Positions 1 to 32,291 of a DNA stretch of 32,291 bases are shown one piece after another. The DNA is taken from contig REDI01000013.1 of assembly GCA_007693595.1 (NCBI GenBank), positions 1 to 32,291 on the forward strand. Direction: 5' to 3'. The position numbers and the translations under genes are program-made. The stretch is from Deltaproteobacteria bacterium (GTDB taxonomy: Bacteria; Myxococcota_A; UBA796; GCA-2862545). Each line of letters begins with the position of its first letter. Positions within the stretch are counted from its first letter, which is position 1. The notes under the pieces were generated by a model. The model did no database searches. It was given only the letters and a program-made list of their open reading frames with translations, and was not told the origin of the DNA.

Positions 1-2
1 CC

Positions 3-563
<561 letters not shown>

Positions 564-946
564 CGGTGCTGGCGGGAGCGTCCGGGTCTGCGCCGCCGGA
601 GTCATGGTCGGGATCAGGCCCTGGGGGATCGCACGCCACGCACGGGGCGCAGAAGACCCCTCGCTCCGGTGTGCAGGCGCACGGGCAGAAGGGGCATGGC
701 CCCTGGTGACGGGCCCGTCGGGCCGCCTCGGCCTCGGCGAAGCCCTCGCAGTCGGGGAAGGGGCCCTTCTTTGGGGTGGGCCTGGGCTCGACCGTCTCTG
801 GGGTCGTGTCGACGCTGCGTTCGGGCGGCGCGCGTCCGGTCGAGCAGGCCAAGAGGCAGAGTGAGAGCAGGACGATCCTCATGATCGCAGTATACAGGCG
901 CGCGCGGCCTGCGGCGCGATAGCCTCCCCCCTCGGAGGCCGCCGCC

Positions 947-1765
947 ATGACCCACCCCGTGCTCCCCCTCCCCGACGCGCCCCTCGACGAGGTCTGCGAG
1001 CGGCTCCCGGCCGACCACGCGCTCCGTGCGCCCGACCGGCTCCAGGCCCGGCTCAGCCCTCCGGAGGGGGCGGGGTGGATCGCCCTGGGTCCTGGGCGGA
1101 GCGTGGCCCTGGTCGCGCCGATCCGGCTGACGAATGGCGGAGAGGTCCTCTCTGCCCTCGAGGTGGTCGCGGTAGAAGGCCAGCCGTCGGAGCGGGTGCA
1201 GCTCGCCGACGCCTTACGACAGAGGCTCACGTTCCCCCTCGTGGCCGTCGGCTCTGCGCCTCCGTTGCCCGGCTTGGCACGGCGCGCCGCCCTGCGGCAC
1301 TGGGTCACGGGCCCCGATCCCTTTGTTCCCCTCCAGCCTACCCTCGCGGCGTGGACCGAGGCGCACGCCGGCCTCGCGCGGGAGCGAGAGGGTCGGTGGG
1401 GTGTTCAGCGGAGCCTCGCGCGACTCCGATGGCGCTACGAGGGGGCTGACGTCACCGCCATGCACGTCCTACAGGGTGAGCGACCCGTCGGCTGGATGAC
1501 CCTTCGAGCGCTGCCCGCTCCTCGTCGACTGCGGGTGGTCGAGCTGCACGCCCTACACCGCACCGCGCACTACGCGCTCCTCAAGGCCGCGCGCCGCCTC
1601 TCGTGGGATCTCGGGGCCTTGCCCGTGAGCCTGCCCGGCGCGGTGATGTCGCGACGCTACGCCTTCACTGCGGGCTACCTGCCCTCGGGGCGACGCGTGG
1701 CGGTCTTTGGCTCCGCCACCTTGCCTCATGGGGACTACCGGGCTTTTGCGAGCGACGTCGGGTAG
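947..1765 (+). CDS. Hypothetical protein, possible GNAT-like fold
   Basis: This is a 272-residue cytoplasmic protein with no signal peptide. The ATG is preceded by a good GGAGG about ten bases upstream. From about residue 150 the order of elements resembles acyl-CoA N-acyltransferase-like (GNAT) proteins: an LRWRYE segment, a strand with a QGERPVGWMTLR turn, then helices and a final RYAFTAGYLPSGRR strand. No clear acetyl-CoA P-loop (Q/RxxGxG) is visible, so this is a weak fold-level guess. The next gene starts 50 bases downstream on the same strand, so the two may be co-transcribed. It could equally be a lineage-specific protein of unknown function. Confidence 0.55.
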   Translation: MTHPVLPLPDAPLDEVCERLPADHALRAPDRLQARLSPPEGAGWIALGPGRSVALVAPIRLTNGGEVLSALEVVAVEGQPSERVQLADALRQRLTFPLVAVGSAPPLPGLARRAALRHWVTGPDPFVPLQPTLAAWTEAHAGLAREREGRWGVQRSLARLRWRYEGADVTAMHVLQGERPVGWMTLRALPAPRRLRVVELHALHRTAHYALLKAARRLSWDLGALPVSLPGAVMSRRYAFTAGYLPSGRRVAVFGSATLPHGDYRAFASDVG

Positions 1766-1815
1766 GCTCCGCGACGCAGGGCAGCCACGATCCGCGTGCC
1801 ACGATAGGCGATCCC

Positions 1816-3012
1816 ATGGACCATGACTTCGTCGCGACCGTCTCTCGTGGGCTCGAGCCCGTCCTCGCGCAGGAGCTCGCCGAGCTCGGGATCGGCGGGA
1901 TCCGGCAGGAGCGCGCCGCCGTGCGCTTCTCGGGGCCGCTCGCGGTAGGCTACCGCGCATGCGTCGGCTCCAGGCTCGCCAGCCGCGTCCTCCTCGAGAT
2001 CGCCGAGGTCCCCGCCCCCGATGGCGACGCGCTCTACGAGGGCGCCCGCCAGATCCCTTGGCAGGAACACCTGGGCCCCCGCGAGACCCTCGCCATCCGG
2101 TTCGCCGGCAAGAATCGCAAGATCCGCCACCCTCATTACGGCGCCCTCCGGGTCAAGGACGCCATCTGCGATGCCCTGCGCGATCGCGAGGGCGCTCGCC
2201 CCTCCATCGATCGCGATGATCCCGACGTCCAGGTACAGGTACACCTGCGCGGTGGCCGGGCGGGTCTGAGCATCGATCTCTCCGGCTCTCCGCTTCACCT
2301 TCGAGGGCGGGACCGCGACGGTGGGCCCGCGCCCCTCCGCGAGACCCTCGCCGCCGGCCTGCTGCTTCTGTCGGGTTGGCCGTCGCGGGGCCCGCAGGGG
2401 GCGCTGCTCGTCGATCCCATGTGCGGCTCGGGTACGATCGTCGCCGAGGCGGTCGAGATCCTCGATGGCCTCTCCCCTGGACTGCGTCGAGAGCACTGGG
2501 GCTTCTCGTGCTGGCGGGGGCACCACGAGCCCATCTGGCGCGACGTGCTGGCCGAAGCCCGCGATCGCGCCCGACCGGCGGGGCCGATCCAGATCTTCGC
2601 CTCCGACCTCGACCCCGCGCAGGTCGAGCGGACCCGCGACAACCTCGAACGCGCCGGCCTCGCCGGTCGGGTCCAGATCCGCCAGGCGGCGCTCACCGAG
2701 GCCGAGCCTCCCGGCTCAGGTCGCGACGAGCTCCCGCACGGCCTGGTCGTCACCAACCCCCCTTACGGCGTGCGACTGGGCGAAGAAGACGAAGTCCTCG
2801 CCCTCTGGCGCACGCTGGGGAACGTGCTTCGCCGGCGCTTTCTGGGCTGGGAAGGCTGGATCCTTGCGGGGGACCCCGAGCTGGCCAAGGGCCTGGGGCT
2901 GCGACCTCGTGCGAGGCACGTGATCTTCAACGGCCCCCTCGAAGGGCGCGTGCTCGAGGTGCCCATCTCGCCCCGTCCGGTCCAGCGGGACGTCGAGCCG
3001 GGCGACGACTAG
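1816..3012 (+). CDS. rlmL: THUMP-domain RNA N2-guanine methyltransferase (RlmL/YcbY N-terminal type)
   Basis: This 398-residue protein matches the COG0116 family, which uses SAM to methylate guanine N2 in 23S rRNA. Residues 1-60 form the ferredoxin-like N-terminal part (FVATVSRGLEPVLAQEL), residues about 60-160 the THUMP RNA-binding domain, and residues about 170-390 a Rossmann methyltransferase. The SAM motif DPMCGSGT is at 200-207, an acidic FASDLDP at 261-267 and the catalytic NPPY at 314-317. It lacks the second RlmK-like methyltransferase of E. coli RlmL, as in the shorter forms common outside gammaproteobacteria. The ATG at 1816 is chosen because similarity begins there; the open frame extends further upstream without family features. 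The stop shares a CTAG with the convergent neighbour. Confidence 0.85.
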   Translation: MDHDFVATVSRGLEPVLAQELAELGIGGIRQERAAVRFSGPLAVGYRACVGSRLASRVLLEIAEVPAPDGDALYEGARQIPWQEHLGPRETLAIRFAGKNRKIRHPHYGALRVKDAICDALRDREGARPSIDRDDPDVQVQVHLRGGRAGLSIDLSGSPLHLRGRDRDGGPAPLRETLAAGLLLLSGWPSRGPQGALLVDPMCGSGTIVAEAVEILDGLSPGLRREHWGFSCWRGHHEPIWRDVLAEARDRARPAGPIQIFASDLDPAQVERTRDNLERAGLAGRVQIRQAALTEAEPPGSGRDELPHGLVVTNPPYGVRLGEEDEVLALWRTLGNVLRRRFLGWEGWILAGDPELAKGLGLRPRARHVIFNGPLEGRVLEVPISPRPVQRDVEPGDD

Positions 3013-4319
3013 CGCCGCGCGCGGATCTCGCGGCCATCGTCGGATCGGAGGATCAGCTCGTCTTCGTCGAGGTGGTAGCGGCTGATCTTGGGCAGGAGTA
3101 GGAGGAGGGCGTTCTCTTGCTCGGTGCGCACGCCTTCACAGGCCATCTTGGTAGACATGGCGGGCTGAAACGAGATCCCCTCGCCGGGCGCCGAGACCTT
3201 GGTGCTGAAGCGGTTGCAGCCGCCGTGGCCCGTGACCTCGCCGTCTGCGGTGATCCGCAGGGTCGGGGGCTGCTGCTCTGAGATCTTGGACCCGCTGATC
3301 GCGGTGAGGATCCACGGCCCTTCCAGGAGCTCGATGGGCAGGCCTCCGCAGCCGCTCAGCTCGACGCGGCCGACGGTGAGGGTGGCGGTGGCCGGGTAAG
3401 GGGTGCCGCTCATGTCGTCGGTGCAGGGGGTGCTCCCCAGGCGGAGCGTGATCCCCGCGTCGGTGGAGGTCCAGGTGCGCTCCTGATCGGTCACGACCGA
3501 CTTGCTTACGGTGAAGCGCATCGGCGGTTGGCCCATGCGGTCGAGCACGCCGTCGGAGCCGGTGATGCGGACGCTCCAGGAGGGCTCGTTGCCCTGGGCG
3601 ACCACGGGGCGATCCTTGACGGGCGGGCGTCCGACGATCACGAACTGCCGCTCCAGGTCGAGGGGGTAGCGCTCAGCGTGAAAACCGCCCCCTTGCAGAT
3701 CGGAGATCACCGTGCCGGGCTCGAGGCGGTGCTCGGGAGGCGGACCCATGGGGCTATCTTTGCGGAGGTCGACCACCCAGAGCGAGCCGCCGGGCTTGAG
3801 CGCTTCGAGCAGCAGGGCGGCGTAGGCGTCGCGGTCCGAGAAGTGGTGCCAGGTGTTGACGGTGAGGATCCGATCGACGGAGCCAGGCTCGAGGGCGGGG
3901 TGATCGGGCTGGGAGAGCACGATCTGCACATTGTCGAGCCCTTGGTCGACCGCGATCCGCTCGACGTAGCGAAGCATGTTCGGCTCGATGTCGGCGGCGA
4001 GCACCTCGCCCTCGTCCCCAACGGCCCGTGAGAGGTGCGGGACGAAGTAGCCGGTGCCTGTGCCCAGATCGGCCACGGTCATGCCGGGCTCCAGCTCCAT
4101 GGCCTCGAGCAGGGCTCGGGGCTTTTGCCAGGCGTCGCGAGCCGGGTCATTCCAGTGCTTGGCGAACTTCTCGGGCTCGTCGAACCTGTGGTCCTTGTGG
4201 TTGTGACGGTGGCCTGGATCCTCGTCGCCGGGTGGATCTTCGGGCTCGGTGGGACCCCCGAGCTGCCGGGGCGTGCCGCAGGCAGCGAGCAGCAAGGTGA
4301 GGGTAGCGAAGCGGGTCAT
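3009..4319 (-). CDS. Lipoprotein fusing a SAM-dependent methyltransferase with an HslJ/META domain
   Basis: This 436-residue protein begins with a lipoprotein signal and lipobox LLAAC (Cys14). A His-rich linker (GHRHNHKDHRF, about 36-46) follows. Residues about 50-230 are a class I methyltransferase, with VADLGTGTG at 82-90 and AADIEPNML near 108-116. A segment containing GNEPSWSVRI (243-252) is characteristic of COG3650-type lipoproteins. Residues about 330-436 are a META/HslJ domain with its hallmarks GGCNRF (366-371) and STKMAC (389-394). A methyltransferase exported to the membrane is odd because SAM is normally cytosolic. Methyltransferases with the N-terminal architecture alone are known in proteobacteria; fusion to META is what stands out. 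The substrate is unknown. Confidence 0.75.
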   Translation of the reverse strand: MTRFATLTLLLAACGTPRQLGGPTEPEDPPGDEDPGHRHNHKDHRFDEPEKFAKHWNDPARDAWQKPRALLEAMELEPGMTVADLGTGTGYFVPHLSRAVGDEGEVLAADIEPNMLRYVERIAVDQGLDNVQIVLSQPDHPALEPGSVDRILTVNTWHHFSDRDAYAALLLEALKPGGSLWVVDLRKDSPMGPPPEHRLEPGTVISDLQGGGFHAERYPLDLERQFVIVGRPPVKDRPVVAQGNEPSWSVRITGSDGVLDRMGQPPMRFTVSKSVVTDQERTWTSTDAGITLRLGSTPCTDDMSGTPYPATATLTVGRVELSGCGGLPIELLEGPWILTAISGSKISEQQPPTLRITADGEVTGHGGCNRFSTKVSAPGEGISFQPAMSTKMACEGVRTEQENALLLLLPKISRYHLDEDELILRSDDGREIRARR

Positions 4320-4521
4320 GCGGGCTCCTGGTCTCGCCCCTTCCATACGCACCCAGGCCAAGCCCGGCCACCGCGCCGCTGCGGGCTGCCGCGGAAACCG
4401 TCTCGCGACGCGCGGGGCGAAGAGGGCGCCTGGTTTGAAGGGGGATGCACGCCCGGCGAAAGAGGGGCTGGGTCGTGCCGCCTGCGACGTCGCGTCAAAG
4501 TGGGCGCTCTCAGGGGCGGCG

Positions 4522-5097
4522 TCAGGGTTGGAGGGCCCAGGCGATCGCGCGGTCCAAGGTCCCATCCAGGAGCGTCGACGCGAGCCGGTGGCCGTCGTCG
4601 ATCTCCCAGAGTTCGGCGTCGGGGCTGGTGGCCGCGAGGGCGCGGGCATCGGCGAGGGGGACGACGTCGTCGTGGCGGCCGTGGATCAGTAGGCAGCGCA
4701 CTCCCGCGGGCAGCGTGCGGTGGGGGGTGAGCTTCAGCCCGGCGCCGGCCATGAAGATCGAGGGGCCGGTCCAGCCGCCCTCGTGGAGCAGCCGGAGCAG
4801 CACTGCGCCTCCGAAGCTGGAGCCGATCACCAGCCGGGTCTGCGGGCCGATCGCCTCGCGGGCTCGCGCCAGGGGTCGCTGGAAGGCTGCGTCGTAGCCG
4901 GGGTAGGGATGCTCCCACCGCTCGGGATCGGGCAGAGCGTCGCGGGCCTCGATCGCCTTGCGGGTGTCGAGGGCGGGCAGCGAAGCACGGTAGCGCTCGC
5001 TCAGGTAGGAAGCCTTGCCGCCGTTGGGCACGCCGCGATCATCGGTGCGGCTCTCGAGGCCGTGGAGGAAGACGAGGCTACGTTCGGGCAGGTTCAT
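4522..5097 (-). CDS. Small alpha/beta-hydrolase (YqiA/UPF0227-like)
   Basis: This 191-residue cytoplasmic protein has a short alpha/beta-hydrolase fold. The oxyanion-side motif FLHGLES is at 10-16, the nucleophile elbow GSSFGG at 92-97 (Ser94), the acid in HGRHDDVVP near Asp143/144, and the catalytic His in DDGHR at His170. Size and motifs fit small esterases/thioesterases, but the substrate cannot be predicted. It starts 25 bases after the stop of the G3E GTPase gene and is probably the last gene of the five-gene operon starting at 8412. About 200 bases without a gene follow before the next minus-strand gene. Confidence 0.75.
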   Translation of the reverse strand: MNLPERSLVFLHGLESRTDDRGVPNGGKASYLSERYRASLPALDTRKAIEARDALPDPERWEHPYPGYDAAFQRPLARAREAIGPQTRLVIGSSFGGAVLLRLLHEGGWTGPSIFMAGAGLKLTPHRTLPAGVRCLLIHGRHDDVVPLADARALAATSPDAELWEIDDGHRLASTLLDGTLDRAIAWALQP

Positions 5098-5122
5098 GGG
5101 CGCTCCGGGTAAGGAGCGAGGA

Positions 5123-6094
5123 CTAACCCGCGCGGGCCGATCGACGGACCGGGGCCGGGTCGCACGCCTCCAGCAGCAGATCGGTCCACCGATCCATCAG
5201 GTCCCGGCCGGCCTCGCGGGCGATCAGCACCAGGGTGGAGCCGGCCCAGCCCTCGGGGGGAGGGTCGAGGGCGCGGGCGGGGAATACCGCCTGCTGCACC
5301 GACTGGATCAGCAGGTGGTCACCACTCCTTTGGTCCCTGACGATGCCCTTGACCCGCAGGAGGGTCTCGCCGTCGAGCTGCACGATGAGGCGCAGCGCGA
5401 GGAGTAGGGTCTCGGGGTTGACGGTCTCGGGAAGGGTCAGGGTTCGGGTCAGGGTCGAGGCGGGACCGTGGTGCAGCCACCGCTCGGCCTGGGCGCGGGC
5501 CTGGATGCCCTCGGCGGGGCGGGTGCGAAGGAGCCAGGCGGGATCGACCTGCCCGTGCACGGCCTCGATGACCTCGGAGGCAGGGGCGACCGCGCTCAGG
5601 CGATCGCGTAGCGCCGGCACCCTCCCCGGAGCGAGATCGACCTTGGACAGCACGATCCGGTCGGCGACCTCGACCTGGGCCTCGGCCTCGGGCTCGTCGA
5701 GCAGGGCCTCCCCGCGCTCGGCGTCGACCACCGCGATCACCCCGGCCACGTGGACCTGGTGCTTGAGCCGGGGATGATCGCCCAGACCTTTGAGGATCGG
5801 CGCCGGATCGGCGAGGCCGGTCGTCTCGACGAGGATCCGGTCGGGTTCCATCCTCATTGCCCGCTCGATCGCCACGAAGAGCTCCCCGTGGATCGTGCAA
5901 CACACGCACCCCGAGGCCAGCACCGCGACCCCGTCTTCGACCTCTTGAAGGAGGTGGTGGTCGATCGAGAGCTCCCCGATCTCATTGACCAACACCGCGA
6001 TGCGCTCGCCGGTTCCCTCGGCCAGCAGCCGCGCGAGCACGGTGCTCTTTCCGGCGCCGAGAAAGCCGGTGAGGAGGTGGAGGGGCAGGCTCAT
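5123..6094 (-). CDS. COG0523/G3E-family metal-chaperone GTPase (CobW/YjiA/ZNG-like)
   Basis: This 323-residue GTPase has the Walker A GFLGAGKST at 10-18, the hallmark CxCC metal-binding motif (Cys63, 65, 66), the Walker B-type segment ETTGLADP (91-98) and a SKVD guanine-specificity motif at 151-154, where NKxD is more usual. A CobW C-terminal domain occupies about 215-320. COG0523 proteins use GTP hydrolysis to deliver Zn, Co or Ni to client enzymes. It overlaps the preceding amidohydrolase gene by an ATGA (6091-6094), implying translational coupling and making that metalloenzyme the obvious client candidate. There is no His-rich metal-storage stretch. The metal is undetermined. Confidence 0.88.
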   Translation of the reverse strand: MSLPLHLLTGFLGAGKSTVLARLLAEGTGERIAVLVNEIGELSIDHHLLQEVEDGVAVLASGCVCCTIHGELFVAIERAMRMEPDRILVETTGLADPAPILKGLGDHPRLKHQVHVAGVIAVVDAERGEALLDEPEAEAQVEVADRIVLSKVDLAPGRVPALRDRLSAVAPASEVIEAVHGQVDPAWLLRTRPAEGIQARAQAERWLHHGPASTLTRTLTLPETVNPETLLLALRLIVQLDGETLLRVKGIVRDQRSGDHLLIQSVQQAVFPARALDPPPEGWAGSTLVLIAREAGRDLMDRWTDLLLEACDPAPVRRSARAG

Positions 6095-6945
6095 GGGGTC
6101 TCGCGGGCTGCGCGGCGGGCCAGGAGGGGGGCGGTGTCGATCTTGAACAGGGCTGCCGCGGTCTGCCAGGCGATGTGCTCCAGGTCTTCGGGGGCGAACT
6201 CGAGCTCCTCCAGAAAACGGAGGTAGGGGCCCATCTCGACCAGGGGCCAGTCGCTCCCGTACATCAGCTGCTTGCCGGGATCGCCCATGTAGATGATCAT
6301 CTCCTTGAGCCGCATCGCGACGTATCGCTCGAACTCATAGGTGAACTTTCCGAGGGTCAACCCGGAGATATCTGCAAAGACGTTGTCGTTCTTGTACAGG
6401 ACCTCGGCGGCGTCCTGGAACCACGGGTTGCCCAGGTGACACATCACGATCTTGACGTCGGGGTGGTCGACGGCCACGTCATCGACGAGCAGGGGGTGGG
6501 CCATGCGCACCTTGGCGGTGCGGCTGTAGGTGTCGCCGGTGTGGATCATGACCGGCACGTCGTGCTTGGCGGCGATGCGGAACACCGCTTCGAGCGAGGG
6601 GTCGTTGATCGGGTACAGGTCGTAGCCTGGGTAGAGCTTGATCCCCTTGACGATGCCGTCCTGGATGCGCTCCTCGAGGGTGAACAGATCGGTCCGCTCC
6701 TCGCCGCGCCATCGCAGGCCCTCCACGATGGTGGCACGGGGGTCGCCAGCCAGAAGATCGAGGACCTCCTCGGCGCTGGGGCGGTCCTGGTTGACCTTGT
6801 ACGAGGTGATGACCACGGCGTGATCGACCCCGAGGGCGTCCATCTCCGAGAACAGGATCTGCACGTTCTCCGCGGTCGGTCGCCGCTCGGACTCGTGGTA
6901 GTTGTTGAGGTGGACGTGGGTGTCGATCAGCAGCTTTGGGGTCAA
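6091..6945 (-). CDS. Amidohydrolase-superfamily metal-dependent hydrolase (COG2159, amidohydro_2)
   Basis: This 284-residue TIM-barrel hydrolase carries HxH (His10, His12) on strand 1, KGIKLYPGY (Lys103 region), MIHTGD (His135), CHLGNPW (His170) and YGSDWP (Asp232), the usual ligand and catalytic positions of amidohydro_2 proteins. The reaction is hydrolysis or decarboxylation of an unknown substrate in the cytosol. The start is a TTG at 6943-6945 with a GGAG about eight bases upstream. A homologous broken copy at 15645 begins with ATG at the same alignment position, which independently supports this start. It lies 37 bases after the HTTM gene and overlaps the G3E GTPase gene by 4 bases. Confidence 0.85.
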   Translation of the reverse strand: MTPKLLIDTHVHLNNYHESERRPTAENVQILFSEMDALGVDHAVVITSYKVNQDRPSAEEVLDLLAGDPRATIVEGLRWRGEERTDLFTLEERIQDGIVKGIKLYPGYDLYPINDPSLEAVFRIAAKHDVPVMIHTGDTYSRTAKVRMAHPLLVDDVAVDHPDVKIVMCHLGNPWFQDAAEVLYKNDNVFADISGLTLGKFTYEFERYVAMRLKEMIIYMGDPGKQLMYGSDWPLVEMGPYLRFLEELEFAPEDLEHIAWQTAAALFKIDTAPLLARRAARETP

Positions 6946-6982
6946 GCCGAAAACTCCGCGGTTGGTGAGGCAAGGTATTCCC

Positions 6983-7849
6983 CTAACCGGGCAGTCGCCG
7001 CAATAGAGCCGAGAGCCACGAGACCGGTGCGAACCCGCCGATCAGAAGCGCGATCATCAGCAGGCTGAACCAGACCAGCGGACCAAACAGCAGCCCGATC
7101 AGCAGGTGGAGCAGCAGGCCGAAGACCAGCGCCGGGATCCGGGTCGCGGCGAAGGCGAACAGGGCGATAGCGAAGGTCTCGAAGATTAGGGTGGACCAAA
7201 GCATCGCCGTCCACATGGCGGGGAAGGAAACGTTCGCGATCCAGTAGGAAACGGTGGTCTGGTAGCTGTCGTGGAGGTGGGTCCAGAGCAGATCGTCGCG
7301 GGTGAGCCACTCACCGCGGGCCTTGCACAGGCCGCTGCTCGTATACAAGACCAGCACCAAGGCTTGAAGGGCGCGCAGCTCGCCGGGTGCGCCGTGGGTG
7401 GGGCGCTCGCTCGGCGCGGTCTGCTTGTGGGCTCGCCAGGCGTCGATCCCCCAGCGCGCCCCCGCGACTGACAGCGCGAGACACAGGGCGATGATGCCTC
7501 CGAGCTTGCTCACGGTGAACGCCGCGAGGCGGTCGGCGAGGGCGACGTAGAATAGCGTGCCGGCGAACACGATCCCGGCGGCGCGGGTCTTGAACCCGAG
7601 CGAGAGGCACAGGCCGGAGACCACCATGACCGCCCCGAGCAGCCAGGCGAGCGGATCGGGCAGGGGAGGGAGGTAGAGCGGCTGCCGCCAGTCGGGTCCT
7701 CCGAGATCGGGCACGGAGAAGCCGGTGCGCCCCAGCCAGTGGTCGGCGTACCACAGCCGATGGGACATGAAGCCGAGGATCGCCAGCGGCGCGGTGATGC
7801 GCAGGAAGGCCAGCCGCTCCAGCGGCGCCGGGTCCCACAGCTTGCTCAT
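6983..7849 (-). CDS. HTTM-domain polytopic membrane protein, copy 1
   Basis: This 288-residue protein has about six to eight hydrophobic helices. It contains the elements typical of the HTTM (horizontally transferred transmembrane) family related to vitamin K-dependent gamma-carboxylase: ALADRLAAFTVSKLGG in the middle, then SSGLCKARGEWL (Lys176) and THLHDSYQ. The family is membrane-embedded; the bacterial reaction is generally unknown. The ATG at 7849 gives the same length as the paralogue at 15715-16581, to which it is about 83% identical without gaps (hand count). It overlaps the upstream 188-aa partner gene by 4 bases. The longer frame upstream lies inside that partner gene and is rejected. 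Confidence 0.85.
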   Translation of the reverse strand: MSKLWDPAPLERLAFLRITAPLAILGFMSHRLWYADHWLGRTGFSVPDLGGPDWRQPLYLPPLPDPLAWLLGAVMVVSGLCLSLGFKTRAAGIVFAGTLFYVALADRLAAFTVSKLGGIIALCLALSVAGARWGIDAWRAHKQTAPSERPTHGAPGELRALQALVLVLYTSSGLCKARGEWLTRDDLLWTHLHDSYQTTVSYWIANVSFPAMWTAMLWSTLIFETFAIALFAFAATRIPALVFGLLLHLLIGLLFGPLVWFSLLMIALLIGGFAPVSWLSALLRRLPG

Positions 7850-8412
7850 GGGGCCACCCGGCACTGGCGCTCCCGGCGGCTCGCCGGGGTATAGAACCAA
7901 GCCTTCACCTGATCCTTGGGGATGTCCGCCAGGGGCTTGGCGCGGAAGCGAGGCACGGGCCGCTCGTCGATCGCGGGGAGGGGGTGGCGCACGCTGCTCA
8001 GACGGATCCCGCCGATCTCCTGGCCCGGCACCGCGTCGCGGTTGACCCGCTCTACGAGGTAGGACTCAAGGGCCTCCATGGCTTTGCGCTCGCGCCGATA
8101 AAAGAACCCGGTCCGATGCAAGCGGCTCTCCTTGTTGTCGGCGTGGATCGGGAAGTAGGGCGTAGCGTCTAGCTCGGTGAAGCCCTGGTCCGCGCAGCTC
8201 CACGCCTCGACCCGGTACTCGATCGCCATGCGGGCGGCCTTGGGAAAGAGGCAGGCGACCTGCGTAAAATAGAGGATGGGACCGGGCAGCTGCCGAGGCC
8301 AGGTCGCCCCCACCGAGCCGGCGAGGATCGTGAACAGGTAGGCGCTGAACAGCGCGGCGCCGCCGATACGGGCCCATCGGGGGCTGAGCCCTGTGAGAGG
8401 AGGGGGAGACAT
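7846..8412 (-). CDS. Single-pass membrane partner of HTTM protein, copy 1
   Basis: This 188-residue protein has a short cytoplasmic N-terminus, one membrane helix at about 16-34 and a domain of about 150 residues predicted outside the cytoplasm. I do not recognise the family. Conserved between both copies are three Cys (54, 73, 184), an AIEYRVEAWSC block (63-73), PYFPIHA (85-91), KESRLHR (94-100), FFYRRER (103-109) and IRLSSVRHPLP (136-146). Copy 2 is about 76% identical without gaps. The gene overlaps HTTM by an ATGA in both copies, which argues for a stoichiometric complex. It is the first gene of the five-gene minus-strand operon. Confidence 0.75.
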   Translation of the reverse strand: MSPPPLTGLSPRWARIGGAALFSAYLFTILAGSVGATWPRQLPGPILYFTQVACLFPKAARMAIEYRVEAWSCADQGFTELDATPYFPIHADNKESRLHRTGFFYRRERKAMEALESYLVERVNRDAVPGQEIGGIRLSSVRHPLPAIDERPVPRFRAKPLADIPKDQVKAWFYTPASRRERQCRVAP

Positions 8413-8505
8413 GGGGCGCGGCTAACGTGAGATCGAGGGTCGAACCATCGCAGCGGTTGTGGTACGGCCCGCTTAGCCCAGGCGGACTGCCTGCTGGAGA
8501 CGCCC

Positions 8506-9906
8506 ATGATCGCCTTGATGGCCCTCGCCTTCGCCAGCCCGCCCGACGCCGAAGCCCTCGACGCCTTCCTGCGCAGCCACGCGGAATCCGGCACCTTCGT
8601 CGGCGCGGCCCGGGTCGAGGCAGGGGGCGAGGTCCTGCTCGATGCGACCTACGGCGACGTAGCTGACCGCGCCGTCTGTCGTATCGGATCGGTCAGCAAG
8701 AGCTTCACCGCGGCCGCGCTGATGGCGCTGGTCGGCAAGGGGCTTGTCGAGCTCGACGATCCGGTCCAGCGCTACGTCCCGGAGCTGCGCGACCGCCTCG
8801 ACGGCGAGGGGCCGACCCTGCGCCACCTCCTCCAGCACCGGGGCGGGCTCTCCGAGCCGATGGTCAACCCGTGGATGGCGCCACCTCCCGACTTTCAGGC
8901 TTACCTCGCCGTCGTCGGGCCACAGGTCGAGGTCGAGGCCGCCCCCGGCGCGCGCATGCGGTACAGCAACTTCGGCTACACCCTGCTCGCACGGGTCGTG
9001 GCGGTGGTCGGCCAGGGCACCTACGAGGAGGTCCTCCGGCGCGAGATCCTCGACCCCCTCGATCTGGCCGACACCGGCCTGAACCCCGATGAGGCCCGGC
9101 TTATCCGAGGCCGGCTCGCCTCTCCCCTCGGCCTGATCGACGCCCAGGCAGCGCTGCCCAGGGTCATCGCCTACGACTACCGCTGGCCCTACGCCGGCGA
9201 CGGAGGCCTCTCCTCCACGACCGCCGATCTCGCCGCCTTTGCGCGTGGTCTGCGCGAGCCCGGCCTGCTGTCCGACGAGGTGCGCGCGACCATGCTCACC
9301 CCCCACCCCGACGACCCGACGGCACTCGGCTTTATTCGCCGCGATCATCACGCCTGGCATAACGGGGCGCTGGTCCCGCTCGGGATCTACGCCTACCTCC
9401 GCTGGTCTCCGGACGACGACGTGGTGGTCGCCCTGTGCGGCTCGCCGACCATCACCGATGTCTCCGTCGAGTGGGGCCCCGCCGCGGAGTCGGTGCTCGC
9501 GGGGGAGCCATCGGATCTCCGAGTCTCCGCCTCCCCCTTCGGGTGGATCGCGGCCGCCTCGGTGCTTCGGCTCTCCTGGCTCGTCGGGCTGCTCGGGATC
9601 GGGCTCGCAGGTGCCGTCGGAGGCCGACGCTCGACCCGGATCAGCGCCATGGTCGGCGGGGCCGGCGTCTCCTTGCTCGGGCTCGGCTTGGTGGGGCCGT
9701 GGCATGGGGTCGTCGGCGCCGTCCTCGCGATCGCCCTCGGGGGAGGGCGCTGGGCGGTTCAACGACCGACGGAGTGGGGCCGTTGGGGCTGGAACGGCCT
9801 GTTCGCGGCGGTGCCGATCCTGCTCGCGGCCGGGGTGCTAACCGTCTTGCTGGCGTTGATGGATGGATATGTCGAGAACATCTGGTCTTTGGGGGTGGGG
9901 TCTTAA
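8506..9906 (+). CDS. Class C beta-lactamase-fold serine hydrolase with C-terminal membrane domain
   Basis: This 466-residue protein has a very short N-terminal hydrophobic signal and a serine beta-lactamase/penicillin-binding fold at about 12-330. The SxxK motif is SVSK (62-65), YxN is YSN (153-155) and the third motif is HNG (285-287), as in the AmpC/esterase EstB group (COG1680). From about residue 340 three to four hydrophobic helices follow, the last ending near residue 455. The arrangement suggests a periplasmic hydrolase anchored by its C-terminus; substrates could be peptides, esters or D-amino acid compounds. A GGAG precedes the ATG. Its last 103 bases (from about 9804) lie in a direct repeat seen again at 11485. 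Confidence 0.85.
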   Translation: MIALMALAFASPPDAEALDAFLRSHAESGTFVGAARVEAGGEVLLDATYGDVADRAVCRIGSVSKSFTAAALMALVGKGLVELDDPVQRYVPELRDRLDGEGPTLRHLLQHRGGLSEPMVNPWMAPPPDFQAYLAVVGPQVEVEAAPGARMRYSNFGYTLLARVVAVVGQGTYEEVLRREILDPLDLADTGLNPDEARLIRGRLASPLGLIDAQAALPRVIAYDYRWPYAGDGGLSSTTADLAAFARGLREPGLLSDEVRATMLTPHPDDPTALGFIRRDHHAWHNGALVPLGIYAYLRWSPDDDVVVALCGSPTITDVSVEWGPAAESVLAGEPSDLRVSASPFGWIAAASVLRLSWLVGLLGIGLAGAVGGRRSTRISAMVGGAGVSLLGLGLVGPWHGVVGAVLAIALGGGRWAVQRPTEWGRWGWNGLFAAVPILLAAGVLTVLLALMDGYVENIWSLGVGS

Positions 9907-10044
9907 CCCTCGGGGCCTCGCAAGGGTTCTGGTTCGCGTTCGCGTCGCACGTCCTTTAATCTGTTCGTCGAAAAACAAGCGAGGCTCCTGTAGTTGACTT
10001 GTCGAGTTGGATCGGGACGTGCAAGGTACACATCCCTTCCGGGT
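9804..10044. repeat. Direct repeat copy A flanking the HTH/nucleotidyltransferase insertion
   Basis: About 241 bp recur at 11485-11752 in the same orientation. Copy A covers the 3' end of the beta-lactamase-fold gene, the intergenic region and a dead 5' fragment of the gene that is intact at 11698. In the fragment the GTG-GTG start region has become GTA-GTT and the frame stops soon after 10044. Copies differ at scattered bases and in the number of GTTCGC hexamers (short here). Confidence 0.85.
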
Positions 10045-10142
10045 CATGACTTGCCTTCCAAGGCCGGCCATCGGTCCGACGGTTCGGGAACCCGGCTCGC
10101 AGGGTCCTACCGTCTTCCCAAGGGTGCAGTCCGTCGACGCTG

Positions 10143-10841
10143 CTACAGGTTCGGCCAAGCGAAGGCGAGCCAATGCAGGCGCTCGAACACGGTCAGGACC
10201 CGGTCTTCGCGATCCGCACCACGCGTGACCGTTCCCTCGATCTCGTCGCGGAGCTGCGGGCGCCGGATGGCGGCCTCGGCCCACGCGGCGACGGCTAGGA
10301 CCGCGGCTCGAGGCGTGTCCGCGAGCCAAGGTTGCAGCTGGGGATTCGACTCTAGGATCAACACGATATCTTCGAAGTCCGGGCTCTCATACCAATATCG
10401 CCCACCCCGCTGCTGGAGCGCGGCGACCTTCGCGGCGAGGAACCGGCCCGGGCTGAGGACTGGGATCACGCGTCCGCTAGGTAGGCTGTGCCGGCGGATA
10501 CCTGCGCCGGTTGGCCTTGCCCACCGATCGTCGGGATGATCTGTGCGGATGTCGACGATGTCGTAGACCCGGTCTTCCTTGAACCACCGACACCGCGGCC
10601 CCTGGCTGATGAGGTCCTGGTGAAAGCCATTCGCTCGCAGTCGGCCTTCTAGGGCGGTGAATTCGCCGTAGGATGCCTCGACCATGACATCCACGTCTCG
10701 GGTCTCGCGGAGGACCGCGCCTGCCTGCTCATCGACATAGAGCGGCATGGTCGCCCCGCCGACGAAGACCATCGGCAGATCCACGAACTCGAGGTCCATG
10801 GCCGCTTGGTCTAAGCGATCGAGAAGTTCCTTGCGGCTCAC
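10143..10841 (-). CDS. AbiEii-like nucleotidyltransferase (putative toxin of a TA/abortive-infection pair)
   Basis: This 232-residue protein has the minimal nucleotidyltransferase signature of DNA polymerase beta-like enzymes: FVGGATMPLY (Gly28-Gly29) followed by TRDVDVMVE with Asp49 and Asp51. Size and pattern match the AbiEii/AbiGii (DUF1814-type) toxin superfamily, some members of which inactivate tRNA or protein targets by adding nucleotides. It overlaps the upstream HTH gene by 4 bases, as in type IV-style pairs. The pair lies between two direct repeats and appears inserted. The target is not predictable from sequence. Confidence 0.7.
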   Translation of the reverse strand: MSRKELLDRLDQAAMDLEFVDLPMVFVGGATMPLYVDEQAGAVLRETRDVDVMVEASYGEFTALEGRLRANGFHQDLISQGPRCRWFKEDRVYDIVDIRTDHPDDRWARPTGAGIRRHSLPSGRVIPVLSPGRFLAAKVAALQQRGGRYWYESPDFEDIVLILESNPQLQPWLADTPRAAVLAVAAWAEAAIRRPQLRDEIEGTVTRGADREDRVLTVFERLHWLAFAWPNL

Positions 10842-11392
10842 CGTGCCGCCAACGCGTCGCGTTGTCGCGCGAGCCAGTCAAGGTCGCGCCCTGGCTTGGC
10901 GAGGAGCTGCTCGAGCTCCTCAACGGCCAAGCTGCGGTCGCGTGCCCGACCGACCCGCAGCGCGTCGAGCAGCGCGAGCGCCGCGTACAAGTCCGGGTCC
11001 GCCGAGCAAGCGCCTGGGACGCAAGGGTGTAGGGGCTCGACCGCGCGGCCCTTGACCCCGCCATCAGCAGGCCAGACGAAGGGCTCCGCGAAGATCAGCC
11101 GCTCGCGCAGCGGCAGGGCTGCGTGTGCCGTAGGCATACCGAGCGCGACGGGTCCCGGCGTGGCTGGAAAGATGTGGGGAATGCCGTAGGCTGCGAACGA
11201 GACAAAGGCCAGGGACCGTAAGCTGCGGTCCGATCTGCGGTAGAGGTTGGCGGCTTCGAGGCGTCGTAACGAGGTGTGGGCTTGCGAAGGGGATATCGCC
11301 AAGCGCGCCGCGAGCCGCTGGAACGACCATGGGTCAGCCTCTGCCCAGAGGTGAGCTTTGAGCCCAACGACGATGTCTAGCGGATGAAGCAT
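10838..11392 (-). CDS. Winged-helix HTH protein, putative antitoxin/regulator of the nucleotidyltransferase
   Basis: This 184-residue protein has a helix-turn-helix at about 22-52 (FQRLAARLAISPSQ, then SLRRLEAANLY), the MarR-like recognition pattern. The rest is a mixed domain ending in a helical, charged tail. It is the first gene of a two-gene unit with a 4-base overlap, so it most likely represses its own operon and may neutralise the toxin. The only AT-rich stretch upstream, TTAGTATAAG, ends a few bases before the ATG, and no ribosome site is evident; a leaderless mRNA is possible. HTH + DUF1814-like pairs are recurrent in bacterial defence regions, but this exact HTH family I cannot name. 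Confidence 0.6.
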   Translation of the reverse strand: MLHPLDIVVGLKAHLWAEADPWSFQRLAARLAISPSQAHTSLRRLEAANLYRRSDRSLRSLAFVSFAAYGIPHIFPATPGPVALGMPTAHAALPLRERLIFAEPFVWPADGGVKGRAVEPLHPCVPGACSADPDLYAALALLDALRVGRARDRSLAVEELEQLLAKPGRDLDWLARQRDALAAR

Positions 11393-11484
11393 GTCTTATA
11401 CTAAGATCTGAAATGGTCGCCGACAAGGGCATCTCTGCGCGAGGTCCGCCCCACGGGCGAGCTCGACCTGCGGATCGCCTCGAC

Positions 11485-11752
11485 CGCGGCGGTGCCGATC
11501 CTGCTCGCGGCCGGGGCGCTGACCGTCTTGCTGGCGTTGATGGATGGATATGTCGAGAATATCTGGTCTTTGGGGGTGGGCCCCTAACCCTCGGAGCCTC
11601 GCAAGGGTTCTGGTTTGCGTTCGCGTTCGCGTTCGCGTTCGCTTACGCGTCGCACGTCCTCTCCTCTGTTCGTCGAAAAAAAACAAGCGAGGCTCCTGTG
11701 GTGGACTTGTCGAGTTGGATCGGGACGTACAAGGTACACATCCCTTCCGGGT
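11485..11752. repeat. Direct repeat copy B with expanded GTTCGC hexamers
   Basis: This is homologous to 9804-10044, in the same orientation. Copy B contains a 3' fragment of a beta-lactamase-fold gene (reading VPILLAAGALTVLLALMDGY) but its upstream sequence differs from the real gene at 8506. It then holds the intergenic region with extra GTTCGC units near 11610-11645 and the intact 5' end of the gene at 11698. The 305 bases 11393-11697 hold no complete gene. Confidence 0.85.
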
Positions 11753-12834
11753 TTTTCTTTCAGGTCGAGGCCATCCACGAGGGTCCAGATGGCCAGGTGC
11801 TGTCCTTGAACAATAGATTTCGGCATCTCATGCTCCCGGTGCAGTCCATGGATGACCTGCGAGATCCTGCCGATGCCGAGGAAGCCAGTCGTCAGATTGA
11901 GAGGATGAAGGCGTTGGCACCGTATACCGGCGAGCACCGGCGACTGGCCGTTCGTCTGGCCTTGGAGGGTACCCTGGACCAGCAGCTGGCCTCGATCGGC
12001 ACGATGCTGGACTGGTGGTCGACCGTCCCGCCTCATGAAGAGCGCGCTGAGCAACTCGACACCGATCCGGACTGGTCCGCCGCGACCTCGTCCCTCTTGC
12101 GACTGGGGATCTCCCGCTTCGCAGAGTGGGGCCATGCCCTGGGCCTGTCCCTTGCGTCGCTCGAACTCATGGAGCACTTCACGAAGGTCCGAGCCCAGGG
12201 TAGCCGTTCGGAGGTGGTGCCGGCGCCTGATCCTCCTCCGCAGCCCGACGCGCTGTGCGACCTGCCGCAGGAGGACGGTTCGGGCATCCTGGGAGAGATC
12301 ACCCTCGATGGCCCCCTTGTGGTTGGCGATGCGCTGTGGGTGAACGAGCCGGTCGACGATGTCAAGGTCCCCGTGTCACGGTCCCTGTGGACCGTAGCCG
12401 CCGTCGCGGTGCCCGATCCCGAATATCCAGATACGATGGTGAATGGGCGTATCGTGGCTGGTGTATTGGTCTCCTGGGTCCTTCTGGTGCGTGGCCCAGC
12501 GGCCCGTGTGGAGCTGGCCGAGTGGCCGCGGTCGTGGGTGGACCGCATCCGAGGATGGCTGGGTTCCAAGCCAACGGCGACCCTCACCGTTCGTGTAGAC
12601 GATCGAGAGCCCCTACCGCTCGAGCGGGTTGGCGCTGCTCGTGTCGAGTCCGGTCTGCTGGCGGTGGTTGGGTGTCCACCCGATACCGCAGAGCGTTCGA
12701 TCTTCTTTGCCCCCGACGCCGCGCTCGCCCTGTGGCCATGGGGCGTTCACTTCCGAACCGGGGGTGATGGTTGGTTCGATGTCTACACCGCTACCGCCGA
12801 GGGGGAGGTCCAGGTCGTGGCTTGCAGGTTCTGA
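11698..12834 (+). CDS. Hypothetical protein, unknown function
   Basis: This protein of about 378 residues starts at a GTG (11698 or 11701) with a GAGG a few bases upstream. The frame is open further 5' but that part is repeat sequence and antisense-like. There is no signal peptide. The N-terminal half is helical and charged; a Pro-rich hinge (PAPDPPPQPD, near residues 177-186) leads to a beta-rich C-terminal half ending in a tryptophan/aromatic block (WPWGVHF, GDGWFDVYTATAEG). This layout is reminiscent of small immunity or SMI/DUF-type proteins, but no family is recognised. A dead duplicate of its first 19 codons is at 9989-10044. Confidence 0.65.
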   Translation: MVDLSSWIGTYKVHIPSGFFFQVEAIHEGPDGQVLSLNNRFRHLMLPVQSMDDLRDPADAEEASRQIERMKALAPYTGEHRRLAVRLALEGTLDQQLASIGTMLDWWSTVPPHEERAEQLDTDPDWSAATSSLLRLGISRFAEWGHALGLSLASLELMEHFTKVRAQGSRSEVVPAPDPPPQPDALCDLPQEDGSGILGEITLDGPLVVGDALWVNEPVDDVKVPVSRSLWTVAAVAVPDPEYPDTMVNGRIVAGVLVSWVLLVRGPAARVELAEWPRSWVDRIRGWLGSKPTATLTVRVDDREPLPLERVGAARVESGLLAVVGCPPDTAERSIFFAPDAALALWPWGVHFRTGGDGWFDVYTATAEGEVQVVACRF

Positions 12835-12889
12835 GTCCGTTTCGAACCTTCGTGACCGCGCGTGAGTGACCCGCCAGGGCCGCTGCTGC

Positions 12890-12939
12890 TTGACACTCCA
12901 TCCTTCCCGTGATGACGAATGTAATAACAGGAGGCCGCC
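12890..12939 (+). promoter_or_regulatory. Possible -35 element and strong ribosome site of the AbrB gene
   Basis: A perfect TTGACA at 12890-12895 precedes an AT-rich TGTAATAA (12920-12927), unusual in this GC-rich sequence, and an AGGAGG directly before the ATG at 12940. The spacing between the two boxes is about 24 bases, too long for a standard sigma-70 promoter, so only the ribosome site is certain. Confidence 0.35.
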
Positions 12940-13167
12940 ATGACCAAGGAGACCACGATCCGCGCCATCGGTAACTCGGCTGGCACCACGATTCCAAAGG
13001 CGATGTTGGAGCGGTATCGGCTGGCAGAGGGGGATCGCATCCACCTCGTCGAGACAGACGAGGGGATCCTCATCACGCCCTTCGATCCTGACTTCGCTGA
13101 AGCCATGACCCTCTACGACGAAGGCGCCAAGCAATACCGCAACGCCATGCGTGAGCTTGCCAAGTGA
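12940..13167 (+). CDS. AbrB/MazE-family antitoxin
   Basis: This 75-residue protein begins with the swapped-hairpin AbrB DNA-binding fold (IRAIGNSAGTTIPKAML, residues 7-23, then EGDRIHLV). The C-terminal 25 residues are acidic-helical and would contact a toxin. It overlaps the following toxin-like frame by four bases (ATGA at 13164-13167), the normal layout of an AbrB + Doc TA operon. An AGGAGG lies seven bases before the ATG. Because the downstream Doc frame is broken, this antitoxin is probably an orphan that could still bind DNA. Confidence 0.85.
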   Translation: MTKETTIRAIGNSAGTTIPKAMLERYRLAEGDRIHLVETDEGILITPFDPDFAEAMTLYDEGAKQYRNAMRELAK

Positions 13168-13340
13168 AGGAGCCGCGGTGGCTCAGTGCCAACTTGATCC
13201 TGGCGATTCACGCCAGTCAGGTTCAGGAGCATGGCGGCTCACATGGGGTCAGAGATCGAGGTCTACTCGAATCGGCGCTGGTCCGGCCCAGGAGTCGGTT
13301 CCGCGACGAGACGGACGCCGATCTCTTCGCTGTGACGGTT
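13164..13340 (+). pseudogene. doc: Doc (Fic-family death-on-curing) toxin, 3'-truncated
   Basis: The first ~58 codons read as Doc: EPRWLSANLILAIHASQV, then HGGSHGVRDRGLLESALVRP and a DETDADLFA segment. Doc proteins then continue to the Fic motif HxFx(D/N)GNK that carries the catalytic histidine. Here similarity stops near codon 58-60 and the frame turns into Thr/Arg/Pro-rich sequence with no Fic motif. A normal Doc has about 125 residues, so more than half, including the active site, is missing. The toxin is predicted inactive. Confidence 0.7.
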
Positions 13341-13572
13341 GCGACTGGCGCGGTGGCTTTGAAGACCGCGACGCCTGGGACTGGGGCGACGACTCCGACT
13401 CAGATACCCACGACGACAGCGAGGTGGCCCCGATCGATAGCGCCGCCCTCGACCCCTCCCAGGCGGCCCCGGGCGAGACCCTGGCGGCGCGGCGGCTCCT
13501 CGACGGCGACATCCACGCCAGCGAGGTCGCCTCGGTCCGGCCGATCTTGGACCCTCCCCGGATCGGTCTCGC
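13341..13572 (+). other. Chimeric remnant region between truncated doc and the S41 protease gene
   Basis: In the second frame this segment reads as a plausible acidic protein fragment (DAWDWGDDSDSDTHDDSE, then AALDPSQAAPGETLAARRLL) with no start and no stop before it runs antisense into the protease gene. It looks like an internal piece of another secreted protein joined to the broken doc. No intact gene is present. Confidence 0.35.
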
Positions 13573-14586
13573 TCAGCGGAGCAGGCGGAGCCCGTGCTCG
13601 AGGATCGTGTCGATGCCGTCGCGCTCGTCTTCGGCGTCGAGGTGGACCTGTTCCTCGACCGGCACCCCGAGCTCGAGGTGCTCTTCGTCGTTGTTGATCG
13701 CTTGGGTCGACGAGAAGCGGTAGATCCACCCATTGGGGAGCTCGCCGTAGGCCGGCGTGCCTCCACCCCCTCCAGTGGGGCTGCCAATCAGGGTGACATT
13801 AGGGTTCTGTCGCATCATCTCGGCGAAGTAAGTGGTGGTGCTGTAGGAAGCCCGATCGGTCAAGACCACCACCGGCCCGTCGAATCGGGGCCCTGAGCGC
13901 GCGCGCACCTCGAGGTCGGTCCAGGATGAGAAACAGTCCTCACAAGGGCCGTTCTTGATGCGCACCTGCCCGTAGACGTAGTCCTCATCGGTCAAGGCGC
14001 CCGCGAGGCGGGTCGCGTTGTCGAGCGAGCCCCCGCCGTTGCTCCGGACATCGATGATCATCCCTCGCTTACCCTCGGCGCGCGCCATGAGGGCGTCGAC
14101 CTGGGCCGGGGTGATCCCATCGGCGAAGGAGCGATAGTTTAGGTACAAGATATCATCGAGGATCTGACTGCGCACCGGCCCGGTGATCCAGAAGTCTCGC
14201 CCCAGGTAGTGCCGATCGATGAGCCCCTGGCTGTAATCAAGCGGGTAGTCCTGAAAGAAGTCCCAGTTTCGGCTGCGATTGAAGGCGCTCGAGAGGTTGA
14301 CGTGCCCGTCTTCGAGCTCGAAGAGCAGGTCGGCTAGGACCTCGAACAGCGCTTCCTCGTCCATATCGTCGGTGATGAGGGGGCGGTACGCCTCGCCCAC
14401 TTCATGCCAGTCGATCGCTTTGAGCTCGAAGTAGGAGTAGCGCTCATGGAGGTCGGTCCAGAGGAACTCGAAGTTCTCGGTGGGCTCCTGCGGCGCATCG
14501 CGGCCGAGCAGCACCCGCTCGCACGCGGCGAGCCCAGCCAGCAGTACCAGACTGGTCGTGACGATGCACCGAGGACTCCGGCTCAT
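13573..14586 (-). CDS. S41-family (C-terminal/tricorn-like) protease lipoprotein
   Basis: This 337-residue protein has a lipoprotein signal with LAAC (Cys22). An N-terminal helical cap is at about 35-100 (FEFLWTDLHERYSYF, DGHVNL at 93-98). The S41 core has IIDVRSNGGG (177-186), the nucleophile region DRASYSTTTYFAEM (candidate Ser249), IGSPTGGGGGTPA (267-279) and ELGVPVEEQV (305-314). The GSPTGGG segment lacks the Lys of classical CtpA and resembles the subgroup of S41 enzymes common in secreted hydrolases. It would act in the periplasm. It overlaps the upstream beta-barrel gene by 4 bases, so the two are coupled. Confidence 0.85.
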   Translation of the reverse strand: MSRSPRCIVTTSLVLLAGLAACERVLLGRDAPQEPTENFEFLWTDLHERYSYFELKAIDWHEVGEAYRPLITDDMDEEALFEVLADLLFELEDGHVNLSSAFNRSRNWDFFQDYPLDYSQGLIDRHYLGRDFWITGPVRSQILDDILYLNYRSFADGITPAQVDALMARAEGKRGMIIDVRSNGGGSLDNATRLAGALTDEDYVYGQVRIKNGPCEDCFSSWTDLEVRARSGPRFDGPVVVLTDRASYSTTTYFAEMMRQNPNVTLIGSPTGGGGGTPAYGELPNGWIYRFSSTQAINNDEEHLELGVPVEEQVHLDAEDERDGIDTILEHGLRLLR

Positions 14587-15404
14587 AGATCGACCCTCAG
14601 CGAGAGGAGGAGGTGCCCTTGGCTTCGTCGTGAGGGGTGGACGTGCCTGAGGGCCACGAGGTCGTAGTTGTACGAGACGACCAGGCTGGAGCTGGGTCGC
14701 CAGCTCCACTCGAGCTCCGGTCGAAGCCCCAGGCTGATCGCTGAGCCGGGGTGAAAGAGAAAGGAGGACCCGAGTAGCGAGCCTACGAAGCCACCAGGCT
14801 CGTATCCGAACCCCCTGGGCAGTGAGGAGACGTAGCCGGAGGGAAGGTAGAAGCCCAAGAGTTGGATGTGGCCGAGCGCGTTGAACGAGAAGGTTTGCCC
14901 GAAGACGGCGAAGTCGTGGTCGAACGTGGCGGCGGGGCCGAAGGAGGTGAAGTAGTCCGAGCGTCCCGTGAAGTTGATGAACCCTTGGATATTCCTGGAG
15001 TTGAACTGGTTGTCGTTGGAGAAGCCGACGCGGAACGGGCTGTCGTCGCCGATCGGAAAGAGGTTGACGACCAAGAACCTCAGGGTGAGGGTGTCGAGGC
15101 TCCGGCCGTGGCGGTTTTGGAGCGCGCCCGACGAGAAGCCGAGGCGGAAAAGGTTCTCTCGGCCTCCTCTTCCGCGATGATAGGTCAGCTCCGCGGCGGC
15201 CAGGGGGCCGGCGAAGATCAGCGGCGAGTAGCCGCGCTCGAGCTGTGCGGCCGAGACGACCCCCCCGCCGACGGTGAGGCGATGGGACCTTGGGTCCGGT
15301 TCCTCGGCCGATGCGGGAGCGGCAAGGAGGCTGAGTGTCGAGAGGGCCCCGATCTGGAACCATCGTTCCGGGTTTCTCATCGATGTGCTGGGCTTGGCGT
15401 GCAT
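14583..15404 (-). CDS. Outer-membrane beta-barrel protein
   Basis: This 273-residue protein has a signal peptide ending ASA near residue 33. The mature part alternates short hydrophobic/aromatic strands with polar turns and has two long Gly/Phe-rich loops, fitting a barrel of roughly 12 strands; the last residues (LLLSLRVDL) end in a barrel-like strand. No named family is recognised. The ATG at 15404 has a GAGAGG just upstream; an ATG at 15380 lacks one. Its overlap with the S41 protease gene suggests the two cell-envelope proteins work together, e.g. barrel and processing protease. Confidence 0.7.
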   Translation of the reverse strand: MHAKPSTSMRNPERWFQIGALSTLSLLAAPASAEEPDPRSHRLTVGGGVVSAAQLERGYSPLIFAGPLAAAELTYHRGRGGRENLFRLGFSSGALQNRHGRSLDTLTLRFLVVNLFPIGDDSPFRVGFSNDNQFNSRNIQGFINFTGRSDYFTSFGPAATFDHDFAVFGQTFSFNALGHIQLLGFYLPSGYVSSLPRGFGYEPGGFVGSLLGSSFLFHPGSAISLGLRPELEWSWRPSSSLVVSYNYDLVALRHVHPSRRSQGHLLLSLRVDL

Positions 15405-15597
15405 GTGCCTCTCGGTCCTCCGGCGGGCCAGCCTCTCCCTATCGCTTTGGGGGGCGCACTCCCAGCGCTGGCCCAGGACGAGCGCGTTCCGTCCGCCCGT
15501 GCCGCGACCTGCACGGGCTCTCGGGCCCCTTGGCCCCGCGCCGACACACGGCCTCTCGCGGGACCGCCTGAGCGGCTCACCCAGGGCCGCGAGGTCG

Positions 15598-15643
15598 TCA
15601 GGGGCCCTCGGAGCCTGTAGGGTAGCCCAACCCGAGGAGCCCC
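15598..15643. other. Imperfect inverted repeat upstream of the amidohydrolase remnant
   Basis: GGGGCCCTCGG near 15601 faces CCGAGGAGCCCC near 15632. It may form a hairpin, but there is no T-tract and the right arm is also the ribosome-site-like GAGGAG of the remnant. The 240 bases 15405-15644 hold no gene. Confidence 0.3.
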
Positions 15644-15644
15644 T

Positions 15645-15722
15645 ATGCCCCCGGGCCTTCTCATCGACACCCCCATCCACCTCAACAACGACCATGAGCT
15701 AGCGAAGCGGCCCCTCAGCCAG
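15645..15722 (+). pseudogene. 5' remnant of an amidohydrolase paralogous to the gene at 6091-6945
   Basis: An ATG preceded by GAGGAG opens a frame reading MPPGLLIDTPIHLNNDHE, then LAKRP, which matches the start of the intact amidohydrolase (LLIDTHVHLNNYHE, then RRP). The first metal-binding His has changed to Pro (THVH to TPIH). Similarity ends where the tail of the second HTTM gene begins on the opposite strand at 15715. Only about 23 codons survive and they point in the opposite direction relative to the HTTM gene compared with copy 1. No product is expected. Confidence 0.75.
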
Positions 15723-16581
15723 GCAGGCGCCGGAAGAGCGCCGAGAGCCAGGATAGGGGTGCGAAGCCGCCGAGCAGAAGGGCCATCATCAGCAGGCTGA
15801 ACCAGATCAGCGGCCCGAAGAGCACCCCGATGAGCAGATGGAGCAACAGCCCGAAGATCAAGGCGGGCAGGCGGGTCGCGGCCACGCAGAAGAAGGCGAG
15901 CGCGAAGACCTCGAAGATGAGGGTCGACCACTGCATGCTGGTCCACAGGAGAGGTGGGAGCAGGTTGGCCAGCCCGTGCGCGATCGCGGTCTGGTAGCTG
16001 TCGTGGAGGTGGGTCCAGAGCAGATCGTCGCGGGTCAGCCACTCGCCACGCGCCTTGCACAGGCCACTGCTGGTGTAGAGGATGAGGACCAGGGCCTGGA
16101 TGGCGCGGAGCTCGCCCGGGGCGCCGTGGGTAGGGCGCTCGGCGGGGGGAGTGTCGCGGTATTTGAGCCAGGCGTCGAGGCCCCACCGTGAGCCGGCTAC
16201 CGAGAGCGCGAGGCACAAGGCGATGATTCCGCCGATCTTGCTCACGGTGAAGGCGGCGAGCCGGTCGGCGAGGGCGACGTAGAAGAGCGTGCCGGCGAAG
16301 ATCACGCCCGCCGCTCGGGTCTTGTACCCCAGGGAGAGGCACAGCCCCGAGACGACCATGACCGTCGCCAGCAGCCAGGCCAGGGGATCGGGGAGGGCGG
16401 GCAGGTAGAGGGGCTGTCGCCAGTCGGGAGTGTCGAGCTGGGGCACGGAGAATCCCGTGCGCCCGAGCCAGTGATCAGCGAACCACAGTCGGTGGGACAT
16501 GAACCCGAGGATCGCCAGGGGTGCTGTGATGCGTAGAAAGGCGAGCCGCTCGAGCGGTGCGGGGGCCCAGAGCTCGCTCAT
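15715..16581 (-). CDS. HTTM-domain polytopic membrane protein, copy 2
   Basis: This 288-residue protein aligns without gaps to the HTTM protein at 6983-7849, about 83% identical by hand count. All the HTTM signature stretches are unchanged: ADHWLGRTGFSVP, ALADRLAAFTVSK, SSGLCKARGEWLTRDD and THLHDSYQ. Differences cluster around residues 137-145 and 199-217, both loop/helix-edge positions. It overlaps its partner gene by the same four bases as copy 1. Instead of an intact amidohydrolase, a broken inverted amidohydrolase start abuts its 3' end. Retention of sequence in both copies suggests both are under selection. Confidence 0.85.
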   Translation of the reverse strand: MSELWAPAPLERLAFLRITAPLAILGFMSHRLWFADHWLGRTGFSVPQLDTPDWRQPLYLPALPDPLAWLLATVMVVSGLCLSLGYKTRAAGVIFAGTLFYVALADRLAAFTVSKIGGIIALCLALSVAGSRWGLDAWLKYRDTPPAERPTHGAPGELRAIQALVLILYTSSGLCKARGEWLTRDDLLWTHLHDSYQTAIAHGLANLLPPLLWTSMQWSTLIFEVFALAFFCVAATRLPALIFGLLLHLLIGVLFGPLIWFSLLMMALLLGGFAPLSWLSALFRRLPG

Positions 16582-17144
16582 GGCGACACCCGGCAGGTTC
16601 GGGCGCGTCGCGAGACCGGGGTGTAGAACCAGGCCTTGAGGCGGTCCTCAGGAAGGGCCGACAGCTCCGTGCGCTCAAACCGTGCCACGGGGCGCTCGTC
16701 GAAGGCGGGGAGGGGGTGACGCACGCTGCTCAGGCGGATCCCACCGATCCGTTCCGCTTGGGCCACGTCCTCGTTGACGCGGCGGACCAGGTAGTCCTCG
16801 AGGGCCTCCATCACGACCCGCTCTCGTCGATAGAAGAAGCCGGCCCGATGCAGGCGGCTCTCTTTGTTGTTGGCATGGATGGGAAAGTAGGGGGTGGGGT
16901 CGAGCTCGTAGAAGGCCTGGTCGGAACAGCTCCACGCCTCGACGCGATACTCGATCGCCATGCGGGCAGCCTTGGGGAAGAGGCAGGCCACTTGGGTAAA
17001 GTAGAGCACTGGCCCTGGGAGCTGCTGAGGCCAGCTCGCCTTGACGGAGCCCGCGAGCATCGTGAAGAGGTAGGCGGAGAAGAGGACCGCCGCGCCGATG
17101 CGCGCCCAGCGGGGGCCTAGTCCGGGAATGGCTGGGGGTGTCAT
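16578..17144 (-). CDS. Single-pass membrane partner of HTTM protein, copy 2
   Basis: This 188-residue paralogue of the protein at 7846-8412 has the same length and no gaps, with about 76% identity. The membrane helix (16-34), the three Cys (54, 73, 184), PYFPIHA, KESRLHR, FFYRRER and SSVRHPLP are all kept. Variation is greatest at 121-130 and 154-168. It is first in a two-gene unit with the HTTM gene, and a 142-base divergent region separates it from the plus-strand gene at 17287. I do not recognise the family outside this pair. Confidence 0.75.
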   Translation of the reverse strand: MTPPAIPGLGPRWARIGAAVLFSAYLFTMLAGSVKASWPQQLPGPVLYFTQVACLFPKAARMAIEYRVEAWSCSDQAFYELDPTPYFPIHANNKESRLHRAGFFYRRERVVMEALEDYLVRRVNEDVAQAERIGGIRLSSVRHPLPAFDERPVARFERTELSALPEDRLKAWFYTPVSRRARTCRVSP

Positions 17145-17286
17145 GCGGCGTGGCTAACCCGGACACCGCGCGCGGGGATCTCGTCAAGGTTGGCCAAGGT
17201 CAGTTCTGCAGCAACTCGCCTGGGAGTCGGTTAGACGGGCGCCGTTCGTGAGGGGGCTGTGCACGCCTTCGACGAGGGGAGAAGGG

Positions 17287-18267
17287 ATGAGCTTGGAAAA
17301 TCCGTTTGAGCCACCCGTCGCCCCGACCGCGCCGAGCGAGGTCCTGGCCCCGGTCCAAGACGCGCACCTCTTTCGCGGCGTGTCGGCCTTGCACCGCGAT
17401 GCCTGGGCGCTGATCTGGCGCTACCCTCTGATCTTTGTCGCGATGCCCTTGGTGCTCTGGGCGCCCTTCGACATGCTCTCCGCCTATTTGCAGCCGCAGG
17501 CAGGGCAGGATCTTCTCGCCGATATCAGAACCTCGAACTGGATTACTTCGTTAGGGAACTTGGTGGTGGGCTACTTCATCGCCTCCGTGGCCCTCCACAC
17601 TCTGCGCGCTCACGCGGAAGGGGAGGTGTTGCCGTTCTCGATGATCCTCGCTCAGAGCTTGTCACGCTGGCCCGGCATCTTCGGTGTCAGCTTGATCGGA
17701 GGCCTCTTGACCGTCCTTGGGCTGTTCTTGTTCGTCGTCCCTGGGGTCTACGTGGCGATCGCGCTCACGATGGCCTTGCCGGCGCTCATCGTGGAGCGGC
17801 TCGGGGTGGTCGACGCGATCAAGCGGGGCCACGAGCTCGCCAAGACGCGAGGTATGCTCTCGATCCTTGGGGTCTTCCTCTCGCTTGGGTTCGTCTACCT
17901 CATGGTGGTCATGATCTGGGGTGGGCTCGGGGGCGCGACCCTCGAGGTCCTGGGGATCGAGCCGGGGTCCTGGCTCGCCGTGCTCGCCGAGGTCGTGGTC
18001 TCTGCACCCGTGAACCTCTTCGGATCGTCGGTGCTCTTGGTCTGCACGTTGCTCTACTACGACTCCTCGGGGAGAGTCGCTCAGGCGCCTGTCGGTCAGC
18101 ACAACGCCGAGGGGCAGCTCCTCGACCGGGCGCGAGGAGGCTACGGCTTCTTGGCGGTGGCCGTCGCCACCGTGCTCCTCTTCGTCGCGCTCTTCGCCGC
18201 CCTGGTGGTGGTGTTCGCGGTCGCCGAAGGACTCGACCCGGACGGCTGGGAAGAAAGCTGGGAGTAG
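17287..18267 (+). CDS. Polytopic membrane protein (glycerophosphodiesterase membrane domain-like/UPF0259-like)
   Basis: This 326-residue protein starts with a short Pro-rich cytoplasmic segment containing NPFEPP. About six hydrophobic segments follow, including a Gly/Val-rich LFLFVVPGVYVAIALTMALP and ALIVERLGVVDAIKRGHELAK, a motif order seen in GDPD membrane-domain and YciC/UPF0259-like proteins of unknown function. The ATG at 17287 has GGGGAGAAGG just upstream and is preferred to a GTG/TTG start 13 codons earlier. It is divergent from the HTTM cassette and convergent with the SnoaL-like gene, with a strong hairpin between. Confidence 0.65.
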   Translation: MSLENPFEPPVAPTAPSEVLAPVQDAHLFRGVSALHRDAWALIWRYPLIFVAMPLVLWAPFDMLSAYLQPQAGQDLLADIRTSNWITSLGNLVVGYFIASVALHTLRAHAEGEVLPFSMILAQSLSRWPGIFGVSLIGGLLTVLGLFLFVVPGVYVAIALTMALPALIVERLGVVDAIKRGHELAKTRGMLSILGVFLSLGFVYLMVVMIWGGLGGATLEVLGIEPGSWLAVLAEVVVSAPVNLFGSSVLLVCTLLYYDSSGRVAQAPVGQHNAEGQLLDRARGGYGFLAVAVATVLLFVALFAALVVVFAVAEGLDPDGWEESWE

Positions 18268-18326
18268 CGCTCTTCTTCGGAGGGGGTCACCCTGTGTAGG
18301 AAGGCTGACGCCCGAAGGGGCTCGCC

Positions 18327-18368
18327 CGGGCGCGCTGCTCGCCCGCTGGAAGCCGCGCAGCGCGCCCG
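18327..18368. terminator. 12-bp perfect stem between convergent genes
   Basis: CGGGCGCGCTGC at 18327-18338 pairs perfectly with GCAGCGCGCCCG at 18357-18368 across an 18-base loop. It lies between the stop at 18267 and the minus-strand stop at 18380. There is no T-tract, so it could act as a roadblock or RNA-stabilising hairpin rather than a classical terminator. Confidence 0.55.
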
Positions 18369-18379
18369 AGGCGCTGCGG

Positions 18380-18730
18380 TCAGGCGTTGTAGTAGAAGGT
18401 CTCTCGTACGATCTGCCCGTCCTTCCACTGCTGCACCGCCCACTGGGTGCGCTGGATGCGCTGGCCGCCGACGGTGGCGTCCATGGTCATCTCGTAGGCT
18501 GTGTGGTCGCCGTCTGCGAGGACCGGGCCGACCTCGACGCCGTGCCAGGTGGAGTTGTTGACGAACCAGGTCTCATACTCGCGATTCGCGACCTTACCTT
18601 CTCGGGTCTGCTCCGGGTCCTTGTTCTCGGACATGACCACATTCTCGGCGTAGTATTGCTCGAACTTCTCGAGCAGCTTGCCGCTGGTGATGCCGTCGAT
18701 CAGGTCGAGGACTCGTTCTTTGTTGCTCAT
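18380..18730 (-). CDS. SnoaL-like/NTF2-fold protein
   Basis: This 116-residue cytoplasmic protein has the small cone-shaped NTF2-like layout: two N-terminal helices (VLDLIDGITSGKLLEKFEQYY), VVMSENKDPE, then a helix with WFVNNSTWHGVEVGPVLADG and a curved sheet ending in QWKDGQIVRETFYYN. This matches SnoaL-like nuclear-transport-factor 2 family proteins, which serve as isomerases, hydrolases or binding proteins. GGAGG precedes the ATG by about five bases. No operon partner is close on the same strand, so the substrate is unknown. Confidence 0.75.
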   Translation of the reverse strand: MSNKERVLDLIDGITSGKLLEKFEQYYAENVVMSENKDPEQTREGKVANREYETWFVNNSTWHGVEVGPVLADGDHTAYEMTMDATVGGQRIQRTQWAVQQWKDGQIVRETFYYNA

Positions 18731-18837
18731 GGGTGCCTCCGGGGCTTCGGGTTCGCCAGGAGTCTCATCACGGCCGCGCCGATGGTCCAGGGTAGAGGGT
18801 GGAAACAGACTGTGTCCGCCGGGTCGTTCGGGGAGGC

Positions 18838-20253
18838 TCACCCGCCCTTGAACATGTCGGTGACGTAGGTCAGGCTGAAGTAGAGCCGGTAAGGAGCCTG
18901 GGCGTGGAGGTGCTGCGTGTCGCCTTCGATGCCCGAGAGTCCGAACTCCCCTGCGAGGGTGATCCCCAGGCGTGTGCCGTGGGGGATGACGCGGGTGCCG
19001 AAGAGGGTGGCTTGGCGGACCCGAAAGTTGCCCGGTCCGGCGCATCCGTCGACGCCGGGCGAGGGGTTCGACAAGCAGATGAAGCCCTGGCGGTTGACGG
19101 GGGCCTCGAGGACCCACTCCGCGATGGGGCTCAGGGTCAGGGGAGCAAGCCCGGTGAGATCGAGGGGGGCCTCGAGCCCGAGGCCCACGCTGAGGATGTC
19201 GACCCGGTCGAGGTGCCATGCGAAGCGCTGGGCGCGGCTCAGGTAGTGTCGGTCTTCCCCTTGGAGGGGCCGGGGGGCGGGATCGAGCTCGGGGTCGAGG
19301 TTGGCGTGGTTGTCGAGCTCCCAGGGCTCGATCGTCCTGGCGCTGTTCTCGAAGAGGTAGCCGAGGTTGAAGCGACCGATGATCGGCAGGGGGGTGGAGC
19401 TGCGCTCCCTCAGATCGGCGGTCACGTTGGCGCGAAAGGCGGGGCTGGTGGAGCCGAGGACCGCTTTGATGTTGCCCGCGGCGTTGAGAGGGGCTTGCAG
19501 CCTGACATCCCCCCCAAAAAAGAGCCAGGGTTCGGGGTTGGCGAAGGCCTTGGCGCCGAGCCGGGTTCGACTGTTGTTTCGCACGAAGGACGAGTTCAGC
19601 GAGATGGAGCTGTTGGTGTTGTGGTTGTGGATCCCGTAGACCTCGAGCCACGGGATCGGCGACCAGTTGACGCCGATCACCGAGCCCCACTCGGCGTTGC
19701 TGCCCTCGACGAGCCAGTTGTGGGTGCCTGAGAAGCTCCCCGCGGCGATGACCCGCACCGACTGCGGGTAGCCCGAGCCGGCGTCGATGACCCGGAGACC
19801 CCCGATGGGGCCGACCCAGGTCGGCTGCAAGAGCTCGCGTCGATCGCGGTAGCGCTGGTCTTGGGGGTCCAGGCCGCGCCCCGCCTTGGCCGCCTGGTGG
19901 AGTCGGTCTCGTACGGAGACACGCTCCTCGTCCTCGGGGGCATCTCGGTCGGACGTTTCGCCTTGCTCTTCGTCGTTGTCGTTGCCTTTAGCCGACTCTT
20001 CGGAGGGCTCTTCCTGCTCAGAGGAATCTTCGGCGCCGTCGACGGGCTCAGACTGCTCCGAGGGCGGGTCGGCTTCGGGCTCCTGGGCGGCGGCGGGCGC
20101 GATTGTGGGACCGAGGATCGCGACGCCCAGCCCCCAAGCGAGCGACACGACCCAGAGGTGGGTGGGCAAAGCCCGCCCGAGCTCGCGTAGAGGAGACGGC
20201 TCGGCGCACCTCGAGGGTGAGACCAACGGCCCGGCGCCGATCCTCTGGCCCAT
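18838..20253 (-). CDS. Outer-membrane beta-barrel/porin-like protein with acidic N-terminal linker
   Basis: This protein of about 471 residues has a hydrophobic export signal (LAWGLGVAILGPTIAPAAAQ) followed by about 55 very acidic residues rich in Glu/Asp/Ser, then a helix with QAAKAGRGLD and a long beta-rich region with aromatic-girdled strands ending in YRLYFSLTYVTDMF. This suits an outer-membrane barrel, perhaps an exporter or surface receptor. The start is uncertain: the open frame reaches 20379, ATG 20253 leaves a long n-region, and a TTG near 20190 would give a conventional signal. No ribosome site decides among them. Confidence 0.6.
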   Translation of the reverse strand: MGQRIGAGPLVSPSRCAEPSPLRELGRALPTHLWVVSLAWGLGVAILGPTIAPAAAQEPEADPPSEQSEPVDGAEDSSEQEEPSEESAKGNDNDEEQGETSDRDAPEDEERVSVRDRLHQAAKAGRGLDPQDQRYRDRRELLQPTWVGPIGGLRVIDAGSGYPQSVRVIAAGSFSGTHNWLVEGSNAEWGSVIGVNWSPIPWLEVYGIHNHNTNSSISLNSSFVRNNSRTRLGAKAFANPEPWLFFGGDVRLQAPLNAAGNIKAVLGSTSPAFRANVTADLRERSSTPLPIIGRFNLGYLFENSARTIEPWELDNHANLDPELDPAPRPLQGEDRHYLSRAQRFAWHLDRVDILSVGLGLEAPLDLTGLAPLTLSPIAEWVLEAPVNRQGFICLSNPSPGVDGCAGPGNFRVRQATLFGTRVIPHGTRLGITLAGEFGLSGIEGDTQHLHAQAPYRLYFSLTYVTDMFKGG

Positions 20254-20577
20254 CACGGCTGGGCCGGACTCCCGAGACTCTGGGGGTCCAGGCACACAGC
20301 GAAGGTCCACCTTGGGCGGAGCTGAGCGCTTGTGTTGGGTCGTGAGGTCACCCATGGGTCGAGGGCGGGCTCCGTACATGGTAGGTTGAGGTATGGACTG
20401 TCGCCCGCACCGGGCGGGGCGGAATCTACTACCCGTGTGTGCCTCAACGCGCTAACGGATCCGTGGAAGCCCATCCCCGCGGAGCGGGTCTTAAGGCTGT
20501 CCAGGTCGGCGTCTGGCGCCGGCTGGCGTCTACACCCATGCTGGTCGAACCTACCCATGACCTTTTCCACGCCACTC
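20254..20577. other. Divergent intergenic/upstream region
   Basis: This region lies between the barrel gene (minus) and the DUF4403 lipoprotein gene (plus). Both flanking frames stay open into it, but neither shows family or signal features there. I see no clear promoter boxes or repeats. Confidence 0.35.
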
Positions 20578-22500
<1,923 letters not shown>

Positions 22501-22620
22501 CCGGGCAGACCCTCCTGACGCGGAACCGGACATCGCGGCGTTTCGGCTTCCCGAGCCACCTTCGATGAAGGTTGGGAATCGCAGGAACACTTGGGCGACG
22601 GAAGAGGTCTCTGCCGACGG

Positions 22621-24114
22621 TTAGTACCTGAACTCGACCCGGGTCCCCAGCGAGACCTCTGGGGGCAGGTTGGCGCCTTGTGGAGCGCCCCCGATCGGCA
22701 GGCTCAGGTCGCCGTCGACCTGGAACTCGAGGGAGGAGTTGACGTGCCACTGGAAGCTGTAGCTGAAGCCGTGACCCGATCGGATGTTGGCGTCGGGGTC
22801 GGCGTAGAGGGGAAAGCTGGCAGGATCCATGAAGATCTGGGTGTAGCGGACCGACGACGTGAAGCCGCCCCACTGTCGCTTCTGGAGGCTGAAGGGCTCG
22901 GCCGGGCTCACGCCGTAGAAGCGGTTCTCGTCGTTCTTGTTGTGGGTGTAGCTGCCTAGGATGTGCCACGCGTAGTTGGCGAGATAAGTTGTGTTCTCGC
23001 GGTCTCGACGAGCGACGGAGTCTAGGCTGACTCGGTGGGCGGAGCGGGTGAGCTCGGCCATGGCCTGCCACTGGTCATATTGCCAGTGGAACTGGAGGGC
23101 CTGCCGGTCCCGAATGCCGTTGACGACCACCGGATCCTCGCCGCCTCGGTAGCCGAAGAGCCGGGTGCCGCGCGAGGGGGGGCGGATCCCTGCGACGCCG
23201 GTGCGCTCGGCATCGCCAAAGTCTTCGCCGATGGTGAAGGAGGCGCCGAAGCCGAGGTGGTGCAGCGCAGCCTTGTCTTCGGCGAGGCGGCGGAAGGGTA
23301 GGAAGTAGACCCGGCCCGCAAGGTCCGGTGAGCCACGCCAGTAGTACCGGGTCTCGCCGTTGGCCGCCCCGGAGGTGACCGACGCTTCGTAAGAGAAGAA
23401 GCCGTCTTCGGTCTGGCCGTACACGAAGCCGCCCATACCTCGGTTCGGCGAGAGGGCGTTGGTGAAGGTGCGTTCAGAGAACAAGAGCGCGAAGCTACGC
23501 ATTCGGCGCTCGAGGCTAAAAGGGTCTTTGAAGCCTCCCACCCGGAGGTTGAGCTCGTGTCGGGGGCGCCAGTCGATGTGCCAGTCGTAGGGCGAGAGGG
23601 GATCGATCAGCGTGTCCCACATCAAGCGATACTCGAAGTCGCCGAGGAAGCGGCCATCGAGCGCGATCCGTACCCGACGGAAGAAGACCTGGTCTTCTTT
23701 GTAGTCCCCGTCGAAGTCGGAGGTGAACCGGCTGTCGAAGTGGATGAACCCCGACATACGCATCACGTAGCGCCGGTCGGGTGTACCGAACCAAACGCCC
23801 TTGCCCTTGAACATACCCAGAGCCTCGGGGTAGAAGCCGGGGAGGGTCTCGCGGCGGGCGGTAGGCTCGACCCGCGGAGTGGTTAGGTCGGCGCGGTCGG
23901 GGCTAGGGCCTCCTTCGCCGGCGCTCTCGTCGGTGGGGCCTAGAGCTTCGGGGGGAGGATCCTGGGAATCACTCGGAGTTCCGGTCTCGTCTTCGGTGCC
24001 TTCCGCCTGTTCTTGCTGCTCGGAGCCGTCCGTGTCTTGTGCGATGGCGCGGCCACAGACCAAGGAGAGCGCGAGGCATGTCCCCAGCGAGAGCTTCGAT
24101 CCGACTCGAGTCAC
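22621..24114 (-). CDS. Phosphate-selective porin (OprO/OprP-like) with acidic linker
   Basis: This protein of about 497 residues starts at a GTG (24114) giving a signal peptide SLGTCLALSLVCGRAIAQ; the longer upstream frame lacks export features. About 60 acidic/Pro-rich residues follow, then a porin O/P-like barrel with GFIHFDSRF, FFRRVRIALDGRF, DFEYRLMWD, LNLRVGGFKDPFSLE and a C-terminal strand ending in an aromatic residue (TRVEFRY). These match the OprO/OprP family (polyphosphate/phosphate porins), although related barrels carry other anions. A weak GGGGCG precedes the GTG. It is convergent with the DUF4403 gene and divergent from the SulP anion transporter. Confidence 0.8.
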   Translation of the reverse strand: MTRVGSKLSLGTCLALSLVCGRAIAQDTDGSEQQEQAEGTEDETGTPSDSQDPPPEALGPTDESAGEGGPSPDRADLTTPRVEPTARRETLPGFYPEALGMFKGKGVWFGTPDRRYVMRMSGFIHFDSRFTSDFDGDYKEDQVFFRRVRIALDGRFLGDFEYRLMWDTLIDPLSPYDWHIDWRPRHELNLRVGGFKDPFSLERRMRSFALLFSERTFTNALSPNRGMGGFVYGQTEDGFFSYEASVTSGAANGETRYYWRGSPDLAGRVYFLPFRRLAEDKAALHHLGFGASFTIGEDFGDAERTGVAGIRPPSRGTRLFGYRGGEDPVVVNGIRDRQALQFHWQYDQWQAMAELTRSAHRVSLDSVARRDRENTTYLANYAWHILGSYTHNKNDENRFYGVSPAEPFSLQKRQWGGFTSSVRYTQIFMDPASFPLYADPDANIRSGHGFSYSFQWHVNSSLEFQVDGDLSLPIGGAPQGANLPPEVSLGTRVEFRY

Positions 24115-24625
24115 GAGCGCCCCGATGGTGGAGGCGCCGGGTTCCGGGCGCTGCCGCCGGTCGATGCGCGACGTCCGCCAAACAAGGAGATGGTCGTTGA
24201 GGTTGAGCTGTTCATGGCATCGGTGTCGGGGAGGAGCGACGGGTGGTGAAGGAGGTCGGTTAAGGGAAGGCTGGCGCGAGGTCAAGGTTGACGCCGACTG
24301 TCGTTGCCGTACAAGGGTAGACCGCCCTCGTTCACCGGCCTGATGACAGCGAGATTGCGAGGCGGCGCGACCTCGGTAGCCCCTCAGCCAAGGGGGGATC
24401 CCCATGGGGGCTGCGGGGTCCAAAGGGACCGTGATGGGGGTGACGCGGCCCAGCGCTCCGCCGAACCACCGCGCCCTTCAGGTGAGGAGGAGGGCGACGC
24501 GTTAGGGAACGGAGGGTGGCTCAGTTGGGGGGTCAGGTTTTTCAGGTCCCAGAGGGGGCGAACGACCGCCCAGGTCCACGAACTCATGCTTGCTCTGAGA
24601 GCCGTCGCGGAGTCGTCCTTTGTCC
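24115..24625. other. Long divergent intergenic region
   Basis: These 511 bases separate the porin gene (minus) and the SulP gene (plus). No gene is supported: open frames on both strands are Arg/Ser-rich and lack family features. It probably holds both promoters; I cannot point to convincing -35/-10 pairs. Confidence 0.5.
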
Positions 24626-26212
24626 ATGCCCGAGCCTTCGCCGCTTCAGCGCGGCCTGATCCCGAACCTCAAGTACGATGTGCCGGCGGGTCTCGTGGTC
24701 TTCCTCGTGGCCTTGCCCTTGTGTCTCGGGATCGCGCTCGCCTCGGGCGCCCCCCTCCTCGCCGGCCTGATCACCGGCGCCATCGCCGGCCTCCTCGTCG
24801 CCCCGATCTCGGGCTCCCAGCTCTCCGTGAGCGGTCCCGCCGCGGGCCTCACGGTGATCCTGCTGGTGGGGATCCCCGCCCTCGGTGGCTTTGAGCACGT
24901 CCTGCTCGCGACCATGATCGCCGGCGCCCTCCAGCTCGCGGCTGGGATCGCCAGGCTTGGCTTTGTCTCCAACCTCGTCCCTCACGCGGTGGTCGAGGGC
25001 ATGTTGGCGGGGATCGGCGTGATCCTCGTCCTTCAGCAGATCCCCTTCGCCCTTGGCCGCCCGATGGGGCCCGCCCCGCACGAGGGGCTGTGGATGTTCG
25101 GTCACCAGGCCGAGAACGTCGCCAAGATCACCGAGGCCGTGGCTACGCCTGCGCTCGGGCCGACCCTGGTGGGGGCTGCCGCCTTGGTCGTCCTGCTGAT
25201 CTGGCAGCGCCCTTGGATCGCCGCCTCGGGGGTCGGGCGCTTCGTCCCCGGTCCCTTGGTCGCGGTCGTGGTGGGCGTGGCGCTCGGCGAGGTCCTTCAG
25301 CTCGTGGGCGGTGGACTCGCGCTGGAGCCTACGACGCACAACGTCGCCATCCCCGTGCTCGAGACCCCCTGGGCGCTCCTCGATGCCCTCCCGCGACCGA
25401 GCTTCGACAAGCTGTGGTCGCCCGAGCTCTGGACCCTCGCCCTGACCCTCGCCGCGGTCGCCAGCCTCGAGACGCTCCTCTCGATCGAGGCCACCGACAA
25501 GATCGATCCCTTCCACCGAACCTCCGGGGCGAGCCGCGAGCTGATCGCCCAGGGCGTCGGCAACCTCGCTGCCGGGGCGGCGGGGGGCTTGCCGATGACG
25601 TCGGTGATCGTGCGCTCCTCGGCCAACGTCTACGCTGGCGGTCGGACGTGGTTCTCGGCCTTCCTCCACGGCCTGCTGATCCTGATCGCCGTCGTCGCGC
25701 TCCCCGTCCTGCTCAACCGGATCCCACTGGCGGCCCTGGCCGCGGTCCTGATCGTGGTCGGCTACCGCCTCGCCCGGATCGGCCTGTTCCGGAGCATGGC
25801 TCGGCACGGCGTGGAACAGTTCCTCCCTTTCGTCGTCACCTTTGTAGTCACGGTCTACGTGGACTTGCTGGTGGGCGTCGCCTTCGGGGCGGTGATCGGC
25901 GTGCTCCTGTTGCTGTGGAGTCAGGTCACGACCTCGCTACACTGTGAGGAGCACGACGGCGTCTGGCATGTGGTGTTCGACAAGGACATGAGCTTTCTCG
26001 CCAAGACCCGGCTGCGGCGCGCCCTCGCGACGATCCCGGACGGCGCCAAGGTGGTCTTCGACGGGCAGCGCGCCTCGTTCATCGATCGCGACGTGCTCGA
26101 CATGCTGCACAGCTTCGAGGTCTCGGCGGTCCACCGGGGGATCTCGGTCGAGCGCGTCGGGCTCGACAGCCTGCGCCTCTCATGGCTCGGGCGACCCAAG
26201 GCCGACCCCTAA
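24626..26212 (+). CDS. SulP-family anion transporter with C-terminal STAS domain
   Basis: This 528-residue inner-membrane transporter starts with LKYDVPAGLVVFLVALPLCLGIAL, the SulP signature helix, followed by SGSQLSVSGPAAGLT and about 12 membrane segments, ASLETLLSIEATDKIDPFHRT and GAAGGLPMTSVIVRSSANV. A STAS domain covers about residues 435-525 (VVFDKDMSFLAK, DGQRASFIDRDVLDML). This subgroup often moves bicarbonate or sulfate, coupled to sodium or protons; carbonic anhydrase is not adjacent here, so the substrate is open. The ATG at 24626 has CGGAG upstream; a TTG two codons earlier is less likely. Confidence 0.9.
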   Translation: MPEPSPLQRGLIPNLKYDVPAGLVVFLVALPLCLGIALASGAPLLAGLITGAIAGLLVAPISGSQLSVSGPAAGLTVILLVGIPALGGFEHVLLATMIAGALQLAAGIARLGFVSNLVPHAVVEGMLAGIGVILVLQQIPFALGRPMGPAPHEGLWMFGHQAENVAKITEAVATPALGPTLVGAAALVVLLIWQRPWIAASGVGRFVPGPLVAVVVGVALGEVLQLVGGGLALEPTTHNVAIPVLETPWALLDALPRPSFDKLWSPELWTLALTLAAVASLETLLSIEATDKIDPFHRTSGASRELIAQGVGNLAAGAAGGLPMTSVIVRSSANVYAGGRTWFSAFLHGLLILIAVVALPVLLNRIPLAALAAVLIVVGYRLARIGLFRSMARHGVEQFLPFVVTFVVTVYVDLLVGVAFGAVIGVLLLLWSQVTTSLHCEEHDGVWHVVFDKDMSFLAKTRLRRALATIPDGAKVVFDGQRASFIDRDVLDMLHSFEVSAVHRGISVERVGLDSLRLSWLGRPKADP

Positions 26213-26234
26213 CGGCAGGGGAGGGCCCCGAGCC

Positions 26235-26696
26235 TCAGCCGTTGAGCCGCCAGAGCGCGAGGTTGAGGGCCGTCGCGAAGCTCACCCAGCCCAGATAGGG
26301 GAGGAGGAGCCCCGCTGCGACCTTGCTGTGCGGGTAGAAGGCGACCATCGTGGCCACGATCGCCGCCGCCATCGCCACGATCACCACCAGGGCCCACCCC
26401 ATGCGGTGCAGCCCGAAGAACACTGGCGACCACGCCGCGTTGAGCACGAGCTGCGCCAGGAAGAGCCCGAGCGCGACCTTGGCGCCGGATAAGCCCGCCT
26501 CGCGCCACACGAGCCAGGCCGCGATCCCCATGAGCAGGTATAGGGTGGTCCAGGCCGGTCCGAAAAGCCAGTTGGGCGGGGTGAACCAAGGTTTGTCTAG
26601 GCCCGCGTACCAGGCGCCCGGCTGAGCGAGCAGGCCGGTCAGGCTCGGGAGGAAAGACAGGGCGATCCACAGCGGCAGAGCGATCCAGGAGTTCAT
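26235..26696 (-). CDS. tspO: TspO/MBR family tryptophan-rich membrane protein
   Basis: This 153-residue, five-helix membrane protein has the family landmarks PWFTPPNWLFGPAWT (49-63), LLMGIAAWLVW, QLVLNAAWSPVFFGL (the WSPxFF motif) and a final helix with YLGWVSFATALN. TspO proteins bind porphyrins and cholesterol-like ligands and influence tetrapyrrole and stress metabolism. The ATG at 26696 gives the usual family length; the open frame up to 26807 adds an Arg-rich segment that would run almost into the tRNA gene. It is convergent with sulP. Confidence 0.9.
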   Translation of the reverse strand: MNSWIALPLWIALSFLPSLTGLLAQPGAWYAGLDKPWFTPPNWLFGPAWTTLYLLMGIAAWLVWREAGLSGAKVALGLFLAQLVLNAAWSPVFFGLHRMGWALVVIVAMAAAIVATMVAFYPHSKVAAGLLLPYLGWVSFATALNLALWRLNG

Positions 26697-26807
26697 GCCG
26701 AGGGCATAGCCGATCCAGCGCCGCCAGGTCCGGCGAGCCCGCTCCAGCCGCCTCGGCGCCACCCTCCTTGACGCCCCCGCCCCAGCCGGGTAGGTGCCGC
26801 CGACCAT

Positions 26808-26881
26808 CGGGGTATAGCGCAGCCTGGTAGCGCGCCTGCTTCGGGAGCAGGAGGCCGCAGGTTCGAATCCTGCTACCCCGA
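26808..26881 (+). tRNA. tRNA-Pro (anticodon CGG)
   Basis: The 74-nt cloverleaf is complete. The acceptor stem CGGGGTA/TACCCCG, the D stem GCGC/GCGC, the anticodon stem CCTGC/GCAGG with loop TTCGGGA (anticodon CGG, positions 34-36) and the T stem GCAGG/CCTGC with loop TTCGAAT all pair. The C1-G72 pair is typical of tRNA-Pro. CCA is not encoded (A73 is followed by TC). Confidence 0.95.
26842..26881 (+). repeat. tRNA 3'-end repeat, proximal copy (att-like)
   Basis: The last 40 nt of the tRNA, from the anticodon to the discriminator base, are repeated exactly at 27045-27084. Identity ending at the tRNA 3' end is the usual footprint of tyrosine-recombinase integration at a tRNA gene. Confidence 0.7.
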
Positions 26882-26894
26882 TCTTTTATGCTAG

Positions 26895-26925
26895 AGCGCC
26901 GCTCCAGGCTGGGGCGGCGCTTTTT
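26895..26925 (+). terminator. Rho-independent terminator of tRNA-Pro
   Basis: AGCGCCGCTCC (26895-26905), a 5-base loop and GGGGCGGCGCT (26911-26921) form an 11-bp stem with one G-T pair, followed by a run of five T. It lies 13 bases after the tRNA. Confidence 0.85.
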
Positions 26926-27044
26926 CGTGGGTCTTCTGCTCCCGAAGCGTAGTCGAGCCCCGGAGGGCGAAGCGACGGCCTTTGCACAGCTTGTCTGTGC
27001 GATACTGGCCGTCGCGCAGTCCGAGGAGTGAGCGGTCTAGTAGC

Positions 27045-27084
27045 CGGGAGCAGGAGGCCGCAGGTTCGAATCCTGCTACCCCGA
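27045..27084 (+). repeat. tRNA-Pro 3'-end repeat, distal copy (att-like)
   Basis: This is an exact 40-nt copy of tRNA positions 26842-26881, with no tRNA 5' half in front of it. Only 163 bases separate the copies, so any element that once lay between is gone, or the copy marks the edge of the accessory zone to the right. No integrase gene is nearby. Confidence 0.7.
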
Positions 27085-27219
27085 CCACCTTTCCGGACGA
27101 GCTTTAACCTTGGTGCTCGCTGGGTCGTGCCGTCTTTGGTACTCTGGCCGGACCGCCTTCACCTCGACGAACGCCGGCTTCGCCGTTCGAGGCCGTTCCG
27201 CTGCTGCACGGTCTTGGCG

Positions 27220-27257
27220 CACGCCATCGCGCCGGTCTGGCGATGGCGTGGTATGAT
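27220..27257 (+). promoter_or_regulatory. 11-bp inverted repeat and extended -10 box upstream of the DUF433 operon
   Basis: CACGCCATCGC (27220-27230) and GCGATGGCGTG (27240-27250) form a perfect 11-bp palindrome with a 9-base spacer. It abuts a TATGAT at 27252-27257 whose preceding TGG gives an extended -10 (TGnTATGAT). The ATG is at 27276. This fits an operator for autorepression by the antitoxin or the TA complex. Confidence 0.6.
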
Positions 27258-27275
27258 CTGCGCTGGAGGTGCTCC

Positions 27276-27503
27276 ATGCCGGACCTCATCACCGTCGACC
27301 CCAAGATCATGGGCGGTAAGCCCGTCATCGCTGGCACCCGCGTCACCGTGGAGTACGTCCTCGATCAGCTCGGCCACGGCCACTCCGTCGTTGAGTTGCT
27401 GGAGGGCCACCCTCGCCTGACGAGGGAGGGGATCGAGGCGGCCGTCAGCTACGCGATCGACGCCCTTCGCGCAGAGAGGGTGGTGGCGACGGCGGCAGGG
27501 TGA
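27276..27503 (+). CDS. DUF433 antitoxin
   Basis: This 75-residue protein has the DUF433 signature: ITVDPKIMGGKPVIAGTRVTVEYVLD then LLEGHPRLTREGIEAAVSYA. DUF433 folds as a small winged/tri-helical DNA-binding domain and is the usual antitoxin for DUF5615 PIN-like toxins. GGAGG lies five bases before the ATG. It overlaps the toxin gene by four bases (GTGA). A palindrome sits just upstream of its -10 box. Confidence 0.9.
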   Translation: MPDLITVDPKIMGGKPVIAGTRVTVEYVLDQLGHGHSVVELLEGHPRLTREGIEAAVSYAIDALRAERVVATAAG

Positions 27504-27847
27504 TCGTCCTCGCCGACGAGAACGTCCACCAAGGGATCGCCCTGCGTCTTTTGGGGGCCGGGCATGACGTCGTGCGCATCGGCGAACTCTCGCCAAGCAT
27601 CACGGACGACGAGGTGCTCGAACTGGCCGTTGCGCGCCGCGCGCTCCTGATCACGAACGACACGGACTTCGGCGAGTTGGTGTTCATGCGAGGCGCACGC
27701 CATGCAGGCGTCCTGCTGCTTCGGCTAGGCGACATGCCGTTCGACGAGCAGGCGGACCTAGTCGTACATGCGCTCGGGGAGCATGGTGCTGACCTCCAGT
27801 CCGCTTTTTCGGTTCTGGGCCGGACGCGCCTACGCGTTCGTGGGTGA
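27500..27847 (+). CDS. DUF5615 PIN-like toxin
   Basis: This 115-residue protein starts at a GTG overlapping the antitoxin stop. The PIN-like acidic site is visible: LADENVH (Asp6-Glu7-Asn8) and LLITNDTDFGELVF around residues 50-63 (NDTDF). The family is a compact Mut7-C/PIN-like RNase partner of DUF433. All expected acidic residues and the normal length are present, so this pair looks functional. Confidence 0.88.
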   Translation: MIVLADENVHQGIALRLLGAGHDVVRIGELSPSITDDEVLELAVARRALLITNDTDFGELVFMRGARHAGVLLLRLGDMPFDEQADLVVHALGEHGADLQSAFSVLGRTRLRVRG

Positions 27848-28030
27848 CTTTGCCGAGTCTGATCCGCGTACCGCCGTGAACCAATCTACCTCCTCTTCGC
27901 TCAGTATCGCCGGCCTGCTTGAGAGTCGTTTGACCAGCCCGACCACCCTGAAGGAGCCTCTGGGTGTCTTCGGGGATCGCGCGACCTCGTCGTTCGGACC
28001 CTTCGGCATGTCCCGTATAGGTCTCGTCAC
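27830..28030 (-). pseudogene. N-terminal remnant of an AbiEii-type toxin
   Basis: A GTG overlaps the stop of the AbiEi-like frame by four bases, the normal AbiEi/AbiEii junction. The frame starts MTRPIRDMP, like many AbiEii toxins, but after about nine residues it no longer resembles the family and ends after 66 codons. No GGxSL/DxDx nucleotidyltransferase motif is present. The DUF5615 gene end lies over its 3' part. Confidence 0.4.
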
Positions 28031-28419
28031 AGCAACACCTCGAGGGCGTGGCGCCGCGGCTTCTTCGCGTGGGGGGGGCGACGGGGGAGCCGAAGCAGCG
28101 CGGCAGGGGTAGACCTCGGTGCGCGGAGCCAGGTGCGCAGCGCCTCGTACGCCAGGTTCGAGCCTTCTTGGTGCATGAGGCTGAACACACGGACGAAGGT
28201 GCGCTCGGCGCGGTAGCAGTCCAACATCAGCCCAGGTTCCAGCTCGATCTCCTCACGTCCGACATCGTAGGTGGACTCGTTGAATCGGTGCGCCCGCACC
28301 GGAGCTGCGGCGACAGGATGGCACTGGCGGCGAGGGAGTGTGACATCGATCGCCGCCGGGATGCGGTCGGTCAGCTCGTGATGCGCGAGTGCGGTCTGAA
28401 GGCACAGCGGCGCCTCGCT
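28027..28419 (-). pseudogene. AbiEi-family antitoxin, 5'-truncated
   Basis: One open frame of about 130 codons reads as the C-terminal two-thirds of AbiEi: LCLQTALAHHELTDRIPAAI, VTLPRRQ, VRAHRFNESTYDVGREEIEL, then RTFVRVFSLMHQEGS, ALRTWLR and a final ALEVLL. A stop codon lies directly upstream (near 28420) and the N-terminal winged helix (about 60 residues) is not in frame. A neighbouring frame reads LRVAVERGA just before, suggesting a frameshift. AbiEi normally represses its operon through the missing domain, so this copy is probably dead. Confidence 0.65.
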
Positions 28420-28677
28420 CTACCGCGACGCGCAGGACCGTCTCTAGACCCCCGCCGAGCACCCGAACCGTCGAGACGTCGTCGCGATTCCGCGGCCCTG
28501 ACGCGGCGGGGACCCACGACGTGAGCGGCAGAAGATGAGAGCGGGTGCGGCTCCTGGGACGCTCGTGCCGCCGACGGGCACAGATCCGTGCTGTTACAGG
28601 CAAAGAGGGTCGAGATGGGCGGCTTGGTCAGGATCGGATAGGTTGTCGAGTCGACGTTGGGCCGACAAGGGGTCAAG

Positions 28678-29181
28678 GTGAGTGTTCTGGTGATTCTTGG
28701 CAGCGCGCGTGGCGAAAGCCACACCAGGACTCTGCTCGATGCTGTCGTCGCGGGGCGCCCGCACAGCGAATTCGATCTGCGAGACCTCGATGTAGGCCAC
28801 TATACCTATGGTGGTGCTGTGGAGCGCGACGAGTTCGGTAGCGTGGCGGAGGCTATCGCTGATCACACGCGAATCCTTTTCGCGACGCCCGTCTACTGGT
28901 ACTCGATGAGCGGTCGCATGAAGGTACTCTTCGATCGATTTACGGATCTGGTCACGGTCCGAAAGGACATTGGTCGCCGATTGAAAGGCCGGACTCTGTT
29001 TGTGCTGGCGTGCGGTACGGATCGGGAACTGCCCAGTGGGTTCGAGGTGCCGTTCCAGGAGACGGCCAGGTATCTCGACATGGGCTACGGAGGCGCATGC
29101 TACGGACAGACGAATGGGGACGGGCCGCTCAAGTCGGCTCTCCGCAGCGCAGCCGCGTTCGGGGATACGCTGTTCTCGTAG
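28678..29181 (+). CDS. NADPH-dependent FMN reductase/flavodoxin-like oxidoreductase
   Basis: This 167-residue protein has the flavodoxin-like fold: VILGSARGESHTRTLLDAV (FMN phosphate loop, 6-24), FDLRDLDVGHY, ILFATPVYWYSMSGRMKVLFDRF (about 70-92) and LFVLACGTD. It matches the NADPH-dependent FMN reductase/quinone reductase group that reduces flavins or quinones in the cytosol. The start is a GTG with AAGGGG upstream. It stands alone among the TA modules as a cargo-type gene. Confidence 0.88.
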   Translation: MSVLVILGSARGESHTRTLLDAVVAGRPHSEFDLRDLDVGHYTYGGAVERDEFGSVAEAIADHTRILFATPVYWYSMSGRMKVLFDRFTDLVTVRKDIGRRLKGRTLFVLACGTDRELPSGFEVPFQETARYLDMGYGGACYGQTNGDGPLKSALRSAAAFGDTLFS

Positions 29182-29965
29182 CTCATGGTCCATGGACAGC
29201 CCGACACGGCGATGTACCTTGCTTCGCGCGGGCCGCTCCCGCGTCCCACGCGCCGCAGGTCATCGCCCATGTTCTTCAAGGTCGGGGTCCATCGACATCA
29301 AGGAGGCGGACGACGCGTGGAGACGGGACGTGATGCCACGCGCGCGAGGAGACGTGCCGCGCGGAGCTCCGCGAACGTACGCGGGCGACGAGGGCCCGAA
29401 GTCATGCTCTCGTCGCCCCAAGATTCAGCACCTCCGCCACCTTCCCCTCATCCCAGTCCATCCACGGGTCGACCCAAAGAGTTCTATACTCATCAAGCCA
29501 GCCCGACCACTCAGCTCAGGGCCCTCGCGGATCAGGGATCCACGAGGGCTCTCCTGGTTCTTGGAGTTCGAGATCTCCGCGACCACTCACGAGGTCGGGT
29601 CCTGGATATCGTGTAAATCACTGTTCATCCAACGTCATTCTGGTTCGAGAGCGTCGCGAATGAGGCCACGATCCACGGCCGAGTCGCCCGGTCGAGCACC
29701 GCCACGAGGTCTCCGAACGAACCGTCAGCCGATCGGCCCATCCCTGTGGCCAGCGCCACGCCCCAGCCACCAGCGCCGCGTCGTGAGCGGAAGCCGTGGT
29801 CGCAGACCACCATCTGGAAGAAGGCTGGTGCGAGCCGGACACCTCGCAGACTGTCGACGACGACTTCGGCGGTTCATCCATCTACTCATGCGTCGGAGGG
29901 CCCGGGGTCACGCTCGGAGCGACCCTCGGCGCGGGGCTGGCGACGTAGGAGCGAGCTGTGGAGGG
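29182..29965. other. 784-base region without an intact gene
   Basis: It contains repeat copy 1 (29426-29512), a hairpin (29521-29549) and, on the minus strand at 29625-29868, a stop-free frame reading VVVDSLRGVRLAPAFFQ, MVVCDHGF and a C-terminal DLVAVLDRATRPWIVA. That frame may be the tail of a decayed gene but I recognise no family. Nothing else is supported. Confidence 0.4.
29426..29512. repeat. 87-bp dispersed repeat, copy 1
   Basis: It is about 92% identical to 30919-31005 in the same orientation, by eye. On the minus strand it reads as a conserved peptide (EWSGWLDEYRTLWVDPWMDW). An imperfect 13-bp hairpin follows eight bases downstream at 29521-29549 (GCCCTCGCGGATC / GATCCACGAGGGC). Confidence 0.75.
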
Positions 29966-30508
29966 TCATGACTTCCCCACTGTTGGCTTGGGAATCGCTC
30001 CTAGTTCCAGGAACATCGCCGTCGGCTCCGGGCGATCACCCAGGCCACCCTTGCCGTGGGCGAGCGCGCTGAAGCCCAGGCGCTCGTAGAAGTCCACCGC
30101 GTTCGGCTTCGCGTCCACCACCACGCCGACACAGCCGAAGTCGCCGGCCATGCGCCACGCCAAGTTGAAGACGGCTCGGAGCAACTCGCGGCCAATCCCC
30201 AGCCCCTTCGACTCCTCTGCCACCGCCAGCCGGGCGAGACGCAACACGGGCAGCGGGTACGCCGGCAGCTTCCGGCGCAGCGCTGCGGGCAGCGCTCCCA
30301 CCTCAAGGTGTGCCGCGCTGATGGTCGCGAAGCCGAGGATGCGCGCCTCGGTGACCGCGACCCAGGTGGTGCCGATGTGGTGGCGGAACTGGTTCTGCCC
30401 GGCGTAGCGCTGGAAGAAGCGGTCGAGGTCGATGTTGCCGGAGCGGAAGGCCGAGCGGTCGTCGGAAGGCTCGAGCGGCCTGATCACGAGCTCGTCAGGT
30501 GGGGACAT
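29966..30508 (-). CDS. GNAT-family toxin (TacT/AtaT-like acetyltransferase)
   Basis: This 180-residue acetyltransferase has the N-terminal signature of TA GNATs, FRSGNIDLDRFFQRYAGQNQ (21-40), then RLARLAVAEESKGLGIGRELL with the acetyl-CoA loop at about 99-106, and a C-terminal AVDFYERLGF with the candidate catalytic Tyr141. Such toxins acetylate the amino group of charged tRNAs and stop translation. It overlaps the preceding RHH gene by 14 bases. Length and motifs are normal, so it is predicted active. Confidence 0.87.
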   Translation of the reverse strand: MSPPDELVIRPLEPSDDRSAFRSGNIDLDRFFQRYAGQNQFRHHIGTTWVAVTEARILGFATISAAHLEVGALPAALRRKLPAYPLPVLRLARLAVAEESKGLGIGRELLRAVFNLAWRMAGDFGCVGVVVDAKPNAVDFYERLGFSALAHGKGGLGDRPEPTAMFLELGAIPKPTVGKS

Positions 30509-30788
30509 CGTCTCCGTCCTCGACTGACATGAGGGCCTTCATGGCGTCAGTCGGCTCGCGGGGGTGAAGCACAAGATCGACCACCTCACGCCCCGAGGCC
30601 TTGTTCAGCACGAGCCGACTGGGGATGATGACGTCGCTCGGCAGCTCGCGCAGCGCGTGCAGGTAGTGGAGCAGCGCCTCCTCGATGACATGCCCCTTCT
30701 TCAGTCCGCGCGCCTCGGTGGCGTGATCGAGCAGGGCGCGGGTCTCCTCCGAGACGATCGCGGAGATTTGGACGTGTTTGGCAGCCAT
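30495..30788 (-). CDS. RHH-type (DUF1778/TacA-like) antitoxin
   Basis: This 97-residue protein has an N-terminal ribbon-helix-helix (VQISAIVSEETRALLDHATE, RGLKKGHVIEEALLHYL) and an acidic, extended C-terminus that would wrap around the GNAT toxin. RHH + GNAT is the standard TacA/TacT layout. AGAGGTG lies just upstream of the ATG, and a TTGACG/TATAGA promoter-like pair lies further upstream. Confidence 0.85.
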   Translation of the reverse strand: MAAKHVQISAIVSEETRALLDHATEARGLKKGHVIEEALLHYLHALRELPSDVIIPSRLVLNKASGREVVDLVLHPREPTDAMKALMSVEDGDDVPT

Positions 30789-30796
30789 GGGACACC

Positions 30797-30833
30797 TCTA
30801 GAAAAATCTATACCCCGCGAAGACACGCGTCAA
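30797..30833 (-). promoter_or_regulatory. Promoter and small palindrome of the RHH/GNAT operon
   Basis: Read on the minus strand, TTGACG (30828-30833) is followed by TATAGATT (-10 candidate, 30805-30812) at 15-17 bases, close to the sigma-70 pattern. TAGA and TCTA half-sites separated by four A (30799-30810, plus strand) overlap the -10, as expected for an RHH operator. Confidence 0.5.
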
Positions 30834-30918
30834 CCCTCGCCGCGCTCCCTCGAAGCGCTCGTCCTGCTCGCTGGCCGGAGGCGGGAGCTCTTCGGTTCGT
30901 CGCTGTCACGTCAAGGCC

Positions 30919-31005
30919 CAGCACCTCCGCCACCTTCCCCTCGTCCCAGTCCATCCCAGGGTCCACCCAAAAAGTTCTATAATCATCAAGCCAGCCCGAC
31001 CACTC
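30919..31005. repeat. 87-bp dispersed repeat, copy 2
   Basis: Same orientation as copy 1. On the minus strand it reads EWSGWLDYRTFWVDPGMDW, then DEGKVAEVLG. A hairpin follows six bases later (GCCCGTCGGGA at 31012-31022, TCCCGGCGGGC at 31030-31040). The 394 bases 30789-31182 hold no intact gene. Confidence 0.75.
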
Positions 31006-31139
31006 TAATGAGCCCGTCGGGAAGGCTGATCCCGGCGGGCCCTTCGGGTTCGAGTGAGCCGATCCTGCGAACAGGCCGAAGTCGACCTGCCCACAGGATC
31101 GGCTCGCCTTCTGATGGCCCTTCGTATACCCAGCTTGCC

Positions 31140-31157
31140 ATCATTGATGTCAATGAT
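31140..31157 (+). promoter_or_regulatory. 8-bp palindrome upstream of the FitA-like antitoxin
   Basis: ATCATTGA (31140-31147) and TCAATGAT (31150-31157) form a perfect inverted repeat with a 2-base spacer, in an AT-rich pocket 25 bases before the ATG. FitA-type RHH proteins bind such inverted repeats, so this is a good operator candidate. Confidence 0.6.
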
Positions 31158-31182
31158 TACGATGAGGTCATCGGAGGCCTCC

Positions 31183-31428
31183 ATGGCGAGTATCACGATC
31201 CGCAACCTCGAGGACTCTCTCAAGGAGCGACTTCGCGTACGGGCGGCGACGCATGGTCGCTCCATGGAAGCGGAGGCGCGCGATATCCTGCGCCTGGCCC
31301 TGACCGACGAGCAGCCGCACAGCGACCTGTTCTCCGCCATTCGCGACCGGTTCGCCCCGCTGGGGGGGGTGGATCTCGAGCTCCCCGAGCGCGAGCCCAT
31401 CCGGGACCCTCCCGGGTACGAGGGGTGA
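31183..31428 (+). CDS. FitA/VapB-like RHH antitoxin
   Basis: This 81-residue protein begins MASITIRNLEDSLKERLRVR, the classic FitA-type ribbon-helix-helix, followed by AATHGRSMEAEARDILRLAL. The C-terminal third is acidic/Pro-rich (LPEREPIRDPPG) and should occupy the PIN toxin groove. CGGAGG lies six bases before the ATG. It overlaps the toxin gene by four bases (GTGA). Confidence 0.9.
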   Translation: MASITIRNLEDSLKERLRVRAATHGRSMEAEARDILRLALTDEQPHSDLFSAIRDRFAPLGGVDLELPEREPIRDPPGYEG

Positions 31429-31844
31429 GGGTCCTCGACACCAACGTCTTGTCGGAGCTGATCCGGCCCCGTCCTGACCCTGCGGTCGTCGCCTGGGTGC
31501 GGAAGCAGCCCACGTCGAGCCTCTACACGACGACGATCACCCAGGCGGAGATGTTGTACGGCGTCGCGGTGATGCCGGCCGGGAGGCGACGCGACGATCT
31601 GCGCACAGCCGTCCGCGACCTCTTCGAGGTGGACCTCAGCGGCCGTGTGATTCCCTTCGATGGCGACGCAGCGGTCATCTATGCGGAGATCGCGGCCCAC
31701 CGGCGCTCTCTCGGCAGACCCATCTCTCAGCTCGACGGGCTCATTGCGTCCATCGCGAGGTCGCGCGGGAGCGCGGTGGCGACTCGGAACGAAACCGATT
31801 TCGCGGACTGCGGCCTCGACGTCGTCAACCCATGGTCGGATTAA
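31425..31844 (+). CDS. FitB/VapC-like PIN-domain ribonuclease toxin
   Basis: This 139-residue PIN protein has the full acidic site: VLDTNVLSEL (Asp5), TQAEMLYG (Glu42), SQLDGLIA (Asp104) and ATRNETDF (Asn122, Asp125), ending in the FitB-typical LDVVNPW. It would cleave tRNA or rRNA using Mg/Mn. The GTG start overlaps the antitoxin stop. All residues are in place, so the module looks functional. Confidence 0.9.
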   Translation: MRVLDTNVLSELIRPRPDPAVVAWVRKQPTSSLYTTTITQAEMLYGVAVMPAGRRRDDLRTAVRDLFEVDLSGRVIPFDGDAAVIYAEIAAHRRSLGRPISQLDGLIASIARSRGSAVATRNETDFADCGLDVVNPWSD

Positions 31845-32291
31845 AGGACGCGGTTCGCGGGTCCAACTCGATCGACCGAGTTCTATGGGCATCCAACCAG
31901 GCCGACCAACCATCGAAGACTCGTGTAGACCCGTGGATTCGCGCCGGCCATACGGGTTCATGGGATTTGAGGCAAGCTGAGCGCCTCGCCGGTGTCGATG
32001 TGCGATACGCTCAAATACTGGGTACATGGGTTTGGGATCGTCAAGCGCCCGCAGGGCCTCCCCAAGCCTCAGCCGACCGCAACGACGGGCTTCCTGACGA
32101 CGCGCAACCCCCGCTACGCCCCCTCCGCGCCCCGCGCCGTCCCCCGAAAACCACGGTTCCCGTGCACCGCGGCTGCGCCGGACACACCTCTCCGGCGACC
32201 GTTGGCCCCTGGGCGCGGGCGGGTCGGGGCCGCTTACTGTCTCATCCCACCCGTCCGCCCCAGTTCCGTCTCGCTCAGCGCCGCCGGTGGC
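31845..32291. other. Right-end region without a gene
   Basis: A diverged third copy of the dispersed repeat (about 31858-31910: GGGTCC, then GAGTTCTAT and CCAACCAGGCCGACCAA) starts 13 bases after the toxin stop, followed by a weak ACCCGT/ACGGGT stem (31929-31957). The rest to the window end shows no supported gene on either strand. Confidence 0.45.

Follow-up and report, generated by a model that had tools for sequence, protein, structure and literature searches.

The locus raises the question of why the gene of an HTTM membrane protein is kept together with that of a small single-pass membrane protein, and what the two proteins might do together. The window, i.e., the whole stretch of 32,291 nucleotides analyzed here, is contig C9 of a host genome of 4.9 Mb in 97 contigs, and it carries this gene pair twice. 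The features of the two copies are as follows:

7846 to 8412, minus strand: partner, copy 1, 188 amino acids, with a transmembrane (TM) helix at residues 12-33 followed by a beta/alpha extracytoplasmic domain (ORF call; AF2 model, pLDDT 83)
6983 to 7849, minus strand: HTTM protein, copy 1, 288 amino acids (Pfam HTTM, E 2.8e-17; profile versus human GGCX, E 1.5e-7)
7846 to 7849, minus strand: stop/start overlap of partner and HTTM genes, copy 1, 4 bp (translational coupling)
8239 to 8262, minus strand: partner motif QVACLFPK, residues 51-58, copy 1 (family alignment)
7322 to 7324, minus strand: codon of HTTM Lys176, copy 1, aligned with the GGCX catalytic base K218
16578 to 17144, minus strand: partner, copy 2, 188 amino acids (ORF call; 76% identity with copy 1)
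15715 to 16581, minus strand: HTTM protein, copy 2, 288 amino acids (Pfam HTTM, E 6.9e-15; 83% identity with copy 1)
16578 to 16581, minus strand: stop/start overlap of partner and HTTM genes, copy 2, 4 bp
16971 to 16994, minus strand: partner motif QVACLFPK, copy 2 (family alignment)
16054 to 16056, minus strand: codon of HTTM Lys176, copy 2, aligned with GGCX K218

A duplicated and obligate gene pair

The two units of 1430 bp (6983-8412 and 15715-17144) align with each other free of gaps. Our comparison bore out what the first-pass annotation had reported on this recurrence, i.e., the lengths of 288 and 188 amino acids, the 4-bp overlap, the absence of gaps and identities of about 83% and 76%. 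The copies share 82.7% of the amino acids and 79.1% of the nucleotides in the HTTM gene, and 76.2% and 74.8%, respectively, in the partner gene. An alternative upstream TTG in HTTM copy 1 would give 305 amino acids, while the conserved ATG gives 288. The similarity block (6980-8426 versus 15711-17158) comprises just the two genes and reaches 1159 bits in blastn (E 0), thus a match far beyond chance. Third codon positions are identical in 56% (partner) and 60% (HTTM) of the cases, and first and second positions in 83-94%. The dN/dS ratio between the copies, proposed earlier as a check, is 0.17 for the partner (0.172/0.994) and 0.15 for the HTTM protein (0.116/0.762; NG86), not near 1. Copies 1 and 2 are sisters with a support of 100/100 in both the partner tree and the HTTM tree, and the unit is therefore a lineage-specific duplication with both copies under purifying selection. 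The duplication covers the two genes with just a few bases on either side, which gives no support for a mobile cassette. Besides, 42 nt next to copy 2 (15657-15698, plus strand) are 86% identical, in inverted orientation, to positions 6892-6933 (minus strand). They are what is left of the beginning of the amidohydrolase gene located after copy 1, a decayed version of which adjoins the second unit.

Among 379 genomes of the phylum, the partner was detected at E < 1e-20 in six additional genomes and more weakly in two others, and each real match with a readable flank adjoins an HTTM gene; a partner without HTTM was not found wherever the contig continues. One match (L027, E 0.003) was rejected, as it falls in an unrelated reading frame with no HTTM gene. 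None of the 62 other genomes searched from the order, one of them of the same genus, carries the partner. Searching the genome contigs with the partner alone gave no match, and searching with the HTTM alignment gave relatives; the plasmid collection held no match to the window partner. Close relatives of the HTTM protein occur in five contigs from metagenome-assembled genomes (MAGs), mostly labelled Myxococcales or Labilithrix, and the HTTM gene likewise adjoins a partner in L015 and L017-L019 from MAGs. The relatives of the pair come from Myxococcota, and an identical or similar gene overlap, of 4 bp in most cases, is present in L017, L018, L020, L022-L024, L026 and L028. Conserved neighbors were not found around the pair, except among three closely related Labilithrix-type loci with local synteny. 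As no other gene is common to these loci, the cassette stands on its own, and a gene for a dedicated substrate is not apparent.

The annotation had argued for an obligate complex from the preservation of both genes as a unit across the duplication. Such preservation is true, and the pairing goes beyond it, since a single-pass protein ('GAWSMFTAKDARHVEVEAKALAGGEWHSLDLPKIFPYRW') is likewise encoded upstream of the third HTTM gene of the genome (contig C61, L005). The pair is real and obligate by every test available, and it is a new family in a layout already known from DUF5819/HTTM and SdpAB.

Relationship of the HTTM protein, and probably of its partner, to the human gamma-carboxylase

The two HTTM copies score 63.6 and 55.8 bits against PF05090, exceeding the curated cut-off of 27.7 bits. 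The N-terminal half also resembles the DoxX membrane proteins (PF07681) at a sub-threshold level (22.6 bits, cut-off 23.6), and the protein scores far higher for HTTM than for DoxX. A profile of 15 HTTM relatives matched human GGCX among the PDB sequences at E 1.5e-7, and the relationship with the vitamin K-dependent gamma-carboxylase noted before holds, catalytic lysine included. According to cryo-EM work on GGCX (PMC12589487, 2025), from which the roles of W223, F294 and F299 were also taken, K218 is the catalytic base for the quinol, and N159 and H160 bind Glu in the Glu pocket. In the profile alignment, K218 corresponds to K176 of the HTTM protein, W223 to W181, F294 to F255, F299 to F261, H287 to H248 and D263 to E224. 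Of these HTTM residues, K176, whose region had been described as invariant on the basis of the two copies, is indeed invariant in the alignment of 15 relatives, as are W181, F261, H248 and E224. Not kept are the Glu-pocket residues N159 (T112) and H160 (V113) and also K217 (C175; Cys or Ala in the family), and the quinone-pocket F286 is L247. Judging from this alignment, the protein retains the catalytic lysine and the greater part of the quinone pocket.

The partner matched no family in Pfam, NCBIfam, PHROGs or PADLOC and no relative among the PDB sequences. Within its family, L55 and F56 of the motif QVACLFPK and the downstream R100 are invariant. The AF2 model comprises the TM helix (12-33), a helix (44-59), strands (62-72 and 77-81), helices (97-105 and 109-126) and strands (133-144 and 169-174). 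Foldseek gave no significant match for this model (GGCX at rank 31, E 4.7), and the viral structure library gave nothing. When the Foldseek candidates were realigned, the best five chains were all residues 404-492 of GGCX, with Z values of 4.1-4.9 that are low in absolute terms; the next unrelated row had a Z of 3.5. This part of GGCX sits directly behind the membrane-embedded linker (Y395, S398, W399, M401 and M402) that separates the Glu pocket and the quinone. We propose that QVACLFPK may be the equivalent of this TMD-PBD linker (Y395..W399-D-M401-M402), with an exact residue match that we infer; the Trp of the motif is missing from the window partner. A second model, of a partner with the related motif QSWxxF (pLDDT 88), did not have GGCX among its matches, and the similarity of its extracytoplasmic part was to T-fold enzymes (Z 3-4). 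This result leaves GGCX possible, because only Foldseek's own candidates were aligned.

Fused and split HTTM genes and the partner families

The HTTM genes of the phylum occur in two mutually exclusive forms, fused (38 loci) and split. We read the loci of the best 30 PF05090 matches and of 60 weaker matches with their flanks. The best 30 all encode single proteins in which the HTTM part is combined with an extra TM helix and a lumenal domain bearing a motif of the [FY]SWxxM type with the pattern [FYW][SA]Wx[VM], and 8 of the 60 weaker loci are fused as well. One fused protein of 446 amino acids matched residues 57-492 of human GGCX at E 6.5e-40, with RFSWRVM on YGYSWDMM, and the fused relatives keep an LNH motif at the Glu-pocket position. 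In L102, L106, L107 and L119, a DUF5819-like domain with QxWxxFxPxP is fused behind HTTM, at the position of the GGCX lumenal domain.

A gene for a motif-bearing single-pass protein (e.g., YDERFAWRMFSP, DQSWRMFVAP or GQSWGLFTYP) lies directly upstream in 42 of the 52 non-fused loci, and the overlap is exactly 4 bp in 31 of these 42. With the same motif search, an upstream partner was found in none of the 38 fused loci, and the downstream control was empty for all 90 HTTM loci. The counting motif was written after the loci had been inspected, and one identical pattern was applied to fused, split and downstream positions. Several of the other 10 non-fused loci have an upstream single-pass protein with a divergent motif, and two (L108 and L109) have neither a partner nor a GGCX-like lumenal domain. 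The HTTM proteins of these two loci carry a C-terminal TM and helical-repeat-like extension. The finding that a partner-type domain is either upstream of or fused to the HTTM protein, never both, in related loci strengthens the case for an obligate complex.

We further compared the partner families by profile-profile scores, each against 100 column shuffles. Thin profiles were only suggestive, and the families were therefore enlarged. The window partner family was linked to the QSWxxF partners (z 9.4), to the DUF5819-like partners (z 6.6, 98 columns) and to both merged (z 9.6, 99 columns), and the QSWxxF and DUF5819-like families were linked to each other at z 19.9. The RFAWRMF partners matched the fused GGCX-like lumenal domains at z 11.7 over 76 columns with the motif in register, and the merged QSWxxF and DUF5819-like set matched the RFAWRMF partners plus fused lumenal domains at z 11.7 over 80 columns. 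SdpA was the most distant of the linked families (z 5.4 against the merged partner set). In none of these comparisons did any of the 100 shuffles reach the observed score. The direct comparison of the window partner family with the fused lumenal profile was not significant (z 0.1-1.3), and the case for its relation to the GGCX lumenal part thus draws jointly on the chain of profiles, the structural match, the position of the gene and the fusions. Homology of the partner to the lumenal part of GGCX is therefore supported indirectly, and the view that such partners provide the half of a GGCX-like enzyme that HTTM lacks is well supported for the superfamily and moderately for the window family.

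A putative two-chain enzyme and its alternatives

Based on these results, we consider it likely that the pair constitutes a two-subunit GGCX-like enzyme, which is the explanation we favor with reasonable confidence. The pair shares with human GGCX (PDB 9bux, 9l20, 9wf2) and its fused bacterial homologs the HTTM homology, the catalytic Lys and the W223/F294/F299 equivalents, and the predicted partner domain weakly resembles GGCX residues 404-492. In contrast to GGCX, the HTTM and lumenal parts are on two chains, encoded by two ORFs, and the partner is too short for the second propeptide-binding lobe and the arch domain.

In the mechanism that we propose from the sequence comparisons, the HTTM chain would be the catalytic membrane part, with a quinol bound and K176 as the base; menaquinol would be the obvious candidate. 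The partner would supply, on its own chain, the last TM helix, packing like TM9 of GGCX, the membrane-embedded linker and the first lumenal lobe. The linker would wall off the quinol from the substrate, with the QxACLFP segment replacing the W-D-M401-M402 wall, and the first lobe would hold the substrate. The beta/alpha domain would present it, R100 possibly being equivalent to the substrate-holding R436. Both chains would have to assemble to form the active site, which would explain why the genes overlap, strictly occur together and were duplicated jointly. The activity is likely a quinol-driven modification other than Glu gamma-carboxylation, presumably of an envelope protein or peptide. With two VKOR-family proteins encoded in the genome, recycling of a quinone epoxide is conceivable, but VKOR has a role in disulfide formation as well.

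The alternative closest to this two-chain enzyme, being a functional sub-case of it with the same architecture, is that the pair makes or matures a secreted antimicrobial peptide, as SdpA and SdpB do for the SDP toxin of Bacillus subtilis. The gene order and topology are alike, with a single-pass SdpA (PF17418) and an SdpB of the HTTM family, and a weak profile link connects SdpA with the partner superfamily. SdpA/SdpB pairs with SdpC-like toxins are annotated on plasmids and are also present in Myxococcota, where in L030 (527-2966, minus strand) SdpC-like, SdpA and SdpB/HTTM genes follow each other, a Gram-negative SDP-type system in the same phylum. However, the window partner has no PF17418 match, SdpA lies farthest away among the linked families, and a comparison of neighboring genes turned up neither an SdpC-like nor another conserved small secreted gene beside the window pairs or at related loci, nor did the larger window genes include an SdpC-like precursor. 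We thus regard this function as improbable for the window pair.

With a similarly low probability, the partner might be only an assembly or stability factor, i.e., a chaperone-like anchor for the HTTM protein that makes no contribution to the active site. Strict pairing and overlapping genes would look identical in that case, and the profile link to the GGCX lumenal domain runs via intermediates. On the other hand, other HTTM proteins carry a related domain as a fusion where GGCX has its lumenal domain, and few parts of the partner are as well conserved as the motif aligned to the active-site linker of GGCX.

It is still less probable that the pair is a true Glu gamma-carboxylase, a two-chain bacterial vitamin K-dependent enzyme making Gla, even though the HTTM protein is homologous to GGCX and keeps the K218 equivalent, and VKOR-family proteins are encoded in the genome. 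The product is probably not gamma-carboxyglutamate, because the Glu pocket formed by N159/H160 is T112/V113, whereas the fused relatives keep the LNH motif; the K217 equivalent is Cys or Ala.

The least likely of these explanations is the partner-assisted redox module suggested in the first-pass annotation, in which conserved partner cysteines would exchange electrons with the HTTM protein: the three cysteines (54, 73 and 184) described there as invariant are identical in both copies and C73 and C184 are kept in the close family, and DCC1-type thiol oxidoreductases neighbor DUF5819-HTTM pairs on plasmids, but C54 is A, R or C in relatives and CxxC is absent, leaving the role unsupported, while no thiol oxidoreductase was recognized beside the window pairs and a structural disulfide would suit C73 and C184. 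A missing lumenal part of a GGCX-like enzyme describes the partner better than a redox helper does.

The DUF5819 (PF19136) and HTTM pairs of Actinomycetota, Bacillota and some Myxococcota resemble the window pair in having a single-pass partner directly upstream of HTTM, with a QxWxLFxPxP region that aligns with QxACLFP. PF19136 did not match any of 13 members of the partner family up to E 10, and the window pair differs in the missing motif Trp and in having no DCC1 oxidoreductase gene beside it, whereas DUF5819 and HTTM pairs annotated on plasmids are often followed by one. Small secreted-looking ORFs occur upstream of DUF5819 and HTTM pairs in L031 (2267-2749, minus strand) and L032 (2241-2726 and 2698-3093, both minus strand); all end in EFLLD, EFLLDG or EFLD and are candidate substrates of the neighboring HTTM enzymes.

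What is new here is the interpretation of the partner as the half of a GGCX-like enzyme that the HTTM protein lacks: in the open-access literature, with subscription journals and preprints outside its scope, our search found no link between the GGCX lumenal domain and SdpA, DUF5819 or any other HTTM partner. We tentatively extend it, at somewhat less than an even chance, to the hypothesis that most non-fused bacterial HTTM proteins are two-subunit quinol-dependent enzymes in which the second subunit (SdpA, DUF5819 and unnamed families) is the GGCX lumenal half. If so, there would be a large unrecognized class of membrane protein-modifying enzymes with chemistries beyond gamma-carboxylation, SDP toxin maturation included. 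Should the partner form the other half of a GGCX-like active site, the known GGCX structures would point to precise residues for experiments on many gene pairs that lack an explanation. They would also hint at the action of SdpAB on the SDP precursor, and show how a two-chain enzyme could have given rise to the fused human carboxylase, or vice versa.

Some further features of the window were observed. Between the two copies, positions 10143-11392 (minus strand) matched the PADLOC candidate defence models PDC-M21B (E 2e-22) and PDC-M21A (E 9e-31), a pair consisting of an AbiEii-like nucleotidyltransferase and an HTH protein. Short direct repeats link 9804-10044 with 11485-11752 (85%) and 29426-29512 with 30919-31005 (93%). 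A single ORF at 3009-4649 (minus strand) combines a methyltransferase domain with a C-terminal META domain. The 3' 40 bp of a tRNA gene (26808-26881) recur exactly at 27045-27084, about 200 bp downstream, in a repeat that resembles an attachment-site duplication.
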